DNA from: Thermococcus sp.
Lineage (GTDB): Archaea > Methanobacteriota_B > Thermococci > Thermococcales > Thermococcaceae
Direction of reading: 5' to 3'
Assembly (NCBI RefSeq): GCF_017656495.1
Contig: NZ_JACDNS010000004.1
Coordinates: 1-64,000, forward strand
Length of the DNA: 64,000 nt
Position 1 is the first letter of the stretch; each line of letters begins with the position of its first letter. Both the position numbers and the translations under genes were made by a program. Below, piece after piece: positions 1-64,000 of the stretch. The notes below the pieces were generated by a model. The model worked only from the letters and a program-made list of their open reading frames with translations. It was not told the DNA's origin and ran no database searches.

Positions 1-46
1 ATCGAAACGAGACCGGGTGTAGCCCCGCCGCTATGACCGCCGTACC
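1..46 (-). rRNA. rrf: 5S ribosomal RNA, 5' end only (cut by the window edge)
   Basis: The reverse complement of the first 46 bases begins GGTACGGCGGTCATAGCG and continues through CACCCGGTCTCGTTTCGA. This is the conserved start of archaeal 5S rRNA, including the CGGTCTC-TTTCGA segment of loop A/helix II. The rest of the roughly 120-nt gene lies outside the window. No 23S or 16S sequence is next to it on this side, and a TATA box 28 bases upstream suggests a stand-alone 5S transcription unit. The exact 5' end is uncertain by one or two bases. Confidence 0.85.
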
Positions 47-65
47 GATACATACCTTCAAAGGA

Positions 66-86
66 GGATTTATAAACATTTCGGTA
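66..86. promoter_or_regulatory. Divergent TATA region shared by 5S rRNA and the 112-1614 gene
   Basis: GATTTATAAAC at 68-78 reads as a TATA box on both strands. On the minus strand its centre is about 28 bases from the 5S start and it is preceded by a CGAAAT BRE-like element. On the plus strand a start site would fall near base 100, just ahead of the GGAGG at 102-106. Only about 65 bases separate the two genes, so one box may serve both directions. Confidence 0.5.
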
Positions 87-111
87 AATGTTAGATTTGA
101 TGGAGGATTAC

Positions 112-1614
112 GTGTTTAAACTTCTGAGGTTTGCAGGGAGGCGAGAAAAGCTTACACCAGCTAAGAGGGTTAGAGATTTCCAGAGTAAAATCCAGAGTTT
201 AAAGAATGGTGAGCTTGTTGAAGTTCAGGGTTTTTTACTTCTTAGACAGCCACCTTATGCTCCAAAGGACGCTCTCTACTATATCCTTTCGCCCCTCTCT
301 CCAAGCGAACTTAAAAAGGCTGAGTTAAGAACATATCTTGTTCTTAAAATCACTGAAAAAAGTGGGATTAATGCCAAATTTAAGAGTGGAGAGTATGTAA
401 GAGTTGAGGGAATTATTGACAGTTATCCTTATGGAAATTTACGTATGATTCATGTTGTATCTCTTGAGAGTGCGGATTACTCTGATTATTGGCTCGAATA
501 CGAAGATATGGCCTTAAGCAAGAAAGAATTCGAAGACTTATTTATGAAAACCATATATGCCAACTACGACCTTGAGAAAGCTGTAATTTACTCCCTCTTT
601 GCTTCTCCGGTAATAGTGGGTGCAAAAAAGAACTGGGGGGAAGGAGTTACTTTTTCAGTATTCAAAGATCATCCAAAAGTTATTCTATCAGTTTGGGAGA
701 CTATGCGCTATCTATCGTCTCTTTTCCCAAAAGAACTGCAGCTAAGGAAAGATAACAAAGAAGCTTTTGTTGACTTGGAGCTCGATTTAGATTTCACTCT
801 CTTCGATCCTAACAACACAAACCTAAAATATTATGCCCCATATAACAAGAAGATCCTCAGCAAAGAAATTCCAGCCCCAAACTGGGCTATTGAATATTTT
901 AAAAACAAAAATGCCGTGTTTTTAACACCAAAGAAATACAACCTACTATCTCCAGACGATCCATTAGCTTATTCCTCTGAAACCCCATTCATTCTCAATG
1001 AACCTATTGGCTATGAGAGAAATAGAGAACTTGAAGAGCTAATTCCAAATGTTATCATAACAATCTTCAAAGAAAGGGAGAAAATAGCATCGCTTAGTGC
1101 TAGCGATGAAGTTATGAGGAAATTCAGAGACAGATTTGAGCACTGGATAATGAAAAACCGCCATGAATATGGTGAAAAATTTGACGCTTTGAGGCTCAAG
1201 GGCATGATATTTGAGACAAATACGAGATATCTGCTAAGCGCTCATATTTTAGGTTCAATTGGTAGATTTGAAGGGAAAATTGATACAGGCATTATCCATG
1301 ATGTCTTGCTTATAAACCAAGAGATTCTCGACTTGTGGATGAATGAACTGCCAGAGAAAGTCATACTGAGGGCTGTAGAAACCTATGAGAGGTATATTAG
1401 TGGAGATAAGAGGGCAAACACTGCACTGAGCATTTTCATGGACTTGGAAGCAACGTCTATTGATGGAACGGTTACTAGAGAGGAGTTCTACAGAGCGTTG
1501 CTTGAATATGGATTTAAAGAGACATATGCCAAGGAGATCATAGAGCGCTTAATTGCAGAAGGGCACCTTTATGAACCCTTCTTTGGAAAGCTTAAAATGA
1601 TAAAGCCAGAGTGA
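112..1614 (+). CDS. Unknown protein with N-terminal OB-fold-like and C-terminal winged-helix-like regions
   Basis: Function is not recognised. Residues about 35-120 alternate short strands and glycines in a way that resembles an OB fold (for example NGELVEVQGFLLL and SGEYVRVEGIIDSY). The last 60 residues (GTVTREEFYRALLEYGF...LIAEGHLYEP) resemble a winged helix. The arrangement recalls MCM proteins, but no Walker A or B motif is visible, so at best it would be an inactive relative (inference). The frame is open from ATG 88. The predicted transcript start near 100 and GGAGG at 102-106 favour GTG 112 as the start, giving 500 residues. RNase P component 4 follows ten bases after the stop, so the two genes are probably cotranscribed. 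Confidence 0.6.
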   Translation: MFKLLRFAGRREKLTPAKRVRDFQSKIQSLKNGELVEVQGFLLLRQPPYAPKDALYYILSPLSPSELKKAELRTYLVLKITEKSGINAKFKSGEYVRVEGIIDSYPYGNLRMIHVVSLESADYSDYWLEYEDMALSKKEFEDLFMKTIYANYDLEKAVIYSLFASPVIVGAKKNWGEGVTFSVFKDHPKVILSVWETMRYLSSLFPKELQLRKDNKEAFVDLELDLDFTLFDPNNTNLKYYAPYNKKILSKEIPAPNWAIEYFKNKNAVFLTPKKYNLLSPDDPLAYSSETPFILNEPIGYERNRELEELIPNVIITIFKEREKIASLSASDEVMRKFRDRFEHWIMKNRHEYGEKFDALRLKGMIFETNTRYLLSAHILGSIGRFEGKIDTGIIHDVLLINQEILDLWMNELPEKVILRAVETYERYISGDKRANTALSIFMDLEATSIDGTVTREEFYRALLEYGFKETYAKEIIERLIAEGHLYEPFFGKLKMIKPE

Positions 1615-1624
1615 AGTGGTTAAA

Positions 1625-2014
1625 ATGTCAAAGAAGTTTTTGAGAAAGAAGGAGCAGAGGGAGAAAAGAAAAATTGCTTTAGAAAGAATTAACATTCTCT
1701 TCACATTAGCTGAGAGGGTTTTTCCTTATGATAAGGAATTAGCTAATAGATATGTTGAAATAGCCCTAGCTGTGCAGCAGAAAGCTAAAGTGAGAATGCC
1801 ACGGAAGTGGAAGCGGCGATATTGCAAAAGATGTCATTCATTTTTAGTGCCAGGAGTTAACGCTCAAGTTAGGCTGAGGCAGAAGAGAATGCCTCATGTT
1901 GTTATCAAGTGTCTTGAATGCGGACACATTATGAGGTATCCATATCTAAGAGAGCAGAAAGAGAAGCGTAAGAGAAGACTTGAAGAGAGAGTTAAAAATA
2001 AAAGTCAACCTTGA
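1625..2014 (+). CDS. rnp4: Ribonuclease P protein component 4 (Rpp21/Rpr2 family)
   Basis: This is a protein subunit of archaeal RNase P, which removes 5' leaders from pre-tRNAs. The family has two N-terminal helices that bind the Rpp29 partner and a C-terminal zinc ribbon. Both are visible: a basic helical region at residues 1-55 and two zinc knuckles, CKRCHS near residue 62 and CLECGH near 94. At 129 residues it is close to the usual length. An in-frame GTG at 1616 exists, but ATG 1625 follows a GTGGTT ribosome-binding-like stretch and begins the conserved MSKKFLRKKE. Its last ten bases overlap the convergent serS stop. Confidence 0.93.
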   Translation: MSKKFLRKKEQREKRKIALERINILFTLAERVFPYDKELANRYVEIALAVQQKAKVRMPRKWKRRYCKRCHSFLVPGVNAQVRLRQKRMPHVVIKCLECGHIMRYPYLREQKEKRKRRLEERVKNKSQP

Positions 2015-3372
2015 CAGCACTTCTCTTTTCTATCGGCAGGTACAATTTCTTTGAATCCTGTGTACTTCCACAGTGCCTTTGGTATTTTAACTGTTCCATC
2101 CTCTTCCTGGAAGTTCTCCAAAATGGCAACTATCGCTCTTGAGGTCGCTATTGCTGTTGAATTTAAGGTGTGCACGAACTTCGGCTTCTCGTGAGTCTTG
2201 TCTCTGAATCTAATGTTCAATCTTCTTGCCTGCCAGTCGGTACAGTTTGAACAGCTGACAACTTCTCTGAACTTTCCTTGACCTGGCATCCATGCTTCGA
2301 TGTCGTACTTCTTGGCGGCAACATAGCCTAAATCTCCAGTACAGATGTTGACCACTCTATATGGAATTTCAAGTTCTTGGAACAGCTCTTCAGCGTTCTG
2401 GAGGAGCTTTTCATGCCACTCCCAGCTCTCTTCTGGTCTTGAATAGACAAACTGCTCAACCTTGTGGAACTGGTGAACTCTGAAAATTCCCTTTGTGTCC
2501 TTTCCAGCGGTTCCTGCTTCCTTTCTGAAACATGGACTAATACCAACGTATAGAATAGGCAAATCTTTGCCTTCAATGATCTCATTGGCATGCATTCCAG
2601 CCAGTGGATGCTCGGCAGTTGGTATCAAATACAGATCTTCATCCTCAATCTTGTAAATAACGTTTTCAAAGTCGTCAAAGGTCGTAACACCCTCTTCAAC
2701 GTATCTCCTGACCATATATGGGGGAATAACCGGTGTGAATCCTTTCTCAATCAGCCTATCAAGGGCGAATCTAATTAAAGCTAAGTCGAGGATTACAATC
2801 TCGTTGAGGAGATAGTAAAATCTTGAACCGCTGACCTTTGCAGCTCTTTCAAAATCTGCGCCCCTTAAAATCTCGAGTAAGTCAACGTGAAGCCTTGGCT
2901 TCCACTCTAGAACTTCATACTCCATCTTTCCTTGGCTCTGCTCAAGAAAGCTCTCAAGATGACCTTTCCAGACTCTGGCTTTGCCCCAGAACTTTATTGG
3001 AACGTTTTCGGTGTCATCCTTTCCAATTGGAACGCTCTCATGGGTTATGTTTGGCAATCTCCAGAGATAGAAGTCAATTTTCCTCCTTATTTCTTCGTTC
3101 TCTTTCTCCAGATCTTCAATTTGCTTGACTATTTCTTTGCTCTTTGCAAGTAAATCCTCTACAGGCTCTCCAGCTTTCTTTCTTTTGCCTATCTCGACTG
3201 CTATTCTGTTTCTTTCCCTTCTTAGCTGGTTAATCTTTCTGAGGTTTTCTCTCCACTTCTTGTCAAGCTCGAGAATTTCGTCAATCCACTTGAGCTTTTC
3301 AAGTTCGCCACGTTTTATCAAATCTTTCTTTACTATCTCTGGATTTTCACGAATGAGCTTTATGTCCAACAT
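2005..3372 (-). CDS. serS: Seryl-tRNA synthetase (class II, standard type)
   Basis: The enzyme charges tRNA-Ser, and tRNA-Sec where present, with serine. The N-terminal 110 residues form the long antiparallel coiled-coil arm that contacts the tRNA variable arm (LDKKWRENLRKINQLRRERNRIA...). The catalytic core carries motif 2 (FRKEAGTAGKDTKGIFRVHQF) and motif 3 (NSTAIATSRAIVAILEN). It has no zinc-site insertion of the rare methanogen type, so it is the common SerRS. TTAGGTGA lies five bases ahead of ATG 3372, which is preferred over an in-frame ATG nine bases upstream. It is 455 residues long, and moeA lies upstream on the same strand. Confidence 0.97.
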   Translation of the reverse strand: MLDIKLIRENPEIVKKDLIKRGELEKLKWIDEILELDKKWRENLRKINQLRRERNRIAVEIGKRKKAGEPVEDLLAKSKEIVKQIEDLEKENEEIRRKIDFYLWRLPNITHESVPIGKDDTENVPIKFWGKARVWKGHLESFLEQSQGKMEYEVLEWKPRLHVDLLEILRGADFERAAKVSGSRFYYLLNEIVILDLALIRFALDRLIEKGFTPVIPPYMVRRYVEEGVTTFDDFENVIYKIEDEDLYLIPTAEHPLAGMHANEIIEGKDLPILYVGISPCFRKEAGTAGKDTKGIFRVHQFHKVEQFVYSRPEESWEWHEKLLQNAEELFQELEIPYRVVNICTGDLGYVAAKKYDIEAWMPGQGKFREVVSCSNCTDWQARRLNIRFRDKTHEKPKFVHTLNSTAIATSRAIVAILENFQEEDGTVKIPKALWKYTGFKEIVPADRKEKCCQG

Positions 3373-3453
3373 AACATTCACCTAAGAATTTAAAGAGAAG
3401 GAGAAGTTTAAAAATCATTTGTTAGCGGAATTGATAAAATGATAAATCAAAAT

Positions 3454-4656
3454 TCAAATACCAAATAGTATCACCTCAATCTCTTCTCCTTCCTCTAATA
3501 TTTCAACATTCTCCGGAACCTCTATGAATCCATCTGCATCAATAAAGCTCGTAACAGCTCCGCTACCCTTTAATATCGGCACGGCTTTATCATTTTCAAT
3601 CCTCACCGGAAGGAACTGTCTTCTTCCTTTTACAGAGAAAACTTTGTGAGCGAGCTTTTTCTTAACTTTTCTGTACTCTTGACTCTGACCAAGAAGCTTT
3701 CTAATGAGAGGAGCGACCAGCAAAGTGAAATTCGTTAGGCATGAAGTTGGATATCCTGGCAGACCGAAAATGGGTTTTCCGTCTATAAGTCCAATTATTG
3801 TTGGCTTGCCTGGCTGAATAGCTATGCCGTGAACCTTTATCTCGCCGAGTTCTTCAATTATTGATGCTGTTAAATCCCTGATCCCCCCGCTTGCTCCTCC
3901 TGAAAGGATTATCATATCGTACTTTAATCCCTCGAGTATTTTCTCTTTTAAGCTCTCTCTGTCATCTTTGGCGATTCCCAAGAAATATGCTTCCCCACCA
4001 AGCTCTCTTATAGCATCGCTTATTGCTCTGCCGTTTATGTCGTAAATTTGACCGTATTTCAGCTCTTTGCCTGGTAAAATAATCTCGTTTCCAGTGCTTA
4101 TCACAGCAACTTTGGGCCTTGCAAAGACCTTGACTTTTTCAAAGCCGACAGCAGAAAGCAAAGCAGTCTCTTTAAAGCTCAGCTTTGTCCCTTTCTTCAG
4201 CAGAAGCTTTCCTTTTGGTATATCTGCCCCAGCCTTCATAACTCCATACTGTGGATACACGGGCTTGTATATGATTACCCAATCGTTTTCTCTGTCGACT
4301 TCCTCGAATGGGATGACAGCATCTGCTCCTTTTGGCAGAGGTGCACCTGTTGAAATGTAAGCGCTTTCTTTATCCTCCAGCTTTATCTCTGAGGTATCTC
4401 CAGCGTTTATTTCCCCAACAACCTTTAGTTTCACGGGATTTGTTTCGTTTGCTCCCCATGTATCTTTGCTTTTTACAGCATACCCATCGACGGTTGCCCT
4501 ATCGAATGGGGGAACATTTATTGGACTGGTTATGTCTTCAGCCAGCACTCTTCCTAAGGCTTCCTCGAGCGTTATCTCTTCAATTTTGGGCTTTAAGGAA
4601 AATGAATTAATAACCTTCAAAGCCTCTTCGAGTGGAACAACCTTTAGGAATGCCAT
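3454..4656 (-). CDS. moeA: Molybdopterin molybdenumtransferase MoeA
   Basis: MoeA inserts molybdate or tungstate into adenylylated molybdopterin to complete the cofactor. In Thermococcales this supplies tungsten-dependent ferredoxin oxidoreductases. The N-terminal MoeA region contains PPFDRATVDGYAV (residues about 47-59). The MogA-like domain carries VAVISTGNEI and the ILSGGASGG loop, followed by the QPGKPTIIG and GLPGYPTSC segments that bind the pterin. The C-terminal beta domain (about 330-400) is present, so the 400-residue protein is full length. GGGTGAT precedes the ATG. A TATA-like TTTATTAAAA lies about 30 bases upstream, back to back with the promoter of the next gene. Confidence 0.95.
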   Translation of the reverse strand: MAFLKVVPLEEALKVINSFSLKPKIEEITLEEALGRVLAEDITSPINVPPFDRATVDGYAVKSKDTWGANETNPVKLKVVGEINAGDTSEIKLEDKESAYISTGAPLPKGADAVIPFEEVDRENDWVIIYKPVYPQYGVMKAGADIPKGKLLLKKGTKLSFKETALLSAVGFEKVKVFARPKVAVISTGNEIILPGKELKYGQIYDINGRAISDAIRELGGEAYFLGIAKDDRESLKEKILEGLKYDMIILSGGASGGIRDLTASIIEELGEIKVHGIAIQPGKPTIIGLIDGKPIFGLPGYPTSCLTNFTLLVAPLIRKLLGQSQEYRKVKKKLAHKVFSVKGRRQFLPVRIENDKAVPILKGSGAVTSFIDADGFIEVPENVEILEEGEEIEVILFGI

Positions 4657-4737
4657 GCCATCACCCTAAAAAGCTCAACCTTTTAATAAAAAACCTTTAG
4701 GTAAGTGGTTCAGTTTACCTGTTATATTGATCCTCAA

Positions 4738-4770
4738 CCTTTTTAATACCTAACTGCGTATCTCAAACCA
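4738..4770 (+). promoter_or_regulatory. TATA box for a probably leaderless transcript
   Basis: TTTTTAATA at 4740-4748 is centred about 26 bases before the A of ATG 4770. No Shine-Dalgarno-like sequence lies between the box and the ATG (TCTCAAACCATG). The spacing places the transcript start on the initiation codon itself. Confidence 0.55.
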
Positions 4771-5561
4771 TGAGAGTTGCGATTATAACAAGAAATGCTC
4801 GCGTGTATTACATCGTTTCAAAGGTGCTTAAGGAGTATAGAATTCCTTTTTACAGCCTCCGCTTAGATGAGAAGATTCCTTTTGACGTTGAGGTTGTTCT
4901 GACAAGTGAAGAAGATTACGATAAAATCAACTTTCCAGTTAAGATAATCGTTAAGAACGAAAACTTCATAGATGAGCTTTTAGCAAGACTTGAGGGGAGG
5001 AAGAGATTCAAAAAAGTTTTTATTGCAATAGATCCCGGAGAGAGGCCTGGAGTTGCAGTTGTTGGCGACAATAGGATAGTTGAGGTTTACCATTTGAAAA
5101 GTCCCAAAGATGTGGATATAATCCTCGAACTTCTCGAGAAGTATCCAAAAGCAAAAATCAAGATTGGGCATGGGGCAAAGAGGCACCGCATATTAATGCT
5201 CAAAGTTCTTGCAAGGGTTTTAGGTGAGGATTATCCAGTAATTCTTGTAAATGAGAGAGGTACAACGCCTAAAGTGGGCGGGGTTGAGGGCTCTCAAGTT
5301 CAGGATATAGTTGCATCAATCAACATAGCTTTAAGGGAGGGGAGGGAAGTTAAAATTGGAGAATTAATTTATACAAATGAGCCGACTAAAAGGGAGATCG
5401 AGCATATAAAAAGTAGAAGTAGGATTATGAGTGGAGGTAAGATTACAATTTCATCTGAACTTGCACGTGAAGTTGCTAAGGGTAATTTAACGTTGGAGGA
5501 GGCTATTGAAATTCACCAAAGGAGGGGTAAAGATGATTTTAGGAAAAAAGGACGAGATTAA
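4770..5561 (+). CDS. RNase H-fold (RuvC/YqgF-like) protein of unknown function
   Basis: Function is not established. Around residue 87 the sequence [27 protein letters not shown] has the first-strand pattern of the RNase H fold (hydrophobic strand, Asp, then Gly). This is the pattern of RuvC and YqgF nucleases. Two later acidic positions are plausible: a glutamate near 160 (ILVNERGTT) and QVQDIVAS near 178. The first 80 residues form a separate alpha/beta region. The ATG appears leaderless. The 3' end overlaps cdc48 by 29 bases, so the two are cotranscribed. A nucleic-acid-processing role is inferred from the fold only. Confidence 0.6.
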
Positions 5562-8037
5562 GGGTGAAATTAAACTTAGGGTTGCAGAGGCCTTGAAAAG
5601 AGATGTGGGGAGAGGGATAGTTAGATTTGATAGAAAATATCAGCGTGAGTTAGGAGTTGAGCCCGGGGATATAGTGGAACTTGAGGGAGAGAGGACAACT
5701 GCTGCAATTGTTGCAAATGCCCATCCAGACGACAGAGGATTAGATATAATTAGAATGGATGGTTATATCAGAAGAAATGCTGGGGTTAGTATTGGGGACT
5801 ATGTAACTGTTAGGAGAGCTGAAGTCAAAGAAGCAAAGAAAGTTGTCCTAGCACCAGCTCAGAAGGGAGTTTTCATTCAGATTCCTGGAGATATGATTAA
5901 GCAGAACCTTCTCGGCAGGCCAGTTGTAAAAGGGGATATTATAGTTGCAAGTGGAAGAGAGGAATTCTACACAGGTTCTCCCTTTGATGAGTTCTTTAGA
6001 GGATTCTTTGAGGCACTTCCATTAGCTTTTGGTGAACTAAAGTTTATTGTCGTGAACACAAATCCCAAGGGGATAGTTCAGATAACGTATAACACTGAAA
6101 TTGAAGTTCTTCCTCAAGCGGTCGAAGTTAAAGAGGAAAAGGTTCCAGAGGTTACCTATGAGGACATTGGTGGTCTCAAGGATGCGATTCAGAAGATCAG
6201 GGAAATGGTTGAGCTACCGTTAAAGCACCCAGAACTCTTTGAGCGTTTAGGAATTGAGCCACCAAAGGGAGTTTTGCTCTATGGTCCACCAGGAACAGGT
6301 AAAACTTTGCTTGCAAAGGCTGTGGCAAATGAAACCAACGCTCACTTTATAGCCATCAACGGTCCAGAAATCATGAGTAAATTCTATGGTGAAAGTGAGG
6401 AAAGACTAAGGGAGGTCTTTAAAGAAGCTGAAGAGAACGCTCCAAGTATTATCTTCATTGATGAAATTGATGCAATTGCACCAAAGAGAGAAGAAGTTAC
6501 TGGAGAAGTTGAAAAGAGAGTCGTTAGCCAGCTCTTGACCCTAATGGATGGACTAAAGAAAAGAGGAAAAGTCATTGTCATAGCCGCAACGAACAGACCT
6601 GATGCAATTGATCCAGCTTTGAGAAGGCCTGGAAGGTTTGATAGAGAAATTGAAGTTGGTGTTCCAGATAAACAGGGAAGAAAAGAAATCCTCCAAATCC
6701 ACACCAGAGGAATGCCTCTTGAGCCGGAGTATGATAAGCAGTCAGTTTTGAAAGTTCTTAAAAGTCTGCTCAAAGAAGAGCGCTTTGATAAAGAGAAGCT
6801 TGAGGAGATTATCAAGAAAGTCGAAAAAGCCAGAGATGAAGATGAGATCAAGGACATTCTTAAGAGTGACGGAGAAATTTACCGCGAAGTTAAAACTAAG
6901 CTAATTGATAAGATGCTTGATGAGCTAGCGGAAAAGACGCACGGATTCGTTGGAGCAGACTTGGCAGCTTTAGCGAGAGAAGCTGCAATGGTTGTTCTGA
7001 GGAGGTTAATCCAGGAGGGTAAGATTAATCCAGAAGAAGAAAAGATTGCACCAGAAGTTCTTCAAGAGCTCAAAGTTACTAAGAAAGACTTCTATGAAGC
7101 TTTGAAAATGGTTGAACCTTCAGCTTTGAGAGAAGTAATGCTTGAAGTTCCAAATGTTCACTGGGAGGACATAGGAGGTCTTGATGAAGTCAAGCAAGCA
7201 CTCAGAGAAGCAGTTGAATGGCCGCTCAAATATCCAAAGGCCTTTCAGCGCTTAGGAATAACCCCACCAAAGGGAATCCTTCTCTATGGACCACCAGGAA
7301 CAGGTAAGACTCTGCTCGCTAAAGCTGTTGCAACAGAGAGCGAGGCTAACTTTATTGGCATCAGAGGTCCAGAAGTTTTAAGCAAATGGGTAGGAGAAAG
7401 CGAGAAAAGGATAAGAGAGATCTTCAGGAAAGCAAGACAAGCGGCACCAACGGTGGTGTTCATTGATGAGATTGATGCAATTGCTCCAATGAGAGGAACC
7501 GATGTCAACAGGGTTACTGATAGAATAATTAACCAATTATTGACAGAAATGGATGGACTTGAAGAGAATAGTGGCGTTGTTGTTATAGCAGCAACTAACA
7601 GGCCGGATATATTAGATCCGGCATTACTCAGACCTGGAAGATTTGATAGGTTAATCTTAGTTCCAGCACCAGACGAAAAAGCAAGATATGAAATTCTAAA
7701 AGTCCACACGAGGAGAGTGCCCTTAGCGGAAGATGTAAACTTAAAAGAGCTTGCCAAGAGGCTTGAAGGTTATACAGGGGCAGACATAGCAGCACTTGTG
7801 AGGGAAGCAGCAATGAACGCAATGAGAAGAGCAGTGACAAACACACCAAAAGATCTCATTGAAGAGCAAAGTGAAGAATTTCTTGAAAAACTCAAAGTCT
7901 CACGGAAGGATTTTGAAGAGGCCATGAAAAAGATAAGGCCCAGTGTTACAAAATACATGATCGAGTACTATAAACAGTTCGAAGAGAGCAGAAAAGCACC
8001 TAAAGAGAGAAAGGAGATGGATTACTTCACAGGCTGA
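5533..8037 (+). CDS. cdc48: Cdc48/VAT-type AAA+ ATPase
   Basis: This is the archaeal p97/VAT unfoldase, a hexameric cytoplasmic AAA+ machine that unfolds proteins, often for the proteasome. The N domain (residues 1-190, double-psi barrel plus four-stranded part) is followed by D1 with Walker A GPPGTGKT at about 251-258 and Walker [14 protein letters not shown]2 has a second GPPGTGKT at about 586-593 and [12 protein letters not shown]. Both have arginine-finger RPGRFDR segments. A charged insertion of about 50 residues follows the D1 sensor region ([27 protein letters not shown]). GGAGGGG at 5521-5527 sits seven bases before ATG 5533, so the longer frame from 5506 is rejected. The product is 834 residues. 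Confidence 0.96.
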
Positions 8038-8075
8038 ATGGGGATTTGCTTTTTATATTCTCTCTCACGTTTCAC

Positions 8076-8105
8076 TTTCTGCTTATGCAGAAAAGATTTT
8101 TATAC
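8076..8105 (+). promoter_or_regulatory. Perfect palindrome next to the TATA box of the PRC-barrel gene
   Basis: TTTCTGC-TTAT-GCAGAAA at 8076-8093 is a perfect 7-bp inverted repeat. It abuts a TATA box, TTTTTATAC at 8097-8105, whose predicted start near 8127 suits ATG 8152. The position directly upstream of TATA suits an operator for an activator or repressor. It could instead be a hairpin at the 3' end of the cdc48 transcript. No known Thermococcales regulator motif matches it. Confidence 0.45.
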
Positions 8106-8151
8106 AAAAACCCCGACTAATAGTATAGTTTAAAATTCTGAGGTGGCAAAG

Positions 8152-8457
8152 ATGGTAAAGATAAAGGCTTCAAAGCTTAGGGATGTTGAGCTCATTACAG
8201 ACACAGGAATAAGACTCGGATGGGTTTATGATTTGAGCTTTGATGAAGAAACTGGTGATTTACTTGTAATTGTAGCTGAACCAGATGAAGATTTAGATAC
8301 AAGTGAATTTGTCACTGATCATGAGGGATTGCTTTTAATCCCAATAAGTGCCGTCAAAAGCATTGGAGAAGTGATAATAATTGACTCCTCAAAGTTGGCA
8401 GTTAAATCTAAGCTCAGAAGATTGAGGACTGTGAAAGAAAAGCTCCAGTCTCCTTGA
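8152..8457 (+). CDS. PRC-barrel domain protein
   Basis: The 101-residue protein is one PRC-barrel domain, a small six-stranded beta barrel found in photosynthetic reaction centres, RimM and many small archaeal proteins. The hallmark pattern is seen at the start (ASKLRDVELITDTGIRLGWVYDLSFDEETGDLLVIV) and at IPISAVKSIGEVIIID. Archaeal stand-alone copies are widespread; their role is unknown, with RNA binding or a division-related role suggested. AGGTGG at 8141-8146 precedes ATG 8152, so the in-frame GTG at 8143 is inside the ribosome binding site. It has its own promoter and is followed by a convergent gene. Confidence 0.85.
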   Translation: MVKIKASKLRDVELITDTGIRLGWVYDLSFDEETGDLLVIVAEPDEDLDTSEFVTDHEGLLLIPISAVKSIGEVIIIDSSKLAVKSKLRRLRTVKEKLQSP

Positions 8458-8469
8458 TCCTCCTTCTGT

Positions 8470-9168
8470 TTAATATCCTTCGTAAAGTCTATAAGCCAGA
8501 AACTTGGGTAGCCCAGCTTTAATTATTTTTCTCACGGCTTTATCAATGTCATACTCAACCCTCTCAAAAATAACTTCTTGAGTCTCTGTATCAATGAAGG
8601 CATAAGCAGTCCTCCAATCTCCATCTCTCGGCTGCCCAACTCCTCCCGGATTTATTATTCTCCTTCCGTCAATTTCCCTAAGCATCGGCATATGAGTGTG
8701 TCCTACAACCAGGTCATCTTGCTTTACATAGCTCAAAATGTCTCTAAGCTCGCTATCTGGGAACCAGGGAAAGAGATATTCATCTAAAGGAGCTCTTGGA
8801 GAACCATGAATTATGAGATAGCTCCTACCAGTATCATCAGTAAAGATTTGTCTGATGGGCAATTTCCTCAAAAACTCAAGATTCTCAATGCTCATAACCT
8901 GTTGATGCCATCTCACAGCTGCTCTTGCATAGGGATTAAATCCCCAATCCATGCCAAAAGCAACAGCATTGTCATGATTTCCCCTCACACAGAGAATTTC
9001 TCTCTTTTTTATTTGCTCCTTGAAGAATTCAACGACTTCATTGGGGTTTGCTCCATAGCCAACTAAATCACCCATGCAGAAGATTACATCCGCTTTCTTA
9101 ACTTCTCTCCATACAGCTTGAAGAGCTTCCCAGTTGGAGTGGATGTCGGAGATTAAGCCGATTAACAT
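8470..9168 (-). CDS. Metallophosphoesterase (MJ0936/YfcE-like phosphodiesterase)
   Basis: This is a calcineurin-like dinuclear metal phosphoesterase. All family motifs are in order: DIHSN near residue 8, GDLVGYG near 33, GNHD near 64, HGSPR near 123 and GHTHMP near 157, then NPGGVGQPRDGD. The closest characterised relatives hydrolyse cyclic or model phosphodiesters in vitro; the natural substrate is unknown. It is 232 residues, a complete single domain without signal peptide or membrane segment, so it is cytoplasmic. GGGAGA precedes ATG 9168. The gene stands alone, convergent with the PRC-barrel gene. Confidence 0.9.
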   Translation of the reverse strand: MLIGLISDIHSNWEALQAVWREVKKADVIFCMGDLVGYGANPNEVVEFFKEQIKKREILCVRGNHDNAVAFGMDWGFNPYARAAVRWHQQVMSIENLEFLRKLPIRQIFTDDTGRSYLIIHGSPRAPLDEYLFPWFPDSELRDILSYVKQDDLVVGHTHMPMLREIDGRRIINPGGVGQPRDGDWRTAYAFIDTETQEVIFERVEYDIDKAVRKIIKAGLPKFLAYRLYEGY

Positions 9169-9246
9169 ACTTCTCCCTTAGAATAATTTGGCATTAGGAG
9201 GTTATTAAGTGTTTTCACGAGAAGTAAGAAAGTGAGAAAAAGGGAA

Positions 9247-10635
9247 TCACTCTTTTCTCTTGCTTGCCTTCCACTTGCTCCATCTGTACAGAGCGGCTAA
9301 TGACTTGATGGCCCTCTCTGGTTCTGGATATGCTGGGATGCCGTTCTCGTTGAGTATATCAATTGCTTCCTTTGCCTCAATTCCACCGACGATTGCAACA
9401 ACTATTGGCTTCTTCTTTCCACTCTTCTCGTACTCATCAATGACTATTCTTGCTAAATCTCTTGGGTCGAGAACTGCTGTCTGACAGTAGAGAACAGCTA
9501 TTGCATGCATCTCTGGATGAGCTAAAGCGTCTCTAACAGCGCCTTCATAAGCCTTTGCATCCGCCATACCGGTCAAGTCAACTGGATTCTTGTAGCTTCC
9601 GAATGGTGGCATGTGGTTTGCAAAGACCTTAAGCTCTTCGAGATTATCATAGAGTTTTAATCCTTCCTCTTCAGCTGCATCTGTTGCCATGACTCCAATT
9701 CCACCGCCGTTTGTGATTATGACGACATTCTCTCCTGGTGGTTCCGGTAAGTTGCTGAGTGTTCTTGCCCAGTCGAAGGCTTCGCCAATTGTTAATGCTC
9801 TCAAAACACCGCTCTGCTTGAATGCTGCGGTGTAGATGCTGTCAGCACCTGCCAAGCTGCCTGTGTGTGATGCTGCCGCCTTTGCACCCCTCTCACTTCT
9901 TCCGGCCTTAATGACTATGATTGGCTTCTTCACGCTGACTTCTTTTGCAGCTTCCATAAACTTTCTACCGTCCTTGACACCCTCCATGTAAATGAGGATT
10001 GCCTTTGTGTTTTCATCATCTTTGAAGTACTCCAAGAGGTCGGCATCATCAATATCGCTCTTGTTTCCAATGCTGACAACTGCCGAGAGACCAACTTTCT
10101 CAAGAATTGTCCATCCCATGAGGGCTATACCGAGAGCACCGCTCTGGCTGATCAAGGCCAAGTTGCCGGGCATGACGTCTGTTGGACCGAAGGTTGCGTT
10201 GAGCTTTGCTGGCGTATAGACGACACCGAAAATGTTTGGACCGAGAATTCTCATTCCATACTTGTGAGCTGTCTCGACTAACTGCTCTTCAACTTTCTTA
10301 CCTTCTGGTCCAAGTTCACCAAATCCTGAGCTTATGATAGGTAACACTTTAACCCCTTTCTTTCCACATTCCTCGACAACCTGAGGAACAAACTTGGCTG
10401 GGACAACGACAACAGCCATATCAACTTCATCGGGAACATCAAGAATACTCTTGTAAACCTTAAATTTTCTTCCGCTTATCTCAATTTCTCCGCCTTTGAC
10501 ATTGACTGCGTATATTTTTCCTTCATAGCCATACTCAATGAGGTTCTTCATAATGGCATAACCTATTTTCCCTGGCTTTCCAGAAGCTCCAATGACGGCA
10601 ACGCTCTTTGGCTTGAATAGTGCCTCAATACTCAT
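9247..10635 (-). CDS. acdA: Acetyl-CoA synthetase (ADP-forming), alpha subunit
   Basis: The enzyme converts acetyl-CoA or other acyl-CoA, ADP and phosphate to acid, CoA and ATP. This is the main substrate-level phosphorylation step of sugar and peptide fermentation in Thermococcales. The CoA-binding Rossmann domain starts SVAVIGASGKPGKIGYAI. Two succinyl-CoA-ligase-like domains follow, and the phosphorylated histidine lies in AASHTGSLAG near residue 257. The beta subunit is not adjacent, as is usual in this order where alpha and beta genes are unlinked. ATG 10635 is preceded by GAGGTGA; the in-frame GTG at 10644 is part of that site. It has 462 residues. A palindrome lies upstream of its TATA box. 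Confidence 0.95.
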   Translation of the reverse strand: MSIEALFKPKSVAVIGASGKPGKIGYAIMKNLIEYGYEGKIYAVNVKGGEIEISGRKFKVYKSILDVPDEVDMAVVVVPAKFVPQVVEECGKKGVKVLPIISSGFGELGPEGKKVEEQLVETAHKYGMRILGPNIFGVVYTPAKLNATFGPTDVMPGNLALISQSGALGIALMGWTILEKVGLSAVVSIGNKSDIDDADLLEYFKDDENTKAILIYMEGVKDGRKFMEAAKEVSVKKPIIVIKAGRSERGAKAAASHTGSLAGADSIYTAAFKQSGVLRALTIGEAFDWARTLSNLPEPPGENVVIITNGGGIGVMATDAAEEEGLKLYDNLEELKVFANHMPPFGSYKNPVDLTGMADAKAYEGAVRDALAHPEMHAIAVLYCQTAVLDPRDLARIVIDEYEKSGKKKPIVVAIVGGIEAKEAIDILNENGIPAYPEPERAIKSLAALYRWSKWKASKRKE

Positions 10636-10677
10636 TTCCTTCACCTCGATAAACTTTACAAGGGTTATTCTGAAAAA

Positions 10678-10724
10678 TCAGTTATAACTTTTCTCTTATC
10701 AATTTGCCGATTGTCCTATCGGCA
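10678..10724 (-). promoter_or_regulatory. acdA promoter with an upstream inverted repeat
   Basis: On the minus strand AAAGTTATAACTG (centre near 10685) is a TATA-like box about 50 bases before the acdA ATG. Some 20 bases upstream lies a perfect inverted repeat, TGCCGAT-TGTCCT-ATCGGCA at 10705-10724. It is GC-rich against an AT-rich spacer, which suggests an operator or a short hairpin. It does not match the TATCAC-N5-GTGATA glycolytic-regulator motif. Confidence 0.45.
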
Positions 10725-10897
10725 CTTGTTAAATAAACCATGGGTTTTGAACAATTGTTGGGTGAGGAAATTTAATTGTTTGCATAGTACATCAATTTTT
10801 GTAGATTTTTACATGTGTCAAGAATATTAAGAAATTTCCTTGTTGCATCTTTGGGTAATAGCATAAAGGGGAAGATTTTAAAGTCAAAGACAGAAAA

Positions 10898-10960
10898 TAA
10901 AAGTGATGATGACCCTTCCCCTCATCTGAGGGGTGATGAGCACACCGGTAGGCTGATGAA
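10898..10960 (+). ncRNA. Box C/D guide sRNA
   Basis: A complete archaeal C/D layout is visible: box C GTGATGA (10903-10909), D' guide, box D' CTGA (10926-10929), a 3-base spacer, box C' GTGATGA (10933-10939), a 13-base guide GCACACCGGTAGG, and box D CTGA (10953-10956). Such RNAs bind L7Ae, Nop5 and fibrillarin and direct 2'-O-methylation of rRNA or tRNA. ATTTTAAAG at 10875-10883 is a TATA box at suitable spacing. Box D overlaps the likely ATG of the following gene. By the D+5 rule the D guide would modify the fifth base of a CCUACCGGUGUG-like target, which I could not place. Confidence 0.85.
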
Positions 10961-11381
10961 AATGGCAAAGATGGAAGAAGAGAAAGTCGCCCAATATACG
11001 CAGGTTCATAAAGCCTTCAGAAAGACCCTTGAGATATGCTTTGATATGGTAGTTATGGTATTCTTGTTTTTCATACTCTACCTTACAGTGTACTCCATTT
11101 ATTTGAACTTCAAGCTCACATACAAAGTTGCTGAGCCTAAACTGTTAATTGCAAATGTCCTCGTTACGATAATCCTCATAGAGACTTACAGAATTTTGAT
11201 AATTTACTTAAGGCAGCACCGTGTTAGCCTAACCCACATATTGGAAGTTGGAATAGTTGCTCTTATTCAAAAGCTTGTCGTTGCTTCTGATTTCAAAGAA
11301 TTGGATGCCCTAAAGCTCTTTGCAATCGCAGGCCTTATATTTGTGTTAGGATATCTATACATTAAGATAGGTGAGGAGTGA
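10956..11381 (+). CDS. PsiE-like four-helix membrane protein
   Basis: The protein has a short charged N terminus and four predicted membrane helices at about residues 26-48, 60-82, 92-109 and 118-136. This pattern and the [11 protein letters not shown]-type third helix match the phosphate-starvation-inducible PsiE family, whose biochemical function is unknown. The frame is open from GTG 10815, but bases 10898-10956 form a box C/D sRNA. The start is therefore placed at ATG 10956, giving 141 residues; ATG 10962 or 10971 is also possible. No strong ribosome binding site precedes any of them. The TGA overlaps the fen1 ATG by one base. Confidence 0.7.
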
Positions 11382-12406
11382 TGGGAGTTCAGATAGGTGA
11401 GCTCATTCCGAGGAAAGAAATTGAGATTGAAAATCTAAACGGAAGGAAGATAGCTATTGATGCTTTGAATGCAATTTATCAGTTCCTCTCTATCATCAGA
11501 CAAAGAGATGGAACACCCCTCATGGACTCTAAAGGAAGAATAACTTCACATCTCTCCGGGCTGTTCTACAGGACGATAAACCTCATGGAAGCGGGAATAA
11601 AGCCAGCTTATGTATTTGATGGAAAGCCACCAGAATTCAAGAAGAAAGAGCTTGAAAAGAGAGCCGAAGCGAGAGAAGAAGCTGAGGAAAAGTGGCAAGA
11701 GGCTTTGGCGAGAGGTGATCTGGAGGAGGCAAAGAAATATGCTCAGAGGGCTTCAAGGGTGAATGAGCAGCTGATTGAAGATGCCAAAAAGCTGCTAGAC
11801 CTTATGGGTATTCCATGGGTGCAGGCTCCAAGTGAAGGTGAGGCTCAAGCGGCTTATATGGCGTCAAAGGGTAAAGTCTGGGCTTCAGCTTCTCAGGATT
11901 ACGACTCACTTTTGTTTGGAGCACCAAGGCTTGTTAGGAATTTGACGATAACAGGCAGAAGAAAGCTTCCTGGAAAAGATGTTTATGTTGAAGTGAAGCC
12001 AGAGCTAATTGTTTTGGAGGAAGTTTTAAAAGAACTGAAGATTGACAGGGAAAAGCTCATAGAACTGGCTATTCTGGTTGGAACCGATTATAATCCGGGA
12101 GGAATCAAGGGGGTTGGTCCAAAGAAAGCTCTGGAGATTGTCAGATATTCAAAAGATCCACTGAAGAAGTATCAGAAGATGAGCGACGTTGATTTATATG
12201 CAATCAAGGAGTTCTTCCTAAATCCGCCTGTTACAGATGATTACAAGCTCGTCTGGAAGATGCCAGATGAAGAAGGCATTTTAAAGTTCCTCTGTGATGA
12301 ACACGACTTCAGCGAGGAAAGAGTAAAGAACGGTCTCGAAAGGCTAAAGAAAGCAATAAGAGCTGGAAAACAGTCAACTTTGGAGAGCTGGTTCATGAAG
12401 AAGTGA
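11381..12406 (+). CDS. fen: Flap endonuclease 1
   Basis: FEN-1 removes 5' flaps in Okazaki fragment processing and base excision repair. The N-terminal nuclease region starts with the essential [14 protein letters not shown], which must begin at the second residue, so ATG 11381 is correct. Catalytic acidic residues are seen in [36 protein letters not shown] and [11 protein letters not shown], plus [14 protein letters not shown] (helix-hairpin-helix). The C-terminal tail QSTLESWF is the PIP box that binds PCNA. The 341-residue length is normal. GGTGAGG precedes the ATG, and the start overlaps the stop of the PsiE-like gene. Confidence 0.98.
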
Positions 12407-12430
12407 TTTTTTCTTTTTGTTTTGATTTTC
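12407..12430 (+). terminator. Oligo-T transcription terminator after fen1
   Basis: Directly after the fen1 TGA the plus strand reads four separated T runs within 24 bases (TTTTTTC, TTTTTG, TTTTG, TTTTC). Such U-rich tracts without a hairpin are the usual intrinsic terminators of Thermococcales RNA polymerase. Confidence 0.6.
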
Positions 12431-12493
12431 TAATACCATATGTCAGCATTAGTATTGAGCACCCAATTTGCTGGATAAATAAAAAAGAAAAAA

Positions 12494-13393
12494 TCAGATT
12501 GTTATTTTCAATCCAAGTTTTTCTACCAATTCCTTGTATCTGTTTCTGACTGTGACTTCCGTGACTCTTGCAACCTCGGCAACCTCTCTCTGGGTTCTCT
12601 TCTCGCCCTCGAGCAGTGAAGCAATGTACAATGCAGCTGCAACTAATCCAGCTGGGCTCTTACCGCTTGTTAGTCCCCTATTATATGCTTCCTCCAAAAG
12701 CTCAATTGCCCTTCTTCTAACTTTTTCGCTCAAGCCAAGCTCGTCAGCAAACTTGTTGACGTAATCAGTTGGCTTAACAAAGAGCTTCTTTGGAGTTAAG
12801 TTGAGATTCCTTGCAATAAACCTAAAACTTCTCCCAATCTCTTTCTTGTCAACTCTTGCAATATCAGCAATCTCATCGAGAGTTCTTGGTATTTTTAAGA
12901 GCCTACAGGCAGCGTAAACACATGCAGCAATAACGCTTTCAATAGATCTCCCTCTAATGAGCCCTCTTCTCACGGCCTCTCTATACAGCCTTGCCGCTTC
13001 CTCTTCAACGTGCTTTGGAAGCTTAAGCTGCGAAGCAATTCTATCAAGCTCGCTTAAAGCAAAAGCTAAATTACGCTCAGCAGCATCGCTGACTCTTAAT
13101 CTGCTCTGCCACTTTCTCAGACGATACATCTTCTCTCTCATCAGACCAGTAACGTTCCTGTCACTTCCAATGTCAGTTGAAAGACCTTTATCATGAAGAA
13201 GAATGCTCTCAGGCGCACCTGTTCTAGAACGCTTCTCTCTCTGTGAAGCGTCGAACGCTCTCCATTCTGGTCCCATATCCACTATATTCTCTTCTATGAC
13301 GAATCCACACTTTGCACAGACGATTTCTCCATGCTCAGGATCATAAATAAATTCAGTTGAACCACAAACTGGACAGACCCTACGCTTTTCCAC
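12494..13393 (-). CDS. tfb: Transcription initiation factor B (TFB)
   Basis: TFB joins TBP at the TATA/BRE and recruits RNA polymerase. The zinc ribbon CPVCGS...CAKCGFV occupies residues 8-32. The B-finger/linker follows with PEWRAFDASQREKRSRTGAP. Two cyclin-fold repeats span about 105-200 and 205-300, the second ending in a helix-turn-helix (TQREVAEVARVTEVTVRNRYKEL) that reads the BRE. The start is GTG 13393, with GGGGGTG seven bases upstream. Length (299) is typical. Thermococcales usually have two TFBs; from sequence alone I cannot tell which one this is, though the intact zinc ribbon and B-finger favour the canonical TFB1. Confidence 0.96.
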   Translation of the reverse strand: MEKRRVCPVCGSTEFIYDPEHGEIVCAKCGFVIEENIVDMGPEWRAFDASQREKRSRTGAPESILLHDKGLSTDIGSDRNVTGLMREKMYRLRKWQSRLRVSDAAERNLAFALSELDRIASQLKLPKHVEEEAARLYREAVRRGLIRGRSIESVIAACVYAACRLLKIPRTLDEIADIARVDKKEIGRSFRFIARNLNLTPKKLFVKPTDYVNKFADELGLSEKVRRRAIELLEEAYNRGLTSGKSPAGLVAAALYIASLLEGEKRTQREVAEVARVTEVTVRNRYKELVEKLGLKITI

Positions 13394-13444
13394 TTTGACA
13401 CCCCCATCTGCGGGTTACGGTTAATAAACTCATACTATATAAAA

Positions 13445-13717
13445 TTAACCAAACTTCGAGACAAATTTCATTACCCAGACAAAGTCCTCTTTTTTGAATG
13501 TCATTTTTTCCAAAACTCTAACATCAATTTCTTCATCTTCGACCACGTTAACATAAACCCAGAGGAATACGGGATCTCTTTCATCCCCCAGCAATAAGTT
13601 GCGGTAAAGGATATCAATTGTTCCATCGCCATTTTTCTTGGCGGAGATGGGCTTCCAAGTCTCTAAGCTAACTTCTCCTTTCAAGTCAAGCTCTTTTATG
13701 ATTCTCTTGATTTCCAT
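13445..13717 (-). CDS. Small conserved protein of unknown function
   Basis: The 90-residue product is not recognised. It is acidic in the middle (VEDEEIDVRVLEKM), has alternating strand-like segments (TIDILYRNLLLGDERDPVFLWVYVNVV), and has no cysteines, membrane helix or signal peptide. It is likely a small soluble alpha/beta protein. GAGAGGT precedes ATG 13717, and a TATA-like TATATAAATTTT region lies upstream near 13760. It is located between tfb and the PDCD5-type gene on the same strand. Codon usage resembles its neighbours, so I take it as a real gene. Confidence 0.6.
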   Translation of the reverse strand: MEIKRIIKELDLKGEVSLETWKPISAKKNGDGTIDILYRNLLLGDERDPVFLWVYVNVVEDEEIDVRVLEKMTFKKEDFVWVMKFVSKFG

Positions 13718-13800
13718 ACCTCTCTCACTCGCCTTTATTTATTTACACACAAAAAGTATATAAATTTTAAGGATGTCAGAGCAAAGTAATGTAACTCTCG

Positions 13801-14139
13801 CTACCACTTAATCCTAAATTCTCTTCTTGTCCTTGCATCAATCTGGGCTAAAATCTTTTTAAGCTTTGCATCATCAATTTTCTCCCTAATTTGTCCTGCT
13901 TGGTAAAGCTGAACTAATATAAGCTCAACTTGTTGAGCAAGTTCTGGTCTGACAAGCTTAACCCTTGCAAGTCTCTCTCTAGCCTCTGGAGTTAGTATTC
14001 TCCTGAGAATTGCTTGTATTTGTGCTTCAAGTTCTGCTTGCTGTCTTGCAGCTTCCTCCTGAGCTTTTTGCTGCTCAGCAAGCCTTCTCTGTAATTCCAT
14101 GAGCTTTCTCTTTCTAATCTCTTCAATGTCCTCAGCCAT
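13801..14139 (-). CDS. DNA-binding protein of the PDCD5 family
   Basis: This 112-residue basic helical protein belongs to the PDCD5/TFAR19 family, archaeal relatives of which bind DNA in vitro. The long N-terminal helix (RKRKLMELQRRLAEQQKAQEEAARQQAE) precedes a three-helix core with the conserved LTPEARERLARVKLVRPELAQQVE segment and a basic tail RTRREFRIKW. In archaea it is commonly linked to S19e, as here. GAGGTGAT lies five bases before the ATG. A 102-base spacer separates it from the S19e gene upstream on the same strand. Confidence 0.92.
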   Translation of the reverse strand: MAEDIEEIRKRKLMELQRRLAEQQKAQEEAARQQAELEAQIQAILRRILTPEARERLARVKLVRPELAQQVELILVQLYQAGQIREKIDDAKLKKILAQIDARTRREFRIKW

Positions 14140-14241
14140 TTTCTATCACCTCGCCAAGGGGATTTATGATAAAATAGTTAAAAAGTTATTGCAACAAGAA
14201 ATTGGGAGTATCAAATTTAGGAATAGGAATAAAATAGAAGT

Positions 14242-14694
14242 TCAATACTTCTTGAGCTCTGGAATAACTTCCTCAAGCTCCTTCTTGAGCTCTGTTGCTG
14301 CTTTGTCAAGGAAGCTTCTTCCCTTAGGCGTGACAATTCTTCCCTTGCCTGGAACCTTCTCAATGAACCCTGCTGCTTCCAACTGCTGAAGAGCCTTTCT
14401 AATTATGCTTCCGCTTCCTTTGTAAAACTTCTCTGGAGCGTGTCCTCTGTTTTTTCTTCCTCCATACCAAGTCCTAAGTCTTTCAATACCAACAGGGCCG
14501 TCGATGTATATCTTTCTGAAGACTGAAGCAACTCTATAATACCACCAGTCCTCTTGCTCTGGAAGTCTTTCCTTGTGTCTTCCTGTTTTGACAAATGGGG
14601 CCCATTCTGGTGGCTTAATCTCAGGTATCTCCTTCAACTTTTGAGCAACCCTCTCAACGAGCAAATCACCGGGAACATCATAAACTGTCGCCAT
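14242..14694 (-). CDS. rps19e: 30S ribosomal protein S19e
   Basis: S19e is an archaeal/eukaryal small-subunit protein needed for 18S/16S 3' maturation. The sequence matches throughout: [55 protein letters not shown] and [19 protein letters not shown], ending with the winged-helix-like [11 protein letters not shown] and [14 protein letters not shown]. Length of 150 residues is normal. GGAGGGATT precedes the ATG. It follows the CRM-domain gene with a gap of two bases, so the two form an operon. Confidence 0.97.
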
Positions 14695-14696
14695 CC

Positions 14697-15113
14697 TTAA
14701 TCCCTCCCTTTCTTGAACTTCTTTCTAAATTGAGCAATATCGAGCTTGACCTTTTTAACGGGCTTCTCTTCCCGCTTCTCCTTTGAGAGTTCCTTAAGCT
14801 TAAGCTTCCTTAAATACTTTTCCCATCCCTCTCTCGGACGGAATAATATAAATCTTTTGCCTCTAACTTCAATCAGCTCGCTGTCAGTTAGCTCGGCAAC
14901 CTTCTCAGCTATCTGCTTTCTGTCCATTCCAGTTGTGATGAGCGCTCCCTTTCTTATTTCCACTTTGAGGATACCGTCTTTCTTGAGCTGGGTGTTGATT
15001 TCGTTAATCACACTCTCCTCTAACCCTTTCTTTCCAATCCACGCTTTAGGCTGAATATCGTAATATTTGGCTCTTATAGCCCTTCTCACCTTTCCGGGTA
15101 GGCGTTTCTCCAT
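14697..15113 (-). CDS. YhbY/CRM-domain RNA-binding protein
   Basis: The N-terminal 90 residues form a CRM (YhbY) domain: [51 protein letters not shown], then the [14 protein letters not shown] turn and a final [13 protein letters not shown] strand. This fold binds pre-ribosomal or intron RNA. A basic tail of about 50 residues rich in Lys and Glu follows. ATG 15113 has GAGGTGA in front and starts the conserved region; the frame is open 13 codons further but without a binding site. Tight linkage to rps19e supports a role in ribosome assembly (inference). Confidence 0.85.
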
Positions 15114-15196
15114 ATCTCTCACCTCAAATCTCAACCTCTCGCAAAGAGGCAAAAGAGTTTATAAGGGTTTGGCTTTTAAAGGTTGCCGTGAGGAAG

Positions 15197-15802
15197 ATGG
15201 AAGTTCATCACCTCTACAGCGGGGGCAAAGATTCCTCATTGGCTGCCTGGATTCTGCAAAAATTGGGTTATGAGGTAAAGTTAGTCACGATAAGCTTTGG
15301 TCTTCTCGATAATTGGAAATATGCGAAGGAAACTGCTGATAGGTTGGGCTTTAATCATGAGGTTGTGTTTTTGGATAGAGAACTTTTAGAAAAAGCTGTC
15401 GAGATGTGCATTAGAGATGGACATCCAAGCAACGCAATTCAGTTTATCCATGAAAAGGCTCTCGAAGAGCTCGCAAGCCGTGAAGATGTTGAGAGAATAA
15501 GCGATGGTACAAGGAGAGATGACAGGGTTCCTTTTTTGGATTTAAGAAAGACAAGGAGCCTTGAAGATAGGTTTAACGTTCAGTATATACGCCCCTTGCT
15601 GGGATTGGGCTATAAGACAATAAGGGAGCTTACAGAAAAGCTCTTTATCGTTGAAATTAGAGAAAGTGAAAAACTGGAAAAGAGCGATTATGAAGTTGAG
15701 CTGAGACATCTTCTAAGACTTAAGGGAATAGACCCGCTAGCAATCTTCCCAAAGAGGCACTATCAGTCAAGAGTTCTGGGATGGAAGAAGCAAGATTTAT
15801 AA
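15197..15802 (+). CDS. PP-loop ATPase (COG2117-type, N-type ATP pyrophosphatase)
   Basis: The PP-loop SGGKDSS near residue 9 shows an ATP-pyrophosphatase that adenylates a substrate, as in tRNA thiolation and related enzymes. It is followed by ADRLGFNHEVVFLDRELLEKAVEMC and the conserved DGTRRDDRVPFLDL near residue 115. Archaeal members are annotated as a predicted tRNA-modification subunit; the true substrate is unknown. It sits between translation genes. The frame starts at GTG 15188, but ATG 15197 follows GTGAGGA and begins the conserved strand, giving 201 residues. No zinc-binding cysteine clusters typical of TtuA are present. Confidence 0.75.
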   Translation: MEVHHLYSGGKDSSLAAWILQKLGYEVKLVTISFGLLDNWKYAKETADRLGFNHEVVFLDRELLEKAVEMCIRDGHPSNAIQFIHEKALEELASREDVERISDGTRRDDRVPFLDLRKTRSLEDRFNVQYIRPLLGLGYKTIRELTEKLFIVEIRESEKLEKSDYEVELRHLLRLKGIDPLAIFPKRHYQSRVLGWKKQDL

Positions 15803-15845
15803 AAGGGAACTGAAATGTTAGCTCTGAATATGGAACTTAAGGGGA

Positions 15846-15858
15846 AGATTTAAATAAG
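15846..15858 (+). promoter_or_regulatory. TATA box of the L39e-L31e-aIF6-LX operon
   Basis: GATTTAAATAAG with a purine-rich GGGGAA upstream forms a BRE/TATA pair centred near 15852. The predicted start near 15878 leaves a leader of about 35 bases to the L39e ATG at 15913. Confidence 0.55.
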
Positions 15859-15912
15859 CTTAAGCTTGAAGCTTGGTTAGGACTTATTACGATAACTTTA
15901 GGAGGGATAAGA

Positions 15913-16068
15913 ATGGCAAGGTACAAGCCTCTTCCAAAGAAGCTTCGCTTGGCAAAGGCTGCTAAGCAAAATAGGAGAGTTCCTGTGTGGGTTATCGTGA
16001 AGACAAACAGAAAAGTTATAACTCACCCCAAGAGAAGATACTGGAGAAGAACAAAGCTTAAGGAGTGA
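15913..16068 (+). CDS. rpl39e: 50S ribosomal protein L39e
   Basis: This 51-residue gene translates as [20 protein letters not shown], then [15 protein letters not shown] and finally a basic tail ending RRTKLKE. It is the complete L39e sequence with its conserved tryptophan and Arg/Lys-rich helix that lines the exit tunnel. GGAGGG sits seven bases upstream of the ATG. It heads the conserved archaeal cluster L39e-L31e-aIF6-LX, with the L31e ATG six bases past its stop. Confidence 0.96.
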
Positions 16069-16074
16069 TGAAAA

Positions 16075-16461
16075 ATGGCGATTAAGGTCGGAGATGAGGT
16101 TATTTTCACGGTTCCAATAAGGAAGATCAAAAAGATTGTCCCAAGGTGGAAAAGGGCTCCAAGAGCTGCTAGGTTCGTTAGAGAGTTCATTGCAAGGCAT
16201 GCAAAAGCTGAAGAGGTCATCATAGCTCCAGAAGTTAACGAAAAGATTTGGGAAAGAGGAATTGAGAAGCCTCCAAGCAAGCTTAGAGTTAAAGTTAAGG
16301 TGGTCGAGGAAGAGGTTGAAGGAAAAGGCAAGGTCAGAGTTGCCTACGTTGAGCTTCCACCAGAGGCAAAGAAGACAGTAAAAGAAGAAAAGAAGGCTGA
16401 GGAAAAGAAAGAAGAAGAAAAGAAACCGGAAGAACAGCCAAAAGAAGAGGCTGAGAGCTGA
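16075..16461 (+). CDS. rpl31e: 50S ribosomal protein L31e with a long charged C-terminal tail
   Basis: Residues 1-95 are a standard L31e: [59 protein letters not shown]31e sits near the polypeptide exit. The protein is 128 residues; the extra 30 or so at the end consist almost only of Lys, Glu, Pro and Ala ([22 protein letters not shown]). Typical archaeal L31e ends near residue 95, so the tail is an extension and is probably disordered. GGAGTGATG precedes the ATG. Confidence 0.96.
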
Positions 16462-16495
16462 TCTCTCAATTTTTATTTCTCGTGAGTGGTGGAAA

Positions 16496-17182
16496 ATGCA
16501 CATAGAAAGACTTGACTTTGAAAATTCTCCTTATCTGGGTGTGTTTGGTGTCGCTACCGATAAAGTGCTCTTGGTTAGAGAGGGTCTTCAAGAAAAAAAG
16601 CTCAATGTTTTGAGAGAAGTTCTAAAAGTCCCAATTATCGAAACGAGCATTATGAAGTCTAGAATCGTTGGTATCTTTGCTGCTGGAAACTCAAATGCAA
16701 TTGTTGTTCCCTATTACATTTGGGATACTGAACTTGAGAGAATCAATGCCGCCCTAAGGGAATATGGTCTTGATATTAGGGTTGAGCCCTTTTTAAGCAA
16801 GCTGACTGCTTTAGGCAACTTGATTTTAGCTAATGACAAAGCAGCTCTTGTGAGCGCAAAGTTCACAAGAGAAGAAGCAAAGCAGCTTGAGGATATCTTA
16901 GGAGTGGAAGTAGAGCGCGGTATTATAGCCGAATTCCATGCCGTTGGAAGTGTTGGTGTTGTTACAAACAAAGGCGGCCTGGTTCACCCTGAAACCACTG
17001 AGGATGAGCTTGAATGGTTGAGAGACCTATTTAAAGTTGACATTTACCTTGGCACTGCAAATCAGGGTGTTCCATTTGTTGGTTCATGTATGTTAGCCAA
17101 TTCCTTTGGGGTTGTTGTTGGACATCTCACAACTGGTCCTGAGATTGTTAAGATTGAGGAAGCACTGGGCTTTTTGGGGTGA
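16496..17182 (+). CDS. eif6: Translation initiation factor aIF6
   Basis: aIF6 binds L23/L14e near the sarcin-ricin loop on the large subunit and prevents premature joining of subunits. The protein shows the five-fold pseudosymmetric repeats (pentein fold) through 228 residues, for example YLGVFGVATDKVLLV, IVGIFAAGNSNAIVVP, LTALGNLILANDKAALVS, VGSVGVVTNKGGLVHP and GTANQGVPFVGSCMLANSFGVVVG. Length is normal. GGTGG is four bases before the ATG. It is third in the L39e operon. Confidence 0.97.
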   Translation: MHIERLDFENSPYLGVFGVATDKVLLVREGLQEKKLNVLREVLKVPIIETSIMKSRIVGIFAAGNSNAIVVPYYIWDTELERINAALREYGLDIRVEPFLSKLTALGNLILANDKAALVSAKFTREEAKQLEDILGVEVERGIIAEFHAVGSVGVVTNKGGLVHPETTEDELEWLRDLFKVDIYLGTANQGVPFVGSCMLANSFGVVVGHLTTGPEIVKIEEALGFLG

Positions 17183-17188
17183 GGCAGG

Positions 17189-17425
17189 ATGGAGGTTAAG
17201 GTTTATCGCGTTAGGGGCATTTTCGAAAGAGAAGGAAAGAAGCAGAAGTTCACAAAAGAGTACAGGGCAGTAAAGCCAGAGGATGTTGTTGAGCTCGTTT
17301 ACTCCGAGATCGGAAGCAAGCACAGGGTAAAGAGAACAAAGATTAAGATTGAAGCAATTGAGGAAATAAAGCCAGAAGAAGCTGAAAACCCAATTGTTAG
17401 AAGACTCAGCTTGGAGCTTGCTTGA
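17189..17425 (+). CDS. rplX: 50S ribosomal protein LX (L18Ae/L20a)
   Basis: The 78-residue protein is LX, the archaeal counterpart of the N-terminal part of eukaryotic L18a/L20a. [27 protein letters not shown] and [23 protein letters not shown] are conserved. It is last in the operon, with GGTGAGG ahead of the ATG and six bases after the aIF6 stop. In related genomes prefoldin alpha usually follows directly (recalled gene order). Here two secreted-protein genes separate them. T-rich sequence after 17425 may end the transcript. Confidence 0.94.
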
Positions 17426-17721
17426 GTTTACACTTTTGAGTTTCTATTTATTTTATGACAAAGATTGTTGTTTATTCTTTTTGACGTTATTTTAAATTGT
17501 ACATGTAGCGTTTCTACAGAATTCTGAAAAATGGTTAAATACTTCAACTTACTTAACATCCACTAATTATTGAAACATGATTCATTAAAATCAGAATTCA
17601 TGAGGATTATCTCCTCCATGAACAGCAAGGGGTAGATATATTTCATTGTGTCCCTTTAGTATTTTATCAGTGCGCTGTTCTGGAGGAGTATTTGAAATAT
17701 AGGAACTAGAGGTGTTTATAT
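17426..17721 (+). promoter_or_regulatory. Long spacer with possible structured leader before the NosD-like gene
   Basis: No gene is seen in these 296 bases. Early T runs (17440-17490) may terminate the ribosomal operon. GGTTAAATAC near 17535 is a TATA candidate. Downstream is an inverted repeat, TTCATGAGGA-TTATC-TCCTCCATGAA (17597-17622, one bulge). GAACAGC (17620-17626) can pair with GCTGTTC (17674-17680), and AAGGG (17627-17631) with CCCTT (17652-17656) inside it. The two outer elements compete for a few bases, which allows alternative folds. This is inference from pairing only. Confidence 0.35.
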
Positions 17722-19743
17722 ATGAAAAAATGGCTCATGTTATTTGCAATTTTAGTGTTTGTAGGAATGGCTGGAATAGTGAAAGCGAATGGAGCTTACA
17801 TAAACACTCTTCCCTACGAAATAACGACTTCGGGATATTACATCCTCAATGTTAGTGTCAGTGACTTTGACCCGACAGTTTATGGCGTGAATTATGCAAT
17901 AAAAATAAACGTAAGCAACGTTGTACTGGATGGAGCAGGGCACACAATTGATGGAGATGATTCGGGTGTTGAGTATGGAATTTACGTTCAGTCAGCAGTG
18001 AATGTCACTGTGAAGAATGTTATAGTTACTGGCTGGCACTATGGCATCTATTATGAATATGTCCAAAATGGAAACATAATAAACGTCACTGCAAACTCTA
18101 ACACTTACGATGGCATTGTGTTGGCATACTCCAATTATAGCACACTCGTCAACAACACTGGTAATTATAACATGATATCTGGTTTTTGGCTGTACTGCTC
18201 TAATTACAACACTCTCCTTAATAACACTGCCTCAAACAATTATGGAGCAACAAGTGGCATTGACCTATTTATATCCCATGGAAACACTCTAATTGGAAAC
18301 ACAGTAAACTCAAATGATGGTACTGGAATTAGTGTAGCAAACTCCATTAATAATACCTTAACCAGCAACCTCATCACCTCAAATGACTGGGGTATTATGC
18401 TGGGCGCATCATCCAAAAACAGTATAATCAACAACACCATTTTAGACAATACGTGGGGTGTATATCTATATTCCTATTCAAACAACAACACGATAGCCAA
18501 CAATACAGTCAACGGTTCCATTCTTGCAATATACCTTGAGGATTCAAACTATAACATCGTATCTAGAAACAAAATACAGTCTTATACAGGAGTTAGAGTA
18601 CGTCGGTACAGTCAGAGAAACAAATTAATTGGCAACATAATAACCAACTCAGGGGATTATGCAATAGAACTATTTGATCGCGGTTCTAATGAGATTATTG
18701 GAAATGTCATAACTAATTCCGGGGCATCTGGAATTGACGTGCAAAGTGGGAATAACATGATACTAAATAACACAATTGCTTTTAACCAGTACTCCGGAAT
18801 TCTCCTGTTTTACAAAGGAGGGAATATCATAGCCAACAACTACATATACAACAATAACTTAGCTAATACAGCTTATCACGGTGGAATACGCATTAAACAA
18901 TCGAGTAACAACCTAATTTACAACAACTACTTCAACAACACAGTTAACATTTATTTTGATACAGTAGACTTGAACATCTGGAATACAACAAAAACACTAG
19001 GAACAAACATAATCGGTGGCCCATATATAGGTGGAAACGCTTGGTTTAAGCCCGATGGGACAGGATTCAGCGAGACGTGTACAGATGCAGATGGAGACGG
19101 AATATGTGATGAGCCGTTTGTTCTCAACAGCCTCAACATTGATTATTTGCCCCTTGCACTCTCTGGAGATGAAGTTCCTCCACGGGTGGAAATTGTTTAT
19201 CCGCAGAATATTACTTACTTAGAGAGCATCACCTCAATAAAGGTTAATGTCACGGATAATTCCCACCAAATAAGCAGGGTAATTGCTGAAGTTGATGGTG
19301 AATATAATGTCACATTAATATTTGACGGTACATACTATGTGAACACCACCGTAAATATAGGGGAAGGGCATCACTGGATAAGAATTTACGCCTATGATTT
19401 TGCTGGAAATGTTAATTCGACAGAAATAGTTTATTTCACTGTGGAAATACCGCAGAGATCGGAGGAAGGGCAGTTCTTGGGCTTCACGTACTTCTACTAT
19501 CTGAGGTACATTAGACTTCTCAAAGTATTCAACGAAAGTTACGAACAGGCAATCCAACTTGGAATAGATAACGAGACTTTATCTAAAGTTTTAGCTCTTA
19601 AGGATCTGGCAGAAGAGGAATGGCAACTTGCATGGCAAGAAGGAAGTTCTGTAATAACTCCAGACGTGAGAGCATTTATCCACCTAAGAAAAGCATATCT
19701 ATATCTTAAAGAGGCATACTTTTTGTTACTGTCCTATACTTAG
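17722..19743 (+). CDS. Secreted NosD-like parallel beta-helix protein with Ig-like and helical C-terminal domains
   Basis: A signal peptide (MKKWLMLFAILVFVGMAGIVKA) is followed by a beta-helix of about 400 residues. It is built of roughly 22-residue Asn-rich turns (NNTLTSNLIT, NSIINNTILD, NNTIANNTVN) like NosD/PbH1 repeats. A calcium-type loop DADGDGICDEP closes it near 455. Residues about 495-590 form an Ig-like domain (PPRVEIVYPQN...YAYDFAGNV). The last 80 are a helical domain ([15 protein letters not shown]...[14 protein letters not shown]). A role in carbohydrate or surface binding is plausible but unproven. There is no nitrous-oxide reductase context, so the NosD label is structural only. 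GAGGTG precedes the ATG. Confidence 0.8.
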   Translation: MKKWLMLFAILVFVGMAGIVKANGAYINTLPYEITTSGYYILNVSVSDFDPTVYGVNYAIKINVSNVVLDGAGHTIDGDDSGVEYGIYVQSAVNVTVKNVIVTGWHYGIYYEYVQNGNIINVTANSNTYDGIVLAYSNYSTLVNNTGNYNMISGFWLYCSNYNTLLNNTASNNYGATSGIDLFISHGNTLIGNTVNSNDGTGISVANSINNTLTSNLITSNDWGIMLGASSKNSIINNTILDNTWGVYLYSYSNNNTIANNTVNGSILAIYLEDSNYNIVSRNKIQSYTGVRVRRYSQRNKLIGNIITNSGDYAIELFDRGSNEIIGNVITNSGASGIDVQSGNNMILNNTIAFNQYSGILLFYKGGNIIANNYIYNNNLANTAYHGGIRIKQSSNNLIYNNYFNNTVNIYFDTVDLNIWNTTKTLGTNIIGGPYIGGNAWFKPDGTGFSETCTDADGDGICDEPFVLNSLNIDYLPLALSGDEVPPRVEIVYPQNITYLESITSIKVNVTDNSHQISRVIAEVDGEYNVTLIFDGTYYVNTTVNIGEGHHWIRIYAYDFAGNVNSTEIVYFTVEIPQRSEEGQFLGFTYFYYLRYIRLLKVFNESYEQAIQLGIDNETLSKVLALKDLAEEEWQLAWQEGSSVITPDVRAFIHLRKAYLYLKEAYFLLLSYT

Positions 19744-19784
19744 CTTTTCATTTTTTAGCAACATGATCCCGAGGAGGGAGTAAC

Positions 19785-21383
19785 ATGTTAGAGAAGAAAA
19801 AAATGGTACTGTTTGCTGGTATTTTGTTTATTGTAATGTTTAGTGGCTGTTTGTACTATGAGGATCCCACTCCTCAAGATGGAGACTTTATAAACAAAAA
19901 CTATGTAGAAGTAAAAGTTCGGAATGAAGAATTCGCACCAACGGACACTTTTATATTTAACTGGAATGGGGCGAAATATATATTTTACAATGCTGACCTA
20001 GTGCTATGCATGAATTTTAATAACAATACTGATATTGGTGAAAATAGTACAAAAGCTGTTGATATCAGTCATTATAAGAATAATGCCACTCTCTATGGAC
20101 CAACATATATTAGAGGGGTATTCGGGAAAGCTTTGAGTTTTGATGGCATAGACGACTATGCTATTATTCCAGATTCAAGTAGTTTAGACTTAATAGATGC
20201 AATGACTATAGAGTTCTGGATACTCGTTAGAGAATTCCCAAAAAGTTCAGTAGCTGGAAGTAATTATGCTACAGTTATTTCAAAAGGTGATATTGAACTA
20301 AATAATGGTATCCCATGGAAACTCGTGATAAGTGATAATGGCTATCTGGGATTTGTCACAGTGTCACCTAATGGTGAATCTGCTGGTGGATATTCTATAA
20401 TTCCATTAAGTCCTAATGAATGGACCCATATTGTTATAACGTTTAATCTAAGTGAAGGACAAATTAGGTATTATAAAAATGGTGAACTAGTATATTCTGA
20501 AACAAAAACTAGCCCTCTTTATGTCGATGATGTAAATATTATCCTGGGCCAAGAATACTACAATGGTACGTTGTCCCCATTTACTCAGTACTTTAACGGG
20601 GCAGTAGATGAGCTTAGGATTTACAAGCGTAGCTTAACTCCTGATGAGGTAAAGATGCATTATAAGAGCTCGATATGGAGGGAACAGCCATATTTGATGT
20701 ATTTTTATGTTAATATTACAGGACTTAGTGAGGGAATGTACACATTTTACGCATGGAGTAATGATACACAGGGATATACAAATTGGACTAGCCCTCGTAC
20801 GGTAACTATAGACCTAACACCTCCCACAGTTAAAATATTATATCCTGAACCAAAAACTTACAAGGATCCAATTAGTGGAATAAAAATTAGTGCCACAGAT
20901 AATACTGGGATAGATAGTGTTGTTGCAGAAGTCAATGGAGTGAATTTTACCCTTGTATTTAAAGACGGGTACTATGTAAATGAAACAGTAAGTTTTAATG
21001 AGGGAAGTCATATTATAAAGGTATATGTATACGATATGGCAGGAAATGTGGCATATGAAGAGCTTGAATTTTCAATTGGAGAAGTTGAGGAGTTTAACTT
21101 GGTAATGTGGGGTTATGTATATTATGCATATTATCAAAAGTTATTACCAAAATTCAACGAAAGCTATGACAAAGCCTTAAAACTTGGAATTGATAATGAA
21201 ACATTAACCCAAGTTATTGCGCTAAAAGAAAAATCCGAGAAAGAATGGGAATTAGCATGGGAAAATGGGCATCCCCTCATATCGCTTGATATAAAGACAT
21301 TCATTCACCTAAGAAAAGCATATCTGTACCTTAAGGAAGCTGAGACAATCTTAGAAGAATTCTTGGCATCTACAGGTTCTTAG
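19785..21383 (+). CDS. LamG-domain surface lipoprotein with Ig-like and helical C-terminal domains
   Basis: The N terminus ([18 protein letters not shown]) has a lipobox ending in Cys, so it is probably anchored in the membrane as a lipoprotein. Residues about 65-290 form a LamG/concanavalin-type sandwich: [55 protein letters not shown] and [20 protein letters not shown] are textbook signatures. An Ig-like domain ([11 protein letters not shown]...YVYDMAGNV) and a helical domain ([15 protein letters not shown]...[14 protein letters not shown]) match the ends of the preceding protein. GGAGGGAG precedes the ATG. The sequence is visibly AT-richer than the flanking translation genes. Glycan binding is likely for LamG. 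Confidence 0.82.
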
Positions 21384-21414
21384 TTTTTTCAATCTTTTTG
21401 CCTTTTCTTTCTTG
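21384..21414 (+). terminator. Oligo-T terminator after the LamG lipoprotein gene
   Basis: TTTTTT, TTTTT, TTTT and TTT runs follow the stop codon within 30 bases on the plus strand. They isolate the two secreted-protein genes from the prefoldin gene, which has its own TATA-like CCTTAAAAGG near 21435. Confidence 0.6.
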
Positions 21415-21474
21415 TCTGCTCAGCATATGCAAACCCTTAAAAGGCAACCTTCCAATTTTTCTTTGGTGGTGAAA

Positions 21475-21921
21475 ATGGCCCAGAATCAGGAGCAACTTGA
21501 AAGATTAGCTTATGAATATCAGCTCTTACAAGCTCAAGCTCAGCTTTTAGCCCAAAATTTGGAACTCTTAACCCTTGGAATGAATGAGTTCAGAGCAGTA
21601 AAGGAGACTCTTGAAGAACTTAAGAAGGTTGAGGACGAGAAGCCCGAGATATTGGTCCCAGTTGGTGCTGGTTCATTCCTTAAAGGCATGATAGTTGACA
21701 AAGAGCACGCAATTGTCAGCATTGGAGCGGGATATGCAATTGAGAAAAGCTTGGAGGATGCAATTGCATATTTGGATGCAAGAATTAAGGAATATGAAGA
21801 CGCGATAAAGAGGACTCAAGAGGCATTACAGCAGATTGAGCAAAAACTCCAAGATTTGGCACAGAAAGCTCAGAAGATACAGCAAGAACAAGCAATGGGA
21901 TTTAAGGTTCCTAAAAAATGA
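21475..21921 (+). CDS. pfdA: Prefoldin alpha subunit
   Basis: Prefoldin is a hexamer of two alpha and four beta subunits that delivers unfolded proteins to the thermosome. The 148-residue protein has the expected two long coiled coils (residues 5-55 and 95-140). They flank the beta-hairpin core [36 protein letters not shown] longer frame opens at 21412, but the TATA box near 21435 lies inside it and GGTGG precedes ATG 21475. In related genomes it follows the LX gene and precedes ftsY (recalled); neither neighbour is adjacent here. Confidence 0.95.
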
Positions 21922-21965
21922 GATTAGAGAGGTGAGTTTGACATTCTCTTTATGTTTCTTCTCGT

Positions 21966-22892
21966 TTATCCTTCTTGAAGCTTATACCACTCAATTGTTC
22001 TCAAAAGCCCTTCCTCAAGAGAGTACTCTGGTTTAAAGCCAAGCTTCTTTATTTTACTTATATCCGCTTGACTGTGTTTTATATCACCAGGTCTTGGCTT
22101 ATCAAAGAATATTGAGCTTAAGGAATTTGTTGCATCAATGATCTTCATAGCCAGCTCAAGGATTGTCGTTCTCTCACCACGAGCAACATTGAACACTTCT
22201 CCGTTTGCTCCCTTCTTCTCCGCAACTAAGATGTTTGCCTTAACAACATCTTTAACATAAATGAAGTCTCTCGTCTGTTTTCCATCACCAAAAATTATCA
22301 GCGGCTCATTTTTTAAAGCACGGTTGATAAAGATGCTTATAACTCCAGCATATTGGTTGTATCCTTGTCTTTCACCAAAGACGTTGAAATATCTCAAAGC
22401 TACTGTTGGGACTCCATAGAGCTCGTAAAATATCTTACAATAATACTCTCCAGAGACCTTTGTAACCCCATAAGGCGATAGGGGTTTGGGCTTCTCATCC
22501 TCTTTCAGAGGCAGATTTTGATTGTCGCCATATACAGCGGCAGATGAGGCAAAGATAAGTTTGCCATGTCCTTCGCTTAAAGCTCTCAGGATATTCAGCG
22601 TTCCCAAAACATTGATTTCTTCGGTTAAAATTGGCTTCTCTACGCTTTCGACAACACTCACAAGTGCTGCCTCATGAAAGACGTAATCCGCTTGACTTAT
22701 TATCTCGGCTATGCTTTCATAATCTCGAATATCAGCTTGGACGAATTTTACGTTTTCTGGCACATTCTCAACTTTTCCCGAATAAAGGTTGTCAATAACA
22801 ATAACGTCATTATATTTACTAAGCTCTTCAGCGATATGTGAGCCTATGAAACCAGCCCCACCAGTAACTACAATGAGCTTGTTTTTTATCAT
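21966..22892 (-). CDS. NAD-dependent nucleotide-sugar epimerase (GalE-like)
   Basis: This is a short-chain dehydrogenase of the extended type that probably interconverts UDP-glucose and UDP-galactose or a related sugar. The NAD-binding GGAGFIGSH is at residues 10-18. D-NLYSG follows the second strand. The catalytic Ser/Tyr/Lys are in FASSAAVYG (about 120) and YGVTK (about 143). RYFNVFGERQ and GDGKQTRDFIYVKDV are family signatures. It has 308 residues from ATG 22892, which follows AGGTG. The exact nucleotide sugar cannot be told from sequence. It faces prefoldin convergently. Confidence 0.88.
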   Translation of the reverse strand: MIKNKLIVVTGGAGFIGSHIAEELSKYNDVIVIDNLYSGKVENVPENVKFVQADIRDYESIAEIISQADYVFHEAALVSVVESVEKPILTEEINVLGTLNILRALSEGHGKLIFASSAAVYGDNQNLPLKEDEKPKPLSPYGVTKVSGEYYCKIFYELYGVPTVALRYFNVFGERQGYNQYAGVISIFINRALKNEPLIIFGDGKQTRDFIYVKDVVKANILVAEKKGANGEVFNVARGERTTILELAMKIIDATNSLSSIFFDKPRPGDIKHSQADISKIKKLGFKPEYSLEEGLLRTIEWYKLQEG

Positions 22893-22979
22893 TTTAAACA
22901 CCTAAGAGCATTTGTATTTTCGAGTTTTATCCTTTACCCTTTGCAATAAAACTTTTATTTTTAACTTTTTAAACTTGAG

Positions 22980-24638
22980 ATGGTGGTAAGTGTGAAGAAA
23001 GCTTCATTAATTTTGTGCTTTCTCCTGCTTATCTCTCAAACACCTCTTATCAAAGCTGAAGAACAGCCTCAGGTTGTGGTAGAAGTCAATCCCAACCTTG
23101 AATTGTTTGCTGTGGTGTATATTCTGGCGTTTAATGGGAGTGATGAGTTTATAATTGCTCCTCAGAGCTACGTTAAGGATGTTTTGACTTACTTTGCTCC
23201 TTACAAAGATCATCCAGCTGTATATCTCATGAGGGAAACTTTTCCTAAGGACTTACCCTGGCATCTCCGTGATACAAGCATACGGCAGTGGTCTGATCAG
23301 CTTTTTAGAATGAAATATCTAGGAAATGAAAGTGATGAGTTGTTAAGCGGACTTCTAAGAGAGCTCATCCATTTTGCAAAGGAGGCAAATTTCATGGACT
23401 TTTATAAGCTCCATAGGAATGACTATGAACAGGCAGTTAATCAAAGCAAAATGGCATTAAAGCCAAAATATGTACTCAGACTTGATGCTCTTTTCAACAG
23501 AAGTTACCAGAGCTATAGAGTTGAGTTATCATATAGTCTGGCGATCCATGACCATGCTGCAATCTTGAATAATACAGCCTATTACATCGGACATGCAGTT
23601 CATATTAACTCCTCTCAGGCTAACTTTTATTATGCTTGGGTTGGTATTCATGAATTTGCCCACACCTTTGTCGATCCCATTATATACAAACATGCTCAAG
23701 AACTTCTAAGCGTTGATTACTATCTCAAAGCTGTCAAAAATGAATGGGCATATGCGAGTTATGATGGCCACTTTTACACTAACTATGGCTACATAGAGGA
23801 GAATTTAGTTGAGGCGGTGGCTAATTATGTTCTCCTTTCGGATTATCCGGCATTTTCAAAATGGCGCATCTTACAAGACGCTGCAGTAGGATATCCTCTT
23901 GTTGGAGACTTTCTTAGCGATATTGAAAAGATGAACAAAACGTTGGATGTCTATATTTCACAGTTGCCAGAGCACATGAAGAATTGGGCGACGTCAAATA
24001 ATGTTACAAAATACTTCTGGGAAAGAACTCCAATAACTGGTTTTTTAGCTCTTGACAGAAGCTATAAAATGGGCAGAATAGTAATCGTTTATGGAACTCA
24101 AAACCCAGATAAAGATGGGATTGAATACGATAGACAAACAGCCTTTGAGCTTAAGGAGAAGCTTGAAAATTCAGTAGCTTGGGGGAAGTACTCCACCAAG
24201 CCAATTATTACTGTTAAATCTGACAAAGAGCTAACGGAAGATGACTTGAGGCAAAATCTAATCCTAATCGGTGGGCCTGTTGCTAACGAGATAACCAAGA
24301 AAGTTTCTCCTGAGTTGCCGCTAAACTTTGTATTTAGTGAAAAAAGATGGGAAATAAGGAAAAATCTAAGCAATGTCCAAGAATTTTATGCATTCCACTT
24401 CTTCAATGGCTCTGTTGTTCAGATCCTAGCAAATTCAACGGTCCCTTATGGTTATCCTCTCCAGATTTTTGAAGTTATAAGGAACCCATGGAATCGAAGC
24501 AATTTCATAATGGTTCTCGCTGGTATCGATAGGTACTGCACGAGAAAGATTGCAAGGGGAATGCTTGTTGAGAAACCAATAAGTTACCTCGTTGAGAGTG
24601 GAGATTACGTGGAGAGCGGCTTTTACATGCAACCATAA
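22980..24638 (+). CDS. Secreted zincin metalloprotease-like protein (DUF4932 type)
   Basis: A signal peptide (VKKASLILCFLLLISQTPLIKA) leads an extracellular protein of about 550 residues. HEFAH near residues 224-228 with EENLVEAVANYV near 275 forms the HExxH...E zinc site of gluzincin-type peptidases. The surrounding sequence resembles DUF4932 domain proteins. From about 355 a second alpha/beta domain (GRIVIVYGTQNPDKDG...NLILIGGPVANEI) resembles modules of archaeal S-layer-associated proteins. Two start codons are plausible: ATG 22980, or GTG 22992 with GGTGG in front. The substrate is unknown; surface peptide degradation is likely in this peptide-fermenting order. Confidence 0.75.
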   Translation: MVVSVKKASLILCFLLLISQTPLIKAEEQPQVVVEVNPNLELFAVVYILAFNGSDEFIIAPQSYVKDVLTYFAPYKDHPAVYLMRETFPKDLPWHLRDTSIRQWSDQLFRMKYLGNESDELLSGLLRELIHFAKEANFMDFYKLHRNDYEQAVNQSKMALKPKYVLRLDALFNRSYQSYRVELSYSLAIHDHAAILNNTAYYIGHAVHINSSQANFYYAWVGIHEFAHTFVDPIIYKHAQELLSVDYYLKAVKNEWAYASYDGHFYTNYGYIEENLVEAVANYVLLSDYPAFSKWRILQDAAVGYPLVGDFLSDIEKMNKTLDVYISQLPEHMKNWATSNNVTKYFWERTPITGFLALDRSYKMGRIVIVYGTQNPDKDGIEYDRQTAFELKEKLENSVAWGKYSTKPIITVKSDKELTEDDLRQNLILIGGPVANEITKKVSPELPLNFVFSEKRWEIRKNLSNVQEFYAFHFFNGSVVQILANSTVPYGYPLQIFEVIRNPWNRSNFIMVLAGIDRYCTRKIARGMLVEKPISYLVESGDYVESGFYMQP

Positions 24639-24716
24639 TTTTACATTTTCTTGTTAATTTTCCACTTTTCCGAAACTGTTTTAAGGGTGTTATTGACTTA
24701 TCTATGGGTAAGAGCC

Positions 24717-25736
24717 ATGCCAAGTGTTATTGTTGTTGGTGGACAATGGGGAGATGAAGGAAAGGGTTCTGTAATTGCCTATCTCGCTCTGCATGACAGA
24801 CCAGAAGTCATTGTACGTGGAGGCGTGGGGACAAACGCAGGACACAGCGTTTTTATACACGGGAAAAAATACGCAGTTAGACAGCTGCCCACGGGTTTTA
24901 TGAACAGGGAAGCAAGGCTTTTGGTCGGAGCTGGAGTTTTGGTCGATCCAGAGGTCTTCTTCCATGAGCTTGAGCATCTCAAAGAGTTTGATGTTGCCGA
25001 GAGGGTTGGTATAGATTACAGGTGTGCAATAATTGAGCCACACCACAAGGAGATGGACAGGAAAAACGGTTATTTGCATGGAAAGATAGGTACGACCGGA
25101 AGTGGCTGTGGTCCAGCAAATGCTGACAGAGCTTTAAGGAAGGCGAGGCAAGCTAAAGACATCAAAGAGCTTGAGCCCTATCTTACTGATGTTGCACAGG
25201 AGGTTAATGCTGCCTTAGATGAAGGAAAACTTGTTTTGGTTGAGGGGACCCAGGGCTTTGGACTGAGCTTGTATTTCGGCACATATCCTTACGTAACCTC
25301 AAAAGACACTTCAGCTTCAGCAATAGCAAGCGACGTTGGAATTGGGCCGACGAGGGTTGATGATGTCATAGTTGTCTTTAAGAGCTTTCCAACGAGAGTA
25401 GGAGCTGGACCGTTCCCAACAGAAATGCCAATGGAAGAGGCAGAGAGAATGGGGTTAGTTGAATATGGCACAGTGACCGGAAGAAGGAGGAGAGTTGGTT
25501 GGTTTGACTTTGAATTTGCAAGATATTCTGCAAAGATTAACGGCGCTACAATGCTTGCGATCACAATGATTGACAAATATGACAAGGAGGCCTTTGGAGT
25601 CACAGAGTATGATAAGTTACCTAAGAGGGTTAAGGAGTTCATAGAGGAGATTGAAGATAAAGTTGGTGTTCCTGTTGGGTTGATAAGAACAGGTCCAGAG
25701 CTTGAGCACATAATTGATCTGAGGGAGAACATTTAG
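24717..25736 (+). CDS. purA: Adenylosuccinate synthetase (short archaeal form)
   Basis: PurA converts IMP, aspartate and GTP to adenylosuccinate in AMP synthesis. The N-terminal P-loop-like [11 protein letters not shown] is at residues 8-18, followed by GGVGTNAGH. The IMP-binding [23 protein letters not shown] and TSKDTSASA are intact, as is the GTP-binding [11 protein letters not shown]. The 339-residue length is typical of Thermococcales, about 90 shorter than the bacterial enzyme. A TATA-like GTTTTAAGG near 24682 sits inside the longer open frame, so ATG 24717 is the start. Confidence 0.97.
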
Positions 25737-26527
25737 TTCCTCAGGAACTCTAAGATTTCCTCTTTAATTTTCTCCTTTTCCAGTTTTGCTATTTCTTCAA
25801 GTGAGAGCCTTTCTTCAAGATTTAAGATGAATCTGTAGCCAAGATAGTAGCCCAAAAACTGCTTTCCAAAAAGCTGATACCATGAGCCAAAGAATGGATT
25901 CAGTGGTTCTTTCTTCTTTATTCTTCTTAAAAACTCTTTCTTGAGAAGCTTCTCATTTTCTTTGCACCACTCGAACCATCCCTCTTCCTCAAAGTGCCAA
26001 GGTCTGCCAGTAATTAAATCTTCAATGCGCTGAGCGAATCCTTCCGTGTAGAGCCATATTATCTGTTCATCTTCGAGCTTTTCTATGTCCTCTCCTCGTA
26101 AAAGCCAGTGGACTAAGTGTCCAAACTCATGAGCAATCAGCCCTTCAAGCTTGTCATACCATTTAAGTTCTGCTATAGCTTCAAGGCCGAAAAGAATTGA
26201 AGGTCTTCCCATGAATTCGGTTACCCATCCGGCACCATTCTCAAGACCAACATAGATTACAATGTTGTAGTCTTTGACGTCAAAGAGTGTCTTAATTTTC
26301 CTCTCTACCTTCGGGAGAACTTTCAGCAGATTCTCATATGCAAGCTTAAGCTCGTTGGTATTTCTCTTGGTGAGGAGCTTTAGATATTCCCTCCAGTCCA
26401 TCTTGTACCGCTCATAGTCCCACTTAATCTTCTCAAAGAGCTCTGGGTACTCTTGAATGTACCGCAACCAGCTTTCTTCAGTGCCGTTCCAATGCTTAAG
26501 GAAAGTTGGAAAGGTGTCAAGAAGCAC
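25733..26527 (-). CDS. Predicted cytoplasmic zinc metalloprotease (HEFGH zincin)
   Basis: The HEFGHLVHW segment near residues 133-141 followed by [14 protein letters not shown] near 160-170 gives an HExxH plus downstream Glu, the zinc ligands of a gluzincin. The rest is helical with no signal peptide. No specific family name is certain; DUF2268-like aminopeptidases look similar. The frame starts at GTG 26539, but GTG 26527 follows GGGGATT and overlaps the upstream stop as TAGTG, giving 264 residues. It is coupled to the membrane protein gene upstream on the same strand. Its own stop overlaps the convergent purA end. Confidence 0.7.
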
Positions 26528-27459
26528 TAGAATCCCCACTCATCTTTCTCTTCTAGTGTAACGGTGAAGTTCATGATTTCAGAAACATCCCTCCTGAACG
26601 GCAAATCCAGTGTGCCCTTCAAGATGAACTCCCCATGACCCATAACCACATACTGTTTCTCTAAATTCCTTTTGATTTCATGGGGATCAATGATTTTGTA
26701 CCCTCCAGCGATAAGTATCTTCTCCTCTGGGAGCATCCTGTAAGAGAACTCAAAGTTGTCCCCCTCTGCAACGGGAATTTCGTAAGCACTCTCTGGAGCA
26801 GAAATTGTAATTTTGACCTTTCTTGCTTTGTTGAGTGTGGAATACACCCTGCCGGTTATGTTTTCCTCAACACCTTTGACTATTACTTGAGCAGAGTCAT
26901 TGTCTGTTGATAAAACTAAGGTTCCATTTGCATCTACTTTTCCTTTCTCAGTTAAGAACAGGAAGACGACATCCTTGTAGGGTTCGCTGAGTATTCTTAC
27001 AGCTGGAGCACTTACGAATCCCGAACCATCATACCATATCAGCATCTTGAATTCAGCGTTTATGAACGGGATATTTGAAGCTCTTGTAGTTCCAGCTGGA
27101 ATAAATTCTCTCGATACATGATAACTTCTGCTTTTTCCACTGCTGCTCCACCATGCTTTCATGTTTAAGATTCCATACTCAAATTCAAGTTCTTCCGGAA
27201 ATGAAATTCCACTCTCTGAAATGCTCACCATGGAGAGCAGACTTTCCGCTTTTTTTGCCTGTTTTAGAAGGGTGCGCAGAAAATAGAACCCTGTCATATA
27301 GAGCAATGCAGCAAATGCCATAAATGCTAACAAGAAAACTCTGCCCCCTGAAGTATGGGTGTAAACGAAGACTACAGGAAGTAGGAAGAGAATAAAGCCG
27401 ACGATGAAACTCGCTGAAACAATCTTCCCCCCTTTAGGCTTGATGAGAATGGTCTTCAT
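26527..27459 (-). CDS. Membrane-anchored protein of unknown function
   Basis: Two membrane helices lie near the N terminus (about 14-34 and 41-62) and the remaining 240 residues form a beta-rich soluble domain. The loop between the helices is short, so both ends are on the same side, probably the cytoplasm given the positively charged N terminus. No domain is recognised; the strand-rich stretch KVKITISAPESAYEIPVAEGDNFEFSYRML recalls arrestin-like or Ig-like sandwiches. GAGGGAG precedes ATG 27459. Translation is coupled to the zincin gene, which suggests a joint role. Confidence 0.6.
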   Translation of the reverse strand: MKTILIKPKGGKIVSASFIVGFILFLLPVVFVYTHTSGGRVFLLAFMAFAALLYMTGFYFLRTLLKQAKKAESLLSMVSISESGISFPEELEFEYGILNMKAWWSSSGKSRSYHVSREFIPAGTTRASNIPFINAEFKMLIWYDGSGFVSAPAVRILSEPYKDVVFLFLTEKGKVDANGTLVLSTDNDSAQVIVKGVEENITGRVYSTLNKARKVKITISAPESAYEIPVAEGDNFEFSYRMLPEEKILIAGGYKIIDPHEIKRNLEKQYVVMGHGEFILKGTLDLPFRRDVSEIMNFTVTLEEKDEWGF

Positions 27460-27507
27460 TTCAACTCCCTCACAGATTAATTGGGATTAGTAATATATTT
27501 CTTTTTC

Positions 27508-28278
27508 TTAAGAGTGTTTTCTCAGCCATTCAATTATTGTCCTATGGAACTCATCTTCCCACTCAGGGTCTTCGAAAATCTCATGATACGCCCCTTCGAA
27601 CTCTTTGAGTGTTTTATCTTCAACTGTCAACTTTTCAAACAGCTTTTTGGCTCCCTCTGGGGGTGTTATAATATCCTCAGTACCTACTAGGATTAGTATG
27701 GGAACTTTGATTTTCTCAGCCTCTTTGTGTGCTTTTTCCATATTTTCAAACAGACTCTTCCCCAAAGCTGCTGAAATTTTGTCATGCACGAGTTCATCTT
27801 CAATATATTTTCTAATAGCCTCCTTGTTTCGTGACAATAGATTTGGATCAATTCCATTGCTTAGAGTCAAGCTTTGTGCAATTGCTCCTAAAATTTTTGC
27901 TAAAGCCACCATAAAGATAGGCGTTTTTGGACTTCTTGCTAGAGCTGGTGAAGAAGCTATAACTCCTCTAATCCTATCTGGTCGTGTTTGTGCATATCTG
28001 ATGACCGTTAATCCACCTAAGCTGTGTCCAAAGAGAAACGGCTTCTCTCCGATTTTCTCAATAATCTCGTCAATTATTTCCATAGTCTGTTCAATTGTTG
28101 CATGCCCCCTTTTTCCTCCGCTTTTCCCGTGTCCAGGCCAGTCGAAGGTATAGACGGCAAATCCCTCACTTATAAGCATGTTTATCAGCTTCTCATATCT
28201 GCCACTGTGCTCTCCAAGACCATGAACCAGAACAATCCATCCTCTTTTGGGAGTTCCAAATTTGGCCTTGTATATCAT
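27508..28278 (-). CDS. Alpha/beta hydrolase, lysophospholipase/monoacylglycerol lipase type
   Basis: This serine hydrolase has the catalytic elbow GHSLGG near residue 88, the oxyanion-forming VHGLGEHSGRY near 18, aspartate in GTEDIITP near 205 and histidine in YHEIFED near 235. The order and spacing match the lysophospholipase/monoacylglycerol lipase group known from Thermococcales. ATG 28278 follows GGTG by six bases. The longer frame to 28329 adds a hydrophobic stretch that is mostly the spacer and promoter. The protein would be cytoplasmic, 256 residues. The substrate (monoglyceride or lysolipid) is inferred. Confidence 0.85.
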   Translation of the reverse strand: MIYKAKFGTPKRGWIVLVHGLGEHSGRYEKLINMLISEGFAVYTFDWPGHGKSGGKRGHATIEQTMEIIDEIIEKIGEKPFLFGHSLGGLTVIRYAQTRPDRIRGVIASSPALARSPKTPIFMVALAKILGAIAQSLTLSNGIDPNLLSRNKEAIRKYIEDELVHDKISAALGKSLFENMEKAHKEAEKIKVPILILVGTEDIITPPEGAKKLFEKLTVEDKTLKEFEGAYHEIFEDPEWEDEFHRTIIEWLRKHS

Positions 28279-28325
28279 CGAGAACACCAAATAAAAAGTT
28301 AAGAAAAGAGTGATAAAAATGTTGC

Positions 28326-29258
28326 TCAAGGTAGCAAATCATTCGTGAATAAATCTGCTATAACTGGTGTCTGTTGTTCACAGTTTGCATAGGCATAGTC
28401 AAATGCTTCCTCAACTGTAACGTCTGAGGTTGTTGGGTCTCCATCATGGTCATAAACGTCTGCATAGCCAAGGTTAATGCCTTCAAGGAAGAAGTAGTAT
28501 GTGAACTGTCCGTGGCCCCACTCGGCGCTTTCGAGTGAGAACTCTCTTTCTCCAGATGCCATGGCTATTATTCTGCCGTCTGCTGCTAGGTCAGTCATTC
28601 CGCCTGAGTAGCAGCTGTCAAAGATGAAAATCACTCTGCTTGTTGGGAAGTCCTCAAACCATGCCTTGAGCTGTCCATCCCAGATAAGCAATATCTGTCC
28701 ATCAGGATTTCCATCGTGAACTACGATTGCTTCGTCAATTACTTCGTTGTCTCCATCGGCTGCTCTACCAGTTGAACCGTGACCGCTGAAATAGAAGACA
28801 ACTTCATCATCTGCAGTTACCTTTGATTTGAGCGTCATAATTGCATTATAGATGTTATCAAAGCTAGCACTCATGTTTATCAAGAGGATTATGTTCTCTG
28901 GTTTGAATCCATAGACGTTGACAAGGGTATCATAGACTAATAGCGCATCATCGTCCGTGTATTGCAGGTCATTTGAAGTTCCTGGATAATCTGCAATTCC
29001 AATCACGATTGCGTATTTTTCTCCGGCAACAGGTTCACCTAAAATGCCAGTGGCTGCTGGGCTTGTAGTTGAGCTTGGCGGTCCACCTCTTCTTGCGGCA
29101 GCTCTGGGAATATAGTCAAGTGTTATCTTCTTACCAAGGTGGACATCTTCTGCATAAAGGGGCTTTGAGAAGTCTATTTTAGACCTTGGCTGGGAAAGAG
29201 CCAGTGGCATGCTAAACAACACTATGGCTATTAGCAAGATTGCTGAAAATCTCTTCAT
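28326..29258 (-). CDS. Secreted caspase-like (C14/orthocaspase) cysteine protease
   Basis: A signal peptide (MKRFSAILLIAIVLFSMPLALS) precedes a short pro-region and a caspase-fold domain beginning EKYAIVIGIADYPGTSNDLQYTDDDA. The catalytic dyad is His in FYFSGHGS (about 160) and Cys in IFIFDSCYSGG (about 216). Asp-rich loops resembling EF-hand calcium sites occur at AADGDNEVIDE and YDHDGDPTTSDVTVEEAF, so calcium activation is plausible. GGTGAT lies just before ATG 29258, and a TATATA box upstream near 29285 excludes the longer frame. The substrate is unknown; export suggests extracellular proteolysis rather than cell death. Confidence 0.85.
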   Translation of the reverse strand: MKRFSAILLIAIVLFSMPLALSQPRSKIDFSKPLYAEDVHLGKKITLDYIPRAAARRGGPPSSTTSPAATGILGEPVAGEKYAIVIGIADYPGTSNDLQYTDDDALLVYDTLVNVYGFKPENIILLINMSASFDNIYNAIMTLKSKVTADDEVVFYFSGHGSTGRAADGDNEVIDEAIVVHDGNPDGQILLIWDGQLKAWFEDFPTSRVIFIFDSCYSGGMTDLAADGRIIAMASGEREFSLESAEWGHGQFTYYFFLEGINLGYADVYDHDGDPTTSDVTVEEAFDYAYANCEQQTPVIADLFTNDLLP

Positions 29259-29464
29259 GGACATCACCGTCACGAAGTATACATTGATGTATATAAATTT
29301 TTTCAATGTTTGGAGAATTTAACAACAGTTAAATACATTCACAAACTCAAAAACACTTATGATTGTTACTTAGTTAGGCTTGTGAGCATGGTTAAAGAAT
29401 ATCAACATTTCCACAGCCGAGAGTGTTATAAACTCTAAAGTCAAAATAAAATTTGTGAGCTAGA

Positions 29465-30847
29465 ATGGAAGGAAAAATTAATGAAATTCTAGCATTGCTC
29501 CCATATATCAATGATAACAACGAAAAGCTAAGAGTTGTAAGTACTCTTTTAAAGATTTCTAATGGGAATCAGCAGCTACTATCTTTGGGGTTTGATGTTG
29601 TTGAAACAATACATGAAGACCTAGGGAGAATCCAGTCTCTCTTAAGCTTAGCCACCGCAGTTAAAGATGCAGACTTTGAGCTTTATAAAGGACTCATTCA
29701 GATGACAATAAATGAAGCCGAGAAGCTTGCTAATCCCAAACAAAAGGCGATGGCTTTATCGGATATAGCAGTTGAGGCTGTTACATTTGATGAAAAGCTT
29801 GCTCTTAAGCTCGTTGAAGAAATATTGACTTTAATCCTTAGAATAGAGCTTAAAGAGGACAAGACTGCTGCCGTAATGTATTTTTTAGAAACTCTTCTTA
29901 GAAGTGAAGATATTGAAGGGGCAATTAGAATTGCAGAGAAAATTTCTGAGCCATATTATAGAGCAATAGCTTTTAGTGAGATTGGAAAGGTTCTTGCAGA
30001 AGCTAATATCCCATTGTACTCCTCAATGTTCTCCCAAGCTCTGAAGAGTGCTGCTAAAATAGAGAACCCAGTTATGAGAGAAATGACCTTTGGAGAGATA
30101 ATCTCAAAACTTGCAGAAGCTGGGAAAATTAGTGAAAGTTTAAAGCTTGTAGAGAAGCTGAGAATCAAGGATGCCCGAATTCAGGTCATTGAGTCTATTA
30201 TCCTAAAACTCATAGAGATAGGTGAACTATCTGAGGCTTCAAAGCTCATGGTGCTTATTGAGGATAGAAAAAAGAGGTCCAAGCTTTGGGCATTGAGTGT
30301 TAATGTGCTCATAAAAGCCGACAATTATGAGGAAGCTTTGAAAATCGTTGAAAGCCTCAAAGATCAAATCCATAAGGATCTAGCTTTAAGCGAAATGAGC
30401 ATAGCGTTAGCAGAAAAAGATGAGTTCGAGAAAGCATTACAAGTTGTTAGGCACATCCAGGACAGCTATTATAAGGGAAGAGCATTTTCTCTAATAGGTT
30501 TAGAGCTCTTCAACAAGGGGGAAGATGGGTATCAAGTGTTGTTTGAAAAGGCAATAGAAGAAGCAAAAACTATTAAAAACCCACAGCTGCGCTCTCAGCT
30601 CTTCGTGGATATTGCACTCAGATTAACGACAGTGAACCTTAGGGAATCTCTCTTGGAATTTCTTGACAGGAAGAACAAAAATGCAGAAGAAAGCGTCAAA
30701 GAGGGAAACTTAGAGAGGGCTGCGAGAGAATACAAAGAGGGCCTTGAGCTTTCTGAAATAGCAAGACTTAGGGATTATTCTGGGCATTTTAGGGACAAGA
30801 TTTATGACATTAGAAGAAAACTCGTCGAGAGGATTGAAGGTGGTTAA
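29465..30847 (+). CDS. All-helical repeat (TPR/HEAT-like) protein, unknown function
   Basis: The 460-residue protein is composed of about 35-residue helical hairpins with repeating patterns such as YYRAIAFSEIGKVLAEANI, PVMREMTFGEIISKLAEAGKI and DKALSEMSIALAEKDEFEKAL-like units. This points to a solenoid used for protein-protein contacts. No catalytic motif, signal peptide or membrane helix is seen. GTTATAAAC at 29425-29433 is a TATA box giving a start near 29456, so the leader before ATG 29465 is very short. It lies alone between the caspase gene and a broken nucleotidyltransferase gene. Confidence 0.7.
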   Translation: MEGKINEILALLPYINDNNEKLRVVSTLLKISNGNQQLLSLGFDVVETIHEDLGRIQSLLSLATAVKDADFELYKGLIQMTINEAEKLANPKQKAMALSDIAVEAVTFDEKLALKLVEEILTLILRIELKEDKTAAVMYFLETLLRSEDIEGAIRIAEKISEPYYRAIAFSEIGKVLAEANIPLYSSMFSQALKSAAKIENPVMREMTFGEIISKLAEAGKISESLKLVEKLRIKDARIQVIESIILKLIEIGELSEASKLMVLIEDRKKRSKLWALSVNVLIKADNYEEALKIVESLKDQIHKDLALSEMSIALAEKDEFEKALQVVRHIQDSYYKGRAFSLIGLELFNKGEDGYQVLFEKAIEEAKTIKNPQLRSQLFVDIALRLTTVNLRESLLEFLDRKNKNAEESVKEGNLERAAREYKEGLELSEIARLRDYSGHFRDKIYDIRRKLVERIEGG

Positions 30848-30848
30848 G

Positions 30849-31560
30849 TTACACTTCAGTTTTTGTTCTCAGTTGCCAGCCATTAATGTTGAAGCCACCC
30901 ATTTTATTAAAGATGTACTTTATAAGTAATTCGAGGTTTTTTAGTTCCTTACTTTTCATAGCACTCAGGAACAGCCCAACAAATTCTTTGTCTGGAAATT
31001 CTTCGAACATGTAGGCTTTTCTAAACTTCTCATCCGTAAAGAGGCGATAAACTTTGCTTGCTGGTGGGCTTTCAACACATAAAAACTTCGAATAAATCTC
31101 AAGAGCCTTGTTAAGCGTTAGGTAATAAAGATAACTAATCCCAGAGAAAGTATTTGGCAATCTCTATCCAACTTCATTAGGCTTCTCAAAGGGCTTTTTC
31201 ATGTATTTCAACGCTTCTTTTTTGAGTTCTTCAGCTATTCCTGTCTTATCAAAGAGGACTTTGCCAATTGTGATAATTCTTGCAGTACTCCTTTTGTTTT
31301 GCTTGAACTCTTTTTCAAAATAATATTTAATTTGTTTTACTGGGTTTGCGAAGTATTCAATCAAAACACCATCTATAACGAGGTTCCCTCTCTCACGCCA
31401 GTCAACGTTATCAGAAAGCACGATGTAAACATCTACATCAGAGTATTTGGTTTGTAATCCAACAGAGGAATTTGTTTAAAGCAGATTGCCAGTTCATACC
31501 CGAAAGTATGCCGTGGACAGTTTTAAGTATTGCTTCATCTTTGTTTTTTAGAACTCTGTG
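30849..31560 (-). pseudogene. Broken nucleotidyltransferase gene (frameshift plus in-frame amber)
   Basis: On the minus strand one reading gives TKYSDVDVYIVLSDNVDWRE and then VIDGVLIEYFANPVKQIKYYF, a DNA-polymerase-beta-type nucleotidyltransferase core with the DxD metal motif. It continues to 31164, where a single TAG (31166-31164) interrupts it. The same frame goes on for 103 more residues (SGISYLYYLTLNKALEIYSKF) to 30849. Upstream, a segment reading KDEAILKTVHGILSGMNWQSALNK is in another frame, so a frameshift lies near 31470. No good ATG starts the upstream part. The gene is most likely inactive; sequencing error at two sites is the alternative. Confidence 0.7.
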
Positions 31561-31645
31561 ATATGATTACTATTCAAAATTGTTTTTGGTTTAATACTTA
31601 TTTCTTTTCTGAATTTTGCAAAGTTTTAAACTTTTGGTTCACGAA

Positions 31646-31660
31646 ATTTTTATAATTTTT
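31646..31660 (+). promoter_or_regulatory. Promoter of the Cys-rich precursor gene
   Basis: CGAAATTTTTATAATT (31642-31657) is a strong BRE plus TATA pair. A start near 31680 would leave a 19-base leader that includes GGGGGAG at 31689-31695 before ATG 31699. Confidence 0.55.
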
Positions 31661-31698
31661 GATTGCAAATTTTATATGATAATCCGTTGGGGGAGCGA

Positions 31699-32391
31699 AT
31701 GAGGAAGAGGACATTGTTGGGCATTTTTGTGGTTTTGTTGGTGGTTGGAGCATATGCAGCGTATGCCTTGAACAATCCGAAGCTTCCAGAAGTTAAGGGA
31801 TGTGTGAATCCTTTTAGGGAAGTTAAGCCTGTTAGTAAAACTGCAGAGAACTGGTCAAGGATTCATGTGTTCTTTAAAGCGGTATTAAGCAAGGATATTA
31901 GAGGATTGGCAAAACCCTGGGAGATTGATTATAAAAACGTTAAAATAGTGAAGCACACCTTAGACTATAATGGTGAGAAGATAACCATGCTTGCTATGGG
32001 ACTGCCATTAAAAGACGGCAAGCATGTGATAGCTTACTACGAATTCTCAAAACCAGTACAAGGAGTCAAAACAAGAGCATTCTTATTAGGAATTCAAAAC
32101 GGCAAAATAAAAACAGAAGCATTAACAACAAATGGAGCAATTACACCAACAGGCACATGTAGACATGAGTGTTCAAGTAATTCCGACTGTGGAGAATTCC
32201 AATATTGTACCGACTATTGTTGTGAATACGACATAGCGAGTATAAGGGTGTGCTGTTTATCCTGTGTATGGGCACTTAGTGGAGGTATAGGTTTCTTTTT
32301 GGCATGTGTAATGGCGTGGTGTCCATATTGTCTGGCAGAATTTTGCGAAGAGGAGGGCACTACATGCGTGGACTATGGTGATGCTCCATGA
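31699..32391 (+). CDS. Putative halocin-C8-like bacteriocin precursor with Cys-rich C-terminal domain
   Basis: The 230-residue protein has a signal or anchor helix (RKRTLLGIFVVLLVVGAYAAYA), a polar domain of about 125 residues, and a C-terminal domain of about 78 residues that starts GTCRHECSSNSDC. That domain holds 14 cysteines around a hydrophobic Gly-rich centre (WALSGGIGFFLACVMAW). The layout, a long N-terminal region plus a short Cys-rich tail, is that of halocin C8 precursors, where the tail is released as the peptide and the front gives immunity. Homology is inferred from layout, not tested. A Dickkopf-like disulfide domain is an alternative. The stop overlaps the next ATG. Confidence 0.6.
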   Translation: MRKRTLLGIFVVLLVVGAYAAYALNNPKLPEVKGCVNPFREVKPVSKTAENWSRIHVFFKAVLSKDIRGLAKPWEIDYKNVKIVKHTLDYNGEKITMLAMGLPLKDGKHVIAYYEFSKPVQGVKTRAFLLGIQNGKIKTEALTTNGAITPTGTCRHECSSNSDCGEFQYCTDYCCEYDIASIRVCCLSCVWALSGGIGFFLACVMAWCPYCLAEFCEEEGTTCVDYGDAP

Positions 32392-32789
32392 AAAAAGCAA
32401 AAAATGATTTTAATTTGATATTATTTTTTATTTTCGTTTCAATATTTTTCCTCACTGGGATTGTCGAAGGGATTAAAATGGGTTTTTCTTTACTAATTTC
32501 GATGAAAATCTCTCTAACGGAAACACTTATACTAACGTTGCTTCCTTTATTCGTCATACTCTACCTCGAGCGACACCCCTCTTATAAAGAAATCTCGGGA
32601 TTAGTGGGTGTAGCTACTTTCCTGCTTTCATTTTTGATATTATATTCTGTGACCAACTGGATTGGGCCAGTCTTCATAATAAAACCTGATAAGCCATTAC
32701 TTGTATCAGCAAAACCTTTTCTTATGGGAAGCATGGTCGTAGTAATCTTGCTTATAATGAGTTTCTATGAAAAGAGAAGGGAAAGTTAG
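32388..32789 (+). CDS. Four-helix membrane protein, candidate immunity or export partner
   Basis: The ATG overlaps the stop of the Cys-rich precursor as ATGA, so translation is coupled. The 133-residue protein has four hydrophobic helices (about 10-35, 43-60, 72-98 and 108-128) and a basic end KKRRES-like (YEKRRES). No family is recognised. Small polytopic proteins encoded directly after a bacteriocin are often immunity proteins that protect the producer. That role here is inferred only from position and topology. No ribosome binding site other than the coupled overlap is evident. Confidence 0.6.
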   Translation: MKKAKNDFNLILFFIFVSIFFLTGIVEGIKMGFSLLISMKISLTETLILTLLPLFVILYLERHPSYKEISGLVGVATFLLSFLILYSVTNWIGPVFIIKPDKPLLVSAKPFLMGSMVVVILLIMSFYEKRRES

Positions 32790-32889
32790 GTGTGTCAACT
32801 ATGCTCCTCTCTTTAGAATAGCTCTTAAGATGGGGTGTTCAAGGTGTAGTATTTAAAGCGTATAGGAAGTTACCTTCTCATTTGCCTTT

Positions 32890-33033
32890 TTGCTGTTTGA
32901 TCTGTCCATTTCCGGATTTCAGAAACTCTTTGAACTAAAACACCCCAAGCTCAGAACTGTCGGAGTGGCAATTGGTATGATTTTCGGTGCGGTTATTATC
33001 TGGATCATTGGAAGCATCTGGGTCTTTAGGTGA
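32890..33033 (+). other. Short membrane-protein reading frame, remnant or tiny gene
   Basis: The frame ends with LKHPKLRTVGVAIG and the hydrophobic MIFGAVIIWIIGSIWVF before TGA at 33031. It reads back to TTG 32890 (47 residues); an in-frame TAG lies upstream at about 32859. A TATA-like ATTTAAAG at 32849-32857 would start transcription near 32880. It could be a leaderless TTG-start small membrane protein or the 3' remnant of a larger gene. The 100 bases between 32790 and 32889 hold nothing else recognisable. Confidence 0.3.
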
Positions 33034-33058
33034 TAAAAAGAATAAAAACAAAACTTAA

Positions 33059-34324
33059 CTAAGTCCCATGCTCCCAGCTTTCTAAATACTTTTTCTGCTC
33101 CTCGGTTAGTTGTTCAATCTCAATTCCCATAGCTGCCAACTTAATCCTCGCTACCATTTCATCAATTTCTCTCGGCAAAACGTAGACTTTGTTCTCAAGC
33201 TTCTCATGATTATCCCTGATGTATTTAGCCGCCATAGCTTGCAGAGCAAAGCTCATGTCCATTATCTCAGCGGGATGCCCATCTGCTGCCGCTAAATTAA
33301 CAAGCCTTCCTTCTGCAAGCAGGTATAATCTTCTCCCATCTTTGAGCTTGTATTCGGTTATGTTAGGCCTTGGATTGCTGATTTCAATAGCTAAAGACTC
33401 CAGGTCAGGTTTTGAAATCTCAACATCAAAATGCCCAGCATTAGCTAAAATCACCCCATCTTTCATAACCTCGAAGTGCTCTTTGCGGATGCAGTTTATA
33501 TCACCGGTTGCAGTGATGAAAATGTCTCCAATCTTAGCTGCTTCCTTCATCGGCATGACTAGAAAGCCATCCATCCTTGCTTCCAATGCCCTAATTGGAT
33601 CAACTTCAACCACTATAACCGTCGCTCCAAATCCTCTTGCCCTCATTGCTATTCCTCTTCCGCACCAGCCATAGCCAACGACAACAACGTTCTTGCCCGC
33701 TACAAGAAGGTTGGTAGTTCTTATTATGCCGTCCCATGTTGACTGACCAGTTCCATAGCGATTGTCGAATAAATACTTTGTATAGGAATCATTGACAGCT
33801 ATGATTGGAAATCTAAGCACTCCATCTTTTTCCATCGCCCTTAAGCGGATAACTCCAGTTGTTGTTTCCTCGCTTGCTCCCCAGATGTTGTCAATGAGTT
33901 CTTGCCTCTCTCTGTGGACAACGCTTATCATGTCTGCTCCATCATCTATGAGGATGTTTGGCTTTATATCGAGGGCTTTGTGCATGAATTCATAATACTG
34001 CTCTCTATCTTCCCCTCTTATTGCATAAACTTTAACACCAGCCTTGGCTAAAGCCGCGACAACATCATCTTGAGTACTTAGAGGATTGCTTGCAGTTGCT
34101 GAAACCTCCGCTCCTCCGGCTTTCAGCGTAAGAAGAAGGAAAGCAGTCTTCATCTCCAAGTGCAAGCAAGCAGTAATCTTAATGCCTTTAAACGGCTTTT
34201 CTTTCTCAAAGTCTTTTCTTATATTCTGGAGGACGGGCATAAAGCGAGAAACCCAGTCAATTTTCTTCTCCCCTTCCGGAGCCAAGTTAATGTCTTTAAC
34301 GCAATAATCTTTCGTGCAGTCCAT
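33059..34324 (-). CDS. ahcY: Adenosylhomocysteinase (S-adenosyl-L-homocysteine hydrolase)
   Basis: The enzyme splits S-adenosylhomocysteine to adenosine and homocysteine after methyl transfer, using tightly bound NAD. Substrate residues are visible in [27 protein letters not shown] and [11 protein letters not shown]. The NAD domain has [30 protein letters not shown] near residue 210. NAGHFDVEI and the C-terminal [20 protein letters not shown] complete the site. ATG 34324 lies next to GGGTGAT; the in-frame GTG 12 bases upstream is less likely. The 421-residue length is that of the archaeal form lacking the bacterial insert. Confidence 0.97.
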
Positions 34325-34379
34325 AATATCACCCACTCACTTTTAAGGTTTAGACGTTAAAAGTTGATTGGTGGAGATC

Positions 34380-34946
34380 ATGATGGTAGATTTGACAAAA
34401 ACCTTGAGCGAAGAGCTTGAGGTTTATCCTGGTGATCCAAAAATCAAGATTAAAACATGGGCAAGCCTTGAAAAGGATGGATATTACATGAATCTCCTCT
34501 GTTTTGGAGAGCACAGCGGAACTCATGTTGACGCTCCAGCACACTTCATAAAAGGTGGGAAAACAATAGATGAGCTGTCTTTAGGGAAGTTCTTTGGAAA
34601 AGCTGTTGTTATTGACACTCCTGATGGTCAGGGTGAGATAACTCTTGAAGAAGTCCCTAAAACAGATTTAGGGGGTAAGATTGTACTGTTTTATTCCAAG
34701 GGCAGAGAGCTGAGTGCAGAGCTTGCTGAGTTTTTAGTCAATGCTAGGATTAAGGCTGTTGGGACTGATGGAATGAGCATTGGCAACGAGGAAGTCCACA
34801 GAATCCTTCTCTCTGCTGAGATTCCAATTTTTGAAAACTTGACAAACCTTGAAAAGCTGATTGGAAAAAACTTTACTTTCATTGCATTTCCACTTAAGAT
34901 TAAAAACGGCTCCGGAAGTCCTGTTAGGGCTATTGCGTTGCTTTAA
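34380..34946 (+). CDS. Cyclase-family metal-dependent hydrolase (kynurenine formamidase-like)
   Basis: The motif HSGTHVDAPAHF (near residue 44) is the metal-binding signature of the cyclase family, which includes bacterial KynB formamidases and polyketide cyclases. The start (VDLTKTLSEELEVYPGDP) is also family-typical, and the late GTDGMSI is the second conserved block. No kynurenine pathway genes are adjacent, so the substrate is unknown. GGTGGAG precedes ATG 34380 (188 residues); ATG 34383 is equally possible. The stop overlaps the convergent nucleotidyltransferase gene by four bases. Confidence 0.85.
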   Translation: MMVDLTKTLSEELEVYPGDPKIKIKTWASLEKDGYYMNLLCFGEHSGTHVDAPAHFIKGGKTIDELSLGKFFGKAVVIDTPDGQGEITLEEVPKTDLGGKIVLFYSKGRELSAELAEFLVNARIKAVGTDGMSIGNEEVHRILLSAEIPIFENLTNLEKLIGKNFTFIAFPLKIKNGSGSPVRAIALL

Positions 34947-35650
34947 ATTCCTCCGCTCTCCCTGACCTTTCTCCTGATGTTCGGGTCTCTGTCAGCTATC
35001 ATCTTTAAAGCTTCTTCAAAGCTCATCCAGTCCGGGACTTCTTCATTGAGGTAAATTCCTGTCCTTCCAATTGCATCTCTCCTAGTTAGGATGTGCACTC
35101 TCTCCTTAACAAGCTCCACACTAACTCCCAAAATCTTTGCAACCTCGCTTTCCCTTCCAACAACTTCTCTCTCAATATGTCCCTTTTCTGTCGGAATAAT
35201 CAAAATCAGCTTTTTATTAACTCCTGGAACCCTCTGCTTGGTTTTTACTCCCCAGATATCAACCATTCCACCCCATTTGTAGAATTCTAGCTCTTTATCT
35301 GTGGGATTTGTCAAAAAGAATGTTACAGTTGTTTCTTCATCAATTTCAATGTGGCCCTTTATAAGATGCCAGGGGGTTGCCATAACAATTCTTCTCGCTT
35401 GGACTGGTATCCCTTCAAGAGCAAGCTCAATTAGATAGCTTGGCACTTTGTAAGGAATAACAATATCAATATCGCTATCTTTTCTAACATCTCCCCTCGC
35501 AACGCTTCCATAGACGTGGGGGTCAAACTGGGTTAGGCGTTCCATAATCTGCAACGCTTTCTCTCGCTTTTCCCACAAATAGCGCCATCTTTTCGGAGGA
35601 TACACTATCTCTCGCTCATCCCAGACACGAACAACTTTTTCTCTTGGCAT
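34943..35650 (-). CDS. Nucleotidyltransferase-domain protein
   Basis: Residues about 47-66 carry the nucleotidyltransferase core YGSVARGDVRKDSDIDIVI (G-S...D-x-D). The later ETTVTFFLTNP supplies the probable third acidic strand. The rest, including an NKKLILIIPTEKGH stretch and helical VAKILGVSVELVKERVHILTRRDA, is not recognised and may bind nucleic acid. The 235-residue protein is conserved-looking and complete. No ribosome binding site precedes ATG 35650, and a TATA-like AGTTAAAAG lies about 25 bases upstream, so the mRNA is probably leaderless. The substrate is unknown. Confidence 0.72.
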   Translation of the reverse strand: MPREKVVRVWDEREIVYPPKRWRYLWEKREKALQIMERLTQFDPHVYGSVARGDVRKDSDIDIVIPYKVPSYLIELALEGIPVQARRIVMATPWHLIKGHIEIDEETTVTFFLTNPTDKELEFYKWGGMVDIWGVKTKQRVPGVNKKLILIIPTEKGHIEREVVGRESEVAKILGVSVELVKERVHILTRRDAIGRTGIYLNEEVPDWMSFEEALKMIADRDPNIRRKVRESGGI

Positions 35651-35742
35651 GATTTAGACTATTCACGTGGGCTTTTAACTTTTAGCTAAGGGAACCAATA
35701 AGGTTTTATAAGCATCAGTTGAAGTTGGAGTGGTGAAAAAAG

Positions 35743-36162
35743 ATGCCAGTGTTGGGAATAAACATTACAAAAATAGAAATTGAGAAAAAAGGCGGAGTGA
35801 TTGGTAGGGTTGAAGTTAATCTCTCTCCACAAATTGAAGAAGTTAGGCTGGGAGAAATCCGAATGCCCACTGGAAAAGTGAACGGGCTTGAAGTGCTTTT
35901 TGAGTATAGAGTTAACTATCGTCCTGAAATTGCAAATGCAGTAGTTAAGGGGATGGTGTTTTATCTGCCACCACAAAAGGAACAGATTGATGAAGTCTTG
36001 GATCTCTGGGAGAAGGAGAAAAAAGTTAGGCCAGAGATGTTCGCTGAGATTGTTAATTTCATAACAAACGAAATTACTCCACTTCTGATGGTTGCCGCTA
36101 AGGACATGAAGATACCATATCATATTCCACTTCCAAGAGTTGCACTTAAACCAAGGGAATGA
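35743..36162 (+). CDS. Conserved protein of unknown function, possibly SecB-like
   Basis: The 139-residue protein has a strand-rich first half (INITKIEIEKKGGVIGRVEVNLSPQIEEVRLG, LEVLFEYRVNY...VKGMVFYLP) and a helical end (EIVNFITNEITPLLMVAAKDMKIPYHIPLPRV). The order of four long strands followed by a helix and a Pro-rich final segment recalls the SecB chaperone fold. That is a guess from layout, not a match. GGTG lies before ATG 35743, and GGTTTTATAAG near 35705 is a good TATA box. No cysteines, signal peptide or catalytic motif are seen. Confidence 0.55.
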   Translation: MPVLGINITKIEIEKKGGVIGRVEVNLSPQIEEVRLGEIRMPTGKVNGLEVLFEYRVNYRPEIANAVVKGMVFYLPPQKEQIDEVLDLWEKEKKVRPEMFAEIVNFITNEITPLLMVAAKDMKIPYHIPLPRVALKPRE

Positions 36163-36223
36163 TCAGTCTGCCTTAATCGGAAACTTTATAATCCCTCTTT
36201 TCTAATTTTCAGTGGTGGTGACG

Positions 36224-36449
36224 ATGAGGGGGGATGTAGTTTGCTTTACCTACCTCAGCAATACGAGTTTTTGAGAGCTTAGGTGATAGACCACTCTCTT
36301 CTAAGGAAATTGCCCGTCTGACATCTCTTTCGGAAAGAACCGTTCGCTATGCGTTGAGAATTCTAAAGCAGAAAGGACTTGTTGAGGAGGTTTTCTTTTT
36401 AGGGGACACAAGAAGGAGGGGATACAGAAGAGCAGTGATTAGTCAGTAG
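36224..36449 (+). pseudogene. Small winged-helix DNA-binding protein interrupted by a one-base frameshift
   Basis: After TATA-like ACTTTATAATC (36183) and GGTGGTG (36214-36220), ATG 36224 starts MRGDVVCF and soon reaches a stop. The +1 frame continues with LPTSAIRVFESLGDRPLSS, KEIARLTSLSERTVRYALRI and LKQKGLVEEVFFLGDTRRRG to TAG 36449. This is a clear winged helix with a recognition helix and wing. Removing one T from TTT at 36240-36242 joins both parts as MRGDVVALPTSAIRVFES in a 75-residue protein. Intact promoter and binding site suggest a recent mutation or sequencing error. The 3' end overlaps the convergent repeat-protein gene. Confidence 0.7.
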
Positions 36450-37644
36450 TTATACCTTCTGCACGGTACAACTTATTTTTAATTTCCTTTAACTCTGGAT
36501 ATTCATTAATCATTTTTTCTGCAATTTCTAAAGCTTTTAAGTAATCAGCACGTTTTGAGTAAAATTCTATTTGTTCTACTCTTTCTAATATGCTGGTATC
36601 TTTCTTTTTGGCGGCTAAATACCTCAATATGGCTGTCCTTATCTCAACTTTATAGTCTATTTTCCCCTTGGATTCCTCAAGAGCTGTTCTATATATTTCC
36701 AGACCATCTTCGATTTTTCCTAGTCCGATCAAGGCTTCAGCAAGCTGCAGAAGTTTATCTCCAACTTTTTCAAATTTGCCTCTACTCCTATAATTGCTTA
36801 CAAGCTGATAGAGCATTCTACTGACATTTAACCCTATCAATTTTGCTCTATTGAAGTTTCTAGCTAAAAGATAGGCATACTCTGCTTTAAGGAGTCTTTC
36901 GGTTGTTTGATCCAAGTCTCCCTCTGCGTAAGCCTCTTTGCTAGCTCTTTCGTAGTTCTTTCCGGCAGTATCGAGGATTTCTATAAAATGAGAGTCGTAG
37001 TCAAATAAGTCTTTAACAAAATAACTAAGCCTAAAGAAAGTGTCTCCGGCTTCTTTATATTGTTCATTTTCGAGATAGTGTTCTGCTAATTTTCCATATA
37101 GATCAATAAGCCTCTCTGCGGTTATCCTTACCCCATCAATATTTCCGATGAACTTATAGTATCTGTAAGCGGTTTCATAAGCAGCAATAGCTGATTCGAT
37201 ATCATCGCTATCGATATAGGCGTTGCCTAAATCCTCATACATTACTGCAAATTCTCTAGTATACTTTTTCAGATTCTTTTCATCGTTGAGAAGGGTAAAT
37301 ATCTCTAGTACATTTAAGCAAAAATCTTCAAGTTTTGTGAGATTAATTTCAGGTCTTTCAATTTCTTCTTCAATTAAATCAAGATACATACAGGCACTTT
37401 TAAGAAGAAAAGGTCTGGCTTTTTCAGGGGTTTTGCTTTTGTTTAGAAGAGAAATTCCAACATACTTATAGATTCTCGCGGCGTCCATTAGTTTTCCCAC
37501 TTCTTCATAGCCTTTTGCAGCTTTAATGAGATGTTTAAGGCCCTCTTTTATTTTTCCATCTGTAATACGTTTGTAACCAATCTGTTCTAAATCTTCAGGG
37601 CTGGAAGTCAGTGGATTAAATGGCAAATCTCTCACCTCTCTCAT
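36439..37644 (-). CDS. TPR-like helical repeat protein (alpha-SNAP-like layout)
   Basis: The protein is made of helical hairpins of 34-40 residues, such as LIKAAKGYEEVGKLMDAARIYKYVGISLLNKS, AVMYEDLGNAYIDSDDIESAIAAYETAYRYYKFIG and YGKLAEHYLENEQYKEAGDTFFRLSYF. These follow the TPR pattern, and the overall run recalls the SNAP family. A scaffold function is likely; partners are unknown. ATG 37644 follows GAGGATT and gives 401 residues. ATG 37665 further up lies close to the predicted transcript start (TATA-like AATTTAAAATC near 37675). No signal peptide or membrane segment is present. Confidence 0.72.
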   Translation of the reverse strand: MREVRDLPFNPLTSSPEDLEQIGYKRITDGKIKEGLKHLIKAAKGYEEVGKLMDAARIYKYVGISLLNKSKTPEKARPFLLKSACMYLDLIEEEIERPEINLTKLEDFCLNVLEIFTLLNDEKNLKKYTREFAVMYEDLGNAYIDSDDIESAIAAYETAYRYYKFIGNIDGVRITAERLIDLYGKLAEHYLENEQYKEAGDTFFRLSYFVKDLFDYDSHFIEILDTAGKNYERASKEAYAEGDLDQTTERLLKAEYAYLLARNFNRAKLIGLNVSRMLYQLVSNYRSRGKFEKVGDKLLQLAEALIGLGKIEDGLEIYRTALEESKGKIDYKVEIRTAILRYLAAKKKDTSILERVEQIEFYSKRADYLKALEIAEKMINEYPELKEIKNKLYRAEGITTD

Positions 37645-37711
37645 GATTAAATCCTCTTCAAACATTTGGATTTTAAATTATTTAATCATTATCCCTTAAT
37701 GGATAAAAGAT

Positions 37712-38737
37712 TTACGTCCTAACTATTTTGTATCCTGCAGCTTTTCTAAGACGATTCATAACCGCTAATCCAAGGCCTCTTTCTTCTATTCCCTCTGCAA
37801 GAATTATATCAACTCCAGATTTGTCAAGTTCTCTCAAAGCTCTGAAGAGATTTCTTGCTATCTCCTCTTCACTATTCCCTAAATTTATATATGCATCGGC
37901 TTCATAAAAATCCCCAGTAGCCATAACACCAACTTTCACTCCTCTCCTTTTATAGTCGTTTAAGAGCTCCTTGATTTTCTCTTTGACCTTTTCTCGGCTC
38001 CCCTCGATTACAATTACTTGGGCATTTGGAGCATAATGTTTGTATTTCATTCCAGGAGCTTTTGCAATATCCACAGCTTTGCCCTTTACTACGGGATGAA
38101 CTTTTACTTTCCCAATAACTTTCTCGATTTCTTCCAAGGGTAAGCCACCAGGTCTCAAAAGGGTTGGTGGTTTTGTCGTTAAATCTAAAACTGTTGATTC
38201 AACCCCAATTTTTACTTCTCCTCCATCAATTATGCACTCTATTCTACCATAAAAATCATCCACCACATGTTCAGCTAAAGTAGGGCTAGGTTTGCCACTT
38301 ATGTTTGCTGAAGGGGCTGCTATTGGTCTTCTGCTTGTTCTGATCAAGCCAAGGGCAATTTCATGAGCAGGCATTCTTATTGCTACAGTATCAAGTCCGC
38401 CTGTTGTAACCATAGGAACATTGCTCCTCTTTGGCAGTACTATGGTTAAAGGCCCTGGCCAAAAATGTTCTGCTAAAACTTCAGCTTCTCTAGGAACTTC
38501 CTTTGCTAGCTCATATAGTTGGTTAAAATCTGCTATATGAACAATTAGGGGATTATCGGCTGGTCTCCCTTTTGCCTCAAAAATTCTCTTAACGGCTTTC
38601 TCATTCAATGCATCAGCTCCTAAACCGTAGACTGTCTCGGTGGGGAAAGCAACAAGTTTACCCTCTCTAATGAATTTTGCAGCGATTTTGATTTTTTTCT
38701 TATCAAATCCCTCTCTCATATTTATTACAACTGTCAT
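37712..38737 (-). CDS. sua5: L-threonylcarbamoyladenylate synthase (Sua5 type)
   Basis: Sua5 makes threonylcarbamoyl-AMP from threonine, bicarbonate and ATP, the first step of t6A37 formation in ANN-decoding tRNAs. The YrdC domain is at residues about 10-200: FPTETVYGLGADAL, KGRPADNPLIVHI, FWPGPLTIVLP, TVAIRMPAH and APSANISGKPSPT are hallmarks. The C-terminal Sua5 domain (about 235-341, PGMKYKHYAPNAQVIVIEG) follows the conserved linker. At 341 residues it is the two-domain form. GGGAGTGAG precedes the ATG. KEOPS genes are not adjacent. Confidence 0.95.
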   Translation of the reverse strand: MTVVINMREGFDKKKIKIAAKFIREGKLVAFPTETVYGLGADALNEKAVKRIFEAKGRPADNPLIVHIADFNQLYELAKEVPREAEVLAEHFWPGPLTIVLPKRSNVPMVTTGGLDTVAIRMPAHEIALGLIRTSRRPIAAPSANISGKPSPTLAEHVVDDFYGRIECIIDGGEVKIGVESTVLDLTTKPPTLLRPGGLPLEEIEKVIGKVKVHPVVKGKAVDIAKAPGMKYKHYAPNAQVIVIEGSREKVKEKIKELLNDYKRRGVKVGVMATGDFYEADAYINLGNSEEEIARNLFRALRELDKSGVDIILAEGIEERGLGLAVMNRLRKAAGYKIVRT

Positions 38738-38795
38738 TGTCTCACTCCCAAATGTTTATTTAATTCAAAAGCTAAAATATTCCTTGGTGTTTCTC

Positions 38796-39107
38796 ATGGT
38801 GAACAGGTTTGATTATGCATTTAAGTATTCAATGAGAGAGCTAAAAAGATTGTTCCCTAATACCCCTTTCCTAGAAGTTAAAATGCAGGAGCTTGAAGGC
38901 GATGAAGTGAAGGTGAAATCTCTAGAAGAATTCATTGATGTCTGTGATAAGCTGAGACTTTTAGTAGAATACTCAATTGATGAAGAGAATGGGAGTGTCA
39001 GGTTTTTAACAAAATATCAGGGAAGAACATTAGTCTATGAGACAGGCATTGATGAGCTTTACAAGGCAGTTAACAGAATTAGAGAACTCAAAGAGAGTGT
39101 AGTGTAG
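38796..39107 (+). CDS. Small conserved protein of unknown function
   Basis: The 103-residue soluble protein (MVNRFDYAFKYSMRELKRLF...) is not recognised. It has a basic N-terminal helix, an acidic middle (QELEGDEVKVKSLEEFIDVCDKLRLLVEYSIDEENG), two short strands (VRFLTKYQGRTLVYETG) and a C-terminal helix. GGTG is seven bases before ATG 38796, and AATGTTTATTTAATTC near 38755 supplies a promoter shared in reverse with sua5. The open frame extending back to 38640 overlaps sua5 and is discarded. Its 3' end overlaps the convergent glycosyltransferase gene by 20 bases. Confidence 0.6.
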   Translation: MVNRFDYAFKYSMRELKRLFPNTPFLEVKMQELEGDEVKVKSLEEFIDVCDKLRLLVEYSIDEENGSVRFLTKYQGRTLVYETGIDELYKAVNRIRELKESVV

Positions 39108-40122
39108 ATTCATAAACCTTTTCAATTTTTCTTGTTATATTATCCCAAGTATATTTTCTAGAAATTTTGCTTCCAAGAAGTCCCATTTTACGTTGTTTTT
39201 TTGGAGTTAGCATTTTTTGAAGCTTCTCAATTAATTCTTCAAATTCTTCAAACATAACGCCATTTTTGCCTTCTCTAATTAGCTCTGGAATTCCTCCAAC
39301 TTTCCTGCCAATTACTGGAACTTCTAGGGCATTGGCTTCAATTATCACAAGTCCAAATCCCTCTCTTTTTGAAGGTAAAATTAGGATTTTAGTTTTCGAA
39401 AGGATGTTCTCTATATCTCTCCGGTAACCTAAAAATTGAACATTAGAGGGAGCTTCTTTTTCTAAAATCTTTCGAAGTGGGCCATCTCCAACAATCAGGA
39501 ATTTTTCATCTGGAAAAACCTTAGCTAGTTTAAGAACTGTTTCTGGACTTTTGTAATGTCTTAACGCTCCAATGAAAGTTATGAATTCTCGCTTACCTTT
39601 TTTATATCGGAACTCTCTTACGCCATTTGGGATAACATGTACATTTCTTGCACCAAGAGAGAGGGCTTTTTTAGCCAAATAATGGCTAACTGCTATAACT
39701 CCATCTGCATTGCTTAGGCTTTTTTTCACGTAATATGTTCCCAATGGCAGCCTAGACATAAAATCAAGATCACTGCCATGTGCTGTAACAATAACTGGGA
39801 CTCCAATTTTTTCTTTGGCCAATATTCCTGCATAACTTGTTGTGCCAATGAAGTGGGAGTGAATTAAGTCGAATTTATACTCTTTGTGCAGCTCTTCAAT
39901 TTTCTTAGAAGCTAATAAAGTGAAGGTTATCCCTCTAATCCCAAAAAAGTTGGGAGGTTTAACTTGGTGGACAAATTCCTTCTCGAACTCTCTCGGTTTT
40001 ATTGGACCATAGGTGAGAATGTGGACATCATGTTTTTTTCTGAGTTCTCTAACTAAATTGTCAAGATGATTAGCAATTCCACCTGTATGCGGAGGATAAT
40101 GTCCAACCATTAGAATTTTCAT
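39088..40122 (-). CDS. Family 4 glycosyltransferase
   Basis: This is a GT-B fold retaining glycosyltransferase. HTGGIANHLDNLVREL near residue 14 is the acceptor-side Gly-rich loop. VIPNGV separates the domains near 165, and the C-terminal donor site has the E-x7-E block EGFGLVIIEANALEVPVIGRKVGGIPELI near 258-290. It likely adds a sugar from a nucleotide donor to a lipid, protein glycan or polysaccharide; the sugars are unknown. There is no membrane helix, so it acts at the cytoplasmic face. ATG 40122 follows GAGGATT. The gene is 344 residues and next to a surface-protein gene. Confidence 0.88.
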   Translation of the reverse strand: MKILMVGHYPPHTGGIANHLDNLVRELRKKHDVHILTYGPIKPREFEKEFVHQVKPPNFFGIRGITFTLLASKKIEELHKEYKFDLIHSHFIGTTSYAGILAKEKIGVPVIVTAHGSDLDFMSRLPLGTYYVKKSLSNADGVIAVSHYLAKKALSLGARNVHVIPNGVREFRYKKGKREFITFIGALRHYKSPETVLKLAKVFPDEKFLIVGDGPLRKILEKEAPSNVQFLGYRRDIENILSKTKILILPSKREGFGLVIIEANALEVPVIGRKVGGIPELIREGKNGVMFEEFEELIEKLQKMLTPKKQRKMGLLGSKISRKYTWDNITRKIEKVYESTLHSL

Positions 40123-40170
40123 ACTCAATCCTCGGCAAAAACTAGGAAAGTAGGAAATAAAAAGTTACCC

Positions 40171-41460
40171 TTATGGTCTTGGTGCTTCATAATGTCTATC
40201 CTTTTCGTCCTCTCCATGTTCAACTGGCATGTGCTTAATGTGTCTCTTCTCTTCAATAAATATTTCTCTAAGCTCCTCCTTAGCCTCCTTAATAAGTCTA
40301 AGAGCTTTTGAATAATTCTTAGAGTTTATTGCAGATTTTATTTCGGCTAAAAGTTCTTCAACATCTTCCACATTTATTCCTAGACCCTTTAATGCATTAA
40401 TTCTTGCTTCGAGTCTTAAGACTTCTTTATTAAGTGCATAGTTCATTGACATCTGGGCTATTTTGTTCCACTCTTTAGCTGAGATACTTATTACGAAGTC
40501 AGCGTTTCTATTTGCAGCAACAGCAAGAAGATAAGCCTCTTGATAATTGCCCAAACTGTAAAGCTTCCAAGCTTTTGCAATTTGTTCTTTGGACATGCTT
40601 AACCTTCTCTTAGCTTCTGGTATGTCTAAGCCATCGAGAAACTTTTCTGCTGTTTGTGTTTTGTTGTCAGCTAATTTCAACGTTTCGAGAACAAAATCCT
40701 TCCCAGGAATAGCATATTTGACAGTAAAATCAACTCCCCGTGTATAATTTCCAATACTTACCTCATATCCCCTCTCTCGCAGAAAATTAGCTATAGCGTC
40801 TGTATTAACATCAAACAGAGGCTTCGAAACTTTTTTATGGTTCAACTGAACAAATTTTGAGGTTACTATTATCTCTACCCATGGATGCCCATGTGATGCT
40901 TTAAGTATCTCATCAAGAACTTGAAAACTTAAATCCTCATATCCTTCACCGGTAAAGACCCAGATTGATTTATACTTGGCTGTATTGGGCAATTTATCAA
41001 CCCATTTCTGCATAAGCATGCTGAGGACATCTCTACCATGTACAATGTAAACTGCTTCTATTTGGGAGAACTCTTCCGGAAATTCATCTTTAAGCTTTTG
41101 GATAACAGCTAAGTTGGTCTCATACCTGTTCTTTCCATACCATCTCTCATATGGGATGTCCATCTCTTCGAAATCCTTTTCATAATCAATAGGAACAGCT
41201 GTAGGTCCGCCTATAATTATAACCTTGTCGGGGGCATATTTCAACACTTCAGCAGAATACTCTGGATTATAAACGCCCCATGGAACTTTGATAACTGCGC
41301 AAGCTCCGATTATATTTGCGACACTCTCAGCTAAGGTGGAGTCAGCTTCGTTATCACTCACGAATATCACAATGCTGATCTCTGCGGCCTGTGATTTAGG
41401 GATTAGAGAGAGCATGAGCATGATTATGAACGGTAAAACTAAGACTCTTTTATATACCAT
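40171..41460 (-). CDS. Secreted surface protein with a CWB2-like domain
   Basis: A signal peptide (MVYKRVLVLPFIIMLMLSLIPKSQA) leads into an alpha/beta domain with VIIIGGPTAVP and RWYGKNRYETNLAVIQKL. This is the pattern of cell-wall-binding repeat 2 proteins (IGG...R...RY-T) used for surface attachment. Residues about 270-400 form a helical region with internal repeats (SLGNYQEAYLLAVAANRNA, SKNYSKALRLIKEAKEEL). The tail is rich in His, Glu and Asp (MPVEHGEDEKDRHYEAP) and might bind metal. GGTGAG precedes ATG 41460. It is 429 residues without an anchor at the end. Function is otherwise unknown. Confidence 0.75.
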   Translation of the reverse strand: MVYKRVLVLPFIIMLMLSLIPKSQAAEISIVIFVSDNEADSTLAESVANIIGACAVIKVPWGVYNPEYSAEVLKYAPDKVIIIGGPTAVPIDYEKDFEEMDIPYERWYGKNRYETNLAVIQKLKDEFPEEFSQIEAVYIVHGRDVLSMLMQKWVDKLPNTAKYKSIWVFTGEGYEDLSFQVLDEILKASHGHPWVEIIVTSKFVQLNHKKVSKPLFDVNTDAIANFLRERGYEVSIGNYTRGVDFTVKYAIPGKDFVLETLKLADNKTQTAEKFLDGLDIPEAKRRLSMSKEQIAKAWKLYSLGNYQEAYLLAVAANRNADFVISISAKEWNKIAQMSMNYALNKEVLRLEARINALKGLGINVEDVEELLAEIKSAINSKNYSKALRLIKEAKEELREIFIEEKRHIKHMPVEHGEDEKDRHYEAPRP

Positions 41461-41607
41461 CGCCACTCACCTTCGTTAATTTCTACGAAAGTCTTATATT
41501 TAAGCTTTTTTCATGAAATCATCGGCCGATATTTGAAATTGTTTATCTGAACACGCGCTAAATACTTTTTGAACTCACTGGAGTTAAAGAGAGTTTAAGA
41601 ACGTTTA

Positions 41608-43050
41608 TCAGCGTTTAAATACCTCTCTAAATACTTTGTCGACAAATTCTCTAGTTTTCATTCCATTTCTCTTTGCAATTTTTTGTAGTAGCTTTTGTGA
41701 GTTTGTCCCATATTGGCAGGCTTTCTTCTCTCTATACGCCACCTCTTTAGGTAACCCCAGCTCAAGAGCAATTTCTCTTAGGATTGCTTTTCTGATTCCA
41801 TTTCTTATTTTAAACTCAATAGGGGTTCTCAGCGCTGTCCTGACAACATTCAAGTCCAAAAATGGGAATCTACCCTCAACACCATTAATCATAGCAATCT
41901 TATCGTCTCTTGCTAGGTTCTTCTCTCCAAGTTCAACTAAGTCCTTTTCCATAAGTTTCGGATTTTCCAGATACTTGAAATATCCTCCAAAGAGTTCATC
42001 TGCTCCCTGTCCGCTTAATAAGAGTCTGTACTTATTCTCTCTTGCAAGTTTTGTTGCAAAGTAGAGAGGAATTCCAATTGCTAAGTTCATTGGATTTGGC
42101 TCTTCAATAGCAAAGACTACTTTTGGAATGATTTCTTCAACATCATTAATGTCAAAAATATATTCTTTTAGCTTCAGCCCTAAAATCTCACTTACTTTGC
42201 GTGCCCACTCTACGTCCTGACTTCCTTCTGCTCCAGCGGTGTATAGGGTTACATCGGCATACTTTGATGAGAGTAAAGCTAAAAGCGAGCTATCTAATCC
42301 TCCGGAGAACAATACTCCAACTTTTTTTCCTGCCCTTATTTTTACGGAATATTCCAAGCTTTTAATTAGTGATTGCTTTGCTCTCTCGTAAGGGAAGAAG
42401 TAGCCTTTCAGATCAAAAATGTTAAAGAGTTTAAATCTCTCAACTTTCCCTTTTGAGATCCTAATAGCTTCACCAGGGTTTACTGGAATTGGCTCCTCCC
42501 CAATACTCCACAAAACCTTTTTCTCAGAAGCAAAAAAGCCGTTTGGTGAATAATATAGAGGTCTAATTCCAATCGGATCTCTAAAAAGATAAATTTCTTT
42601 TCCATCAGAAAAAGCAACGGCATAATCTCCGTTCAACATTTTCATGCTTTCCTGAACTGCCTTAATGTAAGACATTCTTTTTTCATGAATTAAAAACTCA
42701 AGAAGTCTCAAAATAACTTCGCTGTCAACGTTACTTTCAAATGAGATTCCACTTCTTTCTAAATACTCTCGAATTTGGGCGTGATTATAAATTTCTCCAT
42801 TATGAACAAGAACAAACTCGTTATAGAATGGTTGAGTGAATCCTTTTGAACCTGTCATGGCCAATCTACATTGAAGAAGTGCTATATTTCCATTTGGAAC
42901 TTCATAAATCCTGGAAAACTCATTACTCTTTAGAACTCCTTCATTCGTCCATACACCGAAAGAATCCTCTCCCCTATGCTTACCTGCTAGGATCATCTCA
43001 ATGATTTTTTCTTTGAGATTTTCTCCAACTCCTCCCGCTATTAAGCACAA
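41608..43050 (-). CDS. asnB: Glutamine-hydrolysing asparagine synthetase
   Basis: AsnB makes asparagine from aspartate, glutamine and ATP. The class II amidotransferase domain needs Cys as the residue after the initiator Met. Here TTG 43050 is directly followed by TGC (CLIAGG) and preceded at five bases by a full GGAGGTGAG, so TTG is the start, not the GTG nine bases earlier. HRGEDSFG, RLAMTG, VHNGEIYNH and the DSEVILRLLE segment complete the glutaminase. The synthetase has the PP-loop VLFSGGLDSSLLALL near 240 and SGQGADELFGGY. Length is 480 residues. Confidence 0.93.
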   Translation of the reverse strand: MCLIAGGVGENLKEKIIEMILAGKHRGEDSFGVWTNEGVLKSNEFSRIYEVPNGNIALLQCRLAMTGSKGFTQPFYNEFVLVHNGEIYNHAQIREYLERSGISFESNVDSEVILRLLEFLIHEKRMSYIKAVQESMKMLNGDYAVAFSDGKEIYLFRDPIGIRPLYYSPNGFFASEKKVLWSIGEEPIPVNPGEAIRISKGKVERFKLFNIFDLKGYFFPYERAKQSLIKSLEYSVKIRAGKKVGVLFSGGLDSSLLALLSSKYADVTLYTAGAEGSQDVEWARKVSEILGLKLKEYIFDINDVEEIIPKVVFAIEEPNPMNLAIGIPLYFATKLARENKYRLLLSGQGADELFGGYFKYLENPKLMEKDLVELGEKNLARDDKIAMINGVEGRFPFLDLNVVRTALRTPIEFKIRNGIRKAILREIALELGLPKEVAYREKKACQYGTNSQKLLQKIAKRNGMKTREFVDKVFREVFKR

Positions 43051-43190
43051 CACTCTCACCTCCGGGGATAGTAGGATATATAGTTAAAGTAGAAAAGACT
43101 TTTTCCTTTCTCTTTGCAAACGTTTTCAATAAACTCAAAAGTTTTTGAAAAGACAAACACAGAAGTTAAAATAAAATGAACTAAATGAAC

Positions 43191-43934
43191 TTAGGTCAAA
43201 TCCCCACAGGTGCAATAGTGCTCATATGCAACAGTTTCTAAGTCTTCGAATCCTTCCCCAGTCTTTGCAGAAAGGTATAATGTCCTAGTAGGTGGGGAAA
43301 CTTCTGGCAAGAATGTGCATAACTTGTAAGCTAATAACCCTTGTGTTGAAGGGTCAAGTTTTAGTCTAGCTGTTAGATACTCTATGTCTTCGAGGTATTT
43401 CCTATGCTTTTTCAGGTCATCAGCTAAGTCTACTTTATTCAAAGCTGGTACTGTAGTTGAACCAAGCCTTAAATCAATCATTAGGGCAAAAAAGCGGACA
43501 AAACAATAATCATGTGGCTTTCTTAAAATCTCTGGGCTGAATAAATAGACGACAAGGGGTTCTGGTAGGTTCTCCATCAATTTAACCCCAAATTCGTGGA
43601 AAAGAAAAGTTTCCATTTGTCCAGGAGTGTCAATCAAGACGTAATCATTGTCTTTTTCAAGTGAAATTATTTCAGTGAGATAGTTATCTAGATGTGGCAT
43701 TAACCTATCATAACTCTCTACAATTGCCCCGTTGGGACCATAGCCTTCTTTCATGATATCTTCGACAGTTACAGTTTCTCTAACGTCTATATTTGGCTTG
43801 TAGGGGAGCTTCTTAACTCCAGTGTCTAGATTTACATATCCAACATTATACCCTTTCTCTTCTAAGTATTTACCGAATGTGGAAGTTATTGTTGTTTTTC
43901 CACTCCCCGCTGTTCCTACAAAAGTTAAGAGCAT
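43191..43934 (-). CDS. GPN-loop GTPase
   Basis: This belongs to the GPN-loop GTPases (archaeal PAB0955 type), homodimers with a Gly-Pro-Asn loop reaching into the partner's active site. The P-loop GTAGSGKTT is at residues 7-15, the GPN loop in EGYGPNGAI near 65, DTPGQ near 103, and the base-recognition ALNKVDL near 170. Eukaryotic relatives help assemble RNA polymerase II; the archaeal role is not settled. It has 247 residues. Its ATG overlaps the MinD-like gene stop as TAATG, so the two are translated together. Confidence 0.93.
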   Translation of the reverse strand: MLLTFVGTAGSGKTTITSTFGKYLEEKGYNVGYVNLDTGVKKLPYKPNIDVRETVTVEDIMKEGYGPNGAIVESYDRLMPHLDNYLTEIISLEKDNDYVLIDTPGQMETFLFHEFGVKLMENLPEPLVVYLFSPEILRKPHDYCFVRFFALMIDLRLGSTTVPALNKVDLADDLKKHRKYLEDIEYLTARLKLDPSTQGLLAYKLCTFLPEVSPPTRTLYLSAKTGEGFEDLETVAYEHYCTCGDLT

Positions 43935-44671
43935 TAATACATCACCCTTGCTTTGTATCCAGCTATGCGCATAATCCTTTCTGCAAGCTCCATGAATGCT
44001 TTTGCCCCCTCTGATTTGGGTTTATATACAACAACTGGAACACCTTCGAGTGTAGCTTCTCTAATAGCTGAATCCTCGGGAATTACAGCTAAGAGTGGGA
44101 TCTCCATAACCTCTTCAGCAGCTTCGGGAGGTATATCGTTTTCGCTTCTCCCATATCTATTTAATACAAAACCTAAAATTGCCAATCCAGCCTTTTTAAG
44201 AACAATTCCTACTTTCATTGAATCCGTTATACATGAAATTTCTGGATTGGTCACAATTAAAGCTTCCTCTCCGCTTAACATAGCACTCATAGCGTCCATT
44301 TGGAGACCTGCGGGACAGTCAATTAGAACAAAATCAAATCTATTTTTCAAAGGTTTAATAACATTTGGAAGGTTCCTGGGATCTGCTTTTATAACATGCT
44401 CCCAATCAACTGCTGCGGGTATAACATGGACATTCTCATATTCTGTAGTATATATCGAATCATCTATCTTTGCTTCTCCGGCAAGGACATCATGAATTGT
44501 AACATCAACATCATCAAGACCCATAACCAAGCTTAAGTTTGCCATAGTTAAGTCGGCATCAACGGCACATACCTTCTGTCCATACTTGCCAAGAGCAATC
44601 GCGAGATTAGCTGTGGTAGTTGTTTTTCCGGTTCCTCCTTTACCTGAAACAATTGAGATCAATCTTCCCAT
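43934..44671 (-). CDS. minD: MinD/ParA-family ATPase
   Basis: The deviant Walker A SGKGGTGKTTTT (residues 9-20) with the signature lysine marks this family. It is followed by DADLTMANLSLVMGL and the Walker B strand FDFVLIDCPAGLQ near 113. There is no obvious C-terminal amphipathic targeting helix as in bacterial MinD, though the basic end RIMRIAGYKARVMY is short and could act so. In euryarchaea MinD-like proteins affect polar placement of motility structures. Its role here is not shown. GGTGAG precedes the ATG, and it forms an operon with the GPN-loop GTPase. Confidence 0.88.
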   Translation of the reverse strand: MGRLISIVSGKGGTGKTTTTANLAIALGKYGQKVCAVDADLTMANLSLVMGLDDVDVTIHDVLAGEAKIDDSIYTTEYENVHVIPAAVDWEHVIKADPRNLPNVIKPLKNRFDFVLIDCPAGLQMDAMSAMLSGEEALIVTNPEISCITDSMKVGIVLKKAGLAILGFVLNRYGRSENDIPPEAAEEVMEIPLLAVIPEDSAIREATLEGVPVVVYKPKSEGAKAFMELAERIMRIAGYKARVMY

Positions 44672-44775
44672 TCTCTCACCTTTATCTCCTATGTTCCTAA
44701 ACCTTTATGAAGTTTTAGCCGTAGAGAATGACAAAGGTTATAAGTCAAGATAATTACGGCTTGCGAGGTGAGATC

Positions 44776-46584
44776 ATGAAAGTATTTGTTGCAGATACAA
44801 GTGTGATTGTAGATGGGAGGTTAACTCAATATTTGGAGGGTCTGGGTGAGAAAGTTAAGGTAGTCATTCCAGAGGCTGTCATTGCTGAGATTGAGCATCA
44901 GGCTAACGAAGGCAAAGCAATAGGGCATGTAGGACTAGAGGAACTCAAAAAGCTCAGAAAAATGGCAGATGAAAACAAAATTTTACTTGAATTTTATGGA
45001 GAGCGACCAGAACTTTGGCAGATTAGGAGAGCAAAAGCCGGAGAAATAGACCATATGGTCAGAGAAGTTGCAAGAGAGCTTAATGCAGTCCTCATTACTG
45101 GAGACAAAGTCCAGAGGGATATTGCAATAGCTAAGGGAATTGAGGTTGTCTATTTAACAGGCAGAAAAGAAGTTAAACACCGCTTGGAAGACTTCTTCGA
45201 CGAACACACCATGAGCGTTCACCTTAAGGCTGGTGTAAGGCCATTAGCTAAGAAAGGAAAACCTGGCGAATGGCGTTTGGTTCCGATCAGAGATGAACCA
45301 CTAACAGACGAGGAGCTTGAGGAAATAGCCGATGACATAGTTGAGAGGGCAAAGAGGGATCCAGAATCTTTCATTGAGCTTGATGAACCAGGAGCAACTG
45401 TTGTTCAGCTTAGAAACTACCGTATTGTAATAGCAAAGCCACCATTTGCTGACAGAATTGAAATTACAGCGGTAAGGCCAATCACCAAGCTCAGCATTGA
45501 AGATTACGAACTCTCTGAAAAACTCTTGGAGAGACTAACTGATAAAGCAGAAGGAATTTTGATTGCAGGTGCACCTGGAGAGGGTAAGACGACATTTGCT
45601 CAGGCTTTGGCTGAATACTATGCTTCAATGGGTAAGATAGTGAAAACAATGGAAAAACCAAGGGACTTGCAGGTTAGTGAGGAAATAACTCAATATACAG
45701 CACTTGGCGGTAGAATGGACAAGACTGGAGACGTTTTACTCTTAGTTAGGCCGGATTATACAATATTCGACGAAATGAGGAAGACAAGTGACTTCAAGAT
45801 TTACGCTGACTTAAGGCTGGCTGGAGTTGGCATGGTTGGTGTAGTTCACGCAACTAAGCCTATAGATGCAATTCAGCGTTTCATTGGAAGAGTTGAATTG
45901 GGTATGATACCCCAGATAGTTGATACAGTGATTTTCATCAAGGATGGAAGAGTTGACAAAGTTCTAACACTTGAGTATAAAGTTAAGGTGCCAAGCGGAA
46001 TGACGGAGGAAGACTTGGCAAGACCAGTAATTGAGGTTAGGGACTTTGAGACTGGAGAGCTTGAATACGAAATCTATACCTATGGTGAACAGATAAGCGT
46101 AGTCCCAGTGAAAAAGAAGGAAAAGCCGCCAGCCATGAAGTTAGCAGAGAAGAAGCTCAAGCAAGAAATCAAAAAATTCTTGCCAGACGTTTACACAGAG
46201 GTTGAGCTTGTAAGCCCACACAAAGCAGTAATCTATGCAGATGAGTTTGACATTCCAGTAATAATTGGAAAGAAGGGCAAAAGGATCACAGAGATCGAGA
46301 AGAGATTAGGCATAAGCATTGATGTAAAGAGCTTTGAAGAGAAGATGAAAGAGATGCCAAAAGAGAAGATACCAGTTGAAGTAGAAGAAAAGAAAAAGCA
46401 GATTGTCCTAAGGGTTTCACCAGATTATGCAAAGAAACCTTTGAAGTTCTTCGGTGGGGGGCAGTATGTGTTCACAGCAACGCCATCAAAGAAGGGCATA
46501 GTTAAGGTGAATAAGAACACACCAATTGGAAGGGAGCTTAAGCGCTTGCTTGAAGCTGGAATTGAAATTTGGGCTTCCCTTTGA
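44776..46584 (+). CDS. PIN-domain ATPase with KH domain (PINA type)
   Basis: Three modules are visible. Residues 1-130 are a PIN nuclease-like domain (FVADTSVIVDGRL, AEIEHQA, and the acidic VLITGDKVQRDIA). Residues 240-450 are a VirB11/PilT-type hexameric ATPase with Walker A GAPGEGKT at about 265-272 and FDEMRKTSDF. Residues about 490-560 are a KH domain with IPVIIGKKGKRI. The Sulfolobus relative, PINA, drives Holliday junction migration. ATG 44776 follows GAGGTGA, and the open frame upstream from 44728 is spacer. The product is 602 residues. Confidence 0.9.
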   Translation: MKVFVADTSVIVDGRLTQYLEGLGEKVKVVIPEAVIAEIEHQANEGKAIGHVGLEELKKLRKMADENKILLEFYGERPELWQIRRAKAGEIDHMVREVARELNAVLITGDKVQRDIAIAKGIEVVYLTGRKEVKHRLEDFFDEHTMSVHLKAGVRPLAKKGKPGEWRLVPIRDEPLTDEELEEIADDIVERAKRDPESFIELDEPGATVVQLRNYRIVIAKPPFADRIEITAVRPITKLSIEDYELSEKLLERLTDKAEGILIAGAPGEGKTTFAQALAEYYASMGKIVKTMEKPRDLQVSEEITQYTALGGRMDKTGDVLLLVRPDYTIFDEMRKTSDFKIYADLRLAGVGMVGVVHATKPIDAIQRFIGRVELGMIPQIVDTVIFIKDGRVDKVLTLEYKVKVPSGMTEEDLARPVIEVRDFETGELEYEIYTYGEQISVVPVKKKEKPPAMKLAEKKLKQEIKKFLPDVYTEVELVSPHKAVIYADEFDIPVIIGKKGKRITEIEKRLGISIDVKSFEEKMKEMPKEKIPVEVEEKKKQIVLRVSPDYAKKPLKFFGGGQYVFTATPSKKGIVKVNKNTPIGRELKRLLEAGIEIWASL

Positions 46585-46650
46585 ATTTTAATATTTTCAA
46601 TATTTGGAAAACTTTTTAAAGTTTCTTTTGTTTTTATCTTTGGTGGTAAT

Positions 46651-46878
46651 ATGTGGAAGGATAAACTCTTCTGGTCCTTAGCTATCGGTTCTCTAATTTT
46701 AATGGCCGTTGGCTTAATAACAGGGAGAGATATCTTCTTCATTGGACAGCTCATCTTTTTGTTGGCATGGATTTATTTAGTCCTCAAAACTATCGAGAAC
46801 TTCTTTGGGAGGATTTCTGGGATTGAACGGGATATTAAGGAAATAAAGAAGGAATTAAAAGAGCTTCAAAAAAGCTAA
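46651..46878 (+). CDS. Small two-helix membrane protein with coiled-coil tail
   Basis: The 75-residue protein has two membrane helices (about 8-22 and 29-46) and a highly charged C-terminal coiled coil (GIERDIKEIKKELKELQ). GGTGGT is three bases from ATG 46651, and an AACTTTTTAAAG TATA-like stretch lies near 46615. No family is recognised. The tail points to an oligomeric membrane scaffold or an interaction with a soluble partner, as inference. It ends just before a box C/D sRNA on the other strand. Confidence 0.65.
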   Translation: MWKDKLFWSLAIGSLILMAVGLITGRDIFFIGQLIFLLAWIYLVLKTIENFFGRISGIERDIKEIKKELKELQKS

Positions 46879-46885
46879 AATCATG

Positions 46886-46945
46886 TTGAGCTCAGTTGCG
46901 AGGGTAGTCATCACCTTCAGCTAGCGAAATTGTCATCATTGCCCG
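46886..46945 (-). ncRNA. Box C/D guide sRNA, likely 23S rRNA guide
   Basis: Reading the minus strand: box C ATGATGA (46939-46933), guide CAATTTCGCTAG, box D' CTGA (46920-46917), a 2-base spacer, box C' GTGATGA (46914-46908), guide CTACCCTCGCAA, box D CTGA (46895-46892). Both guides are 12 bases, the usual archaeal length. The D' guide is complementary to CUAGCGAAAUUG; its ten central bases match the universally conserved UAGCGAAAUU of 23S rRNA domain IV. The D+5 rule would target the C in UAGC (about E. coli C1934, numbering from memory). The second target is not identified. Confidence 0.88.
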
Positions 46946-46980
46946 AAAGGTTTTTATCCTAAGTTCTTAAGTCCCTTTCG

Positions 46981-47541
46981 ATGTTCATATTAGCATCTCA
47001 AAGTCCGAGACGAAGGGAAATTTTGGAGAGATTCTTTGAGAACTTTGAGGTGGTGCCGAGTAACGCTGATGAAAGCGTTATTGCGGAAAACCCAGAGGAA
47101 AAGGCAATTGAAGTTGCAAGGAAGAAAGCATGGGAAGTTTACAACAGAACAGGGGGCACTGTTCTTGGAGCTGATACAATAGTTGTCCTTAAGAACAAAG
47201 TCCTTGGAAAGCCCAAAAATGAAGAAGAAGCAAAGAAAATGCTCAAGCTGTTAAGCGGGAAGATTCACGAAGTTATCACTGGTTACTGCATAATCCACAA
47301 AGGAAAAGAGATTACCGGCTCTGAAGTCACGAAAGTTAAGTTTAGGGAGCTTAGTGAGGAAGAAATTAAGTGGTATGTAAGTACGGGAGAGCCTTTAGAC
47401 AAAGCTGGAGCCTATGCAATCCAAGGAAAAGCTGCCATTTTCATAGAGTGGATTCATGGAGACTTTTATAACGTTGTCGGCTTGCCAATTAAAGTTGTGC
47501 TCGAGCTTAAAAATCTTGGATTTCCGTTAAAGCAATTCTGA
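46981..47541 (+). CDS. maf: Maf-family nucleoside triphosphate pyrophosphatase
   Basis: Maf proteins hydrolyse non-canonical or selected NTPs to NMP and pyrophosphate. The start FILASQSPRRREIL is the nucleotide-binding signature, followed by NADESVI, VLGADTIVVL near 75, GKIHEVITGYCI and the final DKAGAYAIQGKA. Length (186) is normal. GGTTTTTATCC (centre near 46954) with CGAAAG before it forms a BRE/TATA 26 bases from ATG 46981, and no ribosome binding site intervenes. The mRNA is therefore probably leaderless. Its end overlaps the convergent PHP gene by 15 bases. Confidence 0.94.
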   Translation: MFILASQSPRRREILERFFENFEVVPSNADESVIAENPEEKAIEVARKKAWEVYNRTGGTVLGADTIVVLKNKVLGKPKNEEEAKKMLKLLSGKIHEVITGYCIIHKGKEITGSEVTKVKFRELSEEEIKWYVSTGEPLDKAGAYAIQGKAAIFIEWIHGDFYNVVGLPIKVVLELKNLGFPLKQF

Positions 47542-48192
47542 AAATAACAAGTCTTCCTTTGTCCCTCCAGCTTTTTTGAAGATCTTTTCGCTCCATCTAA
47601 TGGCTCCAACATCACTAGGCATATGAGCATCGCTTGCAAATGTCAGTTTAACTCCCCTTTTAATACATAGCTTAATGAAATCCAGCTCTGGGACTCTATA
47701 GCGGGAGCTGATTTCAAAGGCTTTGCCATACTCTTCAGCAAGCTCAACAATTTCCAAATAATCTTCATAGCTTGGGTATCCGATATAGGGAAAAACGTTG
47801 CCAAAATGCCCAATTATGTCTACATCTTCGTCTTGAATTGCTATTTTAATTAAATCAAGATAAGCATCAATTCCTTCAGGATCAAGCCATACGTGAGCGG
47901 AAGCAATAACATAATCAAGCTTTTTTGCCATTTCGCTGGTTATATCAACGCCTGTTGTGAAAATGTTAGCTTCAATTCCAGCTAGAACAGTAATTTCACT
48001 CTCTTTCTTTATCTGTCTAATCTCAGAAATGTACGTATTGAATTTTTTGGGAGTGAAATACTGAATGTGATCGCTTATACCAACTAGCTTAAGTCCTTTC
48101 CTCTCCGCTTCAGCAACATTGTCCCTAATCGTACCAATGCCATCAGAATATTGGGTGTGTGTATGCATATCCATCATTTTAGAAACCTGCAT
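47527..48192 (-). CDS. PHP-domain metal-dependent phosphoesterase
   Basis: The PHP signature HTHTQYSDG lies near residue 10, followed by GISDH near 38, GIEANI near 70, ASAHVW near 98, IGHFGN near 126 and SDAHMPSDVG near 194. These are the histidine and acidic ligands of a trinuclear metal site. Stand-alone PHP proteins of this size act as histidinol phosphatase-like or other phosphoesterases. No histidine genes are near, so the substrate is unknown. The start is open between ATG 48192 and ATG 48177 (AGGTTT before it); both precede the metal site. Confidence 0.82.
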   Translation of the reverse strand: MQVSKMMDMHTHTQYSDGIGTIRDNVAEAERKGLKLVGISDHIQYFTPKKFNTYISEIRQIKKESEITVLAGIEANIFTTGVDITSEMAKKLDYVIASAHVWLDPEGIDAYLDLIKIAIQDEDVDIIGHFGNVFPYIGYPSYEDYLEIVELAEEYGKAFEISSRYRVPELDFIKLCIKRGVKLTFASDAHMPSDVGAIRWSEKIFKKAGGTKEDLLFSELL

Positions 48193-48438
48193 ATTGTAGT
48201 ACTCTGTCTAATTAAATGTTTTTTGGTCTAGGATTCAAAAAGTGAATGTTTGTAGAGATTTAGATTAGAAATGCCACACCTTCATTTTGTTCACTGCCAT
48301 ATTATGGACATAAATGTGCAAGCTTTGTAAATTTTTAACTTTTCAAAATTCTGGACAAAATATCCAATGTAAAGTTGAACCTTTAGTTTTGACAACCTTT
48401 AAATACTATTTTACTCAAATGAAATTTCGGTGGTGGAA

Positions 48439-48870
48439 ATGGTTGAGCGCTCGAAAGTTAGAGTTCTCATAGCTAAACCCGGCTTGGATGGTCATGATAG
48501 GGGTGCTAAAGTCATTGCTAGAGCTTTGAGAGATGCAGGTTTTGAAGTTATTTATACTGGAATTAGACAAACTCCCGAGCAGATTGTTGAGAGTGTCATT
48601 CAAGAAGATGTGGACGTTTTGGGAATTAGCATTCTTTCTGGAGCTCATATGGTTCTGATCCCAAAGATTCTTAAGCTGCTTGAGGAGAAGGGACTTAAGC
48701 CGAATGAAGACATACTAGTGATTGCTGGAGGTATTATTCCACCAGATGATGCAGAACAGCTTGAAAAAATGGGGGTTGCAAAAGTTTTTGGTCCTGGAAG
48801 TCCAATTAATGAAATAATTAAGTTTATTGATGAAAGTCTTCCAAAACTCAAGAAGTTCAGGGGAGCTTGA
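48439..48870 (+). CDS. Methylmalonyl-CoA mutase, B12-binding small subunit
   Basis: This is the cobalamin-binding domain of methylmalonyl-CoA mutase as a separate subunit. DGHDRG (residues about 14-19) carries the DxHxxG cobalt-ligand histidine. SILSGAH and [10 protein letters not shown] are the other two base-off B12 motifs. The catalytic subunit is not in the window. GGTGG lies just before ATG 48439, so the GTGs upstream belong to the binding site. The gene is followed by MeaB and methylmalonyl-CoA epimerase and likely belongs to one functional unit. It has 143 residues. Confidence 0.93.
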
Positions 48871-48915
48871 TAAACTTTATATCTTTTTGCTGGATAATTA
48901 AACCAAGTGGTGCCA

Positions 48916-49875
48916 ATGATTGACGACCTAATTGAGAGAATGCTCAAAGGAGATAAGAGAGCAACTGCAAGGCTGATAACCCTCGTTGAAAACGATGAAG
49001 AAAAGGCCCGTGAAATAGTGAAGAAAATATACAAATACACTGGGAAAGCCTATATCGTTGGTATTACCGGCCCGCCAGGCTCTGGGAAGTCAACCCTTCT
49101 TGATAAGCTCATAAAGCAGGCAAGAAGTGAAGGACTTATAGTTGGTGTTATAGCTATTGATCCAACTTCACCATTTACTGGCGGGGCATTGCTTGGTGAT
49201 AGGATTAGAATGCAGCGCCACTCAACAGATCCTGGAGTTTTCATAAGAAGTATGGCAACAAGAGGTTCTCTTGGAGGTTTAGCCAAAGCAACAAATGATG
49301 CTATTAAGGTCCTTGATGCCTATGGATGTGATGTTATTTTTGTTGAAACTGTTGGTGTTGGGCAGATTGAGGTTGATATCGTTAAAACAGCTGATACTGT
49401 AGTGTTAGTTACTGTTCCCGGATTGGGAGATGATATTCAGGCAATCAAAGCAGGTTTAATGGAGATTGCAGATATATTTGTCATAAACAAAGCTGATAAA
49501 GAGGGGGCAGATGCAACTTTCTTTGAGCTCAACTTAATGCTTGACCTCGAAAAAGAGAAGTGGGAGAAGAGAGGATGGAGGCCACCGATTGTCGAAACCG
49601 TGGCTGTCACTATGAGGGGAATTAAAGAGCTCTGGGAAGAAATAAAGAAACACAAGAAGTTCCTTGAAGAAAGTGGGGAAATTGAAAAGAAAAAGAAGTT
49701 TAGGGCAGAAGAGGAAGTAAAGACAATTGTTTCTGATTCTGTTGCAAGGAAAATTAGTGAAAAGCTTAAAGACAAAGAGTTATCAAAACTTATTGATAAA
49801 ATCGTGAAAAGAGAAATTGACCCATATTCTGCTGCTGAAGTTGTTTTGGAAGAAACTCTGGGGGTGAAAATATGA
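48916..49875 (+). CDS. meaB: Methylmalonyl-CoA mutase-associated GTPase MeaB
   Basis: MeaB is a G3E P-loop GTPase that guards adenosylcobalamin loading and integrity of the mutase. The P-loop [14 protein letters not shown] is near residue 51, followed by [20 protein letters not shown], the [16 protein letters not shown] switch near 140 and NKADKEGAD near 190. The basic helical C terminus (about 255-319) forms the dimer arm. AACTTTATATC near 48875 is a TATA box and ATG 48916 follows GGTG. The stop overlaps the epimerase ATG by four bases (ATGA). Confidence 0.95.
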
Positions 49876-50273
49876 TAAAGAAAATTGACCACGTTGGTAT
49901 TGCCGTTAAGAATTTAGATGAAGCAATTAAGCTTTGGGAAGCCCTTGGGTTGAAAGTTGCTGAGATTGAGGAAGTTCCGGAGCAAAAAGTTAGAGTTGCT
50001 GTATTTAAGGTTGGTGAAAGCAGAATTGAGCTTTTAGAAGGGACAAGCGAGGATTCACCAATATCGAAGTTCATTGCTAAGAGAGGAGAGGGCATTCATC
50101 ACATTGCTCTTGGCGTTGAGAACATCGAAGAGCACTTGGAGAAGCTTAAAGAGCAAGGATTTAGGTTAATTGATGAGAAGCCGAGAATTGGCGCTGGTGG
50201 TGCTAGGATAGCATTTGTTCATCCAAAAAGTGTTAATGGAGTTTTGTTGGAATTATGTGAAAGGAAAGAATGA
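49872..50273 (+). CDS. mce: Methylmalonyl-CoA epimerase
   Basis: The enzyme interconverts (R)- and (S)-methylmalonyl-CoA. It is a vicinal oxygen chelate protein of two beta-alpha-beta3 modules with metal ligands in [15 protein letters not shown] (His near 7), the RIELLEG glutamate, GIHHIALGV (His near 78) and GVLLELCER (Glu near 129). It has 133 residues, the family size. Coupled to meaB by an ATGA overlap, it completes the local methylmalonyl module. T-rich sequence after the stop (50290-50325) may terminate transcription. Confidence 0.95.
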
Positions 50274-50476
50274 CTAATTATATGTTAAAACTTGTATCTT
50301 TTTCTATATTTTTGGTCACACTTCTATTAAAAAATAAGGCAAAACTTTATAAATTTAAAACTTAACCAGTTATTGGTAAGATGTTCCATTTTCCGAATTC
50401 ACTGTTCCAATAGGTGTCAGCATTTTCACGGCTAAAATCAGCACAGAGTGAACATGCCTCCAGAGAGGGATGAGCA

Positions 50477-50932
50477 ATGTTCAAGATGCTTAAAGGAATA
50501 AGATCCACCGATTTAGAACATGAAAAAGATGGTTCACTTTTCCAAGTAGTCCACTATTCCAGAGTACCAGAAATTTTGAAGAGATTTTCCGACAAGAAAA
50601 AGGTTTTAATAACAAGGAACCCTCCAAATGGACAAGACAGCTCTACTTTCTTTATTTGGGTAAGTAAGGTAGATCATCCTAATGCTGTTTCTCCTTCAAA
50701 TCTATACGTAATTGAGCAAAAGGTTTGGGAGATAATAGAGAAAGAATCACCAATAATAGTCTTGGATGCGTTTGAATACCTAATGATGGAACAGGGACTT
50801 GAAGTAACACTGAGATTTACAGGAAAGCTTAGAGACATGGCACTTTTGAACAATTCTGGATTTATTGTTAGTATTAGTGAGGGATTGGACAAAAAAGTTG
50901 TTGCTCTTCTTAAACGTATTGTGGAGGGATGA
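50477..50932 (+). CDS. DUF835 domain protein
   Basis: The 151-residue protein matches the pattern of the Thermococcales-rich DUF835 family: an N-terminal strand segment (GSLFQVVHYSRVPEIL), KKVLITRNPP, then IIVLDAFEYLMMEQGLEVTLRFTGKLRDMALLNNSGFIVSISEGL. The central DxFEYL motif near residue 95 and the hydrophobic helix are typical. The fold is P-loop-like alpha/beta, without an ATP-binding loop. Function is unknown; members often accompany signalling or membrane genes. AGAGAGGGATGA lies before ATG 50477. The 200-base spacer upstream holds TATA-like ACTTTATAAATT near 50347 and no further gene. Confidence 0.75.
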   Translation: MFKMLKGIRSTDLEHEKDGSLFQVVHYSRVPEILKRFSDKKKVLITRNPPNGQDSSTFFIWVSKVDHPNAVSPSNLYVIEQKVWEIIEKESPIIVLDAFEYLMMEQGLEVTLRFTGKLRDMALLNNSGFIVSISEGLDKKVVALLKRIVEG

Positions 50933-51011
50933 ATTTTATCTTTTTCACAACTTTCTATTTTAGTAAGCTATATATAATCGCATATCCAATCTTTCCCCTT
51001 AGGTGTATAAG

Positions 51012-54000
51012 ATGCCATACATTGAAAAGCTTGAGATGAAAGGATTCAAATCATATGGTGGCAAAAAAGTTGTTGTGCCTTTTTCTAAGGGATTCACAGC
51101 AATAGTTGGTGCCAATGGCAGTGGTAAGAGCAATATTGGTGATGCTATCCTCTTCGTTCTTGGAGGACTCTCTGCTAAGGCAATGCGTGCTACAAGAATA
51201 AGTGATCTAATTTTTGCAGGAACTAAAAAAGAAGCTCCAGCAAAGTATGCTGAAGTTACAATTTATTTTAACAATGAAGACAGGGGATTCCCAATAGATG
51301 AAGACGAAGTTGTAATAAAGAGAAGAGTTTATCCTGATGGGAGGAGTACGTACTGGCTCAATGGTAAAAGAACAAGCAGGAGCGATATTCTTGATATTTT
51401 GAGTGCTGCAATGATATCCCCTGAAGGGTATAACTTAGTTCTCCAGGGTGATATTACAAAGTTCATCAAGATGAGTCCTCTCGAAAGGAGAATGATAATT
51501 GACGAGATTTCTGGAATTGCAGAATATGATGCAAAGAAAAAGAAAGCTATGGAAGAACTCAAACAAGCAGAAGAAAATCTTGCAAGAGTGGATTTGCTTA
51601 TACATGAAGTCAAAAGGCAGTTGGATAAGTTAGAGAGAGAAAGAAATGATGCATTACGCTACTTAGATTTGAAGGAGAGACTAGAAAAAGCTAAGGTTAC
51701 ACTCCTTGTTGGAGAAATCAAGAGACTTGAAAAGCTCATTAAAGAAAGCGAAGAGAGGGATAAGCAGATAGAGGAGGAAGCTAAAGAAGTCGAGAATAAA
51801 TTGAAGGAAATTGTAAAAGAGATAATTGAAAAAGAGAACTTGCTAGCTAAGGTAGAAAAAGAGTTAGAGGAAAAGAGTGAAGATGGCATCTTAGAGCTTA
51901 CAAGAAAAATAAGTGATGTAAAATCAAAAATTGAAATGGCAAAGAGGAACATTGAACTCGCTAAGAAGGAAATTGAAGAAAGCCAGAGAAGACTAATGAA
52001 AAGCAAAGAGGAACTTAAAAGAGTTTCAGAGGAAATCGAAAAGAGCAAGTCTGCGATACAAAGATGGAGCAAGAGGAGAGAGAAACTGCTTAAGGAAATA
52101 GAAGAGAAAGAAAAGGAAAGAAATGAATTAATTATAAGACTTGGCGAAATTGACAAGAACTTCACTATAGCAAAACAAGAGTTTGATAAGGTTACAGAAG
52201 AGCTTGAAAATGCAAAGCGCGACTTTTACATAAAAGAGAGCGATATAAAGAAGTTCGAAGAAGAAATAGATAGACTCAGAACCAAAATTGCTCAAAATAA
52301 CGCAAAAAGATTAACCCTAAAGAACAAAATAGCAGAGCTTAAGACAAAGATTGATGAGAAAAAAGCGGAGCTTGGAGAAATAGAAAACAAGATGCAGAAG
52401 AGTGAGATGAGGCTTAGGAAAGTTGAGAAAGAACTTGAGGAAAAACAACAGAAACTTCAAAAAGTTATTCCTGAGCTGGAGAAAGCTAAACAAGAGTTAA
52501 TTAAGGCAGAGGCTCAGAAAGAAGTAAGCAAAAATAAAGTACTTGAAGCTTTAAAGAGAGCAAACATTCCAGGAGTTTACGGCTCTTTAGCTGAATTAAT
52601 CAGGATTAAAGATGATAATTATTTTGTGGCCATTGATGTTGCTCTGGGTTCTCACGCAGATAATGTTATCGTTGAAGATGATAGAGTAGCTGAGAAAGCA
52701 ATCAAGTTCCTAAAAGAGAATAGACTTGGGAGATTAACTTTCTTGCCTTTGAACAAGATAAAGCCCCGTTCCCTTAAGGAAGCTCCTCTTGGAATTCCAG
52801 CAATGGATGTTGTAGATTATGATCCCAAGTTCCAGAATGCAGTTGCTTTTGCATTGGGAGACACGTTAATAGTTAATGACATGGACGAAGCAAGAGCTGT
52901 TGGAATAGGAAAAGTCAGAATGGTAACACTTGGTGGAGAACTCCTCGAGAAGAGCGGTGCCATAGTTGGTGGTCATTATAAGCCCAGAGCAAGATTGGCC
53001 GTGAACACTGAAGAGCTGAAAAAGAGGGTAGAAGCTCTTGAAAGGGAAAAAGAAAGACTTGAGTCTGAGATTAATGCATTAAAGGTTGAGTATAAAGGCC
53101 TTGAAAGAGAACTGTTTGAGCTCAGGATGAAAAAGAGTGATGTCAGTAAAGACTTGGATGTTCTTCAAAAGGACATGGATAGATTACTGAAGGAAGATAA
53201 ACTTCTAAGCGAAGAGATTAGAGAGAGTGAAGAGCTGATTAAAGCCCTTGAAAAGAAGATCTATGATACAAAAGGTGAGCTCGCAAAACTCAAAGGAAAG
53301 ATTGAGCGCTTGGAAAAGAAAAAAGACAAGCTAAAGAAGGCTTTAGATAATCCAGAGGCGAGAGAGCTCAATCAGAAGATTAGAGAGGTTGAACATGAAA
53401 TAGGCAAGCTTAGGGAAGAGCTAAGTAAAATTGAATCAAAGCTTGAAAGCCTTGACATAAGGATTAATGAGGAGCTTTTGCCAAGAAAAGCAGACCTTGA
53501 AGAAGAAATTGAAGGACTTGTGAACAGGATTAATGCATTCAAGCAGAGCATAACAAAGAATGAAGAGGACATAACAAAGCTCCAAGAGGAGCTGAAGAAG
53601 TTAGAAGAACAAGAGAGTGAAGTCAAAGAGGAGCTTAAAGCTTTGAGGGATAAGAGAGAGGAGTTGAAGAAAGAAATAATCCAACTCAGAGAGGAGAAAG
53701 ACAAGCTCAATAATAGACTGCAGGAGCTTAGGATTGAGGCAAATACGCTCAAGATTAAGATTGCCCAGTATAATGCCCAGCTCCAAGAGAAGAACAGGGA
53801 GCTCAAGCACCATGATACAAAGCTCGTGAAAGAAATCCCACTTGACCTTGAAAAGCTGAGGGAAGAGATTGAACAGATGGAAGAGGAAATCAAGGAACTT
53901 GAACCAGTTAACATGAAAGCTATTGAGGACTTTGAGATTGTGGAAAGGAGATACATGGAGCTTAAGTCAAAAAGGGAAAGACTTGAGGCAGAGAAGGAGA

Positions 54001-54539
54001 GCATATTAGAGTTCATAGATGAGATTGAAGCTCAGAAGAAGAATGTCTTCATGACAACGCTTAATGCAATAGCCAGGAACTTTTCGGAGTTGTTTGCCAA
54101 GCTTTCTCCAGGAGGTTCTGCAAGATTAATCCTTGAGAATCCAGATGACCCATTCAGTGGAGGTCTTGAAATTGAAGCAAAGCCCGCTGGAAAGGAAGTA
54201 AAGAGAATCGAAGCAATGAGTGGTGGAGAGAAAGCTTTGACGGCTTTGGCATTCGTCTTTGCAATCCAGAGATATAAGCCAGCTCCGTTCTACCTCTTTG
54301 ATGAGATTGATGCACACCTTGATGACGCAAACGTCAAGAGGGTTGCTGATCTGATAAAAGAGGCATCACAGCACAGTCAGTTTATAGTTATAACTCTCAG
54401 AGATGTCATGATGGCAAATGCTGAAAAGATAATCGGTGTTTCGATGAGAGATGGGATTTCAAGGGTCGTCAGTTTGAGCTTGGAGAAGGCAATGGAGTAC
54501 CTTGAGAAGGCGAGGCAGAGAAATGCTCTAGGGCTTTAA
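51012..54539 (+). CDS. smc: Chromosome segregation protein SMC
   Basis: Smc is the ATPase arm of prokaryotic condensin. Walker A GANGSGKSN lies at residues about 33-41, and two coiled-coil arms span about 170-500 and 675-1010. The hinge (about 520-655: PGVYGSLAELIRI, HADNVIVED, GGHYKPRARLA) joins them. The C-terminal head has the ABC signature MSGGEKALTALAF near 1070 and Walker B FYLFDEIDAHLD near 1094. Length is 1175 residues from ATG 51012, which follows AGGTG; the GTG at 51003 is inside that site. The scpA gene follows after 12 bases. Confidence 0.97.
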   Translation: MPYIEKLEMKGFKSYGGKKVVVPFSKGFTAIVGANGSGKSNIGDAILFVLGGLSAKAMRATRISDLIFAGTKKEAPAKYAEVTIYFNNEDRGFPIDEDEVVIKRRVYPDGRSTYWLNGKRTSRSDILDILSAAMISPEGYNLVLQGDITKFIKMSPLERRMIIDEISGIAEYDAKKKKAMEELKQAEENLARVDLLIHEVKRQLDKLERERNDALRYLDLKERLEKAKVTLLVGEIKRLEKLIKESEERDKQIEEEAKEVENKLKEIVKEIIEKENLLAKVEKELEEKSEDGILELTRKISDVKSKIEMAKRNIELAKKEIEESQRRLMKSKEELKRVSEEIEKSKSAIQRWSKRREKLLKEIEEKEKERNELIIRLGEIDKNFTIAKQEFDKVTEELENAKRDFYIKESDIKKFEEEIDRLRTKIAQNNAKRLTLKNKIAELKTKIDEKKAELGEIENKMQKSEMRLRKVEKELEEKQQKLQKVIPELEKAKQELIKAEAQKEVSKNKVLEALKRANIPGVYGSLAELIRIKDDNYFVAIDVALGSHADNVIVEDDRVAEKAIKFLKENRLGRLTFLPLNKIKPRSLKEAPLGIPAMDVVDYDPKFQNAVAFALGDTLIVNDMDEARAVGIGKVRMVTLGGELLEKSGAIVGGHYKPRARLAVNTEELKKRVEALEREKERLESEINALKVEYKGLERELFELRMKKSDVSKDLDVLQKDMDRLLKEDKLLSEEIRESEELIKALEKKIYDTKGELAKLKGKIERLEKKKDKLKKALDNPEARELNQKIREVEHEIGKLREELSKIESKLESLDIRINEELLPRKADLEEEIEGLVNRINAFKQSITKNEEDITKLQEELKKLEEQESEVKEELKALRDKREELKKEIIQLREEKDKLNNRLQELRIEANTLKIKIAQYNAQLQEKNRELKHHDTKLVKEIPLDLEKLREEIEQMEEEIKELEPVNMKAIEDFEIVERRYMELKSKRERLEAEKESILEFIDEIEAQKKNVFMTTLNAIARNFSELFAKLSPGGSARLILENPDDPFSGGLEIEAKPAGKEVKRIEAMSGGEKALTALAFVFAIQRYKPAPFYLFDEIDAHLDDANVKRVADLIKEASQHSQFIVITLRDVMMANAEKIIGVSMRDGISRVVSLSLEKAMEYLEKARQRNALGL

Positions 54540-54551
54540 TAGGTGACCAAA

Positions 54552-55208
54552 ATGGAGCGCAGATATGAAGAGGAAATTACTCCCATCCACATCCTCCTTC
54601 AGCTTGTCACAATGGGCAAAGTGGATCCTTGGAACATTGACATAGTTGATCTGACGGAAAAATACATTGAGCGCTTAAGGGAAATGAAAGAACTCGACCT
54701 GAGGCTTTCAGCGAGAGCTATCCTTGCAGCGTCAATTCTTTTGAGAATGAAGACTGAGGCTTTGCTTTATGCAGATGAGGAGAAGGAGGAAGAGAAGAAG
54801 GAGGAGCGCATAAGGGTTGAGGTTGAACCTTATGTTCCACCCCTTAGAAGAGTCGAGCGCTACTATACTTTAGATGATCTCATAGAGGCTCTCATGGATG
54901 CTCTTGAAGATGTTGAGAGGAGGAAACCGAAGGCAAAGAAGAAGGTAGAGATTGAAGAAGAAATTTTTGTTGTTGATGACTTCAGAGTTGACATTGAAAA
55001 GCACGTGAATAGACTGTATGCGATTGTTAAGAAGCTCTATGAGGAAACGAAGGAGAAGATAAACTTCTGGGAGCTTGTGTTTGACCCAAGTCCAAAAATA
55101 GTTGCAAGGACTTTTCTCTATCTGCTGTTTTTAGCAAACATGGGGAAGGTTGAGCTTATTCAGGAGGAGCCATTTGGAGATATATATGTCGTTCCAGTGG
55201 AAGCTTGA
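54552..55208 (+). CDS. scpA: Segregation and condensation protein A (kleisin)
   Basis: ScpA bridges the Smc heads in the condensin complex. The N-terminal helical domain has the conserved ITPIHILLQLVTMGKVDPWNIDIVDLTEKYIE and LDLRLSARAILAASILLRMKTEALL. It is followed by an acidic linker (about residues 75-150) and a C-terminal winged helix (VFDPSPKIVARTFLYLLFLANMGKVELIQEEPFGDIYV). At 218 residues it is typical of archaea. GGTGA lies five bases before ATG 54552. No ScpB gene follows, as usual in this order. The 3' end overlaps the convergent gene by 49 bases. Confidence 0.95.
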   Translation: MERRYEEEITPIHILLQLVTMGKVDPWNIDIVDLTEKYIERLREMKELDLRLSARAILAASILLRMKTEALLYADEEKEEEKKEERIRVEVEPYVPPLRRVERYYTLDDLIEALMDALEDVERRKPKAKKKVEIEEEIFVVDDFRVDIEKHVNRLYAIVKKLYEETKEKINFWELVFDPSPKIVARTFLYLLFLANMGKVELIQEEPFGDIYVVPVEA

Positions 55209-55651
55209 TGATTGGTTTCGTCTTCTGAAATTCTCTCTTTTCTCTTTGCTGGTCTGAGGGTTATTGCCAACAACGGAGGTTCATCTCCAATGTAGAGGAC
55301 TTTCTTTTCCTTGTTGATGTAGAAGTAGTATCCACCCTCAGGAATTTGCTCCAGGAATTTCTTGGGTGTTGTAACTTTTGCAAACTTCTCTTCCCCCCAG
55401 AAAACGCACTCATAGGCCTCATCGATATCTCTGACTCTTTCCATAATTTCATCAAAACTCAAGAACTCGGCATCGAGTCTGGTACATACAAGAGATTTCC
55501 TTTTATCGGTGAAGATGATAATTTTTTCATTAACCTCAATCCTTTCTGCATTTTTGATGAAATCCAAAAGTGCAGAATAAACTCGCTCAAGCTTTCTCCT
55601 CTTTGACAGTCTTTTGATAATTCTCTGCTTTGCATGGTTCGTTAGAAGCAT
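55160..55651 (-). CDS. Protein of unknown function
   Basis: The 163-residue protein is not recognised. The N terminus is basic and helical (HAKQRIIKRLSKRRKLERVYSALLDFIK). It is followed by strands (KIIIFTDKRKSLVCTRLDAEFLSF) and a second strand-rich segment (GGYYFYINKEKKVLYIGDEPPLLAITLRP). Basic and aromatic content suggests nucleic-acid contact, as inference. The last 16 residues lie over the end of scpA and have little pattern. No clear ribosome binding site precedes ATG 55651, and the coding frame is supported mainly by length and codon use. Confidence 0.6.
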   Translation of the reverse strand: MLLTNHAKQRIIKRLSKRRKLERVYSALLDFIKNAERIEVNEKIIIFTDKRKSLVCTRLDAEFLSFDEIMERVRDIDEAYECVFWGEEKFAKVTTPKKFLEQIPEGGYYFYINKEKKVLYIGDEPPLLAITLRPAKRKERISEDETNHQASTGTTYISPNGSS

Positions 55652-55682
55652 GGGTTAAGTTTGGAGGGAGGGTTAAAAAGTG

Positions 55683-56665
55683 TTACCCAAAGAGTTCCTC
55701 AAGCCTTTCAAATTCCTTTCGCTGGATTAACCTAAGGAGTGCGGCGTAGTGCCCTATGAGTTGGGTGGTTTCTGGATAGTTGTCGAGAAGGCTGTCAATT
55801 TTGCTCAGAATCTCCTCTTCAGCTTTCTTTAGGGCTTCCTCAGAATAGCCCGCAAATTTGAGTCCCATCACTATGGCGAGAACTTCCGGCGAAATGGTTT
55901 GAGGTTTTGGCTTTTTCGGTTCTATCTTCTTCCCGCTGATCTCCGCCAGGAACTGCCGGAACTCTTCAAGTTCTGGCTCGATGTCGATGCCGTTTCTCTT
56001 GAGGATGCCTACAGGATCATCCACTTCGTGGAGGGCCTTTCCTATTACTTTCAAGTTTGGATGGTTTGGTTCGGGCCACATCTTGTCTATAATTTTAAAT
56101 ATTAGTGGTAATCCTCTCTTGATCGCTTGCTTAAGCTTTTCCTCGTCGGCAACGGGTATTTCCTTTGTAACGTGGTTTATCACGAACTGCGCTATCATAT
56201 CGGGGTTTTCTTTCAGGCGATCGTAACTCATATTCTGATTCAAGAATAGGCTATCCATCGCATCCCCGATGGCATGGCCGACCGATGGGTGATATGTGCT
56301 CTCGTGGTTTGCGACTATGAGAGCGAGCAGTCCGTGGACGAGTGCGTACCCCTTTAATCGTGCATCTTTTTCCATTATAATGTAGTCAGAATATTTCTTT
56401 TTGCCTATAGCCCATATCTCGTGCTTGTTTATCTGTGTATTGTATTTGGCATCCATGAGTTTCATTATCTTTTCAAAGTCCCCCTCTGGATCCGTACGCG
56501 CGAGTAGCAGGAGATATCCCTTTTTGGGGAATCCAGTCGTTGAATACTCGCTCGAATATTCTGGGTCGATCTTCGGGAAATCTTCCTTTACCTCTCTGGC
56601 GGTTTTTTCTTCTCCTTCTTCCCTCCGAAGATGAACATTCCCGTCAGAGGCAGAAGTGACAACAT
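55683..56665 (-). pseudogene. Unknown gene split by a frameshift at a homopolymer run
   Basis: GGTGGTG precedes ATG 56665, which starts MLSLLPLTGMFIFGGKKEKKK, a hydrophobic signal- or anchor-like segment. That frame stops at TAA after 25 codons. The -1 frame carries on as TAREVKEDFPKIDPEYSSEY, then STTGFPKKGYLLLLARTDPE, into a 260-residue stretch ending EFERLEELFG. One added A in the A6 run (T6 at 56603-56608 on the plus strand) joins both into about 327 residues. The main part is helical (ALVHGLLALIVANHESTYHPSVGHAIGDAMD) and not recognised. Sequencing error, real mutation or polymerase slippage are all possible. Confidence 0.6.
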
Positions 56666-56731
56666 CACCACCCCTTAAACTTCGGCATTAGGAGAAATAA
56701 GCCTTTCGAAATTAGTCAAATCTTAAACCGG

Positions 56732-56801
56732 CTATTGGGGGCGAGGGGGCGTTAGCCCCCCAGTAGGTTAAAGGAAGGGTGTGGGAAACGTACTTTCCCC
56801 A
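56732..56801. other. Two adjacent GC-rich hairpins, possible ncRNA
   Basis: CTATTGGGGGC (56732-56742) pairs with GCCCCCCAGTAG (56755-56766) with one bulged C. TGGGAAA (56782-56788) pairs with TTTCCCCA (56794-56801) around a CGTAC loop. Such GC-rich structure between genes is a known sign of functional RNA in AT-rich hyperthermophiles. No coding frame, C/D boxes or clear H/ACA layout was found, although ACA follows the second hairpin on the minus strand. Strand and function are unknown. Confidence 0.4.
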
Positions 56802-56869
56802 GCAGAGAAGAAGGGTTGGGAAGAAGTCAGAGAGAAGAGGGGAAGGTTCTCCTTCTCCTCGTCATCTTA

Positions 56870-56977
56870 TGGTGCCGGGGCGGGGCTTCGAACCCCGGAT
56901 CTCCCGGTTTCTCAGGCTCCCCCGAAGGGGAGTCGCCCTATGAGCCGGGCGCTTTGACCAGGCTAAGCTACCCCGGC
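56870..56977 (-). tRNA. Elongator tRNA-Met (CAT) with a 30-base intron
   Basis: The 7-bp acceptor stem GCCGGGG/CCCCGGC, D arm GCTTAGCCTGGTCAAAGC and T arm CGGGG-TTCGAAG-CCCCG are complete, and CCA is encoded (56872-56870). The anticodon stem CCCGG/CCGGG closes only if bases 56909-56938 are removed, leaving loop CTCATAA. The insert sits after position 37, the canonical archaeal site. CTCA of the loop pairs with TGAG of the intron, flanked by 3-base bulges TAG and AAA: a bulge-helix-bulge. The intron's inner hairpin CTCCCC-TTCG-GGGGAG is very stable. A TATA-like ATTTAAAAATGC (57014-57003) lies upstream. Confidence 0.95.
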
Positions 56978-57025
56978 ACGCCCGCATATACCTCCTTGTG
57001 ATGCATTTTTAAATCTTTCGTTGTG

Positions 57026-57781
57026 CTAAATACTCTCCAGTATCAGCTTGAGCAATCTTCTGTCGTTAACTGCTATGATGTTCAGCTTTTCGGAAGCGTT
57101 TAAATCGAACTTGAGCTCCTTCCCGGTGTCATCAGTTATTATTGCTCCGGCTTCTTTAGCTATTAAAGCACTCGCTGCTATGTCTGTCGGCCTCACGTAA
57201 TTCCTAATGTCTAAAACTCCATCGAGAGAACCTTTTGCCAAGTAAGCAAGCTCTATCGCAATAGCTCCAAGCACTCTGACTCTCTTAACTTTGTTTATCA
57301 GTTCTACTCCTCGTCCTCTCGTGTAAAAGCTTATCGCTATTGATTTTTCGTTGAGTTCCCTAACATGGATTGGTCTACCATTGAGATAAGCACCTTCTTT
57401 AGGAATTCCCTCATAAACGCTCTTTGTCATGAATTCATAGAGCATTGCATACTCTGGCTTGCTGCCCTTGAACACGGCAAAGCTAAAGCCGAAAATTGGA
57501 ATGCCGTGGATGAAGTTGAACGAACCATCAACGGGGTCAACTACAATTGTGTAATCACTTCCAACATCAATATTTCCAATTTCTTCGCTAACAATATTCA
57601 CACCAAGAGGTTTTAGTGCGTTAAGAACAATATCCTCAGCAATCTTGTCAACGAGTTTTGTCTTATCTCCGCTGGGACTAACTCCAATAACTTCTCCACC
57701 TTCGGGCTTCCCAAAAAGAGGAAGTATTTCCTTCTCAACTTCCTTTGCAATACTTAGGGCAATTTCATTCCATTCATACAT
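57026..57781 (-). CDS. Inositol-monophosphatase/fructose-1,6-bisphosphatase family enzyme (archaeal class IV FBPase/IMPase)
   Basis: Archaeal members of this Mg-dependent, Li-sensitive family hydrolyse both inositol monophosphate and fructose bisphosphate. The metal site is seen in VSEEIGN (about 65) and VVDPVDGSFNFIHGIPIFGFS (about 81-100), with the third Asp in YVRPTDIAASALIAKEAGA near 210. It has 251 residues. In Thermococcales it could serve di-myo-inositol phosphate synthesis, while gluconeogenesis uses another enzyme class. GGGGGTT precedes the ATG, which lies two bases after the DUF63 gene stop, so the pair is an operon. Confidence 0.9.
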   Translation of the reverse strand: MYEWNEIALSIAKEVEKEILPLFGKPEGGEVIGVSPSGDKTKLVDKIAEDIVLNALKPLGVNIVSEEIGNIDVGSDYTIVVDPVDGSFNFIHGIPIFGFSFAVFKGSKPEYAMLYEFMTKSVYEGIPKEGAYLNGRPIHVRELNEKSIAISFYTRGRGVELINKVKRVRVLGAIAIELAYLAKGSLDGVLDIRNYVRPTDIAASALIAKEAGAIITDDTGKELKFDLNASEKLNIIAVNDRRLLKLILESI

Positions 57782-57783
57782 TT

Positions 57784-58590
57784 TTAAACCCCCATAAGCA
57801 TTCTCAATAGATTTCTCGTTCCCGGGGCAAATCCGAGAATAAAAATCACCGTTTTGATAAAATCCATAAGCTCTTTGTCACTTTCGGTTTCTTGCAGTTC
57901 TTTCATGAGATAGAGTGCTACCATCAGGGTTACAAACTTTAAGAGATACATAACTGCTGCTGTTCCAGTTAGATTCATTAAAAATCTTGGAAGGACGTGT
58001 TGTTCCCAATAGCCCATGAACTGGATGCCAACAAAAGTAGTCGTTGCATCATAAAAATGAGCATAGAAGAGGTAGCTGTTTTCTCTAACGAGCTCGATTT
58101 TTTTAGTCATTAGATAGATAGTGCCCTCCGCTATTATCACAGCTGGGATGAAATACTTTAGCACAATCCAAGTGAAGTGAACTTTATCTAAATGTGTCAG
58201 CAACATGACAAAATCAAAGCCTACCAGTGTCCAGCCAAAGTAGAGAAACACCTTTCTCCAGTCTTCAAAGAGCTTATGTGCAATAAGTAGTGCGGTGAAG
58301 GTTATTGCAAAAGTAAGCACATATATTCCAGGAGTCACTGTTAAATACGTCCTTGGATAGATAGTTGCATCAGTTAATGCCCTCGTAAATGCTCCAAATA
58401 TCATGTAAGGGATTAACGCTCTAAAAAATGCATTGTCGTATTTTATTCCCAGCCGTTTTAGGATTTTATAAACTCCTAAGGCCGCTATTCCCAAAATGAT
58501 CGCGTAGGTTAGTGTGTTAACGACGTTATAGCCAGTGTTGTATTTTATCGGATTCACGAAGTACTCTTGGAATATCTCACTTACTCCCAT
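57784..58590 (-). CDS. DUF63 family integral membrane protein
   Basis: The 268-residue protein has about seven to eight hydrophobic helices and the DUF63 features: the NVVNTLTYAIILGIA start, an IPYMIFGAFTRALTDA block near 84-99, TPGIYVLTFAI, and YAHFYDATTTFVGIQFMGYWEQHVLP near 178. Function is unknown. The conserved Arg, Asp and His residues within membrane segments suggest an enzyme or transporter, perhaps lipid-related, given the divergent sn-glycerol-1-phosphate dehydrogenase gene. GGTGATT precedes the ATG. It is cotranscribed with the IMPase gene downstream. Confidence 0.88.
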   Translation of the reverse strand: MGVSEIFQEYFVNPIKYNTGYNVVNTLTYAIILGIAALGVYKILKRLGIKYDNAFFRALIPYMIFGAFTRALTDATIYPRTYLTVTPGIYVLTFAITFTALLIAHKLFEDWRKVFLYFGWTLVGFDFVMLLTHLDKVHFTWIVLKYFIPAVIIAEGTIYLMTKKIELVRENSYLFYAHFYDATTTFVGIQFMGYWEQHVLPRFLMNLTGTAAVMYLLKFVTLMVALYLMKELQETESDKELMDFIKTVIFILGFAPGTRNLLRMLMGV

Positions 58591-58686
58591 TTAATCACCA
58601 CTAAGAGTTTACCCTTTCCAATTAAAGCTTTTCTTTCCAATTAATTTTTAAGCTTCGAGAGAGAAATATAAGCAAAGGTGATAATC

Positions 58687-59727
58687 ATGCACTTAATGGA
58701 ATTACCTCGCGAGGTTCTTCTTGGAGAAAATTTGAAAGATAAGGTCGGGGAAGTTGCTAAAAGGCTAAAATTAGGCGAAAGAGCCCTGATTCTTTATGGG
58801 CCTAAAACTAAAGAGATTGCTGGAAGGGAGGTTAAGCATCACTTAAAAGAGAGCTTTGATGTTCACAGTTTGACAATCAAAAAAGCTTCAATGAAAGAAG
58901 TTGAAAGAACAATCAAGAAGATAAAAAACGAGAATATCCAGTGGATTGTTGCCGTTGGCGGTGGAAGCATAATTGATGTTGCCAAACTTGCCTCATTCAA
59001 GAGTGGTATTCCGTTCATTAGCTTCCCTACAACTGCTTCTCATGATGGCATAGCAAGTGCAAATGCTTCAATTAAAGACATTAACGCCAAAACTTCGATA
59101 AAGGCGAAACCGCCGATAGCTGTTATTGCTGATGTAAAAGTCATCAAAACTGCCCCATACCGATATCTTGCGGCTGGAGTTGGGGATATGATCTCCAACC
59201 TAACGGCAGTAAAAGACTGGCAGTTAGCACATAAACTCAAGGGAGAATATTACAGCGAGTATGCGGCTTCTCTTTCTTTAATGAGTGCCAAAATGGTGAT
59301 AAAGAACGCTGACATTATAAGACTGGGTAATGAGGAAAGCGTTAGAAAAGTGATAAAAGGATTAATTTCAAGCGGCGTTGCCATGAGTATAGCCGGCTCT
59401 TCAAGACCGGCAAGCGGAGCTGAGCATCTTTTCAGCCATGCCTTGGATTTAATTGCCCCTAAGCCAGCTCTGCACGGCGAGCAGTGTGGTGTTGGAACGA
59501 TAATTATGGCTTATCTTCACGGACTGAAGTGGCAGAAAATTAGAGAAACCTTAAAGAAGGTCAATGCTCCAACAAATGCATATGAACTAGGTATTGATCC
59601 GGAGTATATTATTGAAGCCCTAACTATTGCGCATACAATCAGACCTGAGAGATACACTATCTTGGGAAAGGATGGTTTAACGCGAGAAGCAGCTGAAAAA
59701 GCTGCTAAAATCACTGGAGTTATTTGA
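58687..59727 (+). CDS. egsA: sn-Glycerol-1-phosphate dehydrogenase
   Basis: This enzyme reduces dihydroxyacetone phosphate to sn-glycerol-1-phosphate, the archaea-specific backbone of ether lipids. The NAD(P)-binding [17 protein letters not shown] lies near residue 98, followed by [20 protein letters not shown]. Zinc ligands are in GDMISN (Asp near 162), [12 protein letters not shown] (His near 243) and LHGEQCGVG (His near 260). GGTGAT lies just before ATG 58687; the upstream in-frame GTG is part of that site. The product is 346 residues. UPF0179 follows 29 bases after the stop. Confidence 0.97.
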
Positions 59728-59756
59728 CTATCACCATTCACATAGGAGGTGTCAGA

Positions 59757-60185
59757 ATGGTAATCACGTTAGTTGGTGAAAAGTTGGCTAAACCTGGTGT
59801 TGAATTCATTTATTACGGCCCAGCTGACCCATGCAAAACCTGCAGATTAGCTAGGGTCTGTGTTGGGAACTTAGAACCCGGAAGGAGGTACAAAGTGGTA
59901 CGAGTAAGGAACATAGAACACTCTTGTCCCCTTCATGAAGGAAAAGTCAGAGTTGTGGAGGTTGTTGAGCCTTCTATAGAGGTGGCAATAGAGCCCAGGC
60001 TTGCAATAGTCGGTTCAAAAATTAAAATTAACTTCGTTGAATGCGATGACCCAGAAAAGAAGGATGTAATCAGGCCAGAGGGGCTTTTTGAGGGCGATAC
60101 TGTTAAAATCCTTGAAATTGTCGGTGAAATCGAGTGTAACGGTAAAAAATACAAAGTGGTCAAAGTTATGAGGGAAAAAGAGTAG
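59757..60185 (+). CDS. UPF0179 family protein
   Basis: The protein matches UPF0179, a small archaeal family of unknown role: [22 protein letters not shown], then [23 protein letters not shown], then [15 protein letters not shown]. Four cysteines (CKTC, C and C in the first 65 residues) could bind zinc or an iron-sulfur cluster. GGAGGTG precedes ATG 59757, so the open frame from 59724 that overlaps egsA is rejected. The product is 142 residues. A T-rich tract after the stop (60186-60212) may terminate it, over the end of the convergent pxpC gene. Confidence 0.85.
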
Positions 60186-60194
60186 TTCTCTTTT

Positions 60195-61190
60195 CTATTT
60201 CTCTTTTTCTACAAAAACCATGAACTCTTCTCCAAGCGCTTTTATCTTGTAACCTCTCACTTCTCCATCAAGGAGGCGCTTGATGTTTCTGAATAAAAAT
60301 TCCCTCTTTCTCAACAGTTCTTGAGCTTCTTCCACGGTTATTGCTTTAAATCTCAGCTTTCCCCCCGCTCTCGTTTGGGCAACCTTTGGTACATCAACTC
60401 TTGCAACTACCCCAATTTTTGCATAACCTCCCGTTGTCTGCCTATCAGCTAGCATGATTATTGGCTTCCCGTTGGCTGGAACCTGAATAGCTCCCAAAGG
60501 AATTGCATCGGTGATTATGTCTGCCCCTTTTTCGGAGTGCTCTATCTCTGGACCTTCCAGACGGTAGCCCATTCTGTCTGAATTTGGCGTGACTTCATAA
60601 GTTGAGCTTAGAAAAGTTTCAATGCCTTTTTCTGTGAAATGCTCGAGCTGAGGGCCTAGAATCACTCTAATTTCACTTTCGTTTGAGTAGCGTGGGATTA
60701 ATGCTTCGGGCAGAACTCTTCCTTCTTTCCCTGTCAGAATTGCATATCCAAGCTTGAGCTTATCTCCCTGTTTAAGTGGTTTTCCAAGCTTTGCCCTCAA
60801 ATAAGTTGAGCAGCTTCCGAGGATTTTATCACATAAAATTCCACCAGCGAATGCTATATATCCATAAACACCGCTCTTCAGAGTTCCTATCTCAAGAACA
60901 TCTCCCCGCTTAGCCCAGTGGCTCTGCCAGGATTTAATTGGGATTCCATTTAACCTTACATCAACATCTCCAGCAACTGCAAAAACTGCTGAGGAGCGAA
61001 ATCTTATAGTGGGACCTTTTAAGACAAATTCGATTAGGGGAGCGTTGTCATGATTCCCAACAAGGTAGTTAGCCAAGCGCGCACTCACTTCGTCCATGAC
61101 TCCGCTAACGGGGATTCCAAACTTCTGGTAGCCGTATCTTCCAAGGTCTTGGGTTGTAGTGAGGGATGGAACATTAATGAGCTCAATCAT
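60195..61190 (-). CDS. pxpC: 5-Oxoprolinase subunit C (biotin-dependent carboxyltransferase-like)
   Basis: PxpABC opens 5-oxoproline to glutamate with ATP. PxpC belongs to the KipA/AHS2 family: the beginning IELINVPSLTTTQDLGRYGYQKFGIPVSGVMD, PLIEFVLKGPTIRF, VRVILGPQLEHF and NSDRMGYRLEGPEIE are diagnostic, with ADRQTTGGYAKIGVV near 245. ATG 61190 overlaps the pxpB stop as ATGA, so the coding frame of 331 residues begins there rather than at the longer open start. It is the last gene of the operon SSS-pxpA-pxpB-pxpC. Confidence 0.93.
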   Translation of the reverse strand: MIELINVPSLTTTQDLGRYGYQKFGIPVSGVMDEVSARLANYLVGNHDNAPLIEFVLKGPTIRFRSSAVFAVAGDVDVRLNGIPIKSWQSHWAKRGDVLEIGTLKSGVYGYIAFAGGILCDKILGSCSTYLRAKLGKPLKQGDKLKLGYAILTGKEGRVLPEALIPRYSNESEIRVILGPQLEHFTEKGIETFLSSTYEVTPNSDRMGYRLEGPEIEHSEKGADIITDAIPLGAIQVPANGKPIIMLADRQTTGGYAKIGVVARVDVPKVAQTRAGGKLRFKAITVEEAQELLRKREFLFRNIKRLLDGEVRGYKIKALGEEFMVFVEKEK

Positions 61191-61879
61191 TTCTGCTCGC
61201 CCCATTCTCTCTTATAAATTTCCCAAAACTCTTCCTCACTTATCGGTACGAACTTGACGTAATCACCCGGCTGTAACAGAGTTGGTGGATCTTTCTCTGG
61301 AGTGAAAAGTCTCAGCGGTGTTCTCCCAATCAGTCTCCATCCGCCGGGGCTTTCTATGGGATAAATACCTGTCTGCTTTCCAGCTATGCCAACACTCCCT
61401 GCTGACACTTTCAAGCGTGGCTTTTCTAAACGAGGAGTTGCAATCCTTTCATCCATTCCTCCAAGATAAGCAAATCCTGGCGTAAATCCAAGCATATAAA
61501 CTCTGTAGAGTGGCTTTGAGTGAATTTCGATGACATCATCAATAGTTAAGCCATTATATTGGGCCACAAACTCAATGTCTGGTCCAAATTCTCCACCATA
61601 GACCGTCGGAATTTCTACAATCCTTGGCTTTTCCTCTTTTGGCTCTGCTGAGAGGAAAGGCTTAATGGCCTCGAGAACTTCTTGATAACCAAGTCTGAGT
61701 GGGTCATAATACACATAGATGCTTGTATAGGTGGGAACAACTTCAATAAGCCAATCTGGTGAGGCTTTTTCTATGGCATTGGCAACTGCATGGACTTTTT
61801 TGTTAATCCCCTCGTCTATCCTATCTCCAAAAATAATAACTAAAGCAGAGTCTCCAGCTGGTTTGAACTGAGGGAACAT
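61187..61879 (-). CDS. pxpB: 5-Oxoprolinase subunit B (KipI/AHS1 family)
   Basis: The family signature is clear: FKPAGDSALVIIFGDRIDEGIN at the start, ASPDWLIEVVPTYTSIYVYYDP, EIPTVYGGEFGPDIEFVA near 85, and YRVYMLGFTPGFAYLGGMDERIATPRL near 127. SAGSVGIAGKQTGIYPIESPGGWRLIGRTP follows. PxpB pairs with PxpC as the ATP-using complex. It has 230 residues, with AAGGTGAT before ATG 61879. It lies four bases after pxpA and overlaps pxpC by four. Confidence 0.94.
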   Translation of the reverse strand: MFPQFKPAGDSALVIIFGDRIDEGINKKVHAVANAIEKASPDWLIEVVPTYTSIYVYYDPLRLGYQEVLEAIKPFLSAEPKEEKPRIVEIPTVYGGEFGPDIEFVAQYNGLTIDDVIEIHSKPLYRVYMLGFTPGFAYLGGMDERIATPRLEKPRLKVSAGSVGIAGKQTGIYPIESPGGWRLIGRTPLRLFTPEKDPPTLLQPGDYVKFVPISEEEFWEIYKREWGEQK

Positions 61880-61883
61880 GGAA

Positions 61884-62651
61884 TCACCTTATAACTTCCT
61901 TCATTGGCACAATCTTGACTCCTTCTTCCTCTAAGCGCTTCCTGATGTATGCTGTAATCTCAAGAGCTTTTGGATTGTCACCATGGACGCAAATTGTATC
62001 AGCTTTAAGCTCAATCCACTCACCGTTGATTGCTTTAACGCCACCATCCTTGACCATTGAAATTACTCTTTCCGCTATAAGCTCCTTATCGTGAATTACT
62101 GCACCTTCCTTGCTCCTTGGAACTAAGGTTCCATCTGGGTTGTAAGCCCTATCAGCAAAAACTTCGTGAGCAACTTTAAGCCCCATCTCCTCGGCAATCT
62201 CTAGAGGCTTTGAGAGTGATAATCCTACAAAAATCAGCTTTTTGTCAAAATCTGCTATTCCCTCAAGAACTCCCCTTGCAAGCTCTTCATCTTTGACTAA
62301 AGCATTATAGAGAGCTCCATGGGGTTTAACATGTTGCAAAGTTAAGCCCTCTGCTTTAACAAATGCATATAACGCTCCAATTTGGTAAAGAATATAATTT
62401 CTTGCTTCCTCTCTTGTTATCTTCATGTATCTCCTGCCAAAGCCCATAAGGTCTGGGTAGCTTGGGTGAGCACCTACTTCAACGCCGTTTTCTTTTGCAA
62501 GCTTTACAGTTTTTCTCATTACTAATGGGTCTCCAGCGTGCCAGCCGCATGCAACGTTGGCTGATGTGATGTATTTCATAACTTCCTCGTCCATGCCGAG
62601 TTTGTATCTTCCAAAGCTTTCGCCGAGATCAGAATTGAGGTCAACTTTCAT
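61884..62651 (-). CDS. pxpA: 5-Oxoprolinase subunit A (LamB/YcsF family)
   Basis: [18 protein letters not shown] at the start and [22 protein letters not shown] near 27 are the YcsF signature. They are followed by [17 protein letters not shown] and [14 protein letters not shown] near 107. PxpA has a TIM-barrel-like fold with a probable metal and nucleophile site, and acts in cleavage of phosphorylated 5-oxoproline. ATG 62651 lies four bases after a full GGAGGTGAT, so the upstream open codons are rejected. It has 255 residues and follows the symporter gene after a 50-base gap. Confidence 0.95.
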
Positions 62652-62701
62652 AATTATCACCTCCACCAAAAGAATGTAAAAATTGAAAGATTAAAAAGGT
62701 A

Positions 62702-64000
62702 TCATGCCTGAAGAACTTTCTTATATGCTTCCATGATTTCAATTTCTTTTTCACTTGGCTTTGTTAGAGCACTGATTATAAGAGCAATTACAACATTTGC
62801 GATAACTCCAACAAGTCCCGCAACTGCTGGATGTTCAAGAACTGGAAGGTGCAACTTTCCTCCTATCTGTGGTGATAGAAATGCTGCCAAGATGCTTCCT
62901 ACTATTAGTCCCCAGATTGCCCCATTCTTGTTTATATACTTCTTTGTTGTTGGAATGACAGCTTGTAATACTAAAGGTAAGAACTGCAATCCACCAGCAC
63001 ATGCTATTGCAGCTATGTTGAAAATTAAACCTGGCTTAAGTAGAGCGAAGTACCATCCTACAAGGGCCCAGATTATCATGAAAATCCTACTTACGAATAT
63101 ATAGTGGCCCTCATCAGCATCAGGCTTGATGTATTTCTGATAGATATCCCTAACTAAAATCATTGAAGTTGATCCTAAGAATGAGTCGAGAGTTGACATT
63201 GCAGCAGCTGTTGCACCTGCAAGGAGGAAACCTGCTAAAACTGGATTGAGAAGCTTGTATATCATCACTGCAGCAACAGCATCTGCACTTCCATATTGGG
63301 CCTTAAGTGCTGAAATAAACCCTGGTTGTAGTACTCCTGGGACTCCCTTAACATTGGCAACTGCAGCTGAGAGACCTATTAATGCTGCTGCAATGTAGTA
63401 TGTGCTGAGATAAATTGCAGTTCCAATAGCAGAAGCTTTAAGAGACCTTTCATCTTTGGCAATGTAGTATTTAATCCATAAGTGTTGCAAGAGCATCAAA
63501 CCAGGACCATAGATCAAAATTGCTCCCAATGTCTTTTGAGGTGTCCAGTTCATTGTCAAGAGTTTTGGATTGACAGCCCTGACTGAGTCCATTAGAGCTG
63601 TGAATCCTCCTGGAACAAGTTTTCCAACAATTAGAGCAGCTGCAAGGAAGATTCCCAGATACATCCAAATACCCTGCAGAACATCTGTCCAATAGGCCGC
63701 TCTAAGACCTCCGAGGAAGAGGTAAACTGCTGCAACTAAGATTAAAACAAGGGATGCCCACTGGTATGGAATATGCCCCTGGCTTGCAACATCTAAAATT
63801 ATACCCAGTCCCACTGCTTGAACAACTATGTATGCAATGATGAAGAGTGCCATGACAATTGCAGTTATGAGACCAAGAGTTTTACTGTCATAGAAGTCAC
63901 TGAGCATATCTGCAGGTGTTATATGCCCTCTGGCTTTTCCAATCCTGTAGATTCTAGGGCCAACGAGATACATGAATACCCCAGCCAAAACTGTCCAAGC
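62702..64000 (-). CDS. Sodium:solute symporter family transporter (5' end beyond the window)
   Basis: The frame has at least ten hydrophobic helices and the SSS-family region RIYRIGKARGHITPADMLSDFY, with GGLRAAYWTDVLQGIWMYLG, ATAAAMSTLDSFLGSTSMILVRDIYQKYIKP and the terminal cluster of helices. The reading frame is open through base 64000 (ending upstream in AWTVLAGVFMYLVG), so the N terminus with the first one or two helices is missing. Position directly ahead of pxpABC suggests uptake of 5-oxoproline or a related carboxylate with sodium; this is inference. The MSTLDS stretch is the usual sodium-site region. Confidence 0.88.
   Translation of the reverse strand, partial: AWTVLAGVFMYLVGPRIYRIGKARGHITPADMLSDFYDSKTLGLITAIVMALFIIAYIVVQAVGLGIILDVASQGHIPYQWASLVLILVAAVYLFLGGLRAAYWTDVLQGIWMYLGIFLAAALIVGKLVPGGFTALMDSVRAVNPKLLTMNWTPQKTLGAILIYGPGLMLLQHLWIKYYIAKDERSLKASAIGTAIYLSTYYIAAALIGLSAAVANVKGVPGVLQPGFISALKAQYGSADAVAAVMIYKLLNPVLAGFLLAGATAAAMSTLDSFLGSTSMILVRDIYQKYIKPDADEGHYIFVSRIFMIIWALVGWYFALLKPGLIFNIAAIACAGGLQFLPLVLQAVIPTTKKYINKNGAIWGLIVGSILAAFLSPQIGGKLHLPVLEHPAVAGLVGVIANVVIALIISALTKPSEKEIEIMEAYKKVLQA

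Follow-up and report, generated by a model that had tools for sequence, protein, structure and literature searches.

The halocin C8 family consists of secreted archaeal precursors in which a leader domain precedes a hydrophobic, Cys-rich peptide of 70-90 aa at the C-terminus, and immunity to the peptide is reportedly encoded by the same gene (PMC3831642). VARTIG islands of Thermococcales are hypervariable and built on large Ig-domain proteins, and their function has remained unresolved (PMC8416519). In polymorphic toxin systems (CDI, Rhs and archaeal PTS type), a large secreted protein bears an enzyme domain: its conserved N-terminal part serves delivery, the C-terminal effector varies, and the gene for the cognate immunity protein lies next to it. 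Displaced fragments of the tail and orphaned immunity genes also belong to their picture. Class II-type bacteriocins with dedicated immunity pair a small exported peptide with a small, coupled immunity protein. We know of no characterised archaeocin from Thermococcales, and the papers searched name none.

Here we describe a locus in a 64,000-nucleotide stretch (hereafter, the window) of a Thermococcaceae genome of 2.05 Mb in 25 contigs. The general layout of its precursor is that of halocin C8; however, a separate, coupled membrane partner is proposed here in place of single-gene immunity. With polymorphic toxin systems, it shares the order of conserved N-terminal part, variable C-terminal part and adjacent partner gene, as well as the displaced fragments and orphans, but the precursor has only 230 aa and would carry a disulfide-rich peptide matched by a membrane-embedded partner; no delivery machine was found at the locus. 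The small peptide coupled to a small partner recalls class II-type bacteriocins, from which the locus differs by a much larger leader, 14-20 Cys, a cassette with no ABC transporter or processing peptidase, and an archaeal host. Like VARTIG, which occurs in the same archaeal order, it is made of membrane-associated modules that are hypervariable and exchanged, whereas a large Ig-domain protein stands at the 5' end of a VARTIG island and a Cys-rich-tail precursor with its own leader stands here; no Ig or other Pfam domain was matched in the precursor.

Architecture of the precursor and its membrane partner

The features of the locus are listed in Table 1. The preliminary description of this DNA had proposed a membrane-targeting start, a domain of about 125 residues and a Cys-rich tail, and all three are seen in the precursor ORF, the start as a hydrophobic segment; for this ORF a longer frame from the TTG at 31663 is also possible. 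Near the end of the hydrophobic segment, G17-A18-Y19 is invariant and is followed by A or G, and this GAY[AG] motif fits a putative signal peptidase site. The leader holds exactly one Cys, C35, in 27 of 28 sequences; the residue is single and unpaired, and its context, GCVNP, is not a typical lipobox. In an AlphaFold2 model of the precursor built from nine sequences (pLDDT 79), the leader forms a helix-plus-strand domain. Foldseek with this model returned nothing at E ≤ 0.001 in PDB or BFVD, and a PDB sequence-profile search gave weak matches only (omwaprin, E 0.2). Neither the precursor nor the partner matched a known family, including toxin or immunity families, in Pfam, NCBIfam, PHROGs or PADLOC, and a housekeeping-family match of the whole precursor was looked for with the same outcome. 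The invariant N145-G146 was considered as a cleavage site and is not put forward as one, since the model shows a turn there between strands 136-144 and 147-150.

Table 1. Coordinates of features at and around the locus, given as positions in the window.
Feature	Position	Strand	Basis or remark
TATA element of precursor promoter (putative)	31649..31655	+	match about 50 nt before ATG
G tract, probable ribosome-binding site, possible slippage site	31689..31693	+	5 G in the window, against 4-12 G for most homologues
Precursor gene, 230 aa, including stop codon	31699..32391	+	ATG start; ORF translation
N-terminal signal/anchor segment, aa 1-24	31699..31770	+	invariant alignment columns, hydrophobic
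Conserved leader domain, aa 25-153	31771..32157	+	alignment; helices and antiparallel strands in model; no fold match
Variable Cys-rich tail, aa 154-230, proposed effector peptide	32158..32388	+	begins at first tail Cys
Cognate four-helix membrane protein, 133 aa, proposed immunity protein	32388..32789	+	ATGA overlap with precursor stop; four hydrophobic segments
Truncated remnant of 3-TM protein, possible orphan-partner relic	32881..33033	+	84% over 50 aa, C-terminal half only
Decayed nucleotidyltransferase-like gene, neighbour only, outside the system	30849..31484	-	78% identity to intact 254-aa gene in G004

The tail encoded in the window has 77 aa and 14 Cys, with a mass of 8.5 kDa, a pI of 4.1 and a net charge of -10. 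The earlier figures of about 78 residues and 14 Cys stand, but the label "Gly-rich" was overstated, as there are 6 Gly in 77 residues. In all 29 distinct tails the number of Cys was even (14, 16, 18 or 20) and never odd, suggesting that tail Cys are gained and lost in pairs, as would fit disulfides in an exported peptide.

The stop codon of the precursor and the start codon of the four-helix protein overlap as described previously. Such an arrangement is rare in the window: a short protein with at least three TM segments, located at most 150 bp downstream on the same strand, was found for 1 of 66 ORF neighbours, namely the precursor-partner pair. Homologues in which the tail is absent or the membrane protein is never linked were looked for as evidence against the pairing; instead, a TM protein follows 28 of the 29 distinct tails. 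The partners among the homologues have 75-142 aa and 1-5 predicted helices, four being usual and not universal. Modelled alone, the window's partner formed four helices at low confidence (pLDDT 67, pTM 0.39). No close homologue of this partner was found, and its proposed role is thus read from the layout.

Distribution of the family

When 101 genomes were searched with the single sequence, about a quarter proved to contain relatives, either full-length or partial, the clear ones being all Thermococcaceae; the named relatives of the precursor come from Thermococcus, Thermococcaceae or Thermococci assemblies. In a profile search of 396 genomes, 46 genomes of Thermococcaceae gave matches, several of which were fragments; three genomes from a different family of archaea were also matched (E 5e-15 to 1e-24), and four further matches were marginal (E 0.002-0.008). 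Of the three distant homologues, two begin with a leader, and the third is a shorter frame. All three possess the Cys-rich tail (E 2e-5 to 6e-11 with a tail-only model) and have a membrane protein behind them, for which 1-4 helices are predicted; a leader-only model matched them weakly (E 0.004 to 4). Regarding carriage on mobile elements, no match was found among virus contigs (IMG/VR) or plasmids (PLSDB).

Co-variation of tail and partner

We compared 26 non-redundant loci, among which the mean identity was 68.5% for the leader, 43.6% for the tail and 25.9% for the partner, the partners falling into 14 sequence clusters. Similarity between tails was correlated with similarity between partners (Mantel r 0.63, p 5e-5), also when the leader was taken into account (partial r 0.62), and the correlation of leader and partner given the tail was not significant. 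The window and the sister genome G004 share 92% identity in the leader, 45% in the tail and 23% in the partner, and further pairs of loci have leaders 85-92% identical, yet tails of 28-50% and partners of 19-35%. The reverse pattern was seen between L004 and L010 (leader 55%, tail 80%, partner 46%). The co-variation of tail and partner, together with near-identical leaders that bear differing tails, indicates that tail and partner are exchanged as a unit under a common leader.

Orphan partners, tail stubs and empty sites

Remnants of other cassettes were found downstream of several intact ones. Specifically, the cassette in L052 is followed by a tail stub of 12 aa and by a partner that shares 95% identity with the cognate one of G011, a genome from another genus; L055 has a broken copy of the partner of G022 (95% over 83 aa); C-terminal tail fragments are present in L054, L059 and L082; and a partner of the L003/L012 type is present in L064, L065 and L067. 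L083 is also counted among the loci with downstream orphan tail fragments or orphan partners. G041 has no intact precursor but retains a tail remnant with its partner, and the complete genome G006 has no precursor match genome-wide but encodes a partner that shares 97% identity with the one in G004. In G002, the site of the window is empty between the adenosylhomocysteinase and TPR genes, and the cassette lies elsewhere. Two partner types were searched for in 136 genomes, and every copy found either belonged to a cassette, lay beside a tail stub, or stood alone. Retention of partners after loss of the precursor is a signature of immunity. The 3-TM protein whose remnant lies downstream of the window's pair has been kept whole in G006 and G022, where it neighbours cassettes or orphan partners.

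Taken across loci, the comparison shows that tail-and-partner cassettes are swapped by recombination beneath the conserved leader, with displaced stubs and orphan partners left behind. Comparative features of polymorphic toxin systems are thus found in this family: a variable C-terminus on a conserved N-terminus, a co-varying partner, and orphan copies of putative effector fragments and immunity genes.

A pair that serves type-specific recognition at the cell surface and is not toxic would also account in part for the co-variation and the orphans; in such a pair, a displayed Cys-rich tail would be read by the matching membrane protein for self/non-self or kin recognition, and nothing would be killed. 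The polymorphism, the co-variation and the N-terminal membrane segment fit such a pair equally well, and Thermococcales hold another hypervariable surface module, VARTIG, for which a role of this kind is also discussed (PMC8416519). However, the partner of G006 that has no precursor and the displaced partners behind other cassettes are best explained by protection, and a receptor without its ligand offers no evident benefit, so that we consider recognition without killing unlikely. We regard as very unlikely that the locus encodes a physiological pair, namely a disulfide-rich secreted protein binding a metal or another ligand with a small transporter or anchor. A Cys-rich secreted domain next to a membrane protein would suit this function, and none of the libraries searched names a toxin domain; however, such a pair would not be expected to occur patchily, to swap cassettes, to leave orphan stubs or to have hypervariable partners, and the even Cys number suggests disulfides rather than metal sites.

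Promoter region and poly-G tract

The position of the TATA element is conserved at -50 to -59 in most homologues, suggesting a 5' UTR of about 25 nt, and makes it likely that the pair has its own promoter, as claimed previously. Note that a scan for sigma-70-type promoters gave nothing above chance, this model not being apt for archaea. A G tract is located 3-7 nt before the ATG in most copies and comprises at least 7 G in 16 of 28 copies, whereas none of 355 other genes of these regions has at least 7 G within 18 nt of its start. The tract of the window is short and interrupted; further examples of poly-G are at 8033 in L052, at 7076 and 7609 in L054, and at 8205 in L053. G022 contains the 50-nt promoter/UTR twice, and the copies differ only in the tract, which is G7 in the one before an orphan membrane-protein gene and G12 in the other, indicating a real change of tract length between copies unless it is a sequencing error. 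Slippage at the variable tract could possibly control translation and so make expression tunable.

In L054 (7021-7410), the promoter, 5' UTR and poly-G tract of the precursor are repeated in front of an orphan membrane-protein gene, as though deletion of the precursor had brought the partner under the control of its promoter. Secreted beta-propeller-like repeat proteins with a C-terminal TM segment are encoded directly before orphan partners in L159 (3171-4349, minus strand) and L135 (2547-4151, plus strand), both in genomes without an intact precursor. The upstream gene in L135 carries the same promoter as the precursor and a G8 tract.

Flanking genes

The decayed gene noted beside the pair in the preliminary description is real: the nucleotidyltransferase-like gene is broken in the window, intact in the sister genomes G003 and G004, and partial in G006. 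A secreted metacaspase-like protein (Pfam Peptidase_C14, PADLOC caspase) is encoded at 28326-29306 on the minus strand. Within the genus, the metacaspase is found at this site only in G000, G003 and G004, which also have a cassette here, and is absent in G002 and G006. It was considered as a general processing protease and rejected because of its linkage in only these three genomes; no processing protease travels with the cassette.

Comparison with halocin C8

The halocin C8 model TIGR04449 gave no match in the source genome, whereas the control, Haloferax volcanii, was matched; hmmscan returned no match either. In profile comparisons by hhalign, tails aligned with E 0.25-0.44 and leaders gave no domain match, while a control pair of two halocin-C8 subtypes reached E 1.7e-12. 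Searched by hmmsearch with the tail model of the present family, halocin-C8 proteins stayed at background, unlike the distant family members (1e-5 to 1e-11).

TIGR04449 matched seven other Thermococcaceae genomes among 298 searched, most above the curated cut-off. True halocin-C8-domain precursors were thereby seen in Thermococcus at L087-L090, L092, L094, L095, L102, L103 and L105, some of them below the curated cut-off. They have two unrelated leader types, and several are directly followed by small TM proteins; judged by this layout, they look like putative peptide-immunity pairs too.

Although the shared layout (signal, leader domain, C-terminal Cys-rich peptide) and these TM neighbours could suggest that the tail is itself a halocin-C8 peptide, as the preliminary label had it, the silence of TIGR04449 in the genome and the lack of relation by hhalign and hmmsearch make this reading hardly credible. 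The precursor would thus work like the halocin-C8 type rather than be a demonstrated member of it. Cassette exchange, documented for the present family, is a further difference, and judging from the comparison, the probable bearer of immunity is the separate membrane partner rather than the leader domain.

Discussion

We conclude that the locus is probably one allele of a polymorphic, archaeocin-like peptide-toxin system with an immunity partner. The core idea put forward initially, that an accessory locus encodes a secreted Cys-rich effector and a membrane protein dedicated to immunity against it, gains strong comparative support: tail and partner co-vary, partners occur as orphans, some sites are empty or have kept only the putative immunity gene, and the Cys number is always even. 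The functions themselves are deduced from sequence. Several findings speak against a toxin: neither a toxin nor an immunity family is recognised, the cassette brings no processing protease with it, the window's partner lacks a close homologue, some partners have only 1-2 predicted helices, and the tail of the window carries a strong negative charge, whereas antimicrobial peptides are typically cationic.

As a peptide toxin, the precursor would be exported via its N-terminal signal, and the conserved leader domain would probably aid export or hold the tail inactive. A protease would then free the disulfide-rich, anionic peptide of about 8.5 kDa, whose hydrophobic, disulfide-held core may hit the envelope of competing strains. 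The four-helix partner, made from the same message, would shield the producer from its own tail type, as co-variation and orphans suggest. Tail-and-partner cassettes are exchanged under the conserved leader, as the comparison shows, leaving displaced stubs and orphan partners.

More tentatively, and with considerable doubt, these loci may belong to a widespread and previously unrecognised archaeocin system of hyperthermophiles, in which one leader is recombined with many disulfide-rich toxins, each with its membrane immunity protein, and tuning by the slippage-prone poly-G tract amounts to phase-variable peptide warfare. If so, anaerobic hyperthermophiles would hold around a dozen toxin-immunity specificities stabilised by 7-10 disulfides. 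Such a system predicts sensitive strains that have no partner, immune strains that have an orphan partner, and producers, and strain-versus-strain competition in hot vents would become directly testable with existing Thermococcus genetics.
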